A DNA stretch of 64,000 nt from an uncultured Lachnospiraceae bacterium (GTDB taxonomy: Bacteria > Bacillota > Clostridia > Lachnospirales > Lachnospiraceae), in assembly GCA_947630925.1 (NCBI GenBank), contig CANRJM010000002.1, positions 124,001 to 188,000 of the forward strand, written 5' to 3'. The notes beneath the pieces are model-generated. The model did not search any database. It was not told where the DNA came from and saw only the letters and a program-made list of their open reading frames with translations. The translations under genes and the position numbers were made by a program. This document shows positions 1-64,000 of the stretch, in pieces. Numbering within the stretch: the stretch's first letter is position 1; every line of letters starts with the position of its first letter.

Positions 1-45
1 TAAAAAGTATAACATATTTTGGCAAAAATTACTATATATTTTTTT

Positions 46-819
46 CTATTTTGCTAATCCGGAAACCATCTCCGATACATACTCATATAATTTTTCTCCC
101 GCCTCGTTTCCATACCGACCTATAATTTGCACAATTGCGCTGCCAACGATTGCTCCGTCAGAGAGTTCCGAAAACTGATGTACCTGCTCTTTTGTGTTAA
201 TACCGAACCCTACCGCCACTGGAGTGTCCGTAACATTGCGGATAATCCGTACCATTTCTTTGATATCCGTTTTAATCTCACTGCGCGCGCCCGTAACTCC
301 CATCGAAGACACCACATAAATAAATCCCGTAGCGTCGGCCGCCATCTTTTGGATGCGTTCCTTTGAAGTCGGCGCTACCATAGTAATAATATCAACATCA
401 TACTTCCGCGCAATCGGAACCAGTTCTCCCCGTTCCTCAAACGGCAGATCCGGGAGAATGACGCCGTCTACGCCGCACTCCTGGCATCTTTTACAAAATG
501 CATCATAGCCGTATTTATATAACGTGTTCAGATACGCCAAAAACACCAATGGTATCTCCGTCTTCCTGCGGATAGAAGAAACTGTGTCAAATATTTTGTC
601 TGTTGTGCAGCCTGCAGACAGCGCGCGGATATTCGCCTCCTGTATGACAGGGCCGTCCGCTATCGGATCGGAAAAAGGAATGCCAAGTTCCACAAGCGCC
701 GCTCCCGCTCTCTCCATCTCAAGCACAAATTCTTCTGTTTTTTCCAGCGTCGGATCTCCCGCCGTAAGAAATCCAATAAATGCTTTTTTGCCCTCAAAGG
801 CTTTATATATTTTACTCAT
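46..819 (-). CDS. trpA: Tryptophan synthase alpha subunit
   Basis: TrpA cleaves indole-3-glycerol phosphate to indole and glyceraldehyde-3-phosphate and passes indole to TrpB in the alpha2beta2 complex. The protein (257 aa from the chosen start) is a single TIM barrel of normal family length. It carries the hallmark [10 protein letters not shown] and ADGP stretches holding the catalytic Glu and Asp near residues 45-60, and a C-terminal phosphate-binding GFGI and GSAIV. The start is the ATG at 819 (MSKIYKAF), because a GGGGGA ribosome binding site lies nine bases upstream; an in-frame TTG at 828 is possible but less well placed. The start overlaps the trpB stop by 8 bp, so translation is probably coupled. 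It is the last gene of the trp operon. No clear terminator is visible in the remaining 45 bases. Confidence 0.97.
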
Positions 820-1996
820 GCAAATCAATCCCCCTGTATCTTGCTATGGCTGCAACATCTTTGTCGCCCCTGCCTGATAATGTGCAGATAATAATCTGGT
901 CTTTCTTCATCTGCGGCGCGATTTTCATCAGATGCGCTACTGCATGCGAACTTTCAATCGCCGCAATAATCCCTTCCTCTCGGGCAATATATTCAAACGC
1001 CTGCACCGCTTCTTCATCTGTGACAGGCACATATTCCGCCCTTCCAATATCCTTAAGATATGCGTGTTCCGGTCCCACGCCCGGATAATCCAGCCCCGCC
1101 GAGATGGAATATACCGGTGCAATCTGCCCATACTCATTTTGGCAGAAATACGATTTCATTCCATGGAAAATGCCTTTCGTACCGACCGCCATCGTAGCCG
1201 CCGTCTTATCCGTATCGACGCCATGCCCTGCCGCCTCGCAGCCAATCAGACGAACTTCTTTATCGTTGATAAATTCATAGAAGGAACCCATGGCATTACT
1301 TCCGCCGCCGACACATGCCATAACCACATCCGGCAGCCTTCCTTCCCGTTCTAAGATCTGTTCTCTTGCTTCCCTGCTGATCACGCTCTGGAAATCCCTG
1401 ACAATCGTAGGGAATGGATGCGGGCCCATAACGGAGCCAAGCACATAAAGCGTATCATCCACCCTTGCCGTCCACTCCCGCATACAAGCGTTGACAGCGT
1501 CTTTTAACGTCTTTGTGCCGCTCTCTACCGAATGCACTTTTGCGCCGAGCAGTTCCATCCGGTAAACATTCAAAGCCTGACGAACCGTGTCCTCCCGACC
1601 CATGTAAATCTCGCATTCCATATCTAACAGCGCCGCCGCTGTGGCAGTTGCCACGCCATGTTGTCCGGCTCCTGTCTCGGCTATCACCCTGGTCTTTCCC
1701 ATGCGTTTTGCCAAAAGCACCTGTCCCAGCACATTATTGATCTTATGGGAACCGGTATGGTTCAAGTCTTCTCTCTTCAAATAAATCTTTGCCCCTCCGA
1801 GCGCCTTTGTCATCTTTTCTGCATAATAGAGCAAAGAGGGTCTCCCTGCATATTCTCTGTTCAGTTTATCTAATTCTGCAGTAAATTCCGGATCGTTTTT
1901 ATACTTTTCATATGCTTCTTCCAGCTTATGGATCTCATTCATCAATGTCTCCGGTATATATTGTCCGCCATGCTCTCCAAATCTTCCGCTGCCCAT
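812..1996 (-). CDS. trpB: Tryptophan synthase beta subunit
   Basis: TrpB is the PLP enzyme that condenses indole with serine to make tryptophan. The sequence shows the TrpB1-type N-terminus ([15 protein letters not shown]), the PLP-lysine motif HTGSHKINN, the active-site glutamate in ETGAGQHG, and the phosphate-binding [10 protein letters not shown]. From the chosen start it is 394 aa, normal for the family. The start is placed at the ATG at 1996 (MGSGRFG) because a perfect AGGAGG lies just upstream. An upstream in-frame ATG at 2020 would put that ribosome binding site inside the gene. It sits directly between trpC (43 bp gap) and trpA (overlap). In many relatives trpF occupies the place between trpC and trpB; here there is no room for it. 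Confidence 0.97.
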
Positions 1997-2039
1997 TGAA
2001 AACCTCCTTCTGTCTGTCATTTTTTAATACCTGTATTCT

Positions 2040-2831
2040 TTATTCTTTTCCTGCGAAAAGCAGTTCTGCCAAAACTTCTTTTACGTTTCCCGCGCGCATC
2101 ATGGTCTCTCCGATCAGCGCCGCATCCACATGATGCGCTGCCAGTTCCCTGATATCATCTGCGGTACGAATGCCGCTTTCTGATACAAAAAGCACTCCCT
2201 CCGGCACAAGGTCCCGAAGACGGATACTGTTTTTAATATCCACGGTAAATGTCTTTAAGTCCCGGTTATTGACTCCAATCACCCTTGCTCCCGCCTGCAG
2301 CGCCATTTGGATTTCTGTCTCATCATGCGCCTCTACAAGTGCCGTCATGCCAAGAGCGTGCGCCTTTTTTATATAATCCGCCAATGCTTCCCCGGACAAG
2401 AGGGAACAGATCAGCAATACCGCTGAAGCCCCTAAAATCTTCGCCTCATAGATCATATATTCGTCAACTGTAAAATCTTTGCGTAATAGAGGTATGGAAA
2501 CCTCTTTTGCAATTTCCTGCAAATACTCATCTGCACCCTGAAAATAATACGGCTCTGTCAAAACGGATATGGCGCCCGCGCCTGCCTGTTCGTATTCCCG
2601 GGCAATGTCTATATAAGGAAAGTCCCGTGCAATAACGCCTTTCGACGGCGACGCCTTTTTTACTTCGCAGATCAATGATATCCCTTTTTTTGACAATGCT
2701 TTTTCAAAAGGAAACCCTGTATCGGACGGCAACGCAAGCGCTTCCCTTTTGACCGTTTCAAGCGGTTTTTCCTCTTTGGATTCCGCTATGCGCTGTCTGG
2801 TCTTTTCTGCAATTTCTTCTAAAATATTCAT
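2040..2831 (-). CDS. trpC: Indole-3-glycerol phosphate synthase
   Basis: TrpC closes the ring of carboxyphenylaminodeoxyribulose phosphate to give indole-3-glycerol phosphate. The 263-aa protein is a single TIM barrel with the family motifs CEVKKASPSKG (catalytic Lys and substrate loop), LRKDFTVDEYMIYEAKILGA, GVNNRDLKTF and SESGI. It is of normal monofunctional length, so it is not a TrpC-TrpF fusion even though trpF is missing from the operon. The ATG at 2831 is preceded by AAGGAG at a good distance. It follows trpD by 9 bp and precedes trpB by 43 bp. Confidence 0.97.
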   Translation of the reverse strand: MNILEEIAEKTRQRIAESKEEKPLETVKREALALPSDTGFPFEKALSKKGISLICEVKKASPSKGVIARDFPYIDIAREYEQAGAGAISVLTEPYYFQGADEYLQEIAKEVSIPLLRKDFTVDEYMIYEAKILGASAVLLICSLLSGEALADYIKKAHALGMTALVEAHDETEIQMALQAGARVIGVNNRDLKTFTVDIKNSIRLRDLVPEGVLFVSESGIRTADDIRELAAHHVDAALIGETMMRAGNVKEVLAELLFAGKE

Positions 2832-2840
2832 ATCTGCTCC

Positions 2841-3848
2841 TTAAGCATTGGTTGCCTTGATAAATCGTTCCAACTGTTCTTTTGCTTTGCCGCTTTCGAG
2901 CACTTCTCTTGCTTTCTGAATGCCCTCTTCCATGCGAATCGTTCCGTCTGCAAGATAAATGGCGACTCCGGCGTTCAATACGACGGCATCGTATTTTGCT
3001 CCCTTTTTCCCTTCCAGAATCTCTCTGGCAATCTTCGCATTTTCAGCCGGTTCTCCGCCAACCAGCTCCTCCTTTTTGCAGGATGCGATGCCAAACTGTT
3101 CCGGAGTAATCTCGTATGAGCGGAACACCCCGTCCAACACTTCACAGACCTTTGTCGGCGCGCTCAAAGAAATCTCATCCATACTGTCTGTACCATATAC
3201 CGCCATGGCGCGTTTCACGCCAAGGTTACTCAGCACATGTGCCAAAGGCTCAATCAGGCTCTCATCATATACTCCTAACAGCATCTGCGTAGCGCCCGCC
3301 GGATTTGAAATCGGGCCTAAAATGTTAAACAACGTGCGAATGCCAATTTCCTTGCGGACAGCGCCAACAAAGCGCATTGCCGGATGATATTTCTGGGCGA
3401 AGAGGAAACACATTTTTGTCTCCTCCAACGCTTTTTCACTCACAGAGACGTCAGCGTCTATCTTTACTCCGAGTGCCTCTAAACAGTCCGCCGTACCGCA
3501 CTTACTGGAAGCCGCCCTATTTCCGTGTTTTGCCACCCGGTAACCTGCAGCAGAAGTGACAATCGCTGACAGCGTAGAGATATTAAAGGTATTGGAACCA
3601 TCTCCTCCCGTACCGACAATTTCCAATGCATCGTTTCCATTTCTAAACGGCGTACAATGCCTGCGCATTACTTTTCCCGCCGCTGTAATTTCTTCAATGG
3701 TCTCCCCCTTGATGGCGAGCGCTGTAAGAAATGCCGCTTTCTGCGCATCTGTCGCTTCTCCGGTCATAATTTCATTCATGACCTGCTCCATGGAATCCGC
3801 ATCTAAATCTTTTCCTTTTGTTAACATACTAATTGCTTCTCTGATCAT
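2841..3848 (-). CDS. trpD: Anthranilate phosphoribosyltransferase
   Basis: TrpD joins anthranilate to PRPP, the second committed step. The 335-aa protein has the helical N-terminal dimerisation segment and then the PRPP/magnesium signature [14 protein letters not shown] near residue 80, [15 protein letters not shown] near 107, and the [11 protein letters not shown] region. Length and order match monofunctional TrpD. The ATG at 3848 has AAGGAAGG upstream. It is third in the operon order E-G-D-C-B-A, separated from trpG by an 86-bp gap without recognisable features. Confidence 0.97.
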
Positions 3849-3934
3849 TTTATTCCTTCCTTTCCTGTATCAAACGGTTCATGTGTTACATTGATATATT
3901 TTTGCAATGGCGTGATATATCTGCCATATTGTTA

Positions 3935-4504
3935 TCATGGATCCTGTAAATAATTTTCCAATATTTTGTATCCCTGCGGTGTTAATATGGACTCCGGATG
4001 GAATTGAAGGCCATAGACTTCATAGTCTTTGTGTTTCACTCCCATAATTTCCCCTTCTTTCGTAACCGCCGTTACCTGCAGGCAATCGGGAATCGTATCG
4101 CTTAATGCAATTAAGGAATGATATCTTGCAACCTCTGCCGTCCTGCCCAATCCGCGGAATAGCTTACAATCTTCCCGAAGCTCTACTACGGACATCTTGC
4201 CATGCATCAGCTCTTTGGCATAGGAAATCGTTGCGCCAAAAACCTCGCAAATCGCCTGATGACCGAGACATACGCCAAGAATTGGAACTTTCCCCTTAAA
4301 ATATGCAATCGCTTCCTCGCACATTCCTGCATCCTTTGGTTTTCCAGGGCCGGGGGAAATGATGATATGGGACGGCTGCATTTTTTCGATTTCTTCTACG
4401 GTATATTCATCGTTCCTGATTACCATGATATCCGGCTGGATATTCCCAACGAGCTGATACAAATTGTAAGAAAAACTATCATAGTTATCAATCAAAACAA
4501 TCAT
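3935..4504 (-). CDS. trpG: Anthranilate synthase component II (glutamine amidotransferase)
   Basis: This 189-aa class I glutamine amidotransferase supplies ammonia to TrpE. The triad is visible: the nucleophilic Cys in GVCLGHQAI (near residue 80) and the His-Glu pair in FHPESI near the C-terminus; the oxyanion loop is SPGPGKP. The length is that of a stand-alone subunit, not a TrpGD fusion. Its ATG directly follows the trpE stop (TAA-ATG, no gap), and the GGAGG ribosome binding site lies inside the end of trpE, so the two anthranilate synthase subunits are likely made in coupled amounts. In some bacteria such a subunit also serves folate synthesis (PabA); the operon position argues for tryptophan here. 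Confidence 0.96.
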   Translation of the reverse strand: MIVLIDNYDSFSYNLYQLVGNIQPDIMVIRNDEYTVEEIEKMQPSHIIISPGPGKPKDAGMCEEAIAYFKGKVPILGVCLGHQAICEVFGATISYAKELMHGKMSVVELREDCKLFRGLGRTAEVARYHSLIALSDTIPDCLQVTAVTKEGEIMGVKHKDYEVYGLQFHPESILTPQGYKILENYLQDP

Positions 4505-5959
4505 TTACATCACCTCCTGCCCTTCCATGACAGCATTCATCACTGCCTTTGCTTTATTAATACATTCCCTGTATTCCTTTTCCGGCACACTGTCCGCCAC
4601 AATGCCGGCTCCGGAACGGACAAACACCTTTCCATTCTTTTTATACGCAGTACGGATTGCAATGCAGGTATCCATATTTCCCGTAAAATCAACATATCCG
4701 ATTGCCCCTCCATATATGCCGCGTTTGTTGTTCTCTAACGCATTGATAATTTCCATCGCGCGGATTTTGGGAGCGCCGGACAGCGTTCCTGCCGGAAGAA
4801 CAGCATCTATGGCATCCAGACTGCCCTCCTCTTCTCGTATCGTTCCCCTGACAGTAGAACCAATATGCATCACGTGGGAATAATGGAGTACCGACATGTA
4901 ATCCTCTACTTCAACAGTACCAAATTTACTAATCTTGCCAAGGTCATTTCTTCCCAAATCTACAAGCATATTATGCTCGGAGCATTCTTTTTCATCCGCC
5001 AGTAATTCCTGTTCCAGACGTTCATCCTCTTCTTTTGTCTCTCCTCTCGGACGGGTTCCCGCCAGTGGAAAAGTATGCAGTGTTCCATTCTCTAACTTCA
5101 CTAATGTTTCCGGAGAAGCTCCCGCCACTTCCATATCATCACTGCTGAAATAAAACATATACGGAGACGGATTAATGGTTCGGAGTAAGCGGTAAGCATT
5201 GAAAAGGCTTCCCTCATAATCTGCCTCCAGACGGTTTGACAATACAACCTGAAAAATGTCTCCCTCATAAATATAACGTTTTGCTTTCTCCACCATTTCG
5301 CAGTATTCTTCTTCCGAAAAAAGCGGCCGGAACTCAGACGTAACTTTTCCCGGGATGACATCGATTGCTTCTCCCTTTCGTATCAGATGAACAATATCGT
5401 CAATCTCCCTGATGCATCTGTTGTATTCTTCCTCAAGTTTTTCTGTTCCCGCATTGGCAATAATAAAAATCTTCTGCAGATAATTGTCAAATGCAATGAC
5501 TTTATCAAATAGCATTAAATCTACATCTTTAAATCCTTCCTCATCTGCTGCATCCAATTTTAATTTTGGCTCGCTGTATTTGACATAATCATAAGAAAAA
5601 TATCCGACCAGACCTCCGGTAAACGTCGGAAGCCCCTCTACTTTAGGGCTGGTATAACGAGCCAGAATCTTTTTGATATAATCTTCCGGATGCTTTACCT
5701 TCTCTCTAATCTCTTCCCCATTTACCAGAATCCTGCCATTCGTACAGGTAATCTCCATCTTAGGATCATAACCCAGAAATGTGTATCTTCCCCACTTTTC
5801 CTGATTTTCTACGCTTTCCAACATATAGCAATGACTGCTGACGCCTTTTAAAATCCGCAAAACCTCTATTGGCGTCTTAATGTCTGCCATAATCTCTTTA
5901 CAAATCGGTACTACCTGATAGCCTTTTGCCAAATCCTTTGCTTCCTGTAATGTAATCAT
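4505..5959 (-). CDS. trpE: Anthranilate synthase component I
   Basis: TrpE converts chorismate plus ammonia to anthranilate. The 484-aa protein has the N-terminal regulatory region with the MLESVE motif (residues about 47-52), which in the family holds the tryptophan feedback site. The C-terminal chorismate-binding domain contains AGASPETLVKL, PLAGTRPRG, HNMLVDLGRNDLG, PAGTLSGAPKIRAMEII and the terminal RSGAGIVADS. GGGAGG precedes the ATG at 5959. It is the first gene after the T-box leader, so control of the whole operon acts ahead of it. Confidence 0.97.
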   Translation of the reverse strand: MITLQEAKDLAKGYQVVPICKEIMADIKTPIEVLRILKGVSSHCYMLESVENQEKWGRYTFLGYDPKMEITCTNGRILVNGEEIREKVKHPEDYIKKILARYTSPKVEGLPTFTGGLVGYFSYDYVKYSEPKLKLDAADEEGFKDVDLMLFDKVIAFDNYLQKIFIIANAGTEKLEEEYNRCIREIDDIVHLIRKGEAIDVIPGKVTSEFRPLFSEEEYCEMVEKAKRYIYEGDIFQVVLSNRLEADYEGSLFNAYRLLRTINPSPYMFYFSSDDMEVAGASPETLVKLENGTLHTFPLAGTRPRGETKEEDERLEQELLADEKECSEHNMLVDLGRNDLGKISKFGTVEVEDYMSVLHYSHVMHIGSTVRGTIREEEGSLDAIDAVLPAGTLSGAPKIRAMEIINALENNKRGIYGGAIGYVDFTGNMDTCIAIRTAYKKNGKVFVRSGAGIVADSVPEKEYRECINKAKAVMNAVMEGQEVM

Positions 5960-6052
5960 TTTTTCCTCCCATCTGCTAAGAAGTGACCGGTTTCACTGCA
6001 TCCTTGTTGACGCCCTACAGAAAAGTAGCTTTCTGCGCCTCCATCGCCCTAC

Positions 6053-6349
6053 AAAAAAACGCCCTTAACTGATACTGATTCATATCAGTCAAGGACGGTC
6101 AGAACAATTTCTTCCGCGGTGCCACCTTGCTTTCATGGTTTCCCACACTCTTAGCGAAATACTAACATATTTCCGGCAACTAACGTATGCCTTCACGTCA
6201 TGGAATACTCAAGCGATAAACTCTTTGACCATGCCCTCAGTGGTCCATTTGACAAACTGCATCTCTACGGGTTTCCACCATTCCCCGCTCTCTGAAAGCG
6301 CATTTTTCGCCGTTATCTCCACCTCATCGGTTTTATCATTTTTTTATTG
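6053..6349 (-). promoter_or_regulatory. Tryptophan T-box leader with intrinsic terminator
   Basis: The minus-strand leader contains the canonical T-box sequence GGTGGCACCGCGG (6126-6114), the tRNA acceptor-binding bulge, preceded by a Stem I region with AGAGAGCG and GGTGGAAACC. A likely specifier codon TGG (Trp) lies at 6247-6245 in the context AAATGGACC. It is followed by a terminator: CCTTGACTGATA (6094-6083) pairs with TATCAGTTAAGG (6074-6063), then a run of T at 6059-6053. Uncharged tRNA-Trp would stabilise the antiterminator and switch trpEGDCBA on. A further 93 bases lie between terminator and trpE start. The specifier assignment rests on sequence context only. Confidence 0.93.
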
Positions 6350-6355
6350 TTTATC

Positions 6356-6383
6356 ATTATACACCCTTCTGATGAATTGTCAA
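6356..6383 (-). promoter_or_regulatory. Promoter of the trp operon
   Basis: On the minus strand TTGACA (6383-6378) and TATAAT (6361-6356) are separated by 16 bp, a full consensus sigma-A promoter. It lies only 5 bp beyond the stop of the upstream DUF1292 gene and would start the T-box leader near 6349. Confidence 0.85.
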
Positions 6384-6387
6384 GCGT

Positions 6388-6690
6388 TTATTCTTCTTCA
6401 TTCATCATATTCCAAATTCTGGCATCAAGACATTCTTCATAAGCATCCGCCGCTAAATCATATTCTGCTTCATCTTCAATGTCTTCTAATTCAAAATCAT
6501 CATTTCCTAATTCTTTTAGGCGAAATACATAATACCCGGTAACATTTTCCACATCTCCCGGAATCAGGGCCGCATATAAATGTTCTCCCGCCGGATAGAT
6601 TTCATCAATATAAAAATCACGGTCCATGCCATCTTCATCCGTTAATGTTACCATGGTTTCTTCAAAACCGTACTCCTTGTTTTCTTCCAT
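6388..6690 (-). CDS. DUF1292 family protein
   Basis: A 100-aa, very acidic protein. It fits the DUF1292 (YrzB-like) family common in Firmicutes: an N-terminal 'TLTDEDG' beta strand, a central 'YVFRLKE' strand and an acidic tail (EDIEDEAEYD). There are no signal peptide, membrane segment or known catalytic residues; function is unknown. GGGAGG precedes the ATG. It starts 65 bp after the glmS stop on the same strand, with a 10-bp perfect hairpin just before its ribosome binding site (6704-6729), so it is probably read from the glmS transcript. The family assignment comes from overall sequence character, not a search. Confidence 0.8.
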   Translation of the reverse strand: MEENKEYGFEETMVTLTDEDGMDRDFYIDEIYPAGEHLYAALIPGDVENVTGYYVFRLKELGNDDFELEDIEDEAEYDLAADAYEECLDARIWNMMNEEE

Positions 6691-6703
6691 ATACAGCCTC
6701 CCT

Positions 6704-6729
6704 GTTCTTTGTCATATCCGACAAAGAAC
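6704..6729 (-). repeat. 10-bp perfect hairpin before the DUF1292 ribosome binding site
   Basis: GTTCTTTGTC (6704-6713) and GACAAAGAAC (6720-6729) form a perfect stem with a 6-base loop between the glmS stop and the GGGAGG site. There is no T run, so this is not a classical terminator. It may be an mRNA processing, stability or translation element. Confidence 0.55.
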
Positions 6730-6755
6730 CTCTCCCGGCTCCCTGCCCGGACCGG

Positions 6756-8576
6756 TTACTCCACTGTTACTACTTTTGCCAGATTTCTCGGCTTATCCAC
6801 ATCAAGTCCTTTATCCATCGACACATAATATGCTAACAACTGCAGCGCCGCTGACGCCGGGAAGACCATAAATTCATCTGCCATCGCCGGCAATAGAAAG
6901 ATATCTGCATACTCTGCATCGGACAGTTCAAAGCTTTCCTTAACCATAAGCACTACGCTGGCCCCTCTTGACTGCACTTCCCTGATATTGGAAAGCTCCT
7001 TATCCTTCAGCCTGCTCTGTGTCACTACTGCAACCACAGGGGTATTTTCTGTAATTAATGCGATTGTTCCATGCTTTAATTCGCCGGAAGCATATGCCTC
7101 GGTATGAATATACGATACTTCTTTCAATTTCAAAGCGCCTTCTAACAGAATGGAATAATCTAAACCGCGTCCAATCATAAAAGCATCTTTTGCATCTAAC
7201 ATATCTCTTGCAATTTTATGGATAGCCTCTTTCTGCTCCAATACCTCCTGCATCTTATCCGGAGTCTGCACCAGATTCTCAAGATACTTTTTTTCATCCA
7301 GCTCATCAAATGCGCCGCGGACTTTCGCCATTCGGCCAATCAGCAAAAACAGCGCAATCAACTGTGTTGTATACGCCTTTGTGCTGGCCACTGCGATTTC
7401 CGGTCCCGCCGAAGTATACATAACATAGTCGCTCTCCCGCGCAATGGAGGAACCCTTCACATTAATGACCGCAATACTCTTCGCGCCTTTCTTTCTTGCG
7501 TATTTCAACGCTTCCAATGTATCAATGGTTTCGCCGGATTGTGAAATTGCAAGCACCAGCGTTTTTTCATCAATGACCGGATCGGAATACATAAATTCCG
7601 ACGCATATTCTACACTCATATGCATCTGCAGTTTGGATTGGATGAACGCCTGCGCCACCAATCCGGCATGCATTGCTGTTCCACAGGCTACAACGCAAAC
7701 ACGTTCACATTCCTTAAGGATATTGTCCGGTATTCCATCTACAGATAAATCAATCCTGCCATCTATGATGCGTTCCTCCATAGTGGCCTTTATCACTTCC
7801 GGCTGCTCCATGATTTCTTTTTCCATATAGAAAGGATAGTTCCCTTTTCCGTCTCTGGTGGTATCCCAGTCAATCTCCATAAACTGCGCTTCACATGGTT
7901 CGCCCTTCCAATCAAACAGCTTAATTTCACTCTTATGTAGTTCTGTAATAACATACTCCGGTATCACCATATAACGGTCGGCCGTTGCTCCAAGTGCGAC
8001 AACGTCCGATGCCAACATGGTACCGTTCTCATTATATGCCGCTACAATTGGACTAACATTTCGAATCGCATAAATCACATCCGGATGATCCACAAATAAA
8101 ATTACCAAAGCAAATGTTCCCTTAAGGTATTTTACGGTCTTACGAATCGCATCATGTGGATCTCCCTGATAAAAACGGTTCAGCACTGCCGCCACCACCT
8201 CTGTATCTGTCTGCGATTTTAACTCCTTATGAAGCATAAAATGGTCAATCAATTCTTCATAATTTTCTATAATGCCATTGTGCACCAATAAAACGTCGCC
8301 AATACGGTGCGGATGCGCGTTTTCATCGCTTACCCCTCCATGAGTCGCCCATCTGGTATGCCCAATGCCGCAGGTAGAAAGTTTCTTGTCATTCTGGCAA
8401 AGCTTACGCAAATCACTTACTCTTCCGGCGCATTTTCTTAATTTTACCTTTCCGGTATCTCCGTTTAATGTCGCAAGTCCTGCGCTGTCATATCCTCTAT
8501 ACTCCAGCAATTCCAAAGAGTCTAATAACTGATCCGTTACCGAATGCTTTCCCGTATATCCAACGATTCCACACAT
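6756..8576 (-). CDS. glmS: Glutamine--fructose-6-phosphate aminotransferase (isomerizing)
   Basis: GlmS makes glucosamine-6-phosphate from fructose-6-phosphate and glutamine, the entry step to peptidoglycan and amino-sugar synthesis. The 606-aa protein starts MCGIVGYTG, so after Met removal Cys1 is the glutaminase nucleophile. The N-terminal glutaminase domain shows RGYDSAG and HTRWATHG. The C-terminal half has two SIS sugar-isomerase domains, with CGTAMHAG and SQSGET in the first, and it ends DKPRNLAKVVTVE, as in the family. Length is normal. No glmS ribozyme-like conserved core is recognisable in the roughly 170-base leader. Confidence 0.97.
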   Translation of the reverse strand: MCGIVGYTGKHSVTDQLLDSLELLEYRGYDSAGLATLNGDTGKVKLRKCAGRVSDLRKLCQNDKKLSTCGIGHTRWATHGGVSDENAHPHRIGDVLLVHNGIIENYEELIDHFMLHKELKSQTDTEVVAAVLNRFYQGDPHDAIRKTVKYLKGTFALVILFVDHPDVIYAIRNVSPIVAAYNENGTMLASDVVALGATADRYMVIPEYVITELHKSEIKLFDWKGEPCEAQFMEIDWDTTRDGKGNYPFYMEKEIMEQPEVIKATMEERIIDGRIDLSVDGIPDNILKECERVCVVACGTAMHAGLVAQAFIQSKLQMHMSVEYASEFMYSDPVIDEKTLVLAISQSGETIDTLEALKYARKKGAKSIAVINVKGSSIARESDYVMYTSAGPEIAVASTKAYTTQLIALFLLIGRMAKVRGAFDELDEKKYLENLVQTPDKMQEVLEQKEAIHKIARDMLDAKDAFMIGRGLDYSILLEGALKLKEVSYIHTEAYASGELKHGTIALITENTPVVAVVTQSRLKDKELSNIREVQSRGASVVLMVKESFELSDAEYADIFLLPAMADEFMVFPASAALQLLAYYVSMDKGLDVDKPRNLAKVVTVE

Positions 8577-8631
8577 AATCTGATATCCGTCCTCCCATTT
8601 TAATGTTTACCATAAATCTTATTTATCCTAT

Positions 8632-8660
8632 GCAGACAGTTCTTGTCTGCTGTCTTTTTC
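8632..8660. repeat. Hairpin in the glmS leader
   Basis: GCAGACA and TGTCTGC form a 7-bp stem around a 5-base loop, followed on the plus strand by TGTCTTTTT. It has terminator form only on the plus strand, where no gene ends. On the minus strand it is an untranslated-leader hairpin of glmS. Confidence 0.4.
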
Positions 8661-8750
8661 ATTTCCCCGTATGGGATTTTATTTGCAACAGCTCGCTTAT
8701 TTCCCTGATAGATATGAAAACTGTGAAAAGGCATATGCATAACAAATTTT

Positions 8751-8779
8751 ACTATACTTGATATAAAAATATGTGTCAA
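8751..8779 (-). promoter_or_regulatory. Promoter of glmS
   Basis: On the minus strand TTGACA (8779-8774), a 17-bp spacer and TATAGT (8756-8751) make a near-consensus promoter. It lies just after the stop of the preceding gene and about 170 bases before the glmS start. Confidence 0.8.
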
Positions 8780-8793
8780 GGCAGAAATATCTG

Positions 8794-10551
8794 TTATTTC
8801 TTTGTCGAAACATTCTTCGTTGTACTCTTTTTGCTGGAAGACTTCTTACTCGTATTCTTCTTGCTGGAAGACTTTTTGCTCGAAGACTTCTTACTCGTAT
8901 TCTTCTTGCTGGAAGACTTTTTGCTCGAAGACTTCTTACTCGTATTCTTCTTGCTGGAAGACTTTTTGCTCGAAGATTTCTTACTGGTATCCTTCTTGCT
9001 GGAGGACTTTTTGCTTGAAGACTTCTTGCTTGTATCCTTCTTGCTGGAGGACTTTTTGCTCGAAGACTTCTTGCTTGTATCCTTCTTGCTGGAGGACTTT
9101 TTGCTCGAAGACTTCTTACTTTTATCCTTCTTGCTATTATCCTTTTTCTTTGATTTTGTCTTTGCAGACTTAATCTTTACAGATTTTATTTTGGTATATG
9201 CTCCGTATACTTTTTTGCCTGCCGAATCCTTCTTATACGCCCGGACAGCAATATAGTATCTCTTTCCCGGTTTTAATTTTTTAAATTGAACCGTCGTCTT
9301 AGTCTTATTGTAACTTTTTGTTTTCTTTTTCAAATTGGAAGAAAGACCAAGACGGATTTGATATCCTTTTACGCCGGAAAGCTTTTTAAACTTCACCTTC
9401 GCCTTTCCTTTTCCCGTACTGACAAAAGATTTTATTTTCGTCTTTTTGACGGATACGCCTTTCCACTTGGCATACAGATGGTAGACTCTTTTAGCAGAAC
9501 CATGAATCGTGGATATCTTGTTCTTAAATTTTGCATCGGTATACCATCCGGCAAATGTACACTTTCTCCTGATCGGATGTTTTAAGTGGATCGTATTGGT
9601 AGCAACATAGGAAGCCGGATTGGAACTAACATTTTTCCCACCATTTAAATGATAATAGATCGCATATTTATTAATCGACATGCTAATCGATACAACAACC
9701 TGACGATATGCCTCCTCAGACGAAACCTTAAAATAATATGTCCTTGACTTTGCTAAATTCAATTTTTTCCGAACAACCGTACTTTTATTCGTGACGCCGC
9801 TATATGTACTGATTCTGTTACCGGCGGAATCCTGTAACTCATATGTACCTGAACTGCCTGCGGTTGGTTCTATCGTCAGATAATACGTGGCATCCTGGCT
9901 TCCAATCGTAAACCACATAAAATCAACATCACCGGCAACATCCGTATTTACCGCATATTCCTTATTAAAGCTAATCATACTGGCTGTCTGCCTCGTATCC
10001 TGGAAATCATCCTTTACTGCCGACACCAGAATACTTCCTGCCAGATATCCCGCCCCTGTAATCCGCAGAAAGTACTTTTTTGACGCCGACAGGGCAAAGC
10101 GCGTATATGCACTATCGGCCAAATCAGCGCTTCCTATCAGATTTACTGCTGCCGCATCATAAATTTCAACATGGAACGCAGCGCCAGACGTCACAAAGGC
10201 GCGAACCTGATAATACGCCTTCTTCGTTGTTGTGGAAAAAGAATAAATTGCACTTTGTGAAACTGGTACCGAAACGGAATACAACTGGGAAAGATTGATA
10301 TTTTCTGCATCGGCAGTATTAAACGCCGGTCCCGTAACCGAAGCCGCCGGACCGGTTGCGCTAGCCGCAGGACCAGTTGTACTAACTGCGGGACCGGTTG
10401 CTGTCTGTGACATTTCTGCCGCTACAGCATTCGACTCTGCTTGCCGCACTGCATTCTTCGTTTCTGCATCTCCGCTGGTTCCAAATACCATTGTTACGAT
10501 ACAACACACTGCTGTTACAAATGCAATCATTCGTTTCTTTGCGCTTAACAT
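8794..10551 (-). CDS. Secreted repeat protein with InlB-type B-repeat and Lys/Ser tail
   Basis: This is an exported protein of about 585 aa. The N-terminus has Lys/Arg followed by a hydrophobic segment (MIAFVTAVCCIVTMVFG), a signal sequence. Next come four short TGPA repeats (roughly residues 50-80), a central domain without a name I recognise, then a Listeria-Bacteroides / InlB B-type repeat (YYHLNGGKN ... FAGWYTD ... YAKW). A fibronectin-III-like segment follows (GVKGYQIRLG ... YYIAVRAYKK). The tail is about 110 residues made almost only of Lys and Ser/Thr in a 15-aa period. ATG 10551 is chosen because GAGGT precedes it and the signal peptide then starts correctly; this also avoids overlap with the upstream gene. 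It is the last gene of a five-gene surface operon. The cationic tail probably binds wall polymers or the cell surface (inference). Confidence 0.85.
   Translation of the reverse strand: MLSAKKRMIAFVTAVCCIVTMVFGTSGDAETKNAVRQAESNAVAAEMSQTATGPAVSTTGPAASATGPAASVTGPAFNTADAENINLSQLYSVSVPVSQSAIYSFSTTTKKAYYQVRAFVTSGAAFHVEIYDAAAVNLIGSADLADSAYTRFALSASKKYFLRITGAGYLAGSILVSAVKDDFQDTRQTASMISFNKEYAVNTDVAGDVDFMWFTIGSQDATYYLTIEPTAGSSGTYELQDSAGNRISTYSGVTNKSTVVRKKLNLAKSRTYYFKVSSEEAYRQVVVSISMSINKYAIYYHLNGGKNVSSNPASYVATNTIHLKHPIRRKCTFAGWYTDAKFKNKISTIHGSAKRVYHLYAKWKGVSVKKTKIKSFVSTGKGKAKVKFKKLSGVKGYQIRLGLSSNLKKKTKSYNKTKTTVQFKKLKPGKRYYIAVRAYKKDSAGKKVYGAYTKIKSVKIKSAKTKSKKKDNSKKDKSKKSSSKKSSSKKDTSKKSSSKKSSSKKDTSKKSSSKKSSSKKDTSKKSSSKKSSSKKNTSKKSSSKKSSSKKNTSKKSSSKKSSSKKNTSKKSSSKKSTTKNVSTKK
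8826..9135 (-). repeat. 45-bp tandem repeat encoding a Lys/Ser 15-mer
   Basis: About six to seven copies of a 45-bp unit encode SSSKKSSSKK plus DTSKK or NTSKK. Copies near the 3' end of the gene carry the N variant and earlier ones the D variant. High identity between units suggests recent expansion and likely length variation between strains. Confidence 0.9.
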
Positions 10552-10574
10552 CTTATTAACCTCACATTCTTTTG

Positions 10575-11756
10575 CTATTTCATCTGAACCCAAACCGCCG
10601 GCCTGATATGACAGGTTGCATTATCGACATATGTCCTGCTTACTCTTCCTTCTGCATCGACATACTCTGCCACTCTCGCAGACAACGTTTCTTCCATTCG
10701 AAGCCACCAGTTCTTAGGGCGAATCGGAATATTCTTTTCGCATTTCTCATATTCACTGCTGCTTAGCAGAAATACGCCTCCCGATTGGCCTGTTTCATGA
10801 TCGGCAGATACATGATCCGCTGAAATGATATCCGCCGCCTCCTCTTCCGAAAAAGTCTGTTTCCAAAATGTTGCGTTTAACCAACGATAAATATCTGTCT
10901 TTTCCCAAACCGCATTTTCCTGATTACTATAAATCATCTTTTTGTCTAATTTATTGCAGAGCAAAAGAATACGATTTTTTTCCCTGGCAGCTACTAACCA
11001 TTTCACTGTTCCAAATCTTACGATATCTCCTGCGTCCGCCTCCCGCAAAAGCGCCTTCTCTAATTTTTCTGTCTGACGGGGAGCGTCTTCATATTTTTTT
11101 GCTTTCACAAACAGTTTCAGCGCCCTTTCCTGATTTCCTTTTTTCAAACACTTCCTACCAAGATGATAATAACATGCTTCGAGTTTCCCATCTGCTCCCG
11201 GTATCCCCAAAGAAATCTTATAATTATTTGCAGCCGCGCGATAATTTCCCATCTGCTGATGTACAAATCCTTTTGCGTAAGGATATAACATTGTTCTGGT
11301 AAATCCAAAAACGCATACAGCCAAAACAGCCAATGCAATCACTCTCTTTTTCCAGACGGCATTCCTCTCAAGTATCACTATTCTTTTTTTGCAGGCTGCA
11401 ATATGTTGTTCTGCGCGCTCTTTATATTCTGCTTTTTTCCAGACACGTTTATATTCCGCAATCGCATCGCGCAGTTCACTTTTTGTCACAGCCGCGCTTT
11501 CTTTTTGCAAGGCTGATTCAAAAGCTTCCCTGCTCCCTGCAAAATCAGCTTCTTCCGCAGCTTTCCTGCAGGCAGAGGCGCGCTGCGCCGCATCCTTATA
11601 ATCTCCCAGCTTTTCAAACTTCTGAGCAGCATTTTTTAAGCTGATTACTTTCCTCTCAAAACGAATAATATAAGAAATCGATTCCTGTAAACCGACTGCT
11701 TCCTGATATTTCTTTTCTTCTATTGAACTTTGCTTCTTGAACAACTGCTCCGCCAT
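10575..11756 (-). CDS. Membrane protein with TPR-like N-terminus and DUF6273-like domain
   Basis: A 393-aa protein. Residues 1-130 are charged, helical and contain repeat-like 'KLGDYKDAAQRASACRKAAE' units. One membrane segment lies near residues 135-155 (VIALAVLAVCVFGFTR). A second helical, TPR-like stretch (GNYRAAANNYKISLG, CYYHLGRKCLKKGN) follows. The C-terminal 140 residues resemble the DUF6273 fold (IVRFGTVKWLVAARE, IYRWLNATFW, GGVFLLSSSEY, ending HIRPAVWVQMK), which often occurs on Clostridia surface proteins. GGAGGAG precedes the ATG. It is 17 bp after the peptidase-like gene and 23 bp before the Lys-repeat gene, so all three are one operon. Function unknown; the domain name is from memory of the motif. 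Confidence 0.75.
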   Translation of the reverse strand: MAEQLFKKQSSIEEKKYQEAVGLQESISYIIRFERKVISLKNAAQKFEKLGDYKDAAQRASACRKAAEEADFAGSREAFESALQKESAAVTKSELRDAIAEYKRVWKKAEYKERAEQHIAACKKRIVILERNAVWKKRVIALAVLAVCVFGFTRTMLYPYAKGFVHQQMGNYRAAANNYKISLGIPGADGKLEACYYHLGRKCLKKGNQERALKLFVKAKKYEDAPRQTEKLEKALLREADAGDIVRFGTVKWLVAAREKNRILLLCNKLDKKMIYSNQENAVWEKTDIYRWLNATFWKQTFSEEEAADIISADHVSADHETGQSGGVFLLSSSEYEKCEKNIPIRPKNWWLRMEETLSARVAEYVDAEGRVSRTYVDNATCHIRPAVWVQMK

Positions 11757-11773
11757 ATGGTCTCCTCCAAAAT

Positions 11774-12958
11774 CTAACGATATCTCGAACTATATAAAGC
11801 TCTATGCAGTTCTGAACGATACACTTTTCTTCCCCATTGGATCATACAGGTATTCCCTGCATTGCACTCTCCGACTACAACATAATTGCTGTGTTTTTCC
11901 ACTACAATAACAGAATGCCCGGAATAACGGATGACATCTCCCATCCTGCATTTTGCAAAGGAACGAAAATTTTTAATCTTGGCTGTCCGTCCATAAATAA
12001 GATCACTCATTTTCCATGCAAAACCATAACACTGATAGCCTATAATCCCATTCGGACAATTATAATGGTTACAGGTAGATAACCCGTTTCCCTTGTTATG
12101 ATTGCACGGTCTGCTTGTAATAGTCGAACTGTTATATTTTTTCTTTCCTGCATGATTCCAGTATTTCCCATTGGGATACTGCTTCTGCAATTTTTTAAAT
12201 ATCTTTACGACTTTCTGCGTACTCAGCGCATACGCAGTCTTTACCTGGCTAAAGGAAGTGCGCACATAGTGACTTCCATATTTTAAATAGGCGCGTATTT
12301 TAAATTTTGTAGTTTGCGTCCCGGAAAGCTTCTTTGCAGTCCAAGTCAAAGTACTGCCATTTTTTATTGTCTTTACTTTTTTATACGCATGCTTTCCTTT
12401 CTTGCAAAAAATCTCATACCCTTCTGCGCCGTCGGACTTTTTCCATTTCAAGGTCGCTTTGGACGCCTTTCTCTTAAGGGCGCTGAATTTGGGCGCCTTA
12501 AAATCCGCCTTAAAGACCGTATAAACTCCGCCAACTTCTATATTCTTTCCGGCGCCGTCCGTGATATATGCTACAATCCGATAGGAAAAACTGAGGCCTT
12601 TTCGGAATCCGGTATCTTTATACATATGCGTACTGTATTGTATATTTTTTACCGTACCAATTTTCTTATAACCTGAATCGTATGGACTCATCCGATAAAT
12701 ATAAAATCCGTCATTATTGCCTGCGCTATACCATGAAAAGGTAATCGCCTGCGAGGTATAACTGGCAATATAAGCATTCTGGATAGAATAATACCTCTGT
12801 TCCGGCGGAATCACGATAGTATCCCCATAAGAATCCTCAACACTATTTTCTCCCCATTGTGAAGCCGTACTTTGTGTCACTGAGGCAGAAAGTATTCCGT
12901 ATACTGCTGTTACAACTGCCAAACAAAGGACAAAAATATTCTTTCTATATTTTTTCAA
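11774..12958 (-). CDS. Secreted Fn3-like protein with C-terminal cysteine-peptidase-like domain
   Basis: A 394-aa exported protein: signal peptide in the first 30 residues (IFVLCLAVVTAVYG), then two fibronectin-III-like domains (about 60-150 and 155-245, the second with KATLKWKKSDGAEGYEIF). A C-terminal 150-residue domain contains GYQCYGFAWKMSDL and, further on, MGDVIRYSGHSVIVVEK. A Cys in a Q-C-x-G-F-A context followed by G-D and G-H-S resembles the active site of NlpC/P60 or CHAP amidases, so it may cut peptidoglycan peptides (inference). Several further Cys/His (RPCNHN, STCNHYNCPN) precede the nucleophile and may bind metal or form disulphides. Translation starts at TTG, supported by AAGGAGG eight bases upstream. 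It is third gene of the operon, after argC. Confidence 0.8.
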   Translation of the reverse strand: MKKYRKNIFVLCLAVVTAVYGILSASVTQSTASQWGENSVEDSYGDTIVIPPEQRYYSIQNAYIASYTSQAITFSWYSAGNNDGFYIYRMSPYDSGYKKIGTVKNIQYSTHMYKDTGFRKGLSFSYRIVAYITDGAGKNIEVGGVYTVFKADFKAPKFSALKRKASKATLKWKKSDGAEGYEIFCKKGKHAYKKVKTIKNGSTLTWTAKKLSGTQTTKFKIRAYLKYGSHYVRTSFSQVKTAYALSTQKVVKIFKKLQKQYPNGKYWNHAGKKKYNSSTITSRPCNHNKGNGLSTCNHYNCPNGIIGYQCYGFAWKMSDLIYGRTAKIKNFRSFAKCRMGDVIRYSGHSVIVVEKHSNYVVVGECNAGNTCMIQWGRKVYRSELHRALYSSRYR

Positions 12959-12994
12959 CCTATCCCCTCCTTCACAGACAAATGACCTGCTTTT

Positions 12995-13942
12995 CTACAA
13001 ATGCAATCCTGTATCTTCCGCAAGCCCAAGCACCAGATTCATACATTCCACCGCAGCGCCGGAAGCTCCTTTGCCAAGATTATCAAACTGCGAAGAAAGC
13101 ACAATCCTCTCCGCATTTCCCGTGACATAAATTTTTAATCCATCCCAACCGGATAAGCCGTTTCCCGGCAGGAAACCACTCTGTATTACCTCGTCGTCCA
13201 TGTCCGCCACTTTCATAAATTTTTCTCCTTTGTAATAGTCTGCAAAATACTTCTGAAGCGTTTCCGGCGTCTGGTTTCCCTTCAGCATATCTGCGTACAA
13301 AGGAACGGAAACGACCATACCGCTGTAGTAATCATCTATGATTGGCGAAAATAACGGAGTTCTTGCCAATCCGGTCATCCGCTGCATTTCTTTTAAATGT
13401 TTGTGCTTCTGGCTCAATGCATATTCCCGTGAAGAAGAAAACGTCTCCGGACGGTTTTTGTCTCCATAAGCGGCTATCGCCTTTTTCCCTGCGCCGCTGT
13501 ATCCGGTCAGGGAAAAACTGGTAATCGGATAATCCTCTGGTAATATCCCGCCTGCAATCAGCGGATAGACCAGGGAGATAAAGCCTGTTGCGTGGCAACC
13601 GGGTACGGCTATTCTTTTGCTGCGGATGATTTTCTCCCTATGTTCTTTGGACAGTTCAGGGAATCCATATGCCCATCCGGCTTCTGTCCGATGTGCTGTC
13701 GAAGTATCTATGATGCACACCTCTTGATTTTCCACCAGAGAAACCGACTCTCTTGCCGCATCATCCGGCAGGCATAAAAAAGTGATATCAGAGCGGTTGA
13801 TCATTTTAGCACGTTCTTCCGGCTCTTTCCTCTTTGCCGGATCAATCTTTAAAATTTCCACATCCTCTCTTGACTGAAAGCGTTCATCAATCCGCAATCC
13901 GGTCGTCCCTTCACTTCCATCAATAAAAACCCTAGTCTTCAC
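12995..13942 (-). CDS. argC: N-acetyl-gamma-glutamyl-phosphate reductase (short type)
   Basis: ArgC reduces N-acetylglutamyl phosphate to the semialdehyde in arginine synthesis. The 315-aa protein belongs to the shorter, less common ArgC form: it begins VFIDGSEGTTGLRI, has SDITFLCLPDDAA, the nucleophilic Cys in VPGCHATGF, and SLTGYSGAGKK. The start is GTG at 13942, not the ATG further upstream, because AAGGAGG lies eight bases before it. The upstream gene's TAG stop overlaps the GTG by one base (TAGTG), so the two are translationally coupled. No other arg gene is nearby. It sits inside an operon of surface proteins, which is odd for a biosynthetic enzyme. Confidence 0.92.
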   Translation of the reverse strand: MKTRVFIDGSEGTTGLRIDERFQSREDVEILKIDPAKRKEPEERAKMINRSDITFLCLPDDAARESVSLVENQEVCIIDTSTAHRTEAGWAYGFPELSKEHREKIIRSKRIAVPGCHATGFISLVYPLIAGGILPEDYPITSFSLTGYSGAGKKAIAAYGDKNRPETFSSSREYALSQKHKHLKEMQRMTGLARTPLFSPIIDDYYSGMVVSVPLYADMLKGNQTPETLQKYFADYYKGEKFMKVADMDDEVIQSGFLPGNGLSGWDGLKIYVTGNAERIVLSSQFDNLGKGASGAAVECMNLVLGLAEDTGLHL

Positions 13943-14859
13943 TATTTTCTCCTCCTTGATACCACAATAATACAAACCATGACCGCTAAAATGGATATTA
14001 CCACCGATACTACTGCGGCCGGTTTATTGGGTTTTTGGCTTTCTGCGGCGCTGACAGCCGTTTTCTTCTGCCCGTTGTCTTGATCTTCCTTTTCCTTTGG
14101 TATCTTTGTCTGTTCCGGCGTCGCTTCCGGCTTTGGCGTCTCTATATCATTTGATGGAGACGCTTCCGGCGTCGCCTCCACCCCTTCCGGTCCGGGAGTA
14201 TCGTCCGGCTTAGAAGCTAATATCGTATAGTCCACTTCGTTTTCTTCTGCATACTGCTGCGCCGGACTGTCTTCATAACAGCGGATTTCAAAATCCTCAA
14301 TCTTTTCCTCCCCGTCATAGCCCAGAGAATGTTGCTGCAGCCGTGTATCCTGCGGTACTGTCACATGGTTCAATGAGGTACAGCCGTCAAAAACAGACTT
14401 CCTTAATTTTTCGAGATTCTCCGGCAGAGAGACCTTCTGCAACGACGTACAGCCCTCAAACGCTTCATCATGAATCGTTGTAATACTGTCCGCCATAGAA
14501 ATTTTCTTTAAATCCCTGCAGCCAGCAAACGCCCGCTCCCCTATGACCAAAACTCCTTCCGGTATGACAATCTTTGTATAGTCCCCTTCTGCAAAAGCTT
14601 CCGAACCAATGATGGTAACTTTCCTGCCGTCAATTTTTCTACTGATTTTAACTTCTGTATCATATCCGATATATTCTGTTATTTTGATTGTTCCATTGTC
14701 ACGGACAACATATTTATAGTCTCCTTCCGTTTGTTCCTCGCCTATGGCATCTGCCACGGATACCATGTCCGGATTTACCACATCCAGCATGTCCTTTGGC
14801 AGTACAGCCCCCGCTGATATGCAAAATACAACGCATATCCCTAAAACCAATTTTCTCAT
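13942..14859 (-). CDS. Leucine-rich-repeat (BspA-type) membrane-anchored surface protein
   Basis: A 305-aa protein. It has a signal peptide (LVLGICVVFCISAGAVL), then LRR_5/BspA-type repeats between about residues 65 and 165 (IGSEAFAEGDY, IGERAFAGCRDLKKI, IHDEAFEGCTSLQKV, LRKSVFDGCTSLNHV). A Pro/Thr/Glu-rich linker follows (about 215-265, TPEASPS, KPEATPE). A C-terminal membrane helix (VVSVVISILAVMVCIIVV) followed by RRRK is a stop-transfer anchor. Such proteins usually display ligand-binding repeats on the cell surface. The ATG has AAGGGGG upstream. It is the first gene of the operon, behind a good promoter at 14952-14980. Confidence 0.85.
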   Translation of the reverse strand: MRKLVLGICVVFCISAGAVLPKDMLDVVNPDMVSVADAIGEEQTEGDYKYVVRDNGTIKITEYIGYDTEVKISRKIDGRKVTIIGSEAFAEGDYTKIVIPEGVLVIGERAFAGCRDLKKISMADSITTIHDEAFEGCTSLQKVSLPENLEKLRKSVFDGCTSLNHVTVPQDTRLQQHSLGYDGEEKIEDFEIRCYEDSPAQQYAEENEVDYTILASKPDDTPGPEGVEATPEASPSNDIETPKPEATPEQTKIPKEKEDQDNGQKKTAVSAAESQKPNKPAAVVSVVISILAVMVCIIVVSRRRK

Positions 14860-14951
14860 AATCTGATAAGCCCCCTTAACTGTTCTTTCCCTTTATTATA
14901 ACGATTTTTTATCCATTCATGGATTTCAAGATTTTTCTTTTTATCTTTTTC

Positions 14952-14980
14952 ATAATACACTAAAAACATCCCGTTGTCAT
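14952..14980 (-). promoter_or_regulatory. Promoter of the LRR-argC surface operon
   Basis: On the minus strand ATGACA (14980-14975), a 17-bp spacer and TATTAT (14957-14952) form a plausible sigma-A promoter about 95 bases before the LRR gene. Confidence 0.65.
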
Positions 14981-15030
14981 TAATTCCTGTCATCTTTACG
15001 GAGAAAAAAATAAAACGGATTCTTTTATCC

Positions 15031-15059
15031 TTTACGGAAACTATTTTTTTTGCTAGAAT
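15031..15059 (+). promoter_or_regulatory. Putative promoter of trmB
   Basis: TTTACG, 17 bp, TAGAAT. The -10 is good and the -35 is weak. It would start the structured leader near 15066. Confidence 0.5.
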
Positions 15060-15067
15060 ACTATGAG

Positions 15068-15160
15068 CCTTCCTATTTGGAAGGAAGGAAGCAATTTGCG
15101 CCTGTGCGCTGCTTGACACAAATTGCTTTATGCACAAAAAATGCAGCGCGGAAACGAGGA
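15068..15160 (+). promoter_or_regulatory. Structured leader RNA of trmB (pseudoknot type, shared with ahcY)
   Basis: The leader has a short hairpin (CCTTCC/GGAAGG, 15068-15084). A long hairpin follows, with arms AAGCAATTTG (15089-15098) and CAAATTGCTT (15119-15128). An extra G-C pair beyond one mismatch leaves a 16-base loop (15101-15116) containing GCGCTGC (15106-15112). That stretch is complementary to GCAGCGC (15143-15149), seven bases before the GAGGA Shine-Dalgarno site. The loop and the anti-loop/SD region closely match the ahcY leader (35672-35763). Pairing would place the ribosome site next to a pseudoknot, so control of translation is likely (inference). I cannot match it to a named riboswitch class. 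Confidence 0.7.
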
Positions 15161-15164
15161 AAAA

Positions 15165-15830
15165 ATGAGACTTCGCAACGTCAAGGGTTCACAGGAAAAA
15201 ATCCTGCAAAATCCATATACGATACAGACAGACGGCTTAAACGGCAGTGATTATAAAGGAATGTGGAACCAGAATATTTTCTGTAATGATCATCCTATCC
15301 ATATTGAAATCGGTATGGGGAAGGGACAATTTATCACGCAGTTGGCAAAAGAAAATCCGGACGTTAACTATATCGGTATCGAAAAATATTCCAGCGTACT
15401 CGTTCGGGCGCTTGACAAAAGGGAAGCGTTGGAAACAGATAATTTAAGGTTTCTGCGTATGGACGCAGAGGACATTACCTCTTACTTTGCCTTTGCCGAA
15501 GTATCGAAAATCTATCTGAATTTTTCCGATCCATGGCCGAAAGACCGCCATGCAAAAAGACGGCTTACTTCGACCCATTTTCTGTCCCTCTATGACAGCA
15601 TCCTTTCTCCCGGCGGATATCTGGAATTTAAAACGGATAACCGTCCATTATTTGACTTTTCACTGGAACAGCTTGAAGAAACAGGTTGGATAACGGATGA
15701 GGTGACTTTCGACCTGCATCATAACGGACCGGCTCCCCATAATATTATGACGGAATATGAAGAAAAATTTTATCGTCTGGGCAATCCTATCTGCCGCTTT
15801 GTTGCCCACCATGCGTCTCCTATTCCTTAA
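15165..15830 (+). CDS. trmB: tRNA (guanine-N7-)-methyltransferase
   Basis: TrmB uses S-adenosylmethionine to methylate guanosine 46 in the tRNA variable loop. The 221-aa protein shows the family SAM-binding motif IEIGMGKGQFI, the GIEKYSSVLVRAL region, DAEDI and the diagnostic LNFSDPWPKDRHAKRRL motif near residue 125, all present and intact. ATG 15165 is chosen because GAGGA lies four to eight bases before it and the residues then begin MRLRNVKG as in relatives; the in-frame ATG further upstream would start inside the conserved leader RNA. The stop overlaps the convergent permease gene by 11 bp. Confidence 0.95.
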   Translation: MRLRNVKGSQEKILQNPYTIQTDGLNGSDYKGMWNQNIFCNDHPIHIEIGMGKGQFITQLAKENPDVNYIGIEKYSSVLVRALDKREALETDNLRFLRMDAEDITSYFAFAEVSKIYLNFSDPWPKDRHAKRRLTSTHFLSLYDSILSPGGYLEFKTDNRPLFDFSLEQLEETGWITDEVTFDLHHNGPAPHNIMTEYEEKFYRLGNPICRFVAHHASPIP

Positions 15831-17001
15831 ATTCCTCTAAAGCCTTAATATGCTTATCCTTTAAACGGCTGCTGATAACTTTGTTTACCAGAAATGCAAT
15901 GACCGCAACCACAGGGACGCCAATAAACATCCCTAGCAATCCAAAATATGCCCCGCCCACGGTAATGGCAAAAATGACCCATATCGGATTTAAGCCGGTA
16001 GACTGCCCCAATAATCTCGGCCCCAGAATCCATCCATCAAACTGTTGGAGAACCAATATCATAATGGCAAAAACAAGCGCTATTTCCCAATCCAGGCAAA
16101 GATAAATCACTATGCCCGGTACCGCTCCGATAAATGGTCCAAAATACGGAATCATATTCGTAATGCCTACAATAACGCTGATCAAAACAGCATAGGGCAA
16201 TCCCAAAATACTCATAGCAATACAGCAGATACAGCCGATAATCAGGGAATCAATCGCTTTACTGATTAAAAATGCGCCAAAAATGTCATTGCATTCCCGA
16301 AGCGTTGTACAGACAATATCTCCTTTATCCTCCGGAAATACAGCATATATCACGCGCTTTGCCTGAAAACGGAAGGACTCCCTGCTATAAATCATATACA
16401 TGGATATCACAATTCCCAATATAATATTAATAATGCGCTTCACAATTGACAGAGAAGCCGAATACACCAATGGCAGCAGACTGCTTACCAGATTTGTGCC
16501 ATATTCTACAAGATCCGGCACCATACCTGACAGTTGTTTATTAATCTGTTTCATATCAATGTTCGGATATTTTTTATCCAGATAAAGCAGTTCTTCTGTC
16601 AACTTACGATACATAAACGGAATCCGGTTGGTAAGTTCCTGCATACTCTGAATAATTTGTGGAATTACAAAGAAAAAAGCAATAACGATAAAGCCCAGTA
16701 CAGCGCCATAAGACAAAATCATGGATATGACAAAGCTAAGCCTGGTATATTTCCCTTTGGTCACATTCGCCTGTATCCAGGTATCGACCCGCTTTACTAA
16801 CGGAACCAAAAAATAAGCAATAATGACGCCAAGAAAGAACGGCTCTAATATCTTAAACATCCTTTCTATAAAAGAGAGCGCACTTGACCAATGTAAAATA
16901 AACATATACACAATAATCGCCGTAACAATCACAAACAATGCATAACGGCAGATAGACAGATATTTTTTATTGACCTGAAACCAATGATTCTGTTTCTGCA
17001 T
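15820..17001 (-). CDS. AI-2E family transporter (YdiK/TqsA-like permease)
   Basis: A 393-aa integral membrane protein of the AI-2E transporter family (named for TqsA; most members transport unknown substrates or Na+/Li+). There are two membrane segments near the N-terminus (YALFVIVTAIIVYMFI, ILEPFFLGVIIAYFLVPL), a central soluble stretch, and then four to five segments. These include the family signature region IISVIVGITNMIPYFGPFIGAVPG and LGPRLLGQSTGLNPIWVIFAI. ATG 17001 is chosen because GGAG lies six bases upstream; an in-frame ATG at 17052 would add 17 very basic residues with no ribosome site. It is convergent with trmB and overlaps it by 11 bp, and stands alone. Confidence 0.9.
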   Translation of the reverse strand: MQKQNHWFQVNKKYLSICRYALFVIVTAIIVYMFILHWSSALSFIERMFKILEPFFLGVIIAYFLVPLVKRVDTWIQANVTKGKYTRLSFVISMILSYGAVLGFIVIAFFFVIPQIIQSMQELTNRIPFMYRKLTEELLYLDKKYPNIDMKQINKQLSGMVPDLVEYGTNLVSSLLPLVYSASLSIVKRIINIILGIVISMYMIYSRESFRFQAKRVIYAVFPEDKGDIVCTTLRECNDIFGAFLISKAIDSLIIGCICCIAMSILGLPYAVLISVIVGITNMIPYFGPFIGAVPGIVIYLCLDWEIALVFAIMILVLQQFDGWILGPRLLGQSTGLNPIWVIFAITVGGAYFGLLGMFIGVPVVAVIAFLVNKVISSRLKDKHIKALEEFKE

Positions 17002-17064
17002 ATTATTCTCCATTCTTGCAGGGGCACGCAAAGCGCGCCTTTTTTTGCGCATAAAGTAATTTAT

Positions 17065-17104
17065 TCTCTATTAGAGAGTATATCCTATTTTTACTATTTT
17101 GCAA
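17065..17104 (-). promoter_or_regulatory. Promoter of the AI-2E family gene
   Basis: On the minus strand TTGCAA (17104-17099), 16 bp, TATACT (17082-17077). A short inverted repeat (TCTCTATTAGAGA, 17065-17077) covers the expected start site and could be an operator or a 5' hairpin. Confidence 0.6.
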
Positions 17105-17176
17105 ACAAAACAGTCTGAAAAGGTTAAAATATGCCCTGACCGTATTTATCATCCATAACAAAAGCCAATAATCAGG

Positions 17177-17224
17177 AACAAGGAGTACGCTCCCACAGAA
17201 TTATGTGGGAGTATACTCCTTGTT
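17177..17224 (-). terminator. Strong hairpin downstream of rpoC
   Basis: AACAAGGAGTA plus CTCCCACA pair with TGTGGGAG plus TACTCCTTGTT around a 6-base loop, a stem of about 20 bp with one small internal mismatch, starting 54 bases after the rpoC stop. The T run is poor, but position and strength suit termination of rpoBC. Confidence 0.7.
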
Positions 17225-17277
17225 TACATCATTGAAATTTTTCGCCTTTTGTCGCTCAAGAACATCCATCAGATATC

Positions 17278-20200
17278 CTACTCTTCGGTTGAAGTAGCAT
17301 ATACCTCCTCTTCTTCAACCTGTTCTTCTGCTTTTTTCTCTGTTGGCTCGTCAGCAGGCAGTAAACCATTCATGGCCGCTTCCTGCTTTCTTAAAAATTC
17401 ATCTGCCGCTTCATCGGTATCCAGCTTCACAGAGCGATAACACTTCATACCGGTACCAGCCGGAATCAGCTTACCAATAATAACATTTTCCTTCAAGCCT
17501 ACCAGAGGATCCGTCTTCCCTTTAATCGCCGCATCCGTAAGTACTTTGGTCGTTTCCTGGAAAGATGCCGCAGACAGGAAAGAATTTGTCGCAAGCGCCG
17601 CTTTGGTAATACCAAGCATTACCTGTTTCCCTTCCGGCGGCTCTTTTCCTTCTGCTTTCAGTTCTTCTACTGTATCTTCATACTGCAGCGCATCAACCAT
17701 AACGCCCGGAAGGAACTTAGACGCCCCGCTGCTTTCAATACGAATCTTCTTAAGCATCTGACGCACAATTACCTCAATATGCTTATCATTGATTTCAACA
17801 CCCTGCAGACGATATACACGCTGAACCTCGCGAATCATATAGTCCTGCACGGCACGGACTCCCTTAATGGAAAGGATATCATGCGGATTTATACTTCCTT
17901 CCGTCAATTCATCGCCTGCTTCCAAAGTCTGTCCCTCTAATACCTTGATACGGGAACCATATGGAATTAAATACGCTTTCTGTTCTCCGGTTTCATGATT
18001 CGTGACAATGACTTCACGTTTTTTCTTTGTATCTCTTAATTCCACTGTTCCGCCAAATTCGGCAATGATTGCCAGTCCCTTCGGCTTACGGGCCTCAAAA
18101 AGCTCCTCCACGCGGGGAAGACCCTGCGTAATATCATCGCCAGCCACGCCGCCGGTATGGAATGTCCGCATGGTAAGCTGCGTACCAGGCTCTCCAATGG
18201 ATTGCGCCGCAATAATACCAACTGCTTCTCCCACCTGAACCGGTTCGCCGGTAGCCATATTGGCGCCATAGCATTTTGCACAGACTCCAATATGTGACTT
18301 ACAGGTTAAAATAGTACGAATCTTAACCTTAGCGTTATCTCCTTTATCTACAATCGCTTTGGTATTGACAATACGCGCTGCACGCTTCGGCGTAATCATA
18401 TGATTTGCCTTGACAATCAAATCTCCTTCGTCATCATACATATCTTCACAGGCAAAACGTCCTGTAATACGCTCTTCCAGAGACTCTATCATCTCCTTGC
18501 CGTCCATAAATCCGGAAATCTCCATCCCCGGAATATAATCCTTATCTGCGCAGCAGTCTACTTCACGGATAATTAAATCCTGTGATACGTCAACCAGACG
18601 GCGTGTTAAATATCCGGAATCGGCTGTACGAAGCGCAGTATCCGAAAGTCCTTTGCGGGCGCCATGCGCCGAAATAAAGTACTCCAGTACGTCGAGCCCC
18701 TCACGGAAGTTCGACTTGATTGGCAGTTCAATCGTTCTACCGGAAGTATCGGCCATCAGACCGCGCATACCGGCAAGCTGTTTAATCTGCTTATCTGAAC
18801 CACGGGCTCCGGAATCTGCCATCATAAAAATATTATTATATTTATCCAGTCCCGTCAAAAGCGCATCCGTAATCTGATCATCTGCAATCTTCCAGGTATT
18901 GATAACCGCCTTATAACGCTCTTCCTCTGTCAAAAGACCACGGCGGAATTTACGGGTAATCGTTTCTACTGTCTTTTCTGCATCTGAGAGAATTGTCTTC
19001 TTTGCTTCCGGCACTGTCATATCAGAAATAGAAACTGTCATGGCAGCACGCGTAGAATATTTATACCCAAGCGCTTTTATATTATCCATGGTCTCTGCAG
19101 TACCGGTTGCGCCATGCGCATTAATACATTTCTCCAAAATCTGCTTTAACTGCTTCTTTCCCACATGGAAATCTGCCTCAGGCAGCAGAAAATTCTCATC
19201 CTTAGTCCGGTCAACAAAACCTAAATCCTGCGGAAGAACCTCGTTAAAAATAAAGCGGCCTAATGTAGACTCTACAATTCTGCTCTCTTTTTCTCCCCGA
19301 TTATTAATACCTGTCCTGCGTACCTTAATCTTAGAATGAAGCGTCAGACATTTATTCTCATACGCAATAATCGCCTCATTGACAGACTTATAATAGTTGC
19401 CCTCTCCGAGAGAACCCGGTCTTTCCTGTGTCAGGTAATAAATCCCCAGTACCATATCCTGCGAAGGAACGGCAACTACGCCGCCGTCTGACGGCTTTAA
19501 CAGGTTGTTTGGCGACAGAAGCAGGAATCGGCATTCCGCCTGTGCTTCTACGGACAACGGTAAATGGACCGCCATCTGATCGCCATCAAAATCGGCATTA
19601 AACGCCGTACAAACCAATGGGTGAAGTTTAATCGCTTTTCCCTCTACCAGGGTAGGTTCAAACGCCTGAATCCCCAATCTATGAAGGGTAGGCGCACGGT
19701 TCAGCATAACCGGATGCTCACGAATCACATCTTCCAGAACATCCCACACTTCCGGCTGCAGCTTCTCAACCATCTTCTTTGCCTGCTTAATATTATGCGC
19801 AGTGCCATCCGCAACCAATTCTTTCATAACAAATGGTTTGAACAACTCAATTGCCATTTCTTTCGGAAGACCGCACTGATATATCTTAAGTTCCGGTCCT
19901 ACTACAATAACAGAACGTCCCGAATAATCCACACGCTTACCAAGCAGATTCTGGCGAAAACGTCCCTGCTTCCCTTTCAGCATATCAGAAAGAGACTTCA
20001 AAGCACGATTTCCCGGACCGGTTACAGGACGTCCACGGCGTCCATTATCAATCAGGGCATCTACCGCCTCCTGAAGCATCCTCTTCTCATTCCGTACGAT
20101 AATATCGGGCGCGCCCAATTCCAGCAGCCGCTTCAAACGATTATTTCTATTGATAATACGACGATATAAATCATTCATATCTGACGTTGCAAACCGACCG

Positions 20201-20961
20201 CCATCCAACTGTACCATTGGACGAATATCCGGCGGAATTACCGGAATAACTGTCAAAATCATCCACTCCGGCTTATTCTCTGATTCCTTAAACGCCTCAA
20301 TAACCTCTAATCTCTTAATAATGCGAGCTCTTTTCTGACCGGATGAATTCTGTAACTCTGTTTTTAATTCAGCAGATTCCTCTTCCAGATCAATGCTCAT
20401 CAGAAGCTCCATAATGGATTCCGCACCCATTCCTGCACGGAACATATCGCCATACTTCTGTTTTGCTTCCTGATATTCCATTTCTGATAAAACCTGCTTC
20501 TGTGTCAGTCCGGTTCCCTCCTGCGTTTCCAACACAATGTAGGATGCAAAATACAAAACCTTTTCCAAATTTCTTGGAGAAACATCCAGGATCAATCCCA
20601 TACGGCTTGGAATCCCCTTAAAATACCAAATATGGGAAACCGGGGCAGCAAGTTCAATATGCCCCATCCGTTCACGACGAACGCTTGCCTTGGTAACCTC
20701 TACGCCGCAACGATCGCAGACAACGCCTTTATAGCGTATCTTTTTATATTTGCCACAATGACATTCCCAGTCCTTACTAGGTCCAAAAATCTTCTCGCAG
20801 AAAAGACCATCCTTCTCCGGTTTTAACGTCCTGTAATTGATTGTTTCCGGTTTTTTCACTTCTCCCCGGGACCATTCCCTTATCTTTTCCGGCGAAGCAA
20901 GACCGATCTTAATTGCATCATAATTAATGTGCTCTTCTACCTTTGCATTACTTTCTGCCAT
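17278..20961 (-). CDS. rpoC: DNA-directed RNA polymerase subunit beta'
   Basis: RpoC forms the catalytic clamp of RNA polymerase. The protein, 1227 aa from the chosen start, has the N-terminal zinc ribbon ([20 protein letters not shown], residues about 56-75), the invariant magnesium motif NADFDGDQ, the bridge-helix/trigger-loop region ([20 protein letters not shown]), the second zinc site ([13 protein letters not shown]) and a Glu-rich C-terminal tail. ATG 20961 (MAESNAK) is chosen because GGAGG sits at the right distance; an in-frame start at 21012 would lie in the rpoB-rpoC gap. It follows rpoB by 61 bp. No lineage-specific large insertion is evident. Confidence 0.98.
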
Positions 20962-21022
20962 AGTAACCTCCATCTGCCCGAATGGGCGTAAGTTAATAGA
21001 ATCCTGATACAAATATTGCTAT

Positions 21023-24000
21023 TTACTCTTCAAAAGCACTAAATGATGCTTCTTCAAGTTCCTCTGCAGTTCCCTCTGTAAAGCCGGCTGCTTCAAACGA
21101 TTCATTGCTGCCAAAGGCAAAATTATCATCCCCGTCAATCAAAGGTTTGATTTCTTCATCCGTGCCTTCTTCCACGCTTTCTGTCATAGGGATTTCATTT
21201 CTATCTTCATCCAGCACCTTAACATCCAGAGCAAGAGCCTGCAGTTCTTTCAGAAGTACTTTGAAGGACTCCGGAATACCCGGCTCAGAAATATTGTCGC
21301 CCTTAATAATGGCCTCATATGTCTTCACACGGCCAACTACATCATCAGATTTTACAGTCAAAATTTCCTGCAATGTATATGCAGCGCCATATGCCTCCAG
21401 CGCCCAAACCTCCATCTCTCCGAAACGCTGTCCGCCAAACTGTGCTTTACCGCCTAAAGGCTGCTGCGTTACCAGCGAGTACGGACCGGTTGAACGGGCA
21501 TGGATCTTATCATCAACCAAATGGTGTAATTTCAGATAATGCATAAAACCAACGGTAACGGCGCCGTCAAAATACTCTCCGGTCCGTCCGTCACGAAGGC
21601 GGACTTTACCATCACTGTTAATTTCCACGCCTTCCCATTCTTTTCTATATTCCTTATTCTCCTGAAGATACTTTAACACCTCCGAATCGAGAACGTCCTT
21701 ATATTTGTCTTCAAATGGAACGACCTCTTTCAGACGCGCCACTTCATCTGCATCATCTGTCTCCTTGGCTTTCGCTAATACCTCCTTTAACTCATCCTTA
21801 TCAAACGGAGTATTGACATAATCATTCGCAAGTTCCAACGTATCCATGATATCATACTCATTTGCCCCATCAAACACCGGCGTCCCGACATTAAAACCAA
21901 GCGCTTTTGCAGCCAGGCTCAAATGGATTTCCAATACCTGGCCGATATTCATACGGGAAGGAACGCCCAACGGATTTAATACAATATCCAATGGACGGCC
22001 ATTCGGAAGGAACGGCATATCTTCAACAGGGAGCACTCTGGAAACAACGCCTTTGTTTCCATGGCGTCCCGCCATCTTATCTCCAACCTGAATCTTACGC
22101 TTCTGCGCAATATATATGCGGACCGTCTCGTTCACGCCCGGAGGCAGTTCATCCCCATTTTCACGGGTAAATACCTTAGCATCCACAATAACGCCAAACT
22201 CGCCGTGAGGTACCTTAAGCGACGTATCTCGCACCTCTCTTGCCTTCTCGCCAAAGATAGCCCGCAGAAGTCTTTCTTCCGCCGTAAGTTCCGTCTCTCC
22301 CTTCGGGGTCACTTTACCTACCAGAATATCCCCGGCACGAACTTCCGCACCAATACGGATAATTCCCCTCTCGTCCAAATCCTTTAACGCATCATCGCCA
22401 ACGCCCGGCACATCTCGTGTGATTTCCTCTGCGCCGAGTTTTGTGTCTCTTGCTTCCGCTTCATATTCATTGATATGAACCGAAGTATAGATATCTTCCT
22501 GGACCAGTCTCTCGCTGAGTAGGACCGCATCCTCATAGTTGTAACCTTCCCATGTCATAAAACCAATCAGAGGATTTTTACCAAGCGCAATTTCTCCGCC
22601 GCAGGTAGAAGGCCCGTCTGCAATAACCTGTCCAACCCGGACTTCATCTCCCTTGTCTACAATCGGACGATGATTCATACTGGTTCCCTGATTACTGCGC
22701 TGGAATTTGGCAAGCTGATAACGATGTATCTTTCCCTGCTTGTTGCGAATAATAATCTCATTGGAAGCAGAACGTTCCACTACGCCGTCCTCTTCTGCAA
22801 TAATGCAGTTTCCGGAATCTACGGCCGCCTTCATCTCCATACCGGTACCAACCACGGGAGCTTCGGTTACAAGAAGAGGCACCGCCTGACGCTGCATATT
22901 AGAACCCATGAGCGCACGGTTCGCATCATCATTCTCCAAAAATGGAATCATTGCCGTAGCTACGGAAAATACCATCTTAGGAGACACATCCATCAAATCC
23001 ACTTTGCTTTTCTCAAATTCAGATGTCTCCTCGCGAAAACGCCCGGAAACATTACGGTTCACAAAATGTCCTTCTTCATCCAATTTTTCGTTTGCCTGTG
23101 CAACGACATAACGGTCTTCTTCGTCTGCAGACAAATAAACCACTTCATCCGTTACGCGCGGATTTTCCGGATCCGTCTTATCCACCTTACGATATGGCGC
23201 TTCCACAAATCCATATTCATTGATGCGCGCATAAGAGGCCAGAGAGTTGATCAGACCAATGTTCGGCCCTTCTGGCGTCTCTACCGGACACATACGTCCA
23301 TAATGTGTATAGTGTACATCACGTACCTCAAATCCTGCACGGTCTCTGGACAAACCGCCCGGTCCCAAAGCGGACAGACGACGTTTGTGTGTCAGCTCAC
23401 TCAGCGGATTATTCTGATCCATAAACTGCGACAACTGAGAACTTCCAAAGAACTCTTTTACAGCCGCCGTCACCGGTTTAATATTGATAAGAGACTGTGC
23501 GGTAATCGTGGTAATATCCTGCGTAGACATTCTTTCACGCACTACCCGCTCCATACGTGAAAGACCGATACGGTACTGATTTTGAAGAAGTTCGCCAACC
23601 GCACGGATACGCCTGTTTCCTAAATGGTCAATGTCATCATCATTTCCCACTCCATACTCCAGATGCATATTGTAATTCACAGAAGCAAAAATATCTTCCT
23701 TCGTAATATGCTTCGGCACTAACTCTGAAGCATTTGCCATAATTGCTTCCTTAACCGCTTCTTCGTCTTCATTTTCCTCCAGAATCTGTTTCAGTAAAGG
23801 ATAATAAACATTCTCTGTAATGCCAAGTTCCCTTGGATTCACATCAGGAAGATACTCTTTCAGGTCAACCATCATATTCGACAATACTTTTGCTATCTTA
23901 TCTTCCTTCTCTATCATAACATAGGAGACTGCCGCATTCTGCATCTGTGTTGCAAGCTCCTCGGTAATCAGAGTCCCCGCCTCAAATACTTCGCCCGTAA

Positions 24001-24904
24001 CAGGAGAAACTGCGTCCTCTGCCAGGACGCATCCGGCAATACGATATCTGAAATGAAGCTTTTTATTAAATTTATATCTTCCAACTTTTGCCAAATCGTA
24101 TCTCTTTGGGTCGAAAAACATGCCATTCAAAAGACTTTCCGCGCTATCTACGGAAAGTGGCTCGCCGGGACGAAGCTTTTTATATAATTCCAACAAACCA
24201 TCCTGATAATTATCCGTCGTATCCTTTTCTAAGCTTGCAAGGATTTTCGGTTCATTACCAAATACTTCTTTGATCTGCTCGTTTGTGCCTAATCCAAGCG
24301 CTCTTAAAAATACCGTAATCGGCACCTTTCTGTTTCTATCTACGCGGACAGAAAATACATCGTTGGAATCCGTTTCATACTCAAGCCATGCGCCACGGTT
24401 TGGAATAACGGTTGCTGAATACAATTCCTTACCAATTTTATCATGTCCAATCGCATAATAAATGCCGGGCGAACGAACCAACTGGCTTACAATAACACGT
24501 TCTGCCCCATTGATCACAAACGTTCCTGTAGCTGTCATCAAAGGCAGCTCGCCCATAAAGATCTCGTGTTCTTTAATCTCTTCTGTTTCTTTATTATGCA
24601 GTCTTACCCTGACCTTAAGCGGAGCTGCATAAGTAGCGTCTCTTTCCTTGCACTGGTCGATGTCATACTTTGTCTCGTCTCTACATAATTCAAAATCTAC
24701 AAATTCAAGACTTAAATGACCTCCAAAGTCAGCTATCGGCGAAATATCACGAAAAACCTCTTTTAGACCTTCGTCCAAGAACCACTGGTAAGAATTGGTT
24801 TGCACTTCAATAAGATTTGGCATTTCAAGCACTTCCCGCTGGCGGGCGTAACTCATTCTCACACCATTATTCACTGCAACCGGATGTATCCTGTTCTTCT
24901 CCAT
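21023..24904 (-). CDS. rpoB: DNA-directed RNA polymerase subunit beta
   Basis: RpoB is the second large polymerase subunit. At 1293 aa it has the usual order: beta lobe and protrusion, the rifampicin region ([33 protein letters not shown] written here in part as [12 protein letters not shown] and HKRRLSALG), the [17 protein letters not shown] motif, [11 protein letters not shown], and the C-terminal clamp residues ([25 protein letters not shown] in parts: [13 protein letters not shown]). The tail is acidic. The rifampicin-region residues look wild-type (Asp in FMDQ, His in THKRR, Ser in RRLSALG). AAGGAG precedes ATG 24904. rplJ-rplL, its usual upstream neighbours, are absent. Confidence 0.98.
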
Positions 24905-25055
24905 CGATGTTCACTCCTTATTTTTAGAGTATTTTGCGGCCCTAACTTTTAAATTCCTTCATTAATATAAGAAAGGCTTTTCAAAATATATATTTTGTGC
25001 TATACTAAGAAACACATGAACGAATCGTATAGTCAGCCACAATAGTGCATTTTTC
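24905..25055 (-). other. rpoB leader with AT-rich palindrome
   Basis: Leader of about 145 bases between the rpoB promoter and rpoB. It holds a 16-base perfect palindrome, CAAAATATATATTTTG (24982-24997), and no L10-type leader structure that I can recognise. Confidence 0.5.
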
Positions 25056-25084
25056 ATCTTATCACCAAATCTCGTGGATGTCAA
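25056..25084 (-). promoter_or_regulatory. Promoter of rpoBC
   Basis: On the minus strand TTGACA (25084-25079), a 17-bp spacer and TAAGAT (25061-25056) make a strong promoter about 150 bases before rpoB. It supports rpoBC being a separate transcription unit here. Confidence 0.8.
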
Positions 25085-25316
25085 GTACTTTTCCTCTGAA
25101 TATATTATTGAAACAGCACACGCCGGGGGAAACATAAAAATTTGATTTTCCCTCCCGCACTATAATATATTATCTAACCAACAGATACCACTTTTTCTTC
25201 ACATTACATAGTTATCGCCGCCTCATTGCGTAAGCGCTCCGGAACGGAAGATAATAGGAAATACGGCAGGATGCCATGCGATTAAAAACAGGTTTCTTAA
25301 AAGAAAGGAATATTCT
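25085..25316 (+). other. Upstream region of the GH3 gene
   Basis: AT-rich stretch with a TATAAT at about 25162 but no convincing -35 at the right distance. Near 25228 it contains TTGCGTAAGCGCTCCGGAA, which differs at one base from a segment of the leader element at 62323 (minus strand). No coding potential is seen. Confidence 0.4.
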
Positions 25317-27659
25317 ATGAAAAGAAAAAATACGGAAGAACTTTTAGAACAAATGAACTTACAGCAAAAAGCATCTATGTGTTCCGGCGCCGATTTCTGG
25401 CACACAACCGCCATAGAGCAGCTTGGAGTTCCAGAAATCACATTAAGCGACGGTCCGCACGGTCTTAGAAAACAAGAAGAGGACACCGATCATCTTGGCA
25501 TTGCCGAAAGCATAAAAGCCATCTGCTTCCCTACCGCTTCGGCAATGGCATGCTCTTTTGACAGAGAGCTTCTTTATGAAGTCGGCGATGCTCTTGGCGA
25601 AGAATGTCTGGCGGAGGATATTGCCGTACTGCTCGGTCCCGGCATCAATATGAAACGTTCCCCCCTATGCGGAAGGAATTTTGAATATTATTCGGAAGAT
25701 CCTTATCTTGCCGGAGAACTTGGAGTTTCTTTTGTGAAAGGCGTACAAAGCCACTCGGTAGGAGCCAGTTTAAAACACTTTGCAGCAAACAACCAGGAGT
25801 GGCGGCGTATGAGCATTTCTGTCCTTGCAAATGAAAGAACGCTGCGGGAAATATATCTGGCTGCATTTGAAAAAGTAGTCAAAGAGGCGAAGCCCTGGAC
25901 TGTTATGTGCAGCTACAACCGGATCAACGGCGTATACTCCTGTGAAAACGACTGGCTTTTAAATGATATCCTCCGTAAGGAATGGGGATTTGACGGGCTG
26001 GTAATAAGCGATTGGGGCGCCACGAATGACCGCATTGCCGCCCTGATATCCGGTCTTGATTTGGAAATGCCGGATTCTCATGGAGAAACAGATAAACTAC
26101 TTGTCCATGCTGTCAAAAACGGAATCTTAGACGAAAAAACGCTGGACCGTTCTGTTCTTCGCATTTTGAATCTAATCAATCAATATACAGCCGACAAATC
26201 TGATACACGTAAAACTTATGATAAAGAAGCGCATCATTGCCTGGCAAAAAAGACGGCAGCGGAATCTGCCGTACTATTAAAAAATAACAGGATACTCCCT
26301 CTGGCTTCCAGGCAGAAGATCGCTTTGATTGGCGAATTTGCCAGAACACCGAGAATTCAGGGCGGCGGCTCCAGCCATATCAACTGTTGGAAAATTGATT
26401 CTGCCCTGGAGTCCTTCCGGAAACTTGATGATTACACGGTAACATTCGCTGCAGGCTATACAACAGAAGAAGACAAAACAGACTCTGCTCTTTTGCAGGA
26501 AGCGATTGATACAGCTAAAGCGGCTGATGTTGCCGTTGTTTTTGCAGGGCTGCCGGATATATTTGAAGGGGAAGGCTACGACAGAAGCCATATGGATATG
26601 CCGATGTGCCAGAACCATCTGATAGATTGCATCTGCGAAGTCCAGCAAAATGTTGTTGTCGTACTCCACAACGGCTCTCCTGTCCGTATGCCATGGGTCC
26701 AAAAGGTCAGCGCCGTACTGGAAATGTATCTGGCAGGACAGGCAAGCGGCAGCGCTGCGGTAGACTTGCTAACCGGAAAAAGCAATCCTTCCGGGAAACT
26801 GGCTGAAACTTTTCCGCTCAGACTGGAAGATACCCCTTCCTTCCTGAATTTTCCGGGAACCCGTAATGAGGTCAGCTATAGCGAAGGAGTTTTTATCGGT
26901 TACCGCTATTATGATAAAAAGAAAATGGAAGTTTTGTTTCCTTTTGGCCACGGATTGAGCTATACTACATTTTCTTATAGTAATCCGTCCTTAACGATAA
27001 ACGGAAAACCGATTTCCACTGCAGAATTTGCAGTTACAACGGATAACGCCATAACCGTCCTTGATACAGATGATATTGTCATTTCCTGCGATATTACAAA
27101 TACCGGAACGGTTGCAGGCAAGGAAATCGTACAACTCTATGTGCAAAATTATATTGGTCTGGAAAACCGTCCGGAACGAGAACTTCGAAATTTCACAAAG
27201 GTATTCCTTTTGCCCGGTGAAACCAAACGAGTCTCCTTCGCACTGGACTATCGTTGTTTTGCCTACTTCAACGAAACCGTACACGATTGGTTTGTGGAAA
27301 GCGGAACGTATCATCTATCCATTGGAGCCTCTTCCCGCGATATCAGACTGGATGTTCCGATTTCCGTTACCGGAACAAAACCATTTCCTTTCCGTGTAAC
27401 AGACATTACTACCTGTGAAGACATCGAGCTCTTTGCCAAAAAACCGGAGCTTTTAGATCCTCTACTGAAAAAAAGCGGTTTTGAAGCTGCTTCTGACGAA
27501 ACAGACGCTTCCGTCAACGCCAACACCATGAAACTGGCAAAAGCCATGTTTGCCAATACTCCGCTTCATACAATCCTTTCCTTTAGCGGAGAGAAATTAA
27601 AATACGAAGATATTCAAAATACCATCCAAAAAATCAACAAGGCGGAAAAATACAAATAG
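25317..27659 (+). CDS. Glycoside hydrolase family 3 (beta-glucosidase-like)
   Basis: A 780-aa intracellular GH3 enzyme; there is no signal peptide. The N-terminal TIM barrel has TLSDGPHGLR, the substrate-binding KHFAANNQEWRR and the catalytic nucleophile Asp in VISDWGA (residue about 232). The second alpha/beta domain carries the EGEGYDRSHMDMP motif with the likely acid/base Glu (near 417). The third domain is fibronectin-III-like (GHGLSYTTFSYS ... VAGKEIVQLYVQNY). This architecture is shared by beta-glucosidases, beta-xylosidases and related exo-enzymes, so the sugar cannot be told. AAAGGA precedes ATG 25317. It is followed by spoIIID after 60 bp but the two are not functionally linked. Confidence 0.9.
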   Translation: MKRKNTEELLEQMNLQQKASMCSGADFWHTTAIEQLGVPEITLSDGPHGLRKQEEDTDHLGIAESIKAICFPTASAMACSFDRELLYEVGDALGEECLAEDIAVLLGPGINMKRSPLCGRNFEYYSEDPYLAGELGVSFVKGVQSHSVGASLKHFAANNQEWRRMSISVLANERTLREIYLAAFEKVVKEAKPWTVMCSYNRINGVYSCENDWLLNDILRKEWGFDGLVISDWGATNDRIAALISGLDLEMPDSHGETDKLLVHAVKNGILDEKTLDRSVLRILNLINQYTADKSDTRKTYDKEAHHCLAKKTAAESAVLLKNNRILPLASRQKIALIGEFARTPRIQGGGSSHINCWKIDSALESFRKLDDYTVTFAAGYTTEEDKTDSALLQEAIDTAKAADVAVVFAGLPDIFEGEGYDRSHMDMPMCQNHLIDCICEVQQNVVVVLHNGSPVRMPWVQKVSAVLEMYLAGQASGSAAVDLLTGKSNPSGKLAETFPLRLEDTPSFLNFPGTRNEVSYSEGVFIGYRYYDKKKMEVLFPFGHGLSYTTFSYSNPSLTINGKPISTAEFAVTTDNAITVLDTDDIVISCDITNTGTVAGKEIVQLYVQNYIGLENRPERELRNFTKVFLLPGETKRVSFALDYRCFAYFNETVHDWFVESGTYHLSIGASSRDIRLDVPISVTGTKPFPFRVTDITTCEDIELFAKKPELLDPLLKKSGFEAASDETDASVNANTMKLAKAMFANTPLHTILSFSGEKLKYEDIQNTIQKINKAEKYK

Positions 27660-27687
27660 AATAAATCCTTCCCATGTTACATACTAT
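27659..27687 (+). promoter_or_regulatory. Putative sigma-E promoter of spoIIID
   Basis: GAATAAA (27659-27665), a 14-bp spacer and CATACTAT (27680-27687) resemble the mother-cell sigma-E pattern (KMATATT-14-CATACANT). The -10 matches at seven of eight positions and the -35 at five of seven. The -35 overlaps the stop codon of the GH3 gene. SpoIIID is a known sigma-E target, which supports the call. Confidence 0.6.
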
Positions 27688-27719
27688 GAAATAAACAAGT
27701 AGTTTCAGGGGGAAGGAGA

Positions 27720-28022
27720 TTGAAAGAATATATTGAAGAAAGAGCAGTGGAAGCTGCCAGATATATTGTAGAGCGCAACGCAACCGTGCGGCAAGCTGCC
27801 AAAGAACTGGGAATCAGCAAAAGCACCGTACATAAAGACGTAACCGAACGATTGCGCTTCATTAATCCTTCATTAGCCGCCGAAGCACGAAAAGTGCTGG
27901 ATAAAAACAAATCCGAACGCCACATCCGGGGCGGCATGGCGACAAAAGAAAAATACCAACATATCCACGAACAAACCGATATGGACTGCGAATTTCCAAA
28001 AGCGGCACATCATCTGCAGTAA
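27720..28022 (+). CDS. spoIIID: Sporulation transcriptional regulator SpoIIID
   Basis: SpoIIID is a mother-cell DNA-binding protein that adjusts the sigma-E regulon during sporulation. The 100-aa product matches the family along its length: YIEERAVEAARYIVERNATVRQ, the helix-turn-helix AAKELGISKSTVHKDVTERL, then FINPSLAAEARKVLDKNKSERHIRGG. It is somewhat longer at the C-terminus (about 15 residues with EQTDMDCEFPKAAHH) than the classical form. Translation starts at TTG, which aligns with the family N-terminus; the purine-rich GGGGGAAGGAG directly precedes it with unusually short spacing. It is direct evidence that the organism can sporulate. Confidence 0.95.
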   Translation: MKEYIEERAVEAARYIVERNATVRQAAKELGISKSTVHKDVTERLRFINPSLAAEARKVLDKNKSERHIRGGMATKEKYQHIHEQTDMDCEFPKAAHHLQ

Positions 28023-28121
28023 TACGGTAAAGATATGCGTATGACAAGAACCATAGCCCATGCCGCAGCCCATATTATAAAGAGTTTTGGGAATTTAACA
28101 TGCAAAGTTTGAGTACAATGC

Positions 28122-28158
28122 AAAAACAAGGGACTGCAAAAAAAGCCCCTTGTTTTTA
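28122..28158. terminator. Bidirectional terminator between spoIIID and the chemoreceptor
   Basis: AAAAACAAGGG and CCCTTGTTTTT form an 11-bp stem with T runs on both strands. It serves the convergent spoIIID (plus) and 28183-30135 (minus) genes. Confidence 0.85.
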
Positions 28159-28182
28159 TTTGATATCACGAGAAGATATCTC

Positions 28183-30135
28183 TTAATCTGCCAATTTATT
28201 CAATCTGTTTCTGACCTGCGCAGACGAATCTAAAATCATAGATGAGGAGGCTGCAATTTCCTGTGAAACAGCAGCAAGATTCTCTGTCTTTGTATTGACC
28301 TGACTGATAATTTCAATCAACTTATCTGTTTCGTCAATAATCTTTGAAACCGCATCCATGATTTTTGCCTGGGTGCCGTCGCTTCGCTGCGCCGTCTCAC
28401 TGGAATCTGCCGCTAAATTATTAATTTCATCTGCAACAACCGCAAAACCTCTGCCTGCTTCTCCTGCGCGGGCTGCCTCAATGGAAGCGTTCAGCGCCAG
28501 CAGATTTGTCTGTGATGCAATGGAAACGACTTCTTTATTATTTTCCGATAATTCCAGGACAAAATCATTGATTTGCTTCATTGATTTATTTAATGCATCG
28601 CAGAATTCCATAATGTGCGACATATTCAGGGAAATTTCCGTACACTCCTCCGCGCTGCTGTTATTCCCGTCTGACATTTCGTTAACCGCTTTATAAATCT
28701 GGTCAAACTCTTTATTGATCTCAGAAATCGTCGTAATAATCTTTTCTTTTTGTGATGTGATGATATCCTTTTCGTCCTGAACCTGTTTTACAAATTCCAA
28801 CGCCCGCCCTTTTTCCTTTTCTACTTCATCTTTTATAAAATGAATACAATTCTCTTTATAATTAAATCCATTATGAATGGCAACCGCCATATCCCTGCAG
28901 GTATCATACCCGCAGCAGGAACAGTTGATCTTCCTTGACTCAGGCGACCGTTTCCCCATATCATTGAAAATATCCTCTAATTCCGTCTGGCTTGGTTCGC
29001 CGAAGTTGCATTCATCTGATTTATCCGTATAAGAACACAGATAATCATTCAGGTCCAGTTTTGCAAACTGTTTATTCAGTTTCCGTAAACGCTGAGCCGG
29101 CGAAAGATGACGCGACCATGCGGTCGTCCTCTTGTTGCTCTTACATGATTCGCGTATTCTCATCATCTCCACCAGAGCATCGTCTGTTTCATTCTTAGCC
29201 GGCTCCGTTGCCGTGCCATACAGACATCCGGAAGCACAGTTTAAAGCATCAACAAATAAATACGGCGTCTGGTGCTTTTGGAGTTTTTCCTTATTCTGCT
29301 TCAGATAATGATACATATGTTTCTCGCCTTCCATCTGGCGGATAAACACATCTTCGCCAAGGAACCAATAAACATTCTCTTTCAGGCCGCCGGGAGTCGG
29401 ATAAACAGAACCTAAACCATATTCAATTTCATCCTTACAGGAAGGTCCTGAAATATTATGTTCCCTGACATATTTCATCAGATGATCAAACGTTACATTA
29501 TAAGAAATCAAGCCCTTGCCTCGCTTGGATTCCATTTCATCCTTCTTTGCAATACACGGACTGATGAATGCCATCTTGTCCGTAACGCCCATTTCTTTAC
29601 TGGCATAAATCGCAGCGCACATCATCGGACTTTGTACCGGGAACAAGGTCGGTATCAACTCCGGAAGATAATGCTCAATATAGCTTACCACAGCCGGACA
29701 CGGTTGGGAAATCCCTCCCGTAAAATTATACTTTTTCACATAATTTAAATATCCCCATGTCGTAATATCCGCGCCAAAAGATACGCTAATCATTCGGTTG
29801 ACTCCCAGCTTTTTCAAGCCGCCCAAAACGCTCTCGTATTCTCCCGGATAATTTGCCAGAAATGCCGGTGCAATCAAAATTGAGATTTTCTCGCCCCTAT
29901 GTAACGCTTCAAAAAACGCCTCTGTATCATCCGCATACTCCCTCGCCTGATGCTCGCATGCATCAAAACAAGCGCCGCAGGCAACGCATTTTGAACCATC
30001 AATCTCAATAATATTTTTTCCGTCCTCCAGCTTTTTGGCAATGGTGGCGCCCATACAACTGCAAACGCCAATGCATTTATTGCAGCCGACGCAATTATCA
30101 TTTGTCCTGATCAGGCCCGTTCCAATTTGATTCAT
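28183..30135 (-). CDS. Soluble chemoreceptor with ferredoxin and [FeFe]-hydrogenase-like sensor domain
   Basis: A 650-aa protein without membrane segments. There are two 4Fe-4S motifs near the N-terminus ([11 protein letters not shown], residues 15-25; [11 protein letters not shown], 50-60). A domain like the [FeFe]-hydrogenase catalytic subunit follows: motif 1 SQPCP (143-147), motif 2 SPCIAKKDE (192-200), motif 3 NCASGC (299-304). A Cys4 iron-sulphur segment (CSCCGYDTC, about 405-413; CIHF, 430) comes next, then a coiled-coil and a methyl-accepting signalling domain with the tip [16 protein letters not shown]. The four H-cluster cysteines are kept, but the proton-relay Cys of the normal TSCCP motif is Pro, so it is likely a sensor of hydrogen or redox state rather than a fast hydrogenase (inference). 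AGAGG precedes the ATG. It stands alone. Confidence 0.88.
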
Positions 30136-30195
30136 TTCTTCTTACCTCTTTTATCATTCTCTTGTTAAACTGCGTACGAAATTTATAATACATTG

Positions 30196-30224
30196 ATTAT
30201 AGCATAAAACCTGCCTGTTAGCAA
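30196..30224 (-). promoter_or_regulatory. Promoter of the hydrogenase-like chemoreceptor gene
   Basis: On the minus strand TTGCTA (30224-30219), 17 bp, TATAAT (30201-30196). The 305-bp divergent region 30136-30440 holds this and the opposite promoter and nothing else that I can see. Confidence 0.7.
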
Positions 30225-30382
30225 ACCATTTCATCCTTAATACGACAATTTTTTTAAACTTTTTACCCTATATTTTTGCTCCGCCTTCCCACCATATTAT
30301 GCGTAAAAAGTGCACTGGCGTTTTTTCCTTTTGATTTCTCTTTTTAATGCGTTTTTTATTCTGTAAAAAACAGAAAAGTTCT

Positions 30383-30411
30383 TTGTATTATTTGCATAAA
30401 AATGGTATAAT
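30383..30411 (+). promoter_or_regulatory. Promoter of the cytidylate-kinase-like gene
   Basis: TTGTAT (30383-30388), 17 bp, TATAAT (30406-30411), about 30 bases before the start codon. Confidence 0.7.
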
Positions 30412-30440
30412 ATTGATAAAAAATCAGGAGAGTGATAAAT

Positions 30441-31049
30441 ATGCCACATAAAGTAATATGCATTAACCGGCGCTGCGGCAGCGGCGGACATATCATCGGC
30501 GAAATGGCAGCGAATGAGCTGGGGATCAAATACTATGACCGAAATTTACTGGATATGGCGTTGGAATATGGAGGTCTGGACAAAGCAAACGGCTTTCATA
30601 AAGCGGACGAAAAAGCGACCAGTTCTGCCTTTTACCGATTGCAATATAAGGGAAACGAAAAGGTTGTCAAAGGAAAACCTGTGAATGACACGTTGTTTCA
30701 ATTACAAAGAGATCTCATGCGTGAAATCACGCAAAAAGAAGATTGTATCCTTGTTGGAAGATGTGCAGATTTTATTCTGGATCGTAAAAAAGTTAATTTT
30801 TTAAGTGTGTTTGTAACCGCTCCTTTTGATTTCCGTGTAAGACAGATTATGGAGCAAAACAATCTGAGCAAACATGAGGCTGTAATCCACACAAAAAAGA
30901 CGGACAAACGGCGCAGTGATTACTATCATTATTTTACAAAACGGGACTGGACAAACACAAAAAATTATGAAATTATTTTAAACAGCCAGGCATTGGGCTT
31001 TCAGAACTGTACGAAACTTCTTTGCGACTGTTACCGGAATTTATTATAA
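30441..31049 (+). CDS. Cytidylate kinase-like family protein
   Basis: A 202-aa P-loop-type kinase of the cytidylate-kinase-like family that is widespread in Clostridia and distinct from housekeeping Cmk. Visible features: the N-terminal nucleotide-binding loop (NRRCGSGGHIIGEMAA), YYDRNLLDMA, LVGRCADFIL in the middle, and a lid-like RHAEAV/KRRSDYY region with several Lys/Arg. The true substrate is not known for this family. ATG 30441 is chosen over a GTG nine bases earlier because AGGAG lies ten bases before the ATG and only one before the GTG. Confidence 0.85.
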   Translation: MPHKVICINRRCGSGGHIIGEMAANELGIKYYDRNLLDMALEYGGLDKANGFHKADEKATSSAFYRLQYKGNEKVVKGKPVNDTLFQLQRDLMREITQKEDCILVGRCADFILDRKKVNFLSVFVTAPFDFRVRQIMEQNNLSKHEAVIHTKKTDKRRSDYYHYFTKRDWTNTKNYEIILNSQALGFQNCTKLLCDCYRNLL

Positions 31050-31090
31050 TATTTTTATAAAACAGGATTGGATGCATAAAATTGTTCGAC

Positions 31091-31137
31091 CGGGCAACAA
31101 TAGTATTGTTACCCGATAACCGCTATTGCGAAATAGC
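31091..31137 (+). repeat. Two hairpins ahead of the Ser/Asn/Lys protein
   Basis: CGGG-AACAAT pairs with ATTGTT-CCCG (31091-31115, one mismatch, 3-base loop), followed by GCTATT-GCGA-AATAGC (31122-31137), a 6-bp stem with a GNRA tetraloop. Neither has a T run. They may be leader structures of the small gene at 31174. Confidence 0.45.
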
Positions 31138-31173
31138 AGCAACAAAGTGTATTTACACGGAAATGAGGCTATT

Positions 31174-31368
31174 ATGAAAAAAACAGAAAACTATTCTGCG
31201 AACAATGATGCCAGCAAGAATGCTACAAACCGTTCTGACAACAAGTCAAGCAATTCCAGCAGCAAGAACAGCTCAAACAAGTCACAGAACAAGGCAAACA
31301 ATGCATCCAACTCTTCTAATAAGAGCAGCAACTCTTCTAACGATTCTAATTCAACAAACTGCAACTAA
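31174..31368 (+). CDS. Small disordered Ser/Asn/Lys-rich protein
   Basis: A 64-aa protein made almost only of Ser, Asn, Lys, Thr, Ala and Asp, with one Tyr near the N-terminus and a single Cys at the penultimate position (NCN). There are no hydrophobic segment, signal peptide or known motif. ATG 31174 is chosen because GAGG precedes it and the more upstream in-frame ATG has no ribosome site. Its composition implies intrinsic disorder; similar short S/N/K proteins occur in Clostridia, but I know no function. It sits between two sets of hairpins with no close operon partner. A very biased reading frame could in principle be non-coding, but start, ribosome site and downstream hairpin are consistent with a gene. 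Confidence 0.65.
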   Translation: MKKTENYSANNDASKNATNRSDNKSSNSSSKNSSNKSQNKANNASNSSNKSSNSSNDSNSTNCN

Positions 31369-31427
31369 GCAAAGGAAAATAAACAAACTGCATTTTGCTT
31401 AGGTCTGTAGTACAAACATCAATTGAT

Positions 31428-31462
31428 AACACCGGAAGGAAGACTTTTTTCCTTCCGGTGTT
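31428..31462 (+). terminator. 14-bp perfect hairpin after the small protein gene
   Basis: AACACCGGAAGGAA (31428-31441) and TTCCTTCCGGTGTT (31449-31462) pair perfectly around a T-rich 7-base loop. The stem is terminator-like, but the usual T run after it is missing. It lies 60 bases after the gene at 31174. Confidence 0.6.
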
Positions 31463-31550
31463 ATACATATGATCTGTTTCTTCATAGAATATAAATTAAG
31501 AACCAATTTTTTTCTATCTCTGGCATGAGGCAGAAAGAACGGGGCGCTTT

Positions 31551-31868
31551 ATGCAATTTCGAATTATATCCTGTGAAATATTAGAACAATATCTGGAAAG
31601 AAACGATATCTTACTTCTTGATCTGCGCAGCAAATCGTCGTATGAACAAGAACATATTCCGGGAGCGCTTTGGGTTGACTGGGAGAAAGCAGAGGACAAT
31701 ATGCCGAAACTTCTGTCCACGCTGGATTTTATACCTGCCTGGATCATTCTTTATTGCGAACATGGAAATACCAGCCTTCTGATTGCCCGCGATCTGGCGC
31801 GCAACGGTTACCCGGTTATCAGTTTAAACGGCGGTTATGCATACTGGAAAAAATATAAAAAAGCCTGA
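31551..31868 (+). CDS. Rhodanese-like domain protein
   Basis: A 105-aa single rhodanese domain: LLLDLRSKSSYEQEHIPGALWV, and an active loop beginning with Cys at YCEHGNTS (near residue 69), then LNGGYAYWKK. The Cys can carry a persulphide; the loop residues (EHGNTS) differ from thiosulphate sulphurtransferases (CRxGxR), so the sulphur donor or another role is open. Cytoplasmic, no partner gene nearby. The ribosome site is weak (GGGGCG at a suitable distance). Confidence 0.85.
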   Translation: MQFRIISCEILEQYLERNDILLLDLRSKSSYEQEHIPGALWVDWEKAEDNMPKLLSTLDFIPAWIILYCEHGNTSLLIARDLARNGYPVISLNGGYAYWKKYKKA

Positions 31869-31906
31869 ATCCCGCAATGCATACGCAGGCCAAAGCGCCG
31901 AAAAAC

Positions 31907-31935
31907 TTGAATCTATTGATATGATATAGTATAAT
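31907..31935 (+). promoter_or_regulatory. Promoter of the AGCS symporter gene
   Basis: TTGAAT (31907-31912), 17 bp, TATAAT (31930-31935), about 80 bases before the start codon. Confidence 0.7.
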
Positions 31936-32014
31936 TTCATCTGGAATGATATGTATTTACCGGCACACAGGCACCAATTACCATATATTTTATTTGTGCA
32001 GAAAAGAGGTTTTT

Positions 32015-33760
32015 ATGAGTCAATTTACTAAAAGTATTACAAACGTATTAAATGAAATTGATACGATTGTATGGGGACCGATTATGCTGATTCTCCTGGT
32101 TGGTACAGGCGTTTTCCTTACGCTCCGTACAAAAGCGCTTTGTTGGCGCAATCTCCCATATGCTTTAAAAAGCGTACTGAGCAAAGAAGCGCGCACAAAG
32201 AAGGGAACCGGAGACGTCTCCCCCTTCTCTGCACTGACGACAGCTCTTGCCGCTACAATAGGCACCGGAAATATTGTGGGCGTTGCAACAGCTATGATTT
32301 CCGGCGGGCCCGGCGCGCTTGTATGGATGTGGATTTCCGCCGCCTTTGGCCTTACTTCTAAGTTCAGCGAGTGCATGCTTGCTATCAAATACCGTGAAGT
32401 AAATGATAACGGCGAAATGTCCGGTGGGCCAATGTACACTATGAAAAAAGCATTCAGGCATAAGAAGTTTGGCGCTGTTTTGGGTTGGCTGTTTGCACTC
32501 TTTGCAGTATTCGCATCCTTTGGAATCGGGAATCTGACGCAGGCAAATTCTATTTCTACCGCATTGAGCGCAACCTTTCATGTCCCCGTCTATATTACCG
32601 GCATTGTTATCACAGGACTTGCTTTACTAATTATTATAGGCGGTATCAAATCCATTTCTAAGGTCTCGCAGGTCGTTGTTCCTCTGATGGCGGTTTTATA
32701 TATTATATCGGGAATCATTGTAATTTTGGGAAATATTGCAGAACTCCCGGCTGGCATCGCTATGATTTTTAAAATGGCGTTTTCTGTTAAAGCGGTTGGC
32801 GGCGGACTTTGCGGAAGCATTGTCGCTTCCATGACGCAAGCCATCCGATTCGGCGTTGCCCGCGGCGTATTCTCGAATGAGGCTGGTATGGGGTCTGCTG
32901 CAATCACTGCAGCGGCAGCTTCCACGAATGATCCGGTTCGCCAGGGATATATTAATATGACGGGTACTTTCTGGGATACGATTGTCGTTTGTACCATCAC
33001 GGGACTTTGCATTGCAAGTTCCGGCGTGTTGGGAAGCACGGAACGGAACGCCCAGGGAAGCTATGTATGGCAGGCTGAACAGCAGAACCAACTGACCATT
33101 AGTTCTTCCGACATCAACGAAGAGGAAACCGTTGTTACAAATTATAAAGTATCCGTTTCGGATAACGGCAGCAAACTTTCCCTGACGCAAAACGGGGAGG
33201 AAGAGACTGCCCTGACTCTGGTAAAGAAAGATACCAAACAGACAGATGCGGCTTCCAAAGAAAACTCCCTGACGGAGCATGTATCAAATACGGATATCCT
33301 TACCGGAACCTGGAATGATACCAGCGGAAACGAGTACATATTTAAAGAAAACGGCGATTATGAATATCGCTCCCTGGTTGTTGGTTCTCCGCTGACCATC
33401 CTCGCATTTCAAACCATTCTTGGCGGGGCGGGCGGATGGCTGATTACCATATCCATTTCCCTCTTTGCCTTTTCTACTATTTTGGGATGGGAATATCATG
33501 GGGAAAAAGCTTATGAATATATTCTGGGCACGCATAAATATAATATGATTTACCGCATTTTCTTCTCACTGCTTGCCTATATCGGCGCAACAACAACACT
33601 GGAAATTGCATGGACATTCTCTGATATTGCCAATGCTTTGATGGCAATTCCAAACCTGATATGTCTGCTGGCGTTAAGCGGCGTTATCAAAAAAGAGCTG
33701 GAACGGTTCCAGCTCGTGATAAAAGAAGAAAAGAAACAGAAGGCACGGTCCGGAAAATAA
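32015..33760 (+). CDS. Sodium:alanine/glycine symporter (AGCS family) with inserted domain
   Basis: A 582-aa sodium-coupled amino-acid symporter. AGCS hallmarks are present: GTGVFLTLRT in the first segment, PFSALTTALAATIGTGNIVGVATA, GPGALVWMWISA, FSNEAGMGSAAI, and FAFSTILGWEYHGEKAYEY. The family is usually about 450-480 aa. The excess is a hydrophilic insertion of about 100 residues (roughly 350-455) before a late membrane segment, on what should be the outer face, ending TGTWNDTSGNEYIFKENGDYEY, which looks like a small beta-rich lipocalin-like domain. ATG 32015 is chosen because GAGGT precedes it; an upstream in-frame start would add 23 residues before the conserved N-terminus. Confidence 0.9.
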   Translation: MSQFTKSITNVLNEIDTIVWGPIMLILLVGTGVFLTLRTKALCWRNLPYALKSVLSKEARTKKGTGDVSPFSALTTALAATIGTGNIVGVATAMISGGPGALVWMWISAAFGLTSKFSECMLAIKYREVNDNGEMSGGPMYTMKKAFRHKKFGAVLGWLFALFAVFASFGIGNLTQANSISTALSATFHVPVYITGIVITGLALLIIIGGIKSISKVSQVVVPLMAVLYIISGIIVILGNIAELPAGIAMIFKMAFSVKAVGGGLCGSIVASMTQAIRFGVARGVFSNEAGMGSAAITAAAASTNDPVRQGYINMTGTFWDTIVVCTITGLCIASSGVLGSTERNAQGSYVWQAEQQNQLTISSSDINEEETVVTNYKVSVSDNGSKLSLTQNGEEETALTLVKKDTKQTDAASKENSLTEHVSNTDILTGTWNDTSGNEYIFKENGDYEYRSLVVGSPLTILAFQTILGGAGGWLITISISLFAFSTILGWEYHGEKAYEYILGTHKYNMIYRIFFSLLAYIGATTTLEIAWTFSDIANALMAIPNLICLLALSGVIKKELERFQLVIKEEKKQKARSGK

Positions 33761-33849
33761 TTTTGTTCCTTCACCCGCCTTCTGTTAAACCAATTTTCAT
33801 GATTGCCGTTGGTTCATCTGAAAACATCCATGGAACCAGCGGTATCTTT

Positions 33850-34407
33850 TTATTCTTTCTTTTCCAACAGTTCAAGGAGTCTCTGTTGGTTGCTTTCTAT
33901 GGATTGAAGAAGTTCTACGATACTCTTCTGATTGTTATCCATAATGCTCTTAACTTCCGTTGTATTCTTACTGACATACCTTGCCACTGTTTTTGCGGCT
34001 GTTACAACATTATCGTTAATCGCATGGATCAACTCTTCGGAATCCTTTGTTTTTTCCTCTTCCGGTTTCGAATGCTCCCGTTCATCGGCAAACAGATTTT
34101 CCGGACTCTGCGTTGCATATACCCCTCTGTAGATTTCCTTCTGGAACTGCAGTTGTTCATTCAATACACTATACAGACGCTGTTCATACTCCTTTTCATG
34201 TTCGGATTTTCTCTCCTTCTCCCCCAGAAAATAACTTCGGATTCCATCTATCACAAAATACGCTGCCGCCAGAATCACAACCGCCATTATAATACTTAAG
34301 ATAACGCCAAAGATTGATTTTGACATAACGTCGCAGAAAATAATCTCTGTAATTAATCCCGCAATGCATACAAGTGAAGACAGCACTGTAGTTTTCTTTA
34401 ATTCCAT
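33850..34407 (-). CDS. Membrane protein with two TM segments and a coiled-coil cytoplasmic part
   Basis: A 185-aa protein I do not recognise. Two hydrophobic segments lie at about residues 7-27 (TVLSSLVCIAGLITEIIF) and 33-58 (FGVILSIIMAVVILAAAYFVI). The remaining 125 residues are charged and helical with coiled-coil character (EKEYEQRLYSVLNEQLQFQKEIYRG; SIMDNNQKSIVELLQSIESNQQRLLELLEKKE). It has AGGAGG upstream of the ATG and begins 14 bp after the ahcY stop, so it is co-transcribed with ahcY. Its job is unknown; the layout resembles small membrane scaffolds. Confidence 0.75.
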   Translation of the reverse strand: MELKKTTVLSSLVCIAGLITEIIFCDVMSKSIFGVILSIIMAVVILAAAYFVIDGIRSYFLGEKERKSEHEKEYEQRLYSVLNEQLQFQKEIYRGVYATQSPENLFADEREHSKPEEEKTKDSEELIHAINDNVVTAAKTVARYVSKNTTEVKSIMDNNQKSIVELLQSIESNQQRLLELLEKKE

Positions 34408-34421
34408 AGCAGCATTTCCTC

Positions 34422-35666
34422 CTATATCGTTGAATTATTCAGGTATGCTTCCTGTTCCTCTGTAAGTACATCGATTTCTTTCCCCAAAAAAGTTAATTTA
34501 CGTTTCGCAACTTCCAGATCTACCTCCCGCGGTACATTAATCAAACGTTCTGTCAGCGCATTCTCATGTTCGACAAGATATTTCGCGCTTAATGCCTGAA
34601 TTGCAAAACTCATATCCATAATTTCTGCCGGATGTCCGTCTCCCGCTGCCAGATTGACCAAACGTCCCTGAGCAAGTACGTAAATCCAAACTCCCGTTGG
34701 AAGCCTATATCCCATAATATTGTTTCTCATTTCTTCCCTTGCTGTGGCAATCTCTTCCAACCGCTTCATATCGATCTCTACGTCAAAATGTCCCGCATTA
34801 CACAGGATAGCGCCTTCTTTCATCTGCATAAAATCCTCTTCGTCTATCACGCCGGCGCAGCCGGTTACCGTCACAAAGAAATCGCCATACTTTGCGGCTT
34901 CTTTCATAGGCATCACTTCAAATCCATCCATCACTGCTTCAATCGCTTTAATCGGATCGATTTCCGTGACAATCACTCTTGCCCCAAGCGCCTTTGCGCG
35001 CATTGATACGCCTTTACCGCACCAGCCATATCCTGCTACAACGACAATTTTCCCCGCCACGATCAGATTCGTGGTACGATTGATGCCGTCCCATACGGAC
35101 TGTCCCGTACCATAGCGATTGTCAAATAAATGCTTGCAGTCTGCATTATTGACCATAACCATAGGAAACTCCAACTGACCTGCCGCATCCATTGCCTGAA
35201 GACGTATAATGCCGGTTGTTGTCTCCTCACATCCTCCAATCACATATGGCAGTTGATCGCGCTTTGTCGTATGGAGCATATGCACAAGGTCGCCGCCGTC
35301 ATCAATGATAATATTTGCCTGATGCGATAAGGTCTCAGCAATATGGGCATTGTATTCTTCATCTGTCGCATCATGCCATGCAAATACATTCAATCCGTCT
35401 GCGGCAAGCGCTGCAGCTACATCATCCTGTGTAGACAGCGGGTTGCTGCCTGTTATATACATTTCCGCACCGCCTGCTGCCAACACTTTACAAAGGTATG
35501 CCGTCTTTGCCTCTAAGTGGATGGAAAGAGCAATCTTCTTGCCGGCAAATGGTTTGTCCCTCTTAAAATCCTCTTCCAAACTGCGCAGAAGCGGACAGTT
35601 TCTCCTTACCCATTCAATTTTATGCGCTCCGGACGGCGCCATTTTTTCATCTCTTATCTGACTCAT
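34422..35666 (-). CDS. ahcY: Adenosylhomocysteinase
   Basis: AhcY hydrolyses S-adenosylhomocysteine to adenosine and homocysteine, removing the product inhibitor of all SAM methyltransferases. The 414-aa protein is the shorter form lacking the internal insertion of many bacterial enzymes. Visible motifs: LSIHLEAKTAYL, GSNPLSTQDD, the NAD-binding loop VVAGYGWCGKGVSMRAKALGA, VTGCAGVI, and the GHFDVEID and GDGHPAEIMDMSFA segments. ATG 35666 is chosen because GAGG sits ten bases upstream; the in-frame ATG at 35678 is part of that ribosome site. It heads an operon with 33850-34407 and carries the conserved pseudoknot leader. Confidence 0.95.
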   Translation of the reverse strand: MSQIRDEKMAPSGAHKIEWVRRNCPLLRSLEEDFKRDKPFAGKKIALSIHLEAKTAYLCKVLAAGGAEMYITGSNPLSTQDDVAAALAADGLNVFAWHDATDEEYNAHIAETLSHQANIIIDDGGDLVHMLHTTKRDQLPYVIGGCEETTTGIIRLQAMDAAGQLEFPMVMVNNADCKHLFDNRYGTGQSVWDGINRTTNLIVAGKIVVVAGYGWCGKGVSMRAKALGARVIVTEIDPIKAIEAVMDGFEVMPMKEAAKYGDFFVTVTGCAGVIDEEDFMQMKEGAILCNAGHFDVEIDMKRLEEIATAREEMRNNIMGYRLPTGVWIYVLAQGRLVNLAAGDGHPAEIMDMSFAIQALSAKYLVEHENALTERLINVPREVDLEVAKRKLTFLGKEIDVLTEEQEAYLNNSTI

Positions 35667-35671
35667 AATTA

Positions 35672-35763
35672 ACCTCATTTCTGCGCTGCCTTTTCACATA
35701 ACCGATGTTTGTGGCAAGCAGCGCGCATACACAAACCCGTTAAGTAAAAAATCTCTTTTTTAC
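35672..35763 (-). promoter_or_regulatory. Structured leader RNA of ahcY (pseudoknot type, shared with trmB)
   Basis: On the minus strand GTAAAAAA/TTTTTTAC makes a short first hairpin (35763-35744). Then GTTTGTG (35736-35730) pairs with CACAAAC (35713-35707) around a 16-base loop. Within the loop GCGCTGC (35724-35718) is complementary to GCAGCGC (35689-35683), placed six bases before the GAGG site. Loop length equals that of the trmB leader, 12 of its 16 bases are the same, and the ten bases from the anti-loop into the ribosome site (AGAAATGAGG versus GGAAACGAGG) agree at eight positions. The shared link to SAM chemistry suggests a SAM- or SAH-sensing translational switch (inference). Confidence 0.7.
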
Positions 35764-35771
35764 CATTAAAC

Positions 35772-35800
35772 ATTATACCATAAATATACAAAAACGCCAA
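35772..35800 (-). promoter_or_regulatory. Promoter of ahcY
   Basis: On the minus strand TTGGCG (35800-35795), 17 bp, TATAAT (35777-35772). It would give a leader of about 100 bases. Confidence 0.7.
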
Positions 35801-35834
35801 AATTTTTTTCATAGACTTACCAATATGCGTATGC

Positions 35835-35994
35835 TATAATACGATTGAGTTTTTAATCTCCGCATTTCTCTTTGCCAAAAGCATTGTAATCTCAGAGCAT
35901 CACTGCAAAAGATGCATTTTGTTGGCGCAAACCTGCGCCGTGCGGGATTTCAAACAATAATATTAGGCAAGCGCTTGCCAGATAGGAGAAAATA
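35835..35994 (+). promoter_or_regulatory. Extended -10 promoter and structured leader of the beta-helix gene
   Basis: TGCTATAAT (35832-35840) is an extended -10 without a clear -35. The leader of about 150 bases holds GCATC/GATGC (near 35899-35918), a perfect GGCGCA-AACC-TGCGCC hairpin (35924-35939) and a 14-base perfect palindrome GGCAAGCGCTTGCC (35966-35979) just before the GGAG site. The palindrome could be a LacI-type operator or an RNA hairpin affecting translation. Confidence 0.5.
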
Positions 35995-38196
35995 ATGAAT
36001 GCTCAAACAAAACTAACCCATTACTTATTTACAGTCATATTGTTTTTTGCTCTTTTCTATGCATTTCTGCCGGGCCAGAACGCCGCAGCAGCAGAAATCA
36101 CATATAACGTTACAGAATATGGCGTGACCGGAAACGGTTCTACGGATGATGCGGCTGCTATCAACACATTGCTGAAACAGGCTGCCGACTTATCAGACAG
36201 CGATACTCTGGTATTGTATTTTCCGGCAGGAAAATACATGATAGACAATGTTTTGAAAATCTATTCCAACACCACGCTGAATCTTGACGCGAAAGCCGAG
36301 ATATATCGTACGGATACCTCTAACGCAATGCTGATGAATGTAGGCTCCGATGGAACATTTCAGGAAAAAACGTCTACAGGCGGCGGTTATAATCTTTCTA
36401 AAAATATAACCATTTCCGGCGGTATCTTTAACGGAGGAGATACTGCGCATGCAACGGTAGATAATAATAATGTCAATTTTGCCCACGCACAAAATATTAC
36501 CATAGAAAATACTGTTTTTAAGAATAATTTTGGCGCACATCTGGTTGAGTTAGCCGGTGTAAAAAACGCTACCGTCAAAGGTTGTGATTTTTCTAATTTT
36601 ACTCCGCTTTATTCTAAGGAAGACAAAGACTATCAGCCAAAAGAATGCCTTCAGTTAGAATATACCTATTGCCATCCGACCAATGAGTCCCTTCAGTGGT
36701 GTTCCTCATATTATTCGGATAAAACCTACTGCCAGAATATCACAGTGGAAAATAATAATTTCCATAACTATCCGCGCGGTGTGGGCAACCATCACGGCTG
36801 TTTGGAATTTCCGGGACTGTATTCCCGTAACGTGACCATCCGGAACAACACATTTAAAGATATGTATGCACTAAGGCCGAACGGCACGAAACTATACGGA
36901 CCGGCAATTATGGTACACAGCTTTTATACCTCCGTTGTTTCGGATAATAAAATAGAAAATGCTGAGTTAGGCATCTTCCTTTTATACAGTCCAAATACAA
37001 CGATTAAAAACAACACCATTACCAATGTAACGGCCAGCAATATTGCTGTCACAAAAAATTCCAAAAATACGGTTGTGACAGGAAATAAACTGACAGACGC
37101 TGTAAAATTCGGATTACATCTGCAGTCATCTTCCAGTGTTACGACATTCTCCGGAAATACGCTCTCCACCGGAGCCCTGAAAAGGAAGATGAAAGACGGC
37201 ATCTGCGCTGAGGAAGCTTCGGTTTCCATTAAAAATATTACCGGAAATGTTTTTAACGGCATGGGAGCATGCGGCATTGCCCTAACGAATACCAGACAAA
37301 CCGCTTTGATTTCCCAAAATCGTTTTTCATCCTTTGGAAAAGCCGCCATCTATCTGTCCAATGCCGCCTGTACCAATATGACAAATAATATAGTGACCGG
37401 TTCATCCGGATGCAATTCCATCATCCTGACGAATAAGGCGGCAGTTACGACCATTTCCGGCAATACGCTGAATAATAACGGGAAAAACGCTCTTTCCATC
37501 GGAGAAGGCGCAAAAGTTACCCTGATTGCAAATAACACCTTAAACCAAAATAAATTAATTGGTATTAGTTTATTGGACAAAGCCACGGTAACAACGATCC
37601 AGAAGAACATAATTATCGGAGGGAGCAAGTCCGGTATCTGTATTACCAAGTCAACCTGCAATCTGATTGACAGCAATACATTGACCAACTGCAATATTAC
37701 CATTGCCAAAAAGTCCGTCCTGAAAAAGATAAAAGGGAATACCCTGACCAACTGCAGCAAAAACGCGATTTCCATTGGTAACTCTTCACGCGTTTCCTTT
37801 ATTGCAAACAACACAATAACGAAAGCCGGAGGCAATGGAATCTGTATATTTACCAAATCAAAAGCCGGAACCATCCAGAAGAATACCATTACCGGAACAA
37901 AGATTGGCATTAGTATTTTAAACTCCTATTGCAATAAAATTATCAAAAATACGATAAAGAGTTCAAAAAATATAGGCGTCTGCAGCACAACATCTACGGT
38001 CAACTATGTTCAGAAAAACAAAATCACCTCTGGAAAAAAGGCGGGAATCCTCTTTGTGAAAAAAAGCAAAGGAAAAAACGTCTCCGGCAATACGGTAAAG
38101 AAAGTCTTCGGAAAAAGTATCTATGCAGACAAATCTTCTAAGATTAAAAAGATGCAGAAGACTAAAAAAGCCAAAAAGAAGAAAAAGAAAAAATAA
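35995..38196 (+). CDS. Secreted right-handed beta-helix protein (pectate-lyase-superfamily fold)
   Basis: A 733-aa exported protein. The signal peptide is residues 1-33 (LFTVILFFALFYAFL ... AAAA). The N-terminal pectate-lyase-3-like start (NVTEYGVTGNGSTDDAAAINTLL ... LYFPAGKYMI) is shared with many polysaccharide-active or phage-tail-spike helices. Then about 25 parallel beta-helix rungs of the NosD type with N-T-I/N-x-I repeats, such as NNTITNV, GNTLNNNGK, KNTITGTK. The C-terminus is strongly basic, ending in seven lysines. It may bind or cleave a polysaccharide; no lyase active site can be assigned. GGAG precedes the ATG. A terminator follows directly. Confidence 0.85.
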   Translation: MNAQTKLTHYLFTVILFFALFYAFLPGQNAAAAEITYNVTEYGVTGNGSTDDAAAINTLLKQAADLSDSDTLVLYFPAGKYMIDNVLKIYSNTTLNLDAKAEIYRTDTSNAMLMNVGSDGTFQEKTSTGGGYNLSKNITISGGIFNGGDTAHATVDNNNVNFAHAQNITIENTVFKNNFGAHLVELAGVKNATVKGCDFSNFTPLYSKEDKDYQPKECLQLEYTYCHPTNESLQWCSSYYSDKTYCQNITVENNNFHNYPRGVGNHHGCLEFPGLYSRNVTIRNNTFKDMYALRPNGTKLYGPAIMVHSFYTSVVSDNKIENAELGIFLLYSPNTTIKNNTITNVTASNIAVTKNSKNTVVTGNKLTDAVKFGLHLQSSSSVTTFSGNTLSTGALKRKMKDGICAEEASVSIKNITGNVFNGMGACGIALTNTRQTALISQNRFSSFGKAAIYLSNAACTNMTNNIVTGSSGCNSIILTNKAAVTTISGNTLNNNGKNALSIGEGAKVTLIANNTLNQNKLIGISLLDKATVTTIQKNIIIGGSKSGICITKSTCNLIDSNTLTNCNITIAKKSVLKKIKGNTLTNCSKNAISIGNSSRVSFIANNTITKAGGNGICIFTKSKAGTIQKNTITGTKIGISILNSYCNKIIKNTIKSSKNIGVCSTTSTVNYVQKNKITSGKKAGILFVKKSKGKNVSGNTVKKVFGKSIYADKSSKIKKMQKTKKAKKKKKKK

Positions 38197-38211
38197 AAAA
38201 TGCAACAATGC

Positions 38212-38267
38212 AAAAGGACTGCCCCCTGACGAATTTTCATCATCAGGGGGCAGTCCTTTTATTTTTT
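38212..38267. terminator. Bidirectional terminator
   Basis: AAAAGGACTGCCCCCTGA and TCAGGGGGCAGTCCTTTT form an 18-bp perfect stem, with T runs on both sides. It ends the beta-helix gene (plus) and the zinc-ribbon gene (minus). Confidence 0.92.
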
Positions 38268-38275
38268 AACCTATT

Positions 38276-40243
38276 CTAGTAAGTATAACTTTCTTCACTA
38301 TAATCGCTGCTGTCATTGTCGTAGCCGGTATCATATGAATCTCCATTGAGTCCCGAAAGGATAGAGCTAAGATCGATTCCTATTTTTTTCTGTACCTGCT
38401 GCAGCCATGTATCTAATGAAATTTCACTCTGGTATGCCTTCAAATCCTCTTCATTTGTGATATCATATACCGTATCGCTGTTAGAAGGTTTTGTTGAATT
38501 CAGGCTGCTGCCTTCGGAATTCTCCATAGCAATACCAATAAGCTCATCCTTGCCGGCCAATACGCTAATCCTGCTTTTTGAAGCTTTCATGCCGCCTTCC
38601 GACTGAATTTTCAAAGCATAATTTGCAATCTGCGGAATCGCATCAGAAGATATCGTACAGGTTCCGCTAAATTTACCATCTTCAATATCGGATAAGTCAT
38701 AGTCCTTTAGCTGAAGCTTTAACAAATCTTTCCCGGAAGCAATATCCATATCTGAAGCAATCGAATCATTCAGACTTAAATAGTATTCTCCGTTGACGAC
38801 ATCAGATTTCTCTTCTCCGCTCCCTAAAATCGTAACGTATGTAACATATCCCAAAGAACATGTAAATTCATAACCAAATTTCTTACCATCTCTCGGACAA
38901 ATTGATTTTATCTCAAAAACCTCGCCGCCGGCATTTACCTTCAACTCTCTGCCGACAATTTCATCATCACTATCCACATAGGTCTTCATGGTTAAAATAT
39001 TTTCTTTTCCAGCTTCTTGTTCAAATTCTTTCAGCCCCTGTGCTTCTCCTTCAGCAAGCTCTTCTTCCATGACCTTTTCATATTCCGAATAAAGCTTGGG
39101 AGAAATCTTTTGGATGATATGCTTGATATTTTCATCCTCTTTTACTTCGTCCAAAACATCCCGCGTAACTTCAACCACATCAGAACCGCTATATTTTACC
39201 GTATAGGCAGCAACCTCCTGTGATATATCCTTCGCCTCAAGCGTTACATCCTCTTTCTCCACATCTTTTGCGCTCTTAATGGCAAGATCCGTATAACGTG
39301 TAAAAATCTGATCTAGATCTGAAGTTTCCGGCAGATACTGAAACGGATTCTCCAAAACATCGACCGGAAGGTAATCCGTATCCCGCAGCGACTGATTTAA
39401 CGCGTTGGAGACATTCATATAAGACTCAGACCATTCCGGAATCTGGTAGTACATTTCTTTATTTTTATAATCAAAATACAGCTTAAACGTCACCAGATTT
39501 TCATTATTGACTTTTAGCTGCATCTGTGCGGAATTTGCACTTCCGTTTTTGTTTTCCAACACATTAATCTCTGCGTCATTAAACTTTGAACAATCCACAC
39601 CTGATAATGATATCAAAGATTTCGCCGTATCTGAAAGAGTTACTTTGGCGTTGATTTCCTGATTGATTTTATCCTCCGTCAGAACCCCGCGCATGGTATC
39701 ATAATATCCCGTATAAGACTTCTTATATGCATCACGGTTCTTTGTCTCCACATACTGGTAATACTCTGTCGGGCTCATCATGGCTTTTTTTACCGCCTGA
39801 TACGCCTTCACGCCTATAATGGAAACCAATGCGACAGCAACAACACAGGCTGCCGTAATCCCAATGACCCGTTTCGTCTTCTTTTTCTTTGATTTCGGCA
39901 TTTGTGCCTGTTGTTCCGCAACGTCCGGCGCCGCATATGGCCGTGCAGCATCATCCGGCGTCCCGGTCTGCTGCGTGGTCTCTGCCGTTTTCTCCTCCGG
40001 CTGTCCTACGCCTGCCTGCGCCTCTGCCGCTTTCTCCTCTGGCTGCTCTGCGCCTGCCTGCGCCTCTGCCGCTTTCTCCTCCAGCTGTCCTGCGCCTGCC
40101 TGCGCCTCTGCCGCTTTCTCCTCCGGCTGTCCTGCGTCTGTCTGTGCCTTTGCCTGTTGTTCCTCTGTTTCTGACTTGTGCCCACATACTGCACAAAACT
40201 TATCAGTTGGTGCCATCTCCGCACCGCAATTGCTACATTTCAT
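38276..40243 (-). CDS. Zinc-ribbon membrane protein with acidic repeats
   Basis: A roughly 655-aa protein. It has an N-terminal zinc ribbon (CSNCG and CAVCG, residues 3-20), then a 14-residue repeat in about four copies (QPEEKAAEAQAGAG variants, roughly 35-95) and one membrane helix (VIGITAACVVAVALVSIIGV, about 135-155). A large extracytoplasmic domain of nearly 500 residues of mixed alpha/beta character begins MSPTEYYQYVETKN. I recognise this layout from Clostridia proteins with a domain of unknown function (perhaps DUF6583) but not a role. ATG 40243 is chosen since the zinc ribbon then begins MKCSNCG; a TTG six bases earlier is nearer the AGGA site and is possible. Confidence 0.78.
   Translation of the reverse strand: MKCSNCGAEMAPTDKFCAVCGHKSETEEQQAKAQTDAGQPEEKAAEAQAGAGQLEEKAAEAQAGAEQPEEKAAEAQAGVGQPEEKTAETTQQTGTPDDAARPYAAPDVAEQQAQMPKSKKKKTKRVIGITAACVVAVALVSIIGVKAYQAVKKAMMSPTEYYQYVETKNRDAYKKSYTGYYDTMRGVLTEDKINQEINAKVTLSDTAKSLISLSGVDCSKFNDAEINVLENKNGSANSAQMQLKVNNENLVTFKLYFDYKNKEMYYQIPEWSESYMNVSNALNQSLRDTDYLPVDVLENPFQYLPETSDLDQIFTRYTDLAIKSAKDVEKEDVTLEAKDISQEVAAYTVKYSGSDVVEVTRDVLDEVKEDENIKHIIQKISPKLYSEYEKVMEEELAEGEAQGLKEFEQEAGKENILTMKTYVDSDDEIVGRELKVNAGGEVFEIKSICPRDGKKFGYEFTCSLGYVTYVTILGSGEEKSDVVNGEYYLSLNDSIASDMDIASGKDLLKLQLKDYDLSDIEDGKFSGTCTISSDAIPQIANYALKIQSEGGMKASKSRISVLAGKDELIGIAMENSEGSSLNSTKPSNSDTVYDITNEEDLKAYQSEISLDTWLQQVQKKIGIDLSSILSGLNGDSYDTGYDNDSSDYSEESYTY
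39975..40145 (-). repeat. 42-bp tandem repeat
   Basis: About four copies of a 42-bp unit encode the EEKAAEAQAGAGQP-type linker. Units differ at a few codons only; the copy nearest the membrane helix has degenerated (EEKTAETTQQTG). Confidence 0.85.
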
Positions 40244-40406
40244 ATTCAATAATTTCCTTTCACTTTAATATACTGTAACCCTGCATAACTAATTTCATAT
40301 ATCATACCTAATAAGCCTAACAAAGTCAAGTTACCGTGCCCCCCAGAAGCCAAAAGCTTTACAATAAACCGGTTACCCGTATATGTGTATATGTTTCTTC
40401 GTAACA

Positions 40407-40435
40407 TTGTGAATTTTTTTTATTTATGATAAGAT
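40407..40435 (+). promoter_or_regulatory. Promoter of the ABC exporter operon
   Basis: TTGTGA (40407-40412), 17 bp, TAAGAT (40430-40435), about 45 bases before the ATP-binding gene. Confidence 0.6.
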
Positions 40436-40480
40436 AATAATGAATATCCGCTAAAAAATATGTAAATACAGGAGCAGGCT

Positions 40481-41194
40481 ATGAGTCCCAAAGAGATGAT
40501 AAAATATGAGTTACAAGTAAAGAATCTTGCAAAGAGTTTTTGCCATGGACAGAAACAGGTTTTAAAAGATATTAACCTGGAAGCGCATGAAGGCGAATGC
40601 ATTGGCATTCTGGGAGACAATGGCTGCGGAAAATCCACATTGCTTTCTGTCCTGGCAGGTATTTTAAAACCGGACAGCGGTACTGTCCTATGGAACGGAC
40701 AGAAATATTCCTGTAAACAACAACCGCGGAAACATGCGGACATCATCGGTTATGTTCCGCAGGAATGCCCCTTAATTGAAGAATTGACAGCCAAAGACAA
40801 TCTAAAGTTATGGTATTGCGACAGTCCCCTTTCTATGGAGCAGGAACTGTCAGAAGGCTTTCTTGGGATGCTTGGCATTCCAGATTTTCTGAACGTATTG
40901 GTAAAACATATGTCCGGCGGTATGAAGAAGCGTCTCAGTATTGGCTGCGCTATGGCATATAACCCACATGTTCTTCTGTTAGACGAGCCGGGTGCGTCGT
41001 TGGATCTGATCTGTAAGGAAAGAATTGAGGTCTACTTAAAAGAATATAAAAGACAGAGAAATATTATTTTGCTTGCCACCCACGAGGAACGGGAAATTAA
41101 CCTCTGTGACAGAATATATATTTTAAAAAACGGCGTTCTTTTGCCTTTTGCCTATGATGGCAATATCCACACCCTGATTAGCCGATTTAGCTAA
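40481..41194 (+). CDS. ABC transporter ATP-binding protein
   Basis: A 237-aa ATPase of an ABC-2-type exporter. Walker A is GDNGCGKST (about residues 45-53), a Q-loop lies in GYVPQECPL, the signature is MSGGMKKRLS, Walker B is VLLLDEPGASLD and the switch His is in ATHEER. CAGGAG precedes the ATG. It starts a three-gene operon with two different permeases (24 bp and 47 bp gaps). The substrate is unknown; neighbouring surface-polysaccharide genes are on the opposite strand and need not be related. Confidence 0.93.
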   Translation: MSPKEMIKYELQVKNLAKSFCHGQKQVLKDINLEAHEGECIGILGDNGCGKSTLLSVLAGILKPDSGTVLWNGQKYSCKQQPRKHADIIGYVPQECPLIEELTAKDNLKLWYCDSPLSMEQELSEGFLGMLGIPDFLNVLVKHMSGGMKKRLSIGCAMAYNPHVLLLDEPGASLDLICKERIEVYLKEYKRQRNIILLATHEEREINLCDRIYILKNGVLLPFAYDGNIHTLISRFS

Positions 41195-41217
41195 ACCGTA
41201 TACGGAGGAGAACTTTC

Positions 41218-42453
41218 ATGAAACGTTTTATGCAATATATCTATTTGGAATGGAAACGGATGCTTACATCACTGCCTGGCATTTGTCTTGCAAGTCTGTG
41301 TATTGTTTTTTTTGTTGCAGGCATTTTCTGTATCTGCCATCTTGGCAACAATCAGCAGGAACAACAACTTGTCCACATTGGAGTTGTTGCAGACAAAGAC
41401 GAGCCCTTTCTTGACTGGATGATTTCTATGCTCTCCAAAATGGAAAAGACAAAAGACAAACTTCGTTTTAAAAAATTGGAAGAAGCAGAAGCAGATAAGC
41501 AACTGAGCGAACGAAAGATTAATGTTATCATATTAATCCCGCATCATTATATCTACTCCATTATCAAAGGAACAAATAAACACCTTACGATTCGATTTGC
41601 CAAAGGGGAAACCTCCATTATCAGCCTTCTGCTTTCTCAGTTGTCGGAAACCGCTTCTTCCCTGATCCTGAATTCCGAAGCAGGTATTTATGCCCTGCAG
41701 GAGTATTATCAAAAATACGGTTATACAAATATGAAAAAAGATGAACTCGCCCTGAACCTGCTGTATCTCCAGGAAGCCGCCAAATTGGATCGCGGTATCA
41801 AAATAGAAGAGATACAGACGCAGGCAAGCTACCCGCTGATTTCTTCCTATGTCGTTTCTGCTATTATTCTTCTGCTTTTTTTATGGGGACTGACCTATAG
41901 TAAAATGCTGACTTCACAGACAAGGGCCTTTCAAAACCAACTGCGGCTGTTCGGGCTTGGCATCGAAAAACAGCTCCTTGCCAGAGGCATCGCCTTTTAC
42001 GGCATAAATCTAATCAATTATGCTATTTTGGTCTGCCTTGCCGGCGTGGCAATGATAGTCAGCAATATATGGCTTCCCGATACCCTGCTAAAGAATCCCG
42101 GCGGTCTTTTGCTATTTGCCATTGCGCTTTTACCCGCCTTGCTCTTGACAACTGCTTTTATCCAGTTTGTGTATGAAATGACGGAAGATGCCCTTGGTGG
42201 TATTCTGTTTCTCTTTTTTAGCGTAATGATCATGGGATTTTTCTCCGGTTGCTTCTATCCGATGGATTTGCTTCCGAAAATGGTACAAAATATCGGAAAA
42301 TTAACGCCAATCTATCAGCTCCGCCAATACGGGCTTTCTCTTCTGCATCATGCTTCCCCTATAAAGCCACTGTTTGGAATCTTGCTGTACAGTATTGGTT
42401 GTTATGCTTTCATCCTGCTAATACGGCATATCCGCCGGACGCAGGAAGCCTGA
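41218..42453 (+). CDS. ABC-2 type permease
   Basis: A 411-aa permease. One N-terminal membrane helix (ICLASLCIVFFVAGIFCI), an extracytoplasmic domain of about 180 residues, then five to six helices near the C-terminus (AIILLLFLWGLTY, YAILVCLAGVAMIVSN, LLLFAIALLPALLLTTAFI, GILFLFFSVMIMGFFSGCFYPMDLLPK). This is the YhaP/ABC2_membrane_3 layout. The FYPMDLLP motif before the last helices is typical. GGAG precedes the ATG. It probably pairs with the next gene to form the membrane part. Confidence 0.88.
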   Translation: MKRFMQYIYLEWKRMLTSLPGICLASLCIVFFVAGIFCICHLGNNQQEQQLVHIGVVADKDEPFLDWMISMLSKMEKTKDKLRFKKLEEAEADKQLSERKINVIILIPHHYIYSIIKGTNKHLTIRFAKGETSIISLLLSQLSETASSLILNSEAGIYALQEYYQKYGYTNMKKDELALNLLYLQEAAKLDRGIKIEEIQTQASYPLISSYVVSAIILLLFLWGLTYSKMLTSQTRAFQNQLRLFGLGIEKQLLARGIAFYGINLINYAILVCLAGVAMIVSNIWLPDTLLKNPGGLLLFAIALLPALLLTTAFIQFVYEMTEDALGGILFLFFSVMIMGFFSGCFYPMDLLPKMVQNIGKLTPIYQLRQYGLSLLHHASPIKPLFGILLYSIGCYAFILLIRHIRRTQEA

Positions 42454-42499
42454 AAAAGATACCCCGTTAATGAACATAACATATAATATGGAGATTATT

Positions 42500-43663
42500 A
42501 TGAAAGAATTTTTTACCTGCTGTTCCCTTTGGTGCAAACGAATATTAAAACGCCCTCTGTTTTTATTGACCCTGTTATTGATGCCTCTTTCCAGCCTCTT
42601 TTTACAAAACTGCCGGACCAGGGAAGACGCAATTCTGAAAGCAGCCTTATATATACCGGATGCAGAGCATAATGCATCTGCACGGGAATTGACGGAACAG
42701 TTAATCCAAACCTCCAACCATTCTATTTCCTACTATTACTGCAGCAGCAAAAAAGAATTAAGACAGGACGTTTCCTCTGGAAAAGCTAACTGTGGTTATA
42801 TCTTTCCCCGTGATTTAGACAGTGCGCTAAAAACTTATGCCAAAAAACATAAACCATTCATCACGTCCATCCGCCCCAACCAGAATACTATTACCAGTAT
42901 CATTGATGAAATTATATTAGGTAAATCCTATCAAAAAATTTCCTATCATATCCTGCAGACGTTTCTCTGTTCTAAAACGCTTTCCGTACCAAATGATGCA
43001 GACTTGACCGAACTTTTTTCCAAACATACGGACTCTGAACTGCTGTTTCAATTTGAATATATGGATAAAACGAAAAATGAAAATTTGAATCACCCGGATT
43101 CTAATTTTATACTGACACCAATTCGCGGCATTACCGCCGTTTTTATATTACTCGCCTGTATGGCCGGCGGCTTGCTGTGGTACTCTGATCAAAAGAACAA
43201 ACTGCTGCCTTTTTTAACCCAAAGGAAACAACTGTATTTTCAAATCCTTTCCCTGCTTGTACCGGGATTCCTTGCATCAGTTATCGGGCTACTGACCATC
43301 TCTTTAACCGGCATATCCAGAAATCCAAAAAGAGAATTTCTTTCCATGACTGTCTATCTGTTGGCCTGCATTGCTTTAACGGACGTTCTCCGCACGCTCT
43401 GCCGCAAACGGGAATATTTCCTTGCAGCCATACCGTTTTTTACCATTGGCTCTTTTATCCTGTGCCCGGTATTTGCCGATATCAGCATAATATTAGCGAA
43501 ACTCTCTTATTTAAGAACAATCCTGCCCGCCAACTACTATCTGAATACCCTGCACAGTTCTGCAGATATCGGATATCTATTCCTATATGCCGCCATACTT
43601 TTTATGATATCCTTTTTGCTGCAAAGAGGAATCCCCCTACTCCTTCAGAAGTTGAAAACATAA
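42500..43663 (+). CDS. ABC-2 type permease
   Basis: A 387-aa permease with the same plan as its upstream neighbour: one N-terminal helix (PLFLLTLLLMPLSSLFL), a long extracytoplasmic region, then helices from about residue 210 (GITAVFILLACMAGGLLW, LLVPGFLASVIGLLTI, FLAAIPFFTIGSFILCPVF, YLFLYAAILFMISFLL). ATG 42500 is chosen because GGAG precedes it at six bases; an in-frame ATG at 42470 lacks a site. The 3' end overlaps the end of the convergent glycosyltransferase gene by 27 bp. Confidence 0.85.
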   Translation: MKEFFTCCSLWCKRILKRPLFLLTLLLMPLSSLFLQNCRTREDAILKAALYIPDAEHNASARELTEQLIQTSNHSISYYYCSSKKELRQDVSSGKANCGYIFPRDLDSALKTYAKKHKPFITSIRPNQNTITSIIDEIILGKSYQKISYHILQTFLCSKTLSVPNDADLTELFSKHTDSELLFQFEYMDKTKNENLNHPDSNFILTPIRGITAVFILLACMAGGLLWYSDQKNKLLPFLTQRKQLYFQILSLLVPGFLASVIGLLTISLTGISRNPKREFLSMTVYLLACIALTDVLRTLCRKREYFLAAIPFFTIGSFILCPVFADISIILAKLSYLRTILPANYYLNTLHSSADIGYLFLYAAILFMISFLLQRGIPLLLQKLKT

Positions 43664-45709
43664 ATCATAATCTGTTTTTTCTCCATTGATGCTCAGCCTC
43701 CCATATGGATACATATCCAAAAACGGATATCTCGTAACACGGGTCCAAAAGCCGTATGATTTCCCCAAATGAGTCAGCCGTAGACTGTAGGACTGTATTC
43801 CACTGCTCCCATTTCCTTCATACCGTATACAATACGAGTCGTTTTTGTCCAAATCACGTAATCCGATTACCTTTCGATATAAAATTTCCCGCTTTGGATT
43901 GGAAAGAAGTTCAATCCGATATTCTTTATTGTTACTGTTTCTGTCGCGCGGTTCCTCAACCTGAAAATAAAGTTGGAGCAGATTCCATTGATTCCTCTCA
44001 AGGGACTGACCCTCCTGTATCGTTTGTTCCTGTACCCATGGCGTCTTATGAATTATCTGTACCGATTGCGTATCATGCGTTCCCGAAAAGTAAGTTCTGC
44101 TCGTTCCCTTCCCGCCGCCTTTTGCAAATGCCGAATACGATAAGACGCTTCCTGTGACCAGGCAGCTCCCCGCCGCAATCAGACAGCCGGATGCAGCAAT
44201 TTTTTTCCATTTTTTTCTGCGCTGTTTTTTCTGCATGGCATATAATGCTCCTGTCCCATCTGCAGCAAGCAGCAGACAACTGAACAGAAAACAGATATTA
44301 TATTTCGGATTTGCTTCCCAGATAAGGAAAAAGAGTATTGCTCCAAGCAGGGTAAGCGTAAACAGAAAAATATCATTCCATGCTTTTTTTCGTATTTGTC
44401 TGAAAATGCTCATACAGATCAGAAAAAAGGTAATGGCACGAAACACCTGTACATACATTACAAACCCAATATTTTTACTCCCAAAAAAGTAATCATACAG
44501 TACCGGATACTCCTGCGCATAGCGCGACTTATAAAAAGCATCATCTCCGCCCCTTGCCCAGACACGTTCTAATTTCTTCTCTAAAAGCTCCAGATAACCG
44601 GTCACGCCCAGATGGGATAATCGTTTTTTTATTTCTTTGATATTTGCATTTTTTCTCTCTTCTCTATTGGAAAAACTTTCTGTAAAATGACGGTCTTCCA
44701 ACGAAAAGCCTCCATCCCCTTTTAACCCCATCATGATCCAATGTGTAATAGGGAATGCTTTTTCAGAATATCCTACGGGAATATGTCTGTCCAATATGAG
44801 CTGACAGGAAAGGAATGTAATGGCGCAGGCCGCCAACGCAATTCCTGTTTTTAATATCATGTCTTTTTTTAACTGAAAATAACGCATACCTTCATATAAA
44901 ACAATCGCAATCACAGGTAAGATTGTCGTAGGACGAAGCAGATATCCCACCACGGCAAAAATGCCCCATACAATGCAGAGTACCGCCGTCCTCTTCCCAA
45001 ACTGCCTTTTCCTGATACACAGATACAGGTACAGGACGCCCGTTACAAAGGGAATGGAAAACGTATTGGTATATGCGTAGGTTTCCCAAACATAGGTTGT
45101 TGGACAAAATAAACAGAGTAACAGAAAAAAATTTGCGGACGACGGATTTTTCACACGCCTGATAGAAAGATAAGAGAATAAAATCCCTGTGTCCAGGCAG
45201 ATTACATTAAATATTACCAGTAACACACCCGTTTGATGAATATCCCAGTAATCTAATATACTATAAAAATAGTAAAATAAAACAACGATAAAATGATTGT
45301 TTGTATAATCCTGGAAATAGGGGATTTCCATGTTCAGCCTCCCCTTCTGCTTTTTAAACATATCCAGGGATTGACTTTGCACGGTCGCCGCATCCGACGT
45401 CTGCATCGGATGAGATACCAAAAACAGAAACAGAATCTGCAGGATGAGAATCATGGCAAACATGCCAATGGCAGTAAAAGAATACGAGCCTTTTACCGCC
45501 GGAATCCTACGATACATCCAAACGCAAAAGATACTTGCAGAAAACGTAAAAAGAAGCATCGCACAAAAAAATATGACATTTTGTGTAGAACCGGATATTA
45601 ATTCCTTCCTGTTTTCAACCGTAACTAAGGAAATCAAAAAAATATTACAACACAAAATGAATGTAAGATAAAGACAAAAATAATAAAACCATTTTTTTAT
45701 CCGATGCAT
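43637..45709 (-). CDS. GT-C-type membrane glycosyltransferase-like protein
   Basis: A 690-aa integral membrane protein. About ten to twelve hydrophobic segments fill residues 5-500, and a soluble C-terminal domain follows (about 540-690). The first extracytoplasmic loop has an Asp in QTSDAATV followed by YFQDYTNNHF, the place of the catalytic acid in GT-C (PMT/ArnT-like) enzymes that use polyprenyl-phosphate sugars. The soluble tail looks beta-rich and ends in a short FQLLKE. It is last of a three-gene operon with two pyruvyl transferases, consistent with building or decorating a surface polymer. The sugar and acceptor are unknown. Confidence 0.75.
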   Translation of the reverse strand: MHRIKKWFYYFCLYLTFILCCNIFLISLVTVENRKELISGSTQNVIFFCAMLLFTFSASIFCVWMYRRIPAVKGSYSFTAIGMFAMILILQILFLFLVSHPMQTSDAATVQSQSLDMFKKQKGRLNMEIPYFQDYTNNHFIVVLFYYFYSILDYWDIHQTGVLLVIFNVICLDTGILFSYLSIRRVKNPSSANFFLLLCLFCPTTYVWETYAYTNTFSIPFVTGVLYLYLCIRKRQFGKRTAVLCIVWGIFAVVGYLLRPTTILPVIAIVLYEGMRYFQLKKDMILKTGIALAACAITFLSCQLILDRHIPVGYSEKAFPITHWIMMGLKGDGGFSLEDRHFTESFSNREERKNANIKEIKKRLSHLGVTGYLELLEKKLERVWARGGDDAFYKSRYAQEYPVLYDYFFGSKNIGFVMYVQVFRAITFFLICMSIFRQIRKKAWNDIFLFTLTLLGAILFFLIWEANPKYNICFLFSCLLLAADGTGALYAMQKKQRRKKWKKIAASGCLIAAGSCLVTGSVLSYSAFAKGGGKGTSRTYFSGTHDTQSVQIIHKTPWVQEQTIQEGQSLERNQWNLLQLYFQVEEPRDRNSNNKEYRIELLSNPKREILYRKVIGLRDLDKNDSYCIRYEGNGSSGIQSYSLRLTHLGKSYGFWTRVTRYPFLDMYPYGRLSINGEKTDYDLCFQLLKE

Positions 45710-45754
45710 CCTGTTACCCCTTTACCAAATAAAAGCTTCCTTACTTTTTACGAT

Positions 45755-47176
45755 TCATTTCTCATGATTACAAATCTTTTTTTTCTCTTTCTTATATTTA
45801 CGAATGAATGGCTGGCGCGAATAGTACGGTTCCGGTTTTTTGCCCAGAACCTCGGTGTTAAACCAGTCTTTTGCAATCGACTTAACGCCCGGCGATAAAT
45901 GTTTGAAATATACATTTGACTTATGAATCTGTGAATAAAGTCCGCGAAGGCGGTTCAACTGTTCCTCCGGCGAAACTGCCGTAAATGCATATACCGCTCC
46001 CGGAAATTTCGTCTCCTGTATTTTTTCATCAAAAGGAACGGGACCCTCTACATCCCCTTCCTTATTATAAATAGTGTCTAAACCATTTTGATTCAGAAAA
46101 TCTAAATAGTGCATAAAACGTTCTTCATGCCCTTTCCGAAGTGCGCCAAAATCTGCGCTGTTATGCAGATCAAAAATATTGGTATCCGTTTTCAAATCCT
46201 TTTCTAACATATGCGGAATGTTATGATAGTCTACCAATTCCTTAATTCTGGAATCAGACACTATAATATAGCACGGCGTCCCCGATAAAATTGATGCAAT
46301 ATTTCCATGGATACGGCTCCCAAAAGAAAAATCCTTCTTGCTCAAATATTCTAACCAGGACGGCACATTGACAAATGTAATGCCCTTTCCGGACGCATAA
46401 ATCGGATCGGTAAATTCTATCGGAAAATGCTTCGGTATTTTTTTGACAAAATCAGACGCCCATGGTTTTCCCAGATACATCCGATAAATTTCTTCAATAA
46501 CCTGCGGTACATAATGCCAATTTGGAATGGCTTCCCTGCTCCGATACATAAAGTCATGAAACTTTTGGGACAGATGGATTTTTGAATTTGTGCTTACATT
46601 GGAATGCGGCGTCAGCTCTGTCACTTTCATTTCCGGCAATTCTTTTCCATATAGATACATCGAAGGACATCCTATGACCGTATAATGTTTTTCTGCCTGA
46701 AAGCCTAATTTCTTTAAATACTCTGCAGTAAATTCTCCACGCAGGCCTACTATGGCAGACTTATCAAGAATTGCCCCCATAAAATTTTTAACCGCATCCT
46801 CCAATTCCTTATTCTGAATGGATTGATCCAGCCCCGCCTGCGCGCCGACACCCACTACAATACAGGGAATCTTTAACTGTTCTACCAACTTTGTAACTTT
46901 CTCTAACTTATTAATAAAAGAAGCACGAAAAGCGTTTGCGAAGGGCAGTATCAAACAATCATAGTTGGAATTAATCTGTTTGACATCATATTTACTAAAT
47001 TTTTTTCCTGTGGCTATCATGTCAATTAACATATTCTTACGCAGCAATGTCCTACTGATACTATATGGAAACAACATATTCCCAATATTATTACATATCA
47101 AATTATTATAAATCACGTCCAGTGGATCATATCCGATAAAAGGCGACATTTCTCCGCGCATCAGAATTTTTTTCAT
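45755..47176 (-). CDS. Polysaccharide pyruvyl transferase family protein
   Basis: A 473-aa member of the polysaccharide pyruvyl transferase family, which adds pyruvate ketals from PEP to sugars or acts as related surface-polymer transferases. Features: an N-terminal DVIYNNLICNNIGNMLFPYSISRTL segment (in parts NNIGNMLFPYSI), VVGVGAQAG, GLRGEFTAEYLKKLGF, VIGCPSMYLYG, and the C-terminal FSFGSRIHGNIASI motif with the conserved SRIHG. AGGAGG precedes the ATG. About two thirds of its residues are the same as in the next upstream gene, so the pair arose by duplication. It has a longer basic C-terminus (KKEKKKICNHEK). Confidence 0.85.
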   Translation of the reverse strand: MKKILMRGEMSPFIGYDPLDVIYNNLICNNIGNMLFPYSISRTLLRKNMLIDMIATGKKFSKYDVKQINSNYDCLILPFANAFRASFINKLEKVTKLVEQLKIPCIVVGVGAQAGLDQSIQNKELEDAVKNFMGAILDKSAIVGLRGEFTAEYLKKLGFQAEKHYTVIGCPSMYLYGKELPEMKVTELTPHSNVSTNSKIHLSQKFHDFMYRSREAIPNWHYVPQVIEEIYRMYLGKPWASDFVKKIPKHFPIEFTDPIYASGKGITFVNVPSWLEYLSKKDFSFGSRIHGNIASILSGTPCYIIVSDSRIKELVDYHNIPHMLEKDLKTDTNIFDLHNSADFGALRKGHEERFMHYLDFLNQNGLDTIYNKEGDVEGPVPFDEKIQETKFPGAVYAFTAVSPEEQLNRLRGLYSQIHKSNVYFKHLSPGVKSIAKDWFNTEVLGKKPEPYYSRQPFIRKYKKEKKKICNHEK

Positions 47177-47233
47177 ACCCCTTAGCCTCCTGTTCCTTTA
47201 TATTCCGTCATTTACTGCTCGTATCTTCCAACG

Positions 47234-48535
47234 CTATCTTTTTATATGATTGAATTGGTAATAATAATATACTTTTCCAAATATCCTTGCTGCCATCCTC
47301 ATATGCCGTTTCCGTTTTGCCTGTTCCCTCTTCGTTAATGTCACATAAGCCGAAAGAGGCGGTGCAAATACCGTACTGTTTATTACCCCGTCAAACGGAC
47401 AGCACTTTACGTTACCATTTTTATCATATATGGTTTCCAAGCCATTCATGGATAAAAACTCCAGATAATGAAAGAAACGCTTCTCGTGGCCTTGGTATAT
47501 CGCAGAAAAATCCGCCCGGCTGTGCAAATCAAAAATACTGGTATTCCCTTTTAAGTCTTTTTCCAACATATACGGAATATGATGATAATCTGCCAATTCT
47601 TTAATTCTCAAGTCAGAGACGATAATATAGCACGGCGTTCCCGATAGGATTGAAGCAATATTTCCATGGATACGGCTTCCAAAAGAAAAATCCTTCTTAC
47701 TCAAATATTCTAACCAGGACGGCACATTGACAAAGCTAATCCCCTTTCCCTGGCGATACAGCGGATCATCATACGCCGCCGGAAAATGCTTCGGTATCTT
47801 TTTTACAAAACCCTCCCGGTAAGGACAGTTTACATACATTCTTCTAATTTCTTCGATTACCTGCGGTACATAATGATAGTTTGGAATCGCTTCACGGCTT
47901 CGGTACATAAAATCATGGAATTTTTGCGACAGGCTGATCTTCGCATTTGTACTAACAGAAGAATCCGGCGTCAGTTCCTGAACGTCCCTTCTTGGAAGAT
48001 CTTTTCCATAGAGGTACATCGATGGACAACCAATCACTGTGAAATCTTTTTCTTCCCGAAATCCTAACTGCCGTAAATAGTCTGCCGTAAATTCTCCGCG
48101 AAGTCCCACAATGGCGGATTTTTCAAGAACCGCTTTCATAAAGGCCTGTACCACTTCTGCCAATTCCTTATTTTCCAGTCTTTTCCCAATTCGCGCCTGT
48201 GCGCCGACGCCAACTACAATACACGGAATCTTTAATTTTTTAACTACATCCGTTACTTTTTTTAAATCCTCTATAAAAGAGATTCGAAATGCGTTGGCAA
48301 AGGGAAGGATTAAACAGTCGTAAGTCTCATTTATCCGATGGATCTCTGCAGCAGAATATGATTTTTCTGTCGAAAACGGAAAGAGCTGAACCTCCTCTGT
48401 CATCAATGTCCTGCTGATGCTATACGGAAACAACATATTCCCTATATTGCTTCCTATCATATTATTATAGATGACATCCATTGGATTGTAAGCTGCCAAC
48501 GGCAACATACCGGTACGAATTAAAATTCTCTTCAT
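47234..48535 (-). CDS. Polysaccharide pyruvyl transferase family protein
   Basis: A 433-aa paralogue of 45755-47176 with the same landmarks: NMIGSNIGNMLFPYS, VVGVGAQARIG, GLRGEFTADYLRQLGF, VIGCPSMYLYG, FSFGSRIHGNIASILSGTPCYII. The paralogues diverge mainly in their N-terminal 60 residues and C-terminal 80 residues, which suggests different acceptors for the same chemistry. ATG 48535 is chosen since it aligns with the paralogue start (MKRILIRTG versus MKKILMRGE) and a GGGGA lies upstream. It is first in the operon. Confidence 0.85.
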   Translation of the reverse strand: MKRILIRTGMLPLAAYNPMDVIYNNMIGSNIGNMLFPYSISRTLMTEEVQLFPFSTEKSYSAAEIHRINETYDCLILPFANAFRISFIEDLKKVTDVVKKLKIPCIVVGVGAQARIGKRLENKELAEVVQAFMKAVLEKSAIVGLRGEFTADYLRQLGFREEKDFTVIGCPSMYLYGKDLPRRDVQELTPDSSVSTNAKISLSQKFHDFMYRSREAIPNYHYVPQVIEEIRRMYVNCPYREGFVKKIPKHFPAAYDDPLYRQGKGISFVNVPSWLEYLSKKDFSFGSRIHGNIASILSGTPCYIIVSDLRIKELADYHHIPYMLEKDLKGNTSIFDLHSRADFSAIYQGHEKRFFHYLEFLSMNGLETIYDKNGNVKCCPFDGVINSTVFAPPLSAYVTLTKREQAKRKRHMRMAARIFGKVYYYYQFNHIKR

Positions 48536-48589
48536 CTGTCTATCCCCAAATGTTGACACAAAACCGACAAAGTCTTGACATATATTTTC

Positions 48590-48618
48590 ATATTACACTA
48601 TCTCCTATAAATATTCAA
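48590..48618 (-). promoter_or_regulatory. Putative promoter of the pyruvyl transferase operon
   Basis: On the minus strand TTGAAT (48618-48613), 17 bp, TAATAT (48595-48590), overlapping the 3' end of truA. A moderate match. Confidence 0.4.
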
Positions 48619-49348
48619 CCCCTAACAGTTTCAATCCCTTAGCGGGCGCAGTAGGTCCTGCTTCCTTTCGCTCACGAGAAATAATAATACGCTCCATATC
48701 TTCCGGGCGAAGATTCCCTTTTCCTACCTCCAGCAGTGTTCCTGCAATAATCCTAACCATATTATACAAAAAACCATCTCCTCTTATTCGAATCCGCAGA
48801 ATTTCTTCTTTTAAATCATGCAATATCTCCAACGAATAAACCGTCCGTACCGTACTCTGTACCTGAGCTCCTGAAGAACAAAACCCCGCAAAATCATGTT
48901 TTCCCAAAAAAGCCCGCGCTGCTATACGCATCTTTTCGATATCCAATGCACCATAATAAAAAAACGCCGTATTCCGATATTCCGGCAGAGGAAAGGTTCG
49001 ATTCAGCACGGTATATTCGTAAGTCTTAATACAATCGCACCGCCTTGGATGAAAAGTAGCTGCTACTTCTTTTGAAGACTGGATAACAATGTCGTCCGGC
49101 AGATATTGATTCAGCGCATACGAAAATTTTTCTCCCGGAATCCGTGACTCTGTATCAAAAACCGCCACATTCCCACGTGCGTGTACGCCTGCATCCGTCC
49201 TGCTTGCGCCAATGACCTGTATCTGTTCTCCGGTCAGCGAACATAGTGCCTGATTTAATACGCCTTCAACTGTAACTGCAAACGGCTGTACCTGCCAACC
49301 ATGATAATTTGTTCCATCATACGAAACAATAAGCATCACTCTTTTCAT
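48605..49348 (-). CDS. truA: tRNA pseudouridine synthase A
   Basis: TruA makes pseudouridine at positions 38-40 of the tRNA anticodon arm. The 247-aa protein shows SYDGTNYHGWQ, the catalytic Asp in GASRTDAGVHARG (near residue 53), and the C-terminal FLYNMVRIIAGTLLEVGKG. Length is normal. The start has GAGGATGG upstream. It is 33 bp after ecfT and closes the ribosomal/ECF cluster, as in many Firmicutes. Confidence 0.95.
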   Translation of the reverse strand: MKRVMLIVSYDGTNYHGWQVQPFAVTVEGVLNQALCSLTGEQIQVIGASRTDAGVHARGNVAVFDTESRIPGEKFSYALNQYLPDDIVIQSSKEVAATFHPRRCDCIKTYEYTVLNRTFPLPEYRNTAFFYYGALDIEKMRIAARAFLGKHDFAGFCSSGAQVQSTVRTVYSLEILHDLKEEILRIRIRGDGFLYNMVRIIAGTLLEVGKGNLRPEDMERIIISRERKEAGPTAPAKGLKLLGVEYL

Positions 49349-49381
49349 CCATCCTCACTTCCTTTCTCCGGCTTTTCTGAT

Positions 49382-50176
49382 TCATGGCACAAAAATAATC
49401 AGTATGCCAACATAAAAAAAGCAAACGGCATATGCTAAAAGATCCGTAAGCCGGTATTGCAGCGGATACATCTTCGTCCGTCCCTTTCCGCCGTGATAGC
49501 ATCTGGCATCCATCGCAAGCGCCAGTTCTCCTGCGCGTCTGATGGCAGATACAAAAAGCGGTATAAAAATCGGCAGCATATTTTTTATCCTCTGAATCAA
49601 ATTCCCTGTTTCAAAATCTGCGCCGCGCGCTGCCTGCGCCTTCATAATCTTATCCGTCTCTTCAATTAAAATTGGAATAAAACGCAAAGCAATCGACATC
49701 ATCATAGCAATTTCATGAATCGGAAGCCGGATGGCCTTCAAAGGAGACAACAGCCTTTCCAAACCGTCTGTCAATTGGTTTGGCGTTGTTGTAAAAGTCA
49801 TCAGCGAAGAGCCCAGCACCAAAAGAATCAGCCGCAGGGAAATAAATACGGTCTTTTCCACCCCCTCCCAGGTAAGCTCAATGATTCCCCAGGAAAAAAA
49901 GCTCTCTCCGGGCGTCCAAAACAAATTCAGCGCCGCTGTAAAAACCAACATAAAAATAACCGGGCGCAATCCCCTTGCCAGATAGGAAAAAGGTACCTGA
50001 GACAACGCTGCTACCCCACAAAAAAAGGCAATGGCAAAAAGATAGCCCGATAAACTATGAAATGTAAATAACGATATAATATAAAGGAACGTCCCCGCAA
50101 TTTTTACTCTGGGATCCAGATGATGAATGAGCGAATCCGTAGAATAGTACTGCCCTATGGTAATATCACGTATCAT
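49382..50176 (-). CDS. ecfT: Energy-coupling factor transporter transmembrane protein EcfT
   Basis: EcfT is the membrane scaffold that links the two ECF ATPases to exchangeable vitamin-binding S subunits. The 264-aa protein has five to six hydrophobic segments (IAGTFLYIISLFTFHSL, YLFAIAFFCGVAAL, VIFMLVFTAALNLFW, LILLVLGSSLMTFT) and the two cytoplasmic coupling motifs AQAARGAD and DARCYHGGKGRT, whose A-R-G / A-R-C form contacts the ATPases. Its ATG overlaps the ecfA2 stop by 4 bp (ATGA). No S-component gene is in the window, as expected for a group II (shared) ECF module. Confidence 0.95.
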   Translation of the reverse strand: MIRDITIGQYYSTDSLIHHLDPRVKIAGTFLYIISLFTFHSLSGYLFAIAFFCGVAALSQVPFSYLARGLRPVIFMLVFTAALNLFWTPGESFFSWGIIELTWEGVEKTVFISLRLILLVLGSSLMTFTTTPNQLTDGLERLLSPLKAIRLPIHEIAMMMSIALRFIPILIEETDKIMKAQAARGADFETGNLIQRIKNMLPIFIPLFVSAIRRAGELALAMDARCYHGGKGRTKMYPLQYRLTDLLAYAVCFFYVGILIIFVP

Positions 50177-51033
50177 TCAATCGCTCCTTTCCGGTACCAT
50201 TGCACAATTTCCGCCGCACTTTCCTGCACCGTCAGACAACTGTCATCTATCTCTATCCCTCTATCGCGCAATCGATGCATAACTTTTGTCACAGACGGAA
50301 TATCTAACCCAATTTGTTTTAATTCCTTTTCATAACGGAATATCTTCCTCGGCGGTCCATCCAATACAATTTTCCCCTCATGCATGACAATCATACGTTT
50401 CGCATATTCCGCCACATCATCCATACTATGCGAAGCAAAAAGAATAGAAATATTTCGTTCCTGATGCAGTCTGGAAAGCATCTGAAAAATATCCTGCCGT
50501 CCCGCAGGATCCAGTCCTGCCATCGGCTCATCCAATACAAGGATTTCCGGCTGCATGGCAAGAACACCCGCCAAAGCGACACGCCTTTTCTGTCCACCGG
50601 ACAATGCTAACGGAGAGCTGTCAAACAGTTCTTCCCCGATACCAACCTCCTTTAATGCCTGAAAAGCATTTAACTCAATCTGTAGATTCTCCCAACCCAT
50701 ATTACGGGGGCCAAATGCAACATCCTTGAGAACGGTCGACTCAAACAACTGATGTTCCGGATATTGAAAAACCAATCCCACTTTACTGCGCAGTTCCTTC
50801 ATGGAAAAACCTTTTTCATAAATATCCCGCCCATGAAAATAAATTTTCCCCTCTGTCGCTTTTTCTAAACCGTTTAAAAGCTGCATTAGGGTTGACTTTC
50901 CGGAACCCGTATGTCCCACGATTGCAGTAAACTCCTGACTGCCAATTTCCAGATCAATATTCGTTAATGCCTGTTTTTCATTACTTCCACCCCTGTCATA
51001 CGTAAATGAAACATTTTGTAAGATAAGAGACAT
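50173..51033 (-). CDS. ecfA2: Energy-coupling factor transporter ATP-binding protein EcfA2
   Basis: The second ATPase of the ECF module, 286 aa. Walker A GHTGSGKST, Q-loop VFQYPEHQLF, signature LSGGQKRRVALAG, Walker B ILVLDEPMAGLDP and switch SHSMDDV. ATG 51033 is chosen because GGAGGAG precedes it and the residues SLILQNVSFTYD match family starts; the longer frame would be read through the end of ecfA1. It is 26 bp after ecfA1 and overlaps ecfT. Confidence 0.95.
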   Translation of the reverse strand: MSLILQNVSFTYDRGGSNEKQALTNIDLEIGSQEFTAIVGHTGSGKSTLMQLLNGLEKATEGKIYFHGRDIYEKGFSMKELRSKVGLVFQYPEHQLFESTVLKDVAFGPRNMGWENLQIELNAFQALKEVGIGEELFDSSPLALSGGQKRRVALAGVLAMQPEILVLDEPMAGLDPAGRQDIFQMLSRLHQERNISILFASHSMDDVAEYAKRMIVMHEGKIVLDGPPRKIFRYEKELKQIGLDIPSVTKVMHRLRDRGIEIDDSCLTVQESAAEIVQWYRKGAIE

Positions 51034-51059
51034 ATATTTACTCCTCCATCCAAATGCCG

Positions 51060-51965
51060 CTAGATTTTCAAACAGGCAAGCAGCTCCTCCTCCGACAGGA
51101 CGTCTCCCGGCACCGGAAGCCCCGCGCGGTTGAGCTCTTGCGCAAGCTGTGTGATTTTGGGAATGGTCAGTCTGCACTCCGTAAGCTTTTCCGTACAGGC
51201 AAATACCTCGCGAGGCGTCCCTTTTAGCGCAACTTTCCCTTCCTGCATCACATACACATAATCTGCCTTAGTCACTTCTTCCATATAATGTGTAATCAAA
51301 ATAATGGTAAGCTTCTCCTCCTGATTCAAAGACCGGATTGTATCCATGATTTCCAATCTGCCAACCGGATCCAACATAGCGGTAGCCTCGTCCAGTATAA
51401 TGCATTTCGGGCGCATTGCCATAATTCCTGCAATTGCCACGCGCTGCTTCTGTCCGCCGGACAGATGATTCGGCGAACGCTTGCGATACGACTGCATCCT
51501 CACGCTTTTTAAGCAATCCAAAACTCTTTTTCGTATCTCCATGGTCGGGACTCCAAGGTTCTCAGGCCCAAATCCGACGTCTTCCTCTACTACATTGGAA
51601 ATAATCTGATTATCCGGATTCTGAAAAACCATTCCCGCTGTCCGCCTGACTGTCAGAAGCTTCTCTTTTTGCGTTGTATCAATCCCGTCAATATAGACCG
51701 CCCCTTCCGTAGGATATAACAAGCCATTCAAATGCTTGGCAAAAGTGGATTTGCCGGAACCGTTCGCTCCCAGTATTGCAATAAAATCTCCCTGCTCTAC
51801 CTCAATATCTACGCCATCAATGGCGCGCACAATTTCGATGATATTCCCATTTTCATCTCTTCTGGAATATTCGTGCGCCAGATTTTCCGTGCAAACAATC
51901 TTTGCTTTCTTATTTTGATTGTTAGTCTCCCCATTATTCCATTTTCTGTTACCTGTCATCTTCAT
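51060..51965 (-). CDS. ecfA1: Energy-coupling factor transporter ATP-binding protein EcfA1
   Basis: The first ECF ATPase, 301 aa. Walker A GANGSGKST, Q-loop VFQNPDNQI, signature LSGGQKQRVAIAG, Walker B CIILDEATAMLDP, switch ITHYMEEV. Compared with relatives it has about 20 extra N-terminal polar residues (MKMTGNRKWNNGETNNQNKK) before IVCTENLAHEYS; the ribosome site is weak there, so the true start could be downstream. It lies 62 bp after the GH43 gene that separates it from rplQ. Confidence 0.93.
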   Translation of the reverse strand: MKMTGNRKWNNGETNNQNKKAKIVCTENLAHEYSRRDENGNIIEIVRAIDGVDIEVEQGDFIAILGANGSGKSTFAKHLNGLLYPTEGAVYIDGIDTTQKEKLLTVRRTAGMVFQNPDNQIISNVVEEDVGFGPENLGVPTMEIRKRVLDCLKSVRMQSYRKRSPNHLSGGQKQRVAIAGIMAMRPKCIILDEATAMLDPVGRLEIMDTIRSLNQEEKLTIILITHYMEEVTKADYVYVMQEGKVALKGTPREVFACTEKLTECRLTIPKITQLAQELNRAGLPVPGDVLSEEELLACLKI

Positions 51966-52027
51966 ATGTCCGACTGTCTTCTTCCCTTCTAATCGCTCCT
52001 GCTTCCCTGCATCCCATTTGATAAAAC

Positions 52028-53350
52028 TTATTTACAAAATACAAAAGAAACCAGATCCAATAACTGACGATTATCAAAATAATCCTTTGCCCATCCGGAG
52101 TAACCGCTCTCCACTGTCAGATATACCGCATGCCTTCCGGTAACAGGACAAACCCTGCTCCTGACAATCGTGCTGTCTCTCTGGAATGCAGCATTTCCTA
52201 TCTCATGCTCTTTCGAAACGCTGTCCAAAAAAACCCGAATCGTTCCATGGCACCCTCTTGGTATCATCTTCAAAATAAACTGCAGTTCTTCCCCCGTATC
52301 ATCTTCGCCAAAGTCAAAATATTTCCATCCCATCACACAGCCATCGGTAATATTCGTGATGATGCGGGTAAAAATATCAAGTTCTGTAATATAAGCTCCC
52401 GCACCGCCCTTTAAAACGCAGGCTGTATCTGCCAGAGTAATTTCATATGGATTCAATGCTTCTTCAAATCCAAGCGATGTCATTTCTACCGTTGGTATTG
52501 TGCCGTTTTCCAGAATGGTAATTTTCTCCACACAGCCCCTTCGGGACATAAGCGTCCCATTTGTCATCCTATGATAGAAAATATACCACTGGCCATTAAT
52601 CTGACAGATAGAACCATGATTATTTCCACCCGGATAATCCACTCCGTTATCTATAATATACCCTCTGTATGTAAACGGTCCGGTTGGCGAGTCTGACGTC
52701 GCATACGCCAGACGGCTTCCAATCTTCGGAGAATAAATCAAATAATAGGTATCCCCTATCTTCCGCATGGAACACGCCTCAAAAAACTCATAAGGCTTTT
52801 CCACCGGGATAATATCTGTCTGATAGGAGCCGTCTAAGACTTCATACATATTATCAGGATTCAACTCGCACATATAGGAACCTTCAAATCCGCAATAAAT
52901 ATATACCCTTCCATCCTCATCCACTAACACGCCGGGATCAATAAACGTCCCCTGGTCGTAATGGTTCTCAATATGATATTCATACCGGGACAACAAAGAA
53001 AACGGTCCTTCCGGCCGGTCGCTTACCGCCACACACCCCCTGGAATTGACAATGTATGCGTATAAATAATATTTCCCATCTTTTTCAATAACATCCGGTG
53101 CATAGAGTTCCTGCTCCGTCCAGTCAACATCTGCCTGACAGCCATGTTCCGATTTTGTCCGAAAAATATCCCCATGACATACCCAATGCCTCAAATCATG
53201 CACAGATGCGGACCATACCTTTAACTTATAATCACAAAAACGTTCTGAATCAACACGGTCATGCGAACCATAAACATAGACGCGGTCGCCAAACACCCTT
53301 GGTTCTCCATCCGGAATATACTCCCATGACGGTAAATATGGATTTGACAT
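52028..53350 (-). CDS. Glycoside hydrolase family 43 protein
   Basis: A 440-aa five-bladed beta-propeller glycosidase of GH43 type (arabinofuranosidase/xylosidase group), intracellular as no signal peptide is present. The catalytic set is likely the Asp in YVYGSHDR (residue about 31), the pKa-modulating Asp in FIDPGVLVDEDGRVYIYCG and the acid Glu in FFEACSMRKIGDTYYLIYS. Residues beyond about 310 form a beta-sandwich tail like a carbohydrate-binding module. It interrupts the widely conserved order rplQ-ecfA1. A terminator separates it from rplQ. The 62 bp to ecfA1 show no terminator, so ecfA1A2T-truA may share its promoter. Confidence 0.87.
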   Translation of the reverse strand: MSNPYLPSWEYIPDGEPRVFGDRVYVYGSHDRVDSERFCDYKLKVWSASVHDLRHWVCHGDIFRTKSEHGCQADVDWTEQELYAPDVIEKDGKYYLYAYIVNSRGCVAVSDRPEGPFSLLSRYEYHIENHYDQGTFIDPGVLVDEDGRVYIYCGFEGSYMCELNPDNMYEVLDGSYQTDIIPVEKPYEFFEACSMRKIGDTYYLIYSPKIGSRLAYATSDSPTGPFTYRGYIIDNGVDYPGGNNHGSICQINGQWYIFYHRMTNGTLMSRRGCVEKITILENGTIPTVEMTSLGFEEALNPYEITLADTACVLKGGAGAYITELDIFTRIITNITDGCVMGWKYFDFGEDDTGEELQFILKMIPRGCHGTIRVFLDSVSKEHEIGNAAFQRDSTIVRSRVCPVTGRHAVYLTVESGYSGWAKDYFDNRQLLDLVSFVFCK

Positions 53351-53431
53351 TTGGATGATCTCCTTTTCCTATATTCTTTTGGCACTTATCACTTTTTATT
53401 TACCCCATATTACCACACTTATTTCTAATTG

Positions 53432-53468
53432 AAAAGTGACCATGCGCTCAATCGCACATGGTCACTTT
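53432..53468 (-). terminator. Terminator after rplQ
   Basis: On the minus strand AAAGTGACCATG and CATGGTCACTTTT pair (with extra GCG/GCG-type pairs) and end in TTTT, 17 bases after the rplQ stop. It ends the adk-rplQ operon ahead of the GH43 gene. Confidence 0.8.
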
Positions 53469-53484
53469 ATAATCCAACCTGATA

Positions 53485-54027
53485 TTATACTAATTCAATC
53501 AGTACCTGCATTGCAGCATCGCCTTTTCGCTGTCCGATTTTAACGATACGCGTATAACCGCCGTTACCATTCCGCTCAGCATACCTTGGCCCCAGTTCGT
53601 CTAAAACCTTTGTTGCAATATCAACGGTCTTTATGGCTTTCTTACGTCCCTTTATTTCCGTTGGAACCTCTGTTACCGTATAAAGAATCTTCTGCATCTG
53701 TCTTCTTGCATGAAGTCTGGAAGGCTGATCCTTTTTGATTTCCTTCTCTACTTCATCAAATACAGTCTTTTTCTTTCCATCGACAACTTCCTTTACTCTT
53801 CTGCCATCCTTGTCCTTGCGGGCAACTTTAGCAGTCACTTTTACCGTATCATAGTTATTGCATTCTCTGATACCTAAAGCGATAATATGCTCTGCGATTT
53901 TACGAATCTCTTTCGCTTTTGCTTCTGTCGTAACAATCTTACCATAATATAATAAGTCGGTTACCTGATTGCGAAGCAAAGCTTTTCTCTGGCTGGAAGT
54001 TCTTCCAAGTTTTCTATAGCCTGCCAT
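53485..54027 (-). CDS. rplQ: 50S ribosomal protein L17
   Basis: L17 of the large subunit. The ends match the family (MAGYRKLGRTSSQRKALLRN; GPRYAERNGNGGYTRIVKIGQRKGDAAMQVLIELV seen in parts), but the protein is 180 aa instead of about 115-130. The excess is a Lys/Asp-rich insertion (about residues 53-100, VARKDKDGRRVKEVV, VEKEIKKDQPS) before LHARRQ. Such an enlarged L17 occurs in Lachnospiraceae and supports that placement. It is 17 bp after rpoA. Confidence 0.97.
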   Translation of the reverse strand: MAGYRKLGRTSSQRKALLRNQVTDLLYYGKIVTTEAKAKEIRKIAEHIIALGIRECNNYDTVKVTAKVARKDKDGRRVKEVVDGKKKTVFDEVEKEIKKDQPSRLHARRQMQKILYTVTEVPTEIKGRKKAIKTVDIATKVLDELGPRYAERNGNGGYTRIVKIGQRKGDAAMQVLIELV

Positions 54028-54043
54028 TGCGCTTACCTCCTAA

Positions 54044-55003
54044 TTATTCCTCTACCATGTTAAGGGAAAGACCTAATTCCTTTAACTTAGATAATACTTC
54101 TTCTAAAGACTTACGACCAAGGTTTCTTACCTTCATCATATCCTCGGATGTACGATTACACAGCTCCTGAACCGTATTGATACCCGCACGTTTCAAACAG
54201 TTGTATGAACGTACGGAAAGTTCCAATTCATCAATACTCATTTCAAGCGCCTTATCCTTATTATCATCTACATTTTCAGCAATTACCTGAATACCTGCTG
54301 TTTTATCAGACAGGTTGATGAAAGATTTCAAATGGTCGCTTAACACCTTGGCTGCAAGACTTACTGCATCGCTTGGTTCAATTGTACCATTTGTATATAC
54401 TTCAACCGTCAGTTTATCAAAGTCCGTAATCTGACCAACACGGGTATTTTCAATCTTGATATTTACCCTTTCTACAGGAGTAAAGATGGAATCAATGGCA
54501 ATTACATTGATTGGTAAATCTTCTCTCTTGTTTTTATCAGAACTTACATATCCGCGGCCATTTACAATTGTCATCTCAATATAAAGCTTGCAGTCAGCGC
54601 CGCCGCTTAAGGTTGCGATTACCTGATCCGGATTCATAATTTCAATATCAGAATCCACCTGAATGTCTGCTGCCGTAACAACACATTCTCCTGAAGCCTC
54701 AATATAAGCTGTTTTAGCCTCATCCGTCTCGCTATTATTTTTAATCGCCAGACTTTTAATATTCATAATAATCTCTGTCACATCTTCCTTCACTCCCGGA
54801 ATGGAAGAGAATTCATGAACTACGCCATCAATTTTAATATGGCTTACTGCCGTACCCGGCAATGAGGAGAGCATAATCCTTCTAAGAGAATTACCCAGAG
54901 TTGTACCATATCCTCTTTCCAGAGGTTCCACAACAAAACATCCATATCTTTTATCTTCAGAAATCTCTGCTATTTCAATATTTGGTTCTTTAAAATCAAG
55001 CAC
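54044..55003 (-). CDS. rpoA: DNA-directed RNA polymerase subunit alpha
   Basis: RpoA, 319 aa, assembles the polymerase and contacts activators and UP elements. The N-terminal domain has [28 protein letters not shown] (in parts [12 protein letters not shown]), and the C-terminal domain [21 protein letters not shown] and [11 protein letters not shown]. It starts at GTG (55003) with GGAGGG upstream. Normal length and position between rpsD and rplQ. Confidence 0.98.
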
Positions 55004-55076
55004 TCCTTAACCCTCCTTTTGGGTGTTATATGCTTACTTGGCCTATAATGCAGCGCCTGCACGCCGCATTCAGTTA
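55004..55076 (-). other. rpsD-rpoA spacer with a hairpin
   Basis: The spacer contains ATGC-GCG pairing with CGC-GCAT (one mismatch) around a 6-base loop. It may be an S4-related or processing element; no T run is present. Confidence 0.3.
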
Positions 55077-55670
55077 TTATTTAGAATATAACTCGACGAT
55101 AAGCACTTCATTTACAGGAACATCAATCTGCTCTCTCGTTGGGATATCCTTAACGGTGCCGGAAAGTGTTTCATGATTTGCTTCCAACCAATCCGGAACC
55201 AATCTTCCTTCTGTCACTTCAAGAATATCCTTATATCTCTGAGCGCCTTTGTGCTTTTCCTTGATTTCAATTACATCACCCGGCTTAACTTCATATGATG
55301 GAATATTGACGCACTTGCCATTGACAAGTACATGCTTATGACCAACAATCTGTCTGGACTCTTTTCTGGTACGTCCATATCCCATGCGGAATAAAACATT
55401 ATCCAATCTAAGCTCAAGGAGAATCATAAGGTTCTCACCAGTTGTACCATATTTTAATTTCTGCGCTTTTGCAAAATTGTTTCTAAATGGTTTTTCTAAT
55501 ACACCATAAATAAATTTAGCTTTCTGCTTTTCTCTTAGCTGAAGACCATACTCGCTCTGTTTTCTGCCAACTCTTACGCTTCTGTTAGACTTCTTATCAA
55601 GTCCCATAAATGCTGGCTCAATCCCAAGAGCTCTACATCTCTTGAGTACCGGCGTCATATCTCTTGCCAT
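55077..55670 (-). CDS. rpsD: 30S ribosomal protein S4
   Basis: S4, 197 aa, a primary 16S rRNA binder and in many bacteria a translational repressor. It begins MARDMTPVLKRCRALG, contains LRLDNVLFRMGYGRTRKESRQIVGHKHVLVNG (S4 RNA-binding domain, seen in parts) and ends VPVNEVLIVELYSK. It lacks the zinc-binding CxxC N-terminus, being the C-minus form. Placed between rpsK and rpoA as usual. Confidence 0.98.
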   Translation of the reverse strand: MARDMTPVLKRCRALGIEPAFMGLDKKSNRSVRVGRKQSEYGLQLREKQKAKFIYGVLEKPFRNNFAKAQKLKYGTTGENLMILLELRLDNVLFRMGYGRTRKESRQIVGHKHVLVNGKCVNIPSYEVKPGDVIEIKEKHKGAQRYKDILEVTEGRLVPDWLEANHETLSGTVKDIPTREQIDVPVNEVLIVELYSK

Positions 55671-55726
55671 GTCTATTCCTCCTATAATAAATCAACTGTT
55701 TTTCACTGCGCCTTTTTATATCCGCA

Positions 55727-56122
55727 TTATACACGACGGCGCTTCGGCGGCCTGCAACCATTGTGCGGTACCGGAGTCACGTCACGGATACTTGTAACAT
55801 CGATTCCACAAGCCTGTAATGCACGGATTGCAGCCTCACGGCCGGAACCCGGTCCCTTTACCATAACATCTACTGATGTTAATCCGTGTGGCAAAGCAGC
55901 CTTTGCTGCTGTCTCTGCAGCCATCTGCGCTGCATATGGAGTTGATTTTTTGGAACCCCTAAATCCCAAACCGCCTGCACTTGCCCATGAAACTGCGTTT
56001 CCTTCGGCATCTGTAAGCGTTACGATTGTATTATTGAAGGAAGACTGAATATGTGCCTGTCCATGTCCGACATTTTTCTTGACACGCTTCTTGCCTGTCC
56101 TTTTTGCTACCTGTTTAGCCAT
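55727..56122 (-). CDS. rpsK: 30S ribosomal protein S11
   Basis: S11, 131 aa. It has the family core: [58 protein letters not shown] and the terminal [13 protein letters not shown]. The start is ATG 56122 ([10 protein letters not shown]) with GGAGGG upstream; a TTG two codons earlier is less likely. Confidence 0.98.
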
Positions 56123-56162
56123 TGTCAAACCCTCCTATAAGATTTGTACATATTAAATTACA

Positions 56163-56531
56163 TTATTTTTTCTTATTTGCGACAGTACGCTTTGGTCCCT
56201 TTCGAGTTCTGGCATTTGTCTTTGTCTTCTGTCCACGAACCGGAAGACCCTTTCTGTGGCGAATGCCTCTGTAGCATCCGATTTCCTGAAGTCTCTTGAT
56301 ATTCATAGCAATCTCTCTGCGAAGATCGCCTTCGACAGTCTGTGTTGCATCAATAACATCACGAATACGTGCAACTTCATCGTCCGTCAAATCCTTTACA
56401 CGCGTATCAGGATTGACTTTCGCTTCTGCTAAAATACGGTTGGAACTAACTCTACCAATACCATAGATATAAGTAAGCCCGATCTCAACACGCTTCTCTC
56501 TTGGTAAATCTACACCACTAATACGTGCCAT
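56163..56531 (-). CDS. rpsM: 30S ribosomal protein S13
   Basis: S13, 122 aa, in the small-subunit head near the P-site tRNA. It begins [26 protein letters not shown], has [17 protein letters not shown], and ends [22 protein letters not shown] lies upstream of the ATG. It is separated from rpmJ by an unusually long gap of 331 bases. Confidence 0.98.
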
Positions 56532-56862
56532 GTGTACTTTACACCTCCGTTATTTTTTGTTTGATAATTGATTCATTACAGTGCTCTGCACTGTCAGCCG
56601 CTTTAAATTGTAGCCTTATTGCATAGACGCTTCCATTTTTACCGGAATCAGTAAACTGTCGGGCTGCCTGCGAAACCGCAGCCGGTACTATGCCGCAGTC
56701 ATCAATCTGCCATAGATAAGACCGATCACAAATGAAAATGACACATCTGAAACCGAAGTGGGTAATCAAGCCACCTACAATATCATAGTGCTTACCGCAC
56801 TACAACGAACAGAAAGCAAGTAATATTAAAATGGCAGTCTTACATGCGCTGCTGCCTGCTAA
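56532..56862 (-). other. 331-bp structured gap between rpmJ and rpsM
   Basis: No convincing gene. The minus strand contains several small hairpins: TAGTGC/GCACTA (near 56788-56805), CTGCG-GTTT-CGCAG (near 56668-56681) and CAGTGC-AGA-GCACTG (near 56579-56593), the last about 45 bases before the rpsM ribosome site. rpmJ and rpsM are normally adjacent, so this may be a regulatory leader for rpsM-rplQ (inference). Confidence 0.4.
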
Positions 56863-56976
56863 TTATCCCTGTCTCTGTTTGTGTCTGGGATTTTCACAGA
56901 TTACTCTGATACGTCCCTTTCTTTTGATGACCTTACATTTTTCGCAAATAGGTTTTACTGAAGATCTAACTTTCAC
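56863..56976 (-). CDS. rpmJ: 50S ribosomal protein L36
   Basis: L36, 37 aa. Translated by hand from GTG 56976: it begins [20 protein letters not shown] and ends [10 protein letters not shown], with the zinc ligands Cys-x2-Cys, Cys and His all present (zinc-bound form). AAGGAGG lies upstream of the GTG. It lies between infA and rpsM as in the usual order. Confidence 0.97.
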
Positions 56977-57010
56977 AGCAATAACCTCCTTTCAATAAAG
57001 TCCATTATCC

Positions 57011-57039
57011 ACTTTATCATAATTTTTTGTGCAATGCAA
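57011..57039 (-). promoter_or_regulatory. Putative promoter of rpmJ-rpsM-rplQ
   Basis: On the minus strand TTGCAT (57039-57034), 17 bp, TAAAGT (57016-57011), 35 bases before the rpmJ start and just after the infA terminator. Confidence 0.55.
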
Positions 57040-57062
57040 GAAGAAATTTTATAAATTTTCTC

Positions 57063-57093
57063 CAAAAAAAGAGACACCAGTACTTTCGGTGTC
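57063..57093 (-). terminator. Terminator after infA
   Basis: On the minus strand GACACC (57093-57088) pairs with GGTGTC (57078-57073) around a 9-base loop, followed by TCTTTTTTT. It may be partial or an attenuator since the ribosomal genes continue beyond it. Confidence 0.65.
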
Positions 57094-57137
57094 CCCATAT
57101 CTTTTTTGTCCGCATAACAGACATCTGTATTCTATGA

Positions 57138-57356
57138 TTATTTATCTCTCCAAGTAATACGTCCCTTGGTCAAGTCGTATGGCGACATCTCCATCGTTAC
57201 GGTATCGCCCGGCAGAATACGGATAAAATTCTTTCTCAGCTTTCCGCTGATATGCGCCAAAACCTGATGCCCATTTTCCAGTTCTACCCTGAACATAGCA
57301 TTTGGTAGTTTTTCCACTACGACGCCTTCAATTTCCATTACATCTTCCTTTGACAT
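57138..57356 (-). CDS. infA: Translation initiation factor IF-1
   Basis: IF-1, 72 aa, an OB-fold factor binding the ribosomal A site. The sequence [20 protein letters not shown] ... [17 protein letters not shown] ... [10 protein letters not shown] is typical. ATG 57356 is chosen because AAGGAGG precedes it; an in-frame ATG seven codons upstream would sit before that site. Confidence 0.98.
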
Positions 57357-57409
57357 TACTTCCTCCTTCTCCGGCAAATTGCCAAAATCTTTCTATATTA
57401 TATCATAAA

Positions 57410-58174
57410 TCATAAAAAATCTTCCCTGTAGGAAAGAAGTTCCGGCTCGCCCTCGGTAATCAGCACGGTATTTTCATAATGCGCTGATTTCTTAGAATCT
57501 CTGGTCACAACCGTCCAGTCATCCTCAAGTACCCAAACTTCAAATGTGCCTGCATTGACCATCGGCTCAATCGCCAATGTCATCCCCGCCTGAAGCTTCA
57601 TCCCTCTGCCAATCGGCTTAAAATTTGGTATCTGGGGTTCTTCATGCATCTCTTTCCCTATGCCGTGCCCAACCAAATCCCGTACAACGGAGTAACCGTT
57701 TGCCTCCACAAAATTCTGAATCGCCTTTGAAATTTCATACAGATGGTTACCGCTTTTTGCATATCGAATCCCCTCAAAAAAGCTTTGTCTGGTAACATCA
57801 ATCAGCCTCTGATCTTCCTGTGAGATTTCCCCCACCGCATGGGTACGCGCAGCATCCGACTGATATCCCTGATAGATAACCCCTGCATCCAGACTGACAA
57901 TATCGCCCTCCTGTAAAATGCGTTTCTTACTTGGAATCCCATGCACCACCTCATCATTAACCGATACGCAGATAGACGCCGGGTAACCTCTGTAGTTCAG
58001 GAAAGACGGAATACAGTCATAGCTGCGGATCACTTCTTCTCCCTTACGGTTAATATCCATTGTGCTGATCCCCGGACGAATGATTTTCCCCATCTCGTCA
58101 TGAACAATGGCGAGGATTTTACCGGCTTCTCTCATCAATTCAATTTCATGCTGTGATTTAATTGTAACAGACAT
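57410..58174 (-). CDS. map: Methionine aminopeptidase, type I
   Basis: Removes the N-terminal methionine from new proteins. The 254-aa protein lacks the N-terminal zinc-finger extension, so it is type Ia. Metal ligands are the Asp pair in VSLDAGVIYQGYQSDAAR, His in VGHGIGKEMHEEPQIPN, and Glu in LAIEPMVNAG and ENTVLITE. Normal start MSVTIKSQHEIELM. It lies between adk (56 bp) and infA (53 bp). Confidence 0.97.
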   Translation of the reverse strand: MSVTIKSQHEIELMREAGKILAIVHDEMGKIIRPGISTMDINRKGEEVIRSYDCIPSFLNYRGYPASICVSVNDEVVHGIPSKKRILQEGDIVSLDAGVIYQGYQSDAARTHAVGEISQEDQRLIDVTRQSFFEGIRYAKSGNHLYEISKAIQNFVEANGYSVVRDLVGHGIGKEMHEEPQIPNFKPIGRGMKLQAGMTLAIEPMVNAGTFEVWVLEDDWTVVTRDSKKSAHYENTVLITEGEPELLSYREDFL

Positions 58175-58230
58175 AATTTGCCTTCTTTCTTTCTATTTTT
58201 CTCAAAAAATACAGGTAGCATCCCCTTATG

Positions 58231-58875
58231 CTATGATTGAAGAATCTTTTCGATGGTTTCTGCAACTCCCTGGATACCAAGCGTACCATCAATTTCATGC
58301 AGAACTCCCTGCTTCTTATAATATTCAATCAACGGCGCAGTCTGCCCATGGTATACGCCAAGTCTCTTCCTGACTGTCTCCGGCTTATCATCATCACGAA
58401 GTTCTAACGGTCCGCCGCAGGCATCACATACTCCTTCTACTTTTGGCGGAACATTTACCGTATGGAAGGTCGCGCCGCACTTTGCACATACTCTGCGTCC
58501 TGCCATGCGGTCGATAATCGCCTGATCTTCCATTTCGATATCCAATGCATAATCAATAGCCATTCCTTTTTTCTTTAACGCTTCCGTAAGCGCCTCTGCC
58601 TGAGGAATTGTCCTCGGAAAACCATCTAAGATGTAACCGTTCTTACAATCATCCTTTTCCAGGCGATCCACAACCAAATCGCAGACCAGTTCATCCGGTA
58701 CCAGCTCGCCGGCATCCATATAACCTTTTGCTTTCTTGCCAAGTTCCGTTCCTTCTTTGATATTCTGACGAAAAATATCTCCCGTAGATATCGCAGGAAT
58801 CTTATGCTTCTCTACAATTCCCTTTGCATGTGTCCCTTTGCCTGCACCCGGTGCGCCTAACATAATGATTTTCAT
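58231..58875 (-). CDS. adk: Adenylate kinase
   Basis: Adk interconverts ATP + AMP and 2 ADP. The 214-aa protein has the P-loop GAPGAGKGT (residues 7-15), [22 protein letters not shown], and a long zinc-type lid with four cysteines (CAKCG and CDACG, about 127-152). It is the first gene of the unit here; secY, the usual upstream neighbour, is absent, so the S10/spc ribosomal genes are elsewhere on the chromosome. Confidence 0.98.
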
Positions 58876-58966
58876 AATGCTCTCCTTTCAAAATTCATAT
58901 CCGGTAAAGTTCTTTTTCATTTCCGCTTCTACAATTTTCCATTCAGAAAACGGACGCTCATAGGAT

Positions 58967-58995
58967 ATAATACCCTATACATAACCATTTTTCAA
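58967..58995 (-). promoter_or_regulatory. Promoter of the adk operon
   Basis: On the minus strand TTGAAA (58995-58990), 17 bp, TATTAT (58972-58967), about 90 bases before adk. Confidence 0.65.
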
Positions 58996-59043
58996 CTATT
59001 TCTCAACTTAAAAATAGGGAAAACACTATCTTTTTGTCAAAAC

Positions 59044-59072
59044 TTGCGTTCCCACTTTTCATGCGTTATAGT
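59044..59072 (+). promoter_or_regulatory. Promoter of murG
   Basis: TTGCGT (59044-59049), 17 bp, TATAGT (59067-59072). A second TATAAT nearby (about 59085) is an alternative -10. Confidence 0.55.
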
Positions 59073-59134
59073 ATATTGTATAATAAAGATAATGCCAATT
59101 ATACGTGAACTGAAGCGCAGGAATGGAGAAAAAT

Positions 59135-60208
59135 ATGAAGAGTATCGTTTTAACGGGCGGCGGCACTGCCGGGCATGTCACGCCAAACATTGCACTGATT
59201 CCGGAATTAAAAAAACAAGGGTATGATATCCACTATATCGGTTCCCTTGATGGAATAGAGAAAAAACTGATTACCGCTCTTGACATTCCCTACTACGGAA
59301 TATCAAGCGGTAAATTGCGCCGCTATATCGATTTAAAAAATATAACCGACCCTTTTAAAGTAATAAAAGGATTACATCAGGCACGCCGTCTGCTGCGGAA
59401 AATCAATCCGGACGTTGTCTTTTCCAAAGGCGGTTTTGTCTCCGTTCCGGTTGTGGTGGCTGCCAGGTTGCGCAAAATTCCATGTGTGATTCACGAATCT
59501 GATATGACGCCGGGACTGGCAAATAAAATCTGCATCCCATGTGCGAGCAGAATCTGTACTAATTTTCCGGAAACCGTAAAGCATTTGCCTGCCCATAAGG
59601 CAGTTTTGACCGGTACGCCTATCCGGGAGGAACTTTTTCACGGCGACAAAAACAAGGGGCTGCAGTTCTGCCAATTTGACGACAGAAAACCGGTTGTCCT
59701 GGTTGTCGGAGGAAGCCTTGGAGCTGTGGCGGTCAATCGCGCCGTGCGGAATATCCTGCCGCAGATGTTGAAAAAATATCAGGTCATCCATTTGTGCGGA
59801 AAAGATAAACTGGATCCTTCTTTAGAAGGGACGAAAGGTTATGTCCAATTTGAATACATTGAAAAAGAACTCAATGATTTAATGGCGGCGGCCGATATTA
59901 TGATTTCCCGTGCCGGAGCCAATACAATCTGCGAAATCCTCGCCTTACGGAAGCCAAATATATTAATCCCGCTGTCCGCACAGGCAAGCCGCGGCGACCA
60001 GATTCTGAATGCGGCTTCTTTTGAAAAGGCGGGTTACAGTATTGTAATACAGGAACAGGAAATTACAGATGAAAATCTGATGGCGGCTGTTAACAAGGCA
60101 TATGATAATCGGGAAGATTACATAAAAGCCATGAAACGGAGTCAATTAAACAACTCAATCGAAAAAATCACAGGTCTAATCAACGAAGCTTCCAAACGCT
60201 CCCGCTGA
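59135..60208 (+). CDS. murG: UDP-GlcNAc--undecaprenyl-pyrophosphoryl-MurNAc-pentapeptide GlcNAc transferase
   Basis: MurG adds GlcNAc to lipid I to give lipid II on the inner membrane face. The 357-aa GT-B enzyme has the N-terminal glycine loop LTGGGTAGHVTPNIAL, FSKGGFVSVP, HESDMTPGLANK, the second loop VVGGSLGAVAVN, and the donor-binding ISRAGANTICEIL with the conserved Glu, then PLSAQASRGDQ. ATG 59135 is chosen because GGAG lies six bases upstream; an in-frame ATG four codons earlier overlaps that site. It stands alone, outside a mur/fts cluster. Confidence 0.95.
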   Translation: MKSIVLTGGGTAGHVTPNIALIPELKKQGYDIHYIGSLDGIEKKLITALDIPYYGISSGKLRRYIDLKNITDPFKVIKGLHQARRLLRKINPDVVFSKGGFVSVPVVVAARLRKIPCVIHESDMTPGLANKICIPCASRICTNFPETVKHLPAHKAVLTGTPIREELFHGDKNKGLQFCQFDDRKPVVLVVGGSLGAVAVNRAVRNILPQMLKKYQVIHLCGKDKLDPSLEGTKGYVQFEYIEKELNDLMAAADIMISRAGANTICEILALRKPNILIPLSAQASRGDQILNAASFEKAGYSIVIQEQEITDENLMAAVNKAYDNREDYIKAMKRSQLNNSIEKITGLINEASKRSR

Positions 60209-60283
60209 TTGCAAACGACTTTCTGCATTTTGCCCCAAGGCACACCGCTGCGTTGTCCGCAGCTTCCTATCCATAAAAAATAA

Positions 60284-60309
60284 GGCGGCTATAAGCCGTC
60301 TTATTTTTT
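60284..60309. terminator. Bidirectional terminator between murG and the WG-repeat gene
   Basis: Around 60276-60311, AAAAAATAAG-CGGCT pairs with AGCCG-CTTATTTTTT around a short loop. The left arm gives the T run for the minus-strand gene and the right arm that for murG. It includes the last codons of the minus-strand gene. A perfect GCTGCG-TTGTC-CGCAGC hairpin lies just before it (about 60250-60266). Confidence 0.75.
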
Positions 60310-61467
60310 GCTGAACCCTCCGATCGCCTGATATTCCGGCGCAACTACTTCTTTCCCATTTGCATTGATAATACCATACCGCCCGTCCTTACGCACAACC
60401 GCATAACCATATGCGTTAAAGCTTTCAATTGCGCTATACGACGGAGACAGAATCTGTTCTTCCCTCCTGTCGATCAGAGTAAAGCCCTTTTCTGTCTGCA
60501 CTGCTGCCAGCCCGTTTTCATTAAATGCACTGGCGCTTACATATTCTGGCTCTATTACGACATCCCCCTTTGAATCAATATAACCATATTTGCTATTCTT
60601 CATAATAACGGCAAGACCATTGGAAAACTCCCATACACTTTTATATTTGTTTTTAATAACGAATTTTCCTGTTTCATCAATGTAGCCCCAACGGGTAAAT
60701 CGGCATACGGCTGCAAGACCATTGTCCGCAAAAGAAGCGGCATTCTCAAACTTCGGTTTAATTACCTCTTCCCCTTTCTGGTTTACATAACCGTAAAGCC
60801 CCTTTTCAGAAACCAGCGCCAAACCATTTTTGGCGTACATTTCAATAGAATCATATTTGCATGGCACCACTTCCCTGCCCGAAGCATCCATCATGCCGTA
60901 TCCTTTTTTCGTTCGGATACATGAATATCCTTCTTTTGAAAATGCAGTTGCCGCAAGATACTTTGATGGAATGACCTCTTTCCCGTCCGTACTGATAAAA
61001 CCGTATTTTCCATCCGCCTTAATCATGGCCAATCCATTATCCGCAAAATTTCCCGCAGCTTCATAAACAGGCTCAACTACAATATTTCCATGCGTATCAA
61101 TAAAACCATATTTCCTGTCCTTCCCTACAACGGCATACCCGCTGTGAAAGCTTCCGGCATCCTCAAAGACCGGCATAATTGCCCATTCGCCTTTTTCATT
61201 AATATAGCCATACCTTCCATCCGTTCGAACAAGGGCAAGCCCTTCCGAAAACTCGCCTGCATATTCATAAAAGGCGTCGTCAAATACCTTTTCTCCCCGG
61301 CAGTTAATAAAATAAAACGCTCCGTCCTTCTCTACCGGTACAATGATCCGAGACGCCTCTTCTATATGAATCTTCTCCTGCTTTTTCAGTTCTTTTTTAC
61401 TGCATCCGGCTAACGCCGGCATGATTATCCCGCAAAAAAGGAATATGGAAATAATCGTTTTTTTCAT
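60301..61467 (-). CDS. WG-repeat lipoprotein
   Basis: A 388-aa exported lipoprotein. The signal peptide ends in a lipobox (PALAGC), so the mature protein starts at a lipid-linked Cys near residue 21. The rest is ten WG-type beta repeats of about 35 residues, each with a YGYI(N/D)xxG core followed by a KYxxAxxF stretch (for example GFIDTHGNIVVEPVYEAAGNF). Such repeats form beta-propeller or solenoid binding surfaces; function unknown. ATG 61467 is chosen because AAGGA precedes it. It is divergent from the DUF4250 gene. Confidence 0.88.
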   Translation of the reverse strand: MKKTIISIFLFCGIIMPALAGCSKKELKKQEKIHIEEASRIIVPVEKDGAFYFINCRGEKVFDDAFYEYAGEFSEGLALVRTDGRYGYINEKGEWAIMPVFEDAGSFHSGYAVVGKDRKYGFIDTHGNIVVEPVYEAAGNFADNGLAMIKADGKYGFISTDGKEVIPSKYLAATAFSKEGYSCIRTKKGYGMMDASGREVVPCKYDSIEMYAKNGLALVSEKGLYGYVNQKGEEVIKPKFENAASFADNGLAAVCRFTRWGYIDETGKFVIKNKYKSVWEFSNGLAVIMKNSKYGYIDSKGDVVIEPEYVSASAFNENGLAAVQTEKGFTLIDRREEQILSPSYSAIESFNAYGYAVVRKDGRYGIINANGKEVVAPEYQAIGGFSKK

Positions 61468-61504
61468 TTTTCCTTCTGTAAAGTGCAAATGTCTCCCCTC
61501 CTGT

Positions 61505-61533
61505 TTGCCTTTTTCCTGTCATTCGACTATACT
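61505..61533 (+). promoter_or_regulatory. Promoter of the DUF4250 gene
   Basis: TTGCCT (61505-61510), 17 bp, TATACT (61528-61533), 27 bases before the start codon. Confidence 0.65.
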
Positions 61534-61559
61534 AAAAGAATAAAGCGAGGTGATTTTAT

Positions 61560-61736
61560 ATGTCCATTCCAAACGATCCCGTTATTCTTCTTAGTTATAT
61601 CAATACACAACTGAGAGATTTTTATCCATCACTGGATGAACTTTCTAAAAGCTTAGGCATAGATCAAGAAAACCTCATCCGGAAACTTGCTGCAATCGAT
61701 TATCATTATTGCGCTGAACAAAATCAATTTATTTAA
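61560..61736 (+). CDS. DUF4250 domain protein
   Basis: A 58-aa protein translated by hand. It begins MSIPNDPVILLSYINTQLRD, continues FYPSLDELSKSLGID and ends YHYCAEQNQFI. The pattern NDPxxLLSxxNTxLRDxYxSLDxL ... IxYxYxxxxNQF is that of DUF4250, a short helical family found in Firmicutes with no known function. GAGGTGAT precedes the ATG, and a good promoter lies just upstream, so this is a real single-gene unit. It is convergent with the GNAT gene (24 bp between stops), with no clear terminator. Confidence 0.88.
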   Translation: MSIPNDPVILLSYINTQLRDFYPSLDELSKSLGIDQENLIRKLAAIDYHYCAEQNQFI

Positions 61737-61760
61737 TCCTGTTTAACTTCTTTTTAACTT

Positions 61761-62225
61761 TTAATAGGAAGTAACGTTTCCCTCTTCATCCCTGCTTACC
61801 CATACGGACATTCCGGAGCCATGATCTCCAAATGGCCTTTGATGAAAGCCAAATTTTTTATAGAAGCCCTCTCTCTGGTAAGCAGACATCAAACTAATCA
61901 TCACCGTTTCCCCCTCCAAAACATCCTTTTTGATAAATTCCAATGCCTTGGAAATCAATTCCGTGCCTATATGATTCCCCTGATATTCCGGATTTACTAT
62001 AACATCCGTAATAAAATATGAATAGCCGCCGTCACTAATAATCCTTACCATACCGATTGGTGTATCTCCAAGCACTGCCACACATAGGAAAAAAGAATTT
62101 CCCAGAGCAATTCTGGCACGGTTTTTTGCGACGGTAATCCAATTTACCGACTTTCTCAGCTTGTTATATGCTTCTACAGAAATCACATCTGTATATGTTA
62201 TCTTTTTTTGAATATCGCCTTTCAT
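61761..62225 (-). CDS. GNAT family N-acetyltransferase
   Basis: A 154-aa acetyl-CoA-dependent acetyltransferase: the beta4 strand and pyrophosphate loop appear in FITDVIVNPEYQGNHIGTELISKAL (conserved Q-G-x-x-I-G-T), followed by SLMSAYQREGFYKKFGFHQRP. The substrate is unknown. ATG 62225 is chosen because GAGGA is six bases upstream; the ATG two codons earlier touches the site. It lies directly after an intrinsic terminator and a highly structured RNA element (62266-62455), which suggests premature termination control. Confidence 0.9.
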   Translation of the reverse strand: MKGDIQKKITYTDVISVEAYNKLRKSVNWITVAKNRARIALGNSFFLCVAVLGDTPIGMVRIISDGGYSYFITDVIVNPEYQGNHIGTELISKALEFIKKDVLEGETVMISLMSAYQREGFYKKFGFHQRPFGDHGSGMSVWVSRDEEGNVTSY

Positions 62226-62265
62226 GTGCATTCCTCAACTTTTACCGCTAAAAGCTTACTCCAAA

Positions 62266-62455
62266 GAAAAACTTCCAGTCCTGTCATATATCCTTACTGG
62301 AAGTTTTTCATATTAATCCTTATTCCGGAGCGTTTACGCAACGGGGCAATGAGAAAGCTGCGTATGCAGTTTCTCATTTGCCATCAGGGGAATTTGTGAC
62401 GCTCCGGCACAAATTCCTGTGTGAAAAATCAGCACATCAGTGTGATTTTTCACAC
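62266..62455 (-). ncRNA. Structured RNA element with terminator upstream of the GNAT gene
   Basis: Read on the minus strand: a 13-bp perfect hairpin (62455-62443 with 62431-62419), then GGAATTTGTG/CACAAATTCC (62417-62408 with 62398-62389) whose 9-base loop CCGGAGCGT (62407-62399 on this strand's complement) is fully complementary to ACGCTCCGG at 62333-62325. Between them lies a long hairpin (62382-62345, GGCAAATGAGAAA with TTTCTCATTGCC). Finally comes a 14-bp terminator stem (62309-62296 with 62279-62266) with T runs. Hairpin order and the loop/downstream pairing copy the trmB and ahcY leaders. It is either an attenuator of the GNAT gene or a small RNA. Confidence 0.65.
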
Positions 62456-62514
62456 TATCCCATTTATTTTAAATACTGCTCCTTAACCCTTTCCAAGGAA
62501 TCCTCCCTTTGGAT

Positions 62515-64000
62515 TTAGAAATGGAAGAACTGAATTTCTTTTTCCAAATCCTCGGACAATGACAACAGATTTCCTGCAGATTCTGCCAAGAGATTGATGG
62601 TTGCATTCAACTCCTGCATAGATGCAGTTGTCTCTTCCGTAGATGCTGCATTTTCTTCCGAAATTGCAGAAAGGTTTGTAATAACATCCACAACCTTTGT
62701 ACGCGCGCCATCGCACACAACCGTCTGTTCCTTAATCCCCGTCGTTTCTTCGCGGGAAGCTTCAATTCCCTTGCTCACACTGCCAAACTGGCTCTTCGTT
62801 AAATCTAATTTTTCCTGCTGCTCATTCACAATCTGCTGTACTTCCTTCATAACTTCTACTGTTCTCTCGGAATCGCCTAACAGCTCTTCGATAATCTCCG
62901 CAATCTTTTGTGCGGACTCATTGGACTGCTCAGCAAGTTTCTGAATCTGGTTTGCAACAACGGCAAAGCCCTTCCCCTGTTCGCCTGCTCTTGCAGCTTC
63001 AATCGAAGCATTCAGTGATAACAGGTTCGTCTCCTCTGCAATGGAAGTAATCAATTGAATTGCCTCGCTAATCTTCTGTGCAGATTCATTTGTAGCATTA
63101 ACCTGTTCGCCAATTCGTCCAATTGCCTGCATCGTCTTATCATTGGACTGACTCAGTTCCTTGATAATGGTATTAGACTGGTCTCCTGCATTCTTCATAT
63201 TATCAGAAGTCGTATTCAGCACTGCTACGCCATTTACAATCCTTCCAATCACATTGCCCATTTCCTCAATACGCGCAGACGCTGTTTCAATATCCTCAGC
63301 CTGAGATACAGCGCCCTTGGAGATATCTTCCACTGCATGCCCTATCTCATCTGCAGTAGCGCTCGTCTGGGAGGCCATAGAACTCAAATCTTTTCCTGCT
63401 GTCAGCAATACGTTGGAAGATTCCTTTACTTTGCTCATAACCTTTTTCAGCTCTACCTGCAGCTTTGATACAATCCGTGCAATATCCCCAAGTTCATCTT
63501 TCCGTTTCAAAGCGCTCTCTTCCACTTCTACCTGAAGATCACCATTTGCCAAAGCGGTAATTACCCTGCCGGTAGCCAGAATTCCTCTGCTGATCCTTAT
63601 GGAAATAAACAGAACCAGTACCGTTGCAATAATGGCAATCACAACAGCTACAACAAACAAAACCGTAACCTGCTTCTTTACAAATTCCGTCATGCTTTTG
63701 GTAGGTATTCCTGCAAAGTACATACCTATAGTCTTTCCAGCCGAATCCTTCATCGGCGCATAATATGCATAGTATGGCTCATCATTAATAACAATATCAT
63801 AAGAAGTATAGTTCTCTCCGTTTTCTACAACCTTCTCATATACTTCGTCGCTGGCTTCTGTTCCCAGAATCCTCTGACCGGATTTCTTATCTAATAATGT
63901 CGTGGCACGGCGCACTTTGTCATAAAAAAATGTAACATCCAATTCACTGTCTTCTACTAATGAATCTATCAGTTGCGTATTCTGCGTGATATTAACGCCG
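62515..64000 (-). CDS. Methyl-accepting chemotaxis protein (5' end outside the window)
   Basis: The visible part encodes about 495 residues and the frame stays open to the window edge, so the start is missing. It opens within a periplasmic-type Cache sensor domain ([15 protein letters not shown] ... [27 protein letters not shown]). One membrane helix follows ([24 protein letters not shown]), then a HAMP region ([18 protein letters not shown]) and a full signalling domain with tip [26 protein letters not shown]. It senses a small external molecule and signals to CheA. The codon at 63942 is TTG, so apparent starts there are not real ones. Confidence 0.93.

Follow-up and report, generated by a model that had tools for sequence, protein, structure and literature searches.

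Small H-type riboswitches such as SAM-II, SAM/SAH and preQ1 carry a pseudoknot near the Shine-Dalgarno (SD) sequence, and MITE-like or IS200/IS605-derived repeats are short non-coding copies with hairpin ends that occur in many places. We are not aware of any leader that is copied as a cassette, has its 3' end at the SD and is used by many unrelated genes of one genome. For individual genes, the 5' UTR pseudoknot of the E. coli tisB mRNA is needed for binding of the 30S subunit and protein S1 and for translation; in that mRNA the ribosome-binding site (RBS) is sequestered and a single-stranded region is located 100 nt farther upstream (PMC7708055). The rpsO (S15) pseudoknot is docked on the 30S platform with the SD/anti-SD helix formed and is melted by S1; it includes coding sequence and serves one ribosomal protein gene (PMC3858243).

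The leaders studied here, whose parts (pseudoknot, SD and hairpin) are of known kinds, resemble that of tisB in their H-type pseudoknot, known in the present case from covariation only; they differ in that tisB is one gene, whereas the pseudoknot of the cassette directly adjoins the SD and is found ahead of many genes. The likeness to rpsO would lie in a pseudoknot that is found together with an SD/anti-SD helix at the 30S platform (PMC3858243), and the cassette differs from ribosomal protein autoregulatory leaders in having no single carrier or regulator gene. Unlike the SAM-II, SAM/SAH and preQ1 riboswitches it has neither an Rfam score nor a pathway association and is present in far more copies, and in contrast to the MITE-like or IS200/IS605-derived repeats the copies seen are sense-oriented, stand at gene starts and provide the SD. 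The cassette was not found described in the open-licence PMC literature, including the accessible parts of PMC11109978, PMC8632094, PMC2864571 and PMC3023696.

The window, a 64,000-nucleotide stretch of the genome of an uncultured Lachnospiraceae bacterium, contains two such leaders, one ahead of trmB (15068-15167, forward strand) and one ahead of ahcY (35764-35664, reverse strand). In the trmB leader a promoter-like TTTACG-17-TAGAAT with a weak -35 box (15031-15059, read from the sequence) precedes a 5' hairpin, P0 (15068-15088, nested fold), and a stem-loop, P1 (15090-15128, with arms at 15090-15098 and 15119-15128 and one mismatch). The 5' strand of a second helix, S2 (GCGCTGC, 15106-15112), lies inside the P1 loop, and covariation pairs it with a 3' strand, GCAGCGC, at 15143-15149. 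The extended SD GGAAACGAGG (15150-15159; family consensus AGAAATGAGG) adjoins S2, and its GAGG at 15156-15159 is followed by the ATG at 15165 that opens the trmB coding sequence (15165-15830, forward strand). The ahcY leader, on the reverse strand throughout, repeats this arrangement with a promoter-like TTGGCG-17-TATAAT (again read from the sequence), P0 at 35743-35764, P1 with its loop at 35707-35736 (GTTTGTG...CACAAAC), the S2 strands GCGCTGC and GCAGCGC at 35718-35724 and 35683-35689, and the extended SD AGAAATGAGG at 35673-35682 with GAGG at 35676-35673. The coding sequence of ahcY (34422-35666) probably starts at ATG 35666, which is preferred to the start at 35678 in the list of open reading frames (ORFs) as its spacing matches that of relatives. 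Both gene names given in the original prediction are correct according to NCBIfam (TIGR00091 for TrmB, TIGR00936 for AhcY), and the features that it had read in the two leaders, namely promoter-like boxes followed by a 5' hairpin and a TTTG..CAAA stem, GCGCTGC facing GCAGCGC and loops that agree at 12 of 16 positions, were all found as described. Adjoining trmB on the opposite strand, positions 13942-14859 of the window encode a protein that partly matches the leucine-rich-repeat HupY/LrrG model, below its cut-off.

Two search models were used to find relatives. R1, a model of P1 and its flanking sequence, was built from 35 copies that include both window leaders (alignment A1, comprising 35 of 37 loci, with L068 and L069 left out), and it assigns E values of 6.6e-21 and 4.7e-17 to the trmB and ahcY leaders, both of which are within its training set. 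R2, built from 65 other sequences with these two leaders excluded, still gives E values of 4.5e-12 and 3.1e-10 when 464 kb are searched. Within the window the 10-mer GCGCTGCTTG with one mismatch allowed occurs 5 times against 3.3 expected, which is background; in a structure-free search of 28 genomes of the genus, the 12-mer GCAGAAATGAGG occurs 863 times against 6 for the reversed control. A third site in the window, at 59066-59132 on the forward strand before murG, holds a reduced or degenerate copy with AAGCGCAGGAATGGAG and ATG 59135 (R1 E value 2.5e-4), of which the 3' part alone is recognisable and which R2 misses at E<=0.05. Another window match, at 44205-44295 (L120, E value 1.9e-4 with R1), was rejected, being within a coding ORF and without the SD motif. 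In the source genome as a whole, a relaxed pattern search identified 5 copies, and R1, with 150 of 1278 candidates scored, yielded 23 matches at E<=0.01 (among them the rejected window match inside a gene) and 37 at E<=1. Of 30 loci of the source genome, 26 have, by script, an ORF start behind an SD of the CAGAAA.GAGG type; L109 and, as a variant, L128 have it by eye, and L120 and L123 lack it. These counts are partly so by construction, because the SD belongs to the R1 model.

The carriers in the source genome are functionally diverse. Besides trmB and ahcY they comprise, by family search, metK, aspS, tsf, trkA, asd, gyrA, rpmD, rbfA, galE, murG, murD and leuS, and genes for an Fe-S hydro-lyase subunit, an ABC-F-type ATPase and a YegS/BmrU-type lipid kinase, with matches below the cut-offs for a GyrA/ParC-type subunit (cut at 499 aa) and a SpoIIP-like protein. 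Among the 20 carrier proteins scanned besides TrmB and AhcY, L104 and L114 have no family at threshold and L115 has a sub-cut-off match only. In the congener G013, where 40 of 45 sites were scanned and the remaining 5 have no ORF by script, three carriers (L308, L333, L347) have no Pfam family and one is a homocysteine methyltransferase/MTHFR protein. The carriers share no common pathway in the source genome or the congener, though metK, ahcY and trmB touch the methyl cycle. As side observations, a peptidase-type gene, the same by eye, bears the element in three genomes (L109, L474, L252), a possible conserved association, and at L140:1705-1957 on the reverse strand a T-box-like RNA, which at 76.9 bits falls short of the gathering score of 93, lies upstream of a pheS-looking gene (by eye) that also bears the pseudoknot element, so that two leader RNAs stand in series.

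The two leaders were first interpreted as a riboswitch of the SAM/SAH type or another methyl-cycle switch, and metK, ahcY and trmB in the source genome, like the one homocysteine methyltransferase/MTHFR carrier of the congener, would fit it. However, most named carriers are unrelated genes, and by eye the element is present in 2 of 21 ahcY orthologs and 1 of 26 trmB orthologs of the genus, counts that leave out the fragments L374 and L375 (ahcY) and L401, L402 and L404 (trmB), do not include ahcY L372, which may hold a reduced form, and do not include trmB L385, L386, L387 and L397, where CAGAAA-type SDs were flagged by script and no S2 was seen by eye. These carriers and ortholog counts make a SAM/SAH switch very unlikely, to the point of being scarcely credible. 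The Rfam 15 covariance models point the same way: the whole window has no match at gathering score, the two leaders at E<=10 match unrelated chance families only, with no score from the SAM/SAH models, and no model covers the element at E<=1 in 19 loci with relatives. A match to a known Rfam family, which the original prediction had named as speaking against it, is thus absent from Rfam 15, and of its proposed translational switch the covarying pseudoknot, placed for action on translation, has been borne out, whereas the SAM/SAH link has not, since unrelated genes carry the element. Nor is the leader private to trmB and ahcY; there are many genomic copies, though mostly at gene starts. The observation of the original prediction was correct; its interpretation was mostly wrong and is partly supported.

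The fold was examined in matches to a pattern that leaves S2 free, which was run over species genomes and in a viral scan and gave 115 distinct matches among the matches listed, from 119 stretches. An S2 of at least 6 bp is present in 107 of these 115 matches listed, against 53.6+-4.0 (maximum 65) when the strands are exchanged between sequences, with the best register taken for real and exchanged pairs alike and G-U allowed. In alignment A3, which consists of 65 of the 115 matches listed, chosen by S2 register and length in a way that favours pairing, S2 has 95.6% of its cells paired and double changes at 5 of 7 pairs, with a covariation score of 0.523 compared with 0.219 for shuffled alignments and at most 0.189 for slid registers. 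The loop/anti-loop helix of the original prediction therefore covaries clearly, the opposite of the outcome that had been named beforehand as speaking against it. P1, being fixed by the pattern in the 115-match set, was tested on 75 model matches in an alignment fitted to P1, with 96.0% paired and double changes in 6 of 7 pairs. In A3, the P1 extension has double changes in 4 pairs, but between 4 and 25 of 64 sequences, depending on the pair, are unpaired there. Several S2 types recur, including GCGCTGC/GCAGCGC, GTGCACA/TGTGTGC, GCGCGGC/GCCGCGC, GCACGGC/GCCGTGC and GTATGGCTT/AAGCCATGC. This covariation indicates that the leader is an H-type pseudoknot formed by P1 and S2, even though nested folding of the trmB leader gives a minimum structure without it. 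The whole cassette measures about 75-105 nt, with P0 often present, a P1 of 7-10 bp and an S2 that is usually of 6-9 bp.

Reduced copies are found as well. P1 or the S2 5' strand is missing in some of them, with nothing but the 3' part and the SD kept, for example in L308, L311, L332 and L336, in several weaker loci of the source genome (for instance L116, L121 and L122) and in the gyrA leaders of G012 and G013; it follows that the pseudoknot is not always needed. In the P1-less copies of G013 (L308, L311, L332, L336) a small hairpin, TGCACA..TGTGCA, lies directly before the SD. Two further structural variants were noticed: in the G237 loci L465, L467, L468 and L470 a hairpin AGAACCAAC..GTTGGTTCT replaces or adjoins P0, and parts of it repeat in L465, which looks like modular exchange of the 5' hairpin, and in L429, the gyrA leader of G006, loop 3 apparently contains a long insertion with further hairpins, the pairing strands and the SD being intact.

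At its 3' end the element is tied to the start of a gene. The consensus AGAAATGAGG lies directly 3' of S2 and is followed by about 6 nt and the start codon, the spacing from GAGG to the start being 4-9 nt in 104 of the 115 matches listed (6 nt in 83, and 1 nt in one). An ORF of at least 50 aa is absent in 10 of the 115 matches listed, 6 of which lie within 300 nt of the end of the locus, leaving 4 of the 115 that are ORF-less with ample sequence downstream. By script, 11 of 15 matches in G013 at E<=0.05 have a downstream ORF of at least 50 aa, the others being an orphan (L459:3262), its antisense echo, L445:898 and L449:14038. The copy at L314, L178 and L459:3262 is identical to another and has no downstream ORF (ATG with a stop after 3 codons). 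The 16S tail of the congener is CCTCCTTTCT, with which the extended SD can form 9 of 10 pairs (duplex of -8.3 kcal/mol); the source genome's own 16S tail was not found in its assembly. Under nested folding only, the SD is slightly more open than when the leader is shuffled (0.53 compared with 0.44, p 0.022, n=100), although the unpaired value is only 0.34 for the trmB leader (0.66 for ahcY).

Good promoters were detected for 20 of 109 copies compared with 9.6+-2.7 in shuffled sequence, but a fixed promoter architecture was rejected, the distance to the -10 box not being constant across copies; an own promoter is not required, because copies also occur between gyrB and gyrA. A P0 hairpin of at least 7 bp is present at the corresponding place in 90 of 109 relatives, and the fold z of the P0 window is -2.8, as against -0.2 and -0.45 in two control windows (the mean of a third control window is meaningless, having zero variance). 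These two P0 results would suit an mRNA-protection leader in which P0 and the pseudoknot shield the transcript from 5'-to-3' decay by RNase J, yet the copies between gyrB and gyrA are not at 5' ends and the promoter distance is not fixed, and protection is a distinctly improbable function. An SD-like run within 18 nt to the left of P0 is found in 59 of 90 cases, compared with 18 of 109 random windows, and it may be either the gene's original SD left behind or a part of the cassette. Together with the codons at the P0 edge (GTG in 36, TTG in 18 and ATG in 2 of 56), this SD-like sequence could be read as the start of a leader peptide at the NTG in P0, through which a uORF would exert control. 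However, all three frames relative to the gene are about equally common (25/23/23 of 71) and by eye the peptide frame varies between types, and in L338 and L341 the codon is GCG with its partner changed too, a compensated loss of the start codon; we regard uORF control as highly improbable.

The element is widespread within one family. R1 has matches at E<=0.01 in 27 of 28 genomes of the genus, with 2 to 93 per genome having any. In a family sample at E<=1e-4 it was detected in at least 49 of 396 genomes and at least 38 of 280 genera, which are lower bounds because 12 candidates were scored per genome. In a class-wide sample 5 of 393 genomes match, 4 of them Lachnospiraceae (source genome included); the match in G616, the sole carrier outside the family, is weak and unconvincing by eye. 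The species-genome collection, scanned with the S2-free pattern, yielded at least 118 stretches, and the 80 titles listed are mostly Lachnospiraceae genera or MAGs, with some looser Clostridia-level labels and one 'Lactobacillus rogosae'. A viral-scan match on one contig (L275) precedes an ORF that by eye resembles a P-type ATPase and is probably host DNA. As far as seen, the cassette thus appears to be confined to Lachnospiraceae.

Such numbers raise the question of a global regulatory RNA, whose P1 and S2 would be recognised by a metabolite or an RNA-binding protein that sets the translation of a large regulon. The conservation of the P1 sequence and of part of the loop (TATGCGC) exceeds the demands of pairing and suggests that a protein or ligand recognises them, and the 27 carrier genomes of the genus have 2 to 93 matches each. 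In addition, the loop-3 motif TGCRC can pair with the S2 3' strand in an alternative hairpin that could be the other state of a switch, with 88% of cells paired and one covarying pair. Support for this hairpin is weak to moderate: its association is weak (46 compared with 35+-3, maximum 44), and its score of 0.203 is barely above the 0.197 of a register slid by two, in an alignment with visible shifts. In some G013 copies this 3' hairpin is all that is left. The SD is not obviously sequestered in either fold, the carriers lack a common pathway, and orthologs gain and lose the element. A global regulatory RNA is therefore rather unlikely as the main function, and trans control of the initiation step is possible. 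A trans-acting RNA partner that reads the loop is not supported, because S2 changes together with its cis partner.

Several observations indicate that the cassette has been copied within genomes. In G013, the last 100 nt up to GAGG are identical between L314 and L350, with unrelated flanks; 8 of 990 pairs among the 45 copies of this genome reach 80% ungapped identity, so most copies there are older or of different length. In G237 (11 of 12 copies parsed, L472 left out) identity over 100 nt is 83-98% in the best 20 of 55 pairs, against 17-43% outside, and averaged over all 55 pairs it is 0.98 within the 10 bases that precede the edge and drops to 0.34 at ten bases past it. The wider set comprised 15 of 20 loci parsed, with L472 (G237), L476, L478, L481 and L482 left out. 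Similarity between near-identical copies stops right after the GAGG of the SD, the left end near P0 being less sharp. For 77 of the 115 matches listed, the S2 distance (of 7) is 0.49 within genomes and 1.98 between genomes, with 1.96+-0.24 in label shuffles; the P1-extension distance (of 4) is 1.02 within and 2.45 between, and this sameness of the extension within genomes too is as copying would predict. Tandem units occur in L186, L265 and L474, and S2 differs between the two units of L265.

Turnover at orthologous sites was also followed for gyrA, for which a set of 25 loci was assembled and 6 were left out as the script found no start. The full pseudoknot is present in 4 of the 19 parsed leaders (G000, G027, G019 and G006); another 3 (G012, G013 and G024) have partial or degenerate forms. 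The GyrA proteins of G000 and G027 are 98% identical over 300 aa, and their leaders have an unusual S2 in common, while in P1 one C-G pair is exchanged for U-A and two G-U pairs for A-U; this compensatory change, in one leader pair, suggests that at a fixed site selection acts on the fold.

It is conceivable that the cassette is a selfish, non-autonomous mobile element that inserts just 3' of SDs, for which the replacement SD would make the insertion silent and the folded ends would serve mobilisation. Near-identical units at unrelated sites with a sharp right edge at GAGG, the SD-like run left of P0, tandem units of which one pair has different S2, and patchy presence among orthologs are all in line with this proposal. 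Against it, the left SD could be the cassette's own part, the compensatory change at the gyrA site, which is fixed, suggests that the element acts in cis once inserted, and a clean pair of empty and filled sites was not found among the gyrA, ahcY and trmB orthologs, which diverge too far outside the genes for such a comparison. The similarity between left and right spacers is weak and confounded by lineage: edge spacers are more alike than shuffled ones (w=6, 2.77 compared with 2.37) but not within the TTG class, and a target-site duplication was rejected. A selfish element of this kind is accordingly quite unlikely.

On balance, the probable reading is that the leader is a copied RBS cassette, restricted as far as seen to Lachnospiraceae, whose pseudoknot abuts the extended SD and would act at translation initiation. 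Once in place, the cassette would serve as the gene's own RBS; the pseudoknot may keep the SD free of other pairings and present it, beside a compact helix, to the 30S platform or to protein S1, a model drawn after the known pseudoknot mRNAs of E. coli. A more tentative proposal, possible if doubtful, is that the cassette is mobile and homes just 3' of SDs, bringing the pseudoknot and its own SD and taking over the initiation of unrelated genes without killing them. If true, it would be the RBS counterpart of introns and inteins and would over time build a genome-wide set of genes with one translational leader.

Lachnospiraceae are among the main human gut bacteria, and an RNA fold at the RBSs of many of their genes, with as many as 93 model matches in a single genome, would bear on the reading of these genomes. 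It would also matter for differences in expression between orthologs and for the design of RBS parts for these hosts. If the cassette is mobile, a repeat would have a new route of spreading through genes that leaves them intact; if it is regulated in trans, a single RNA fold would underlie a very large translational regulon.
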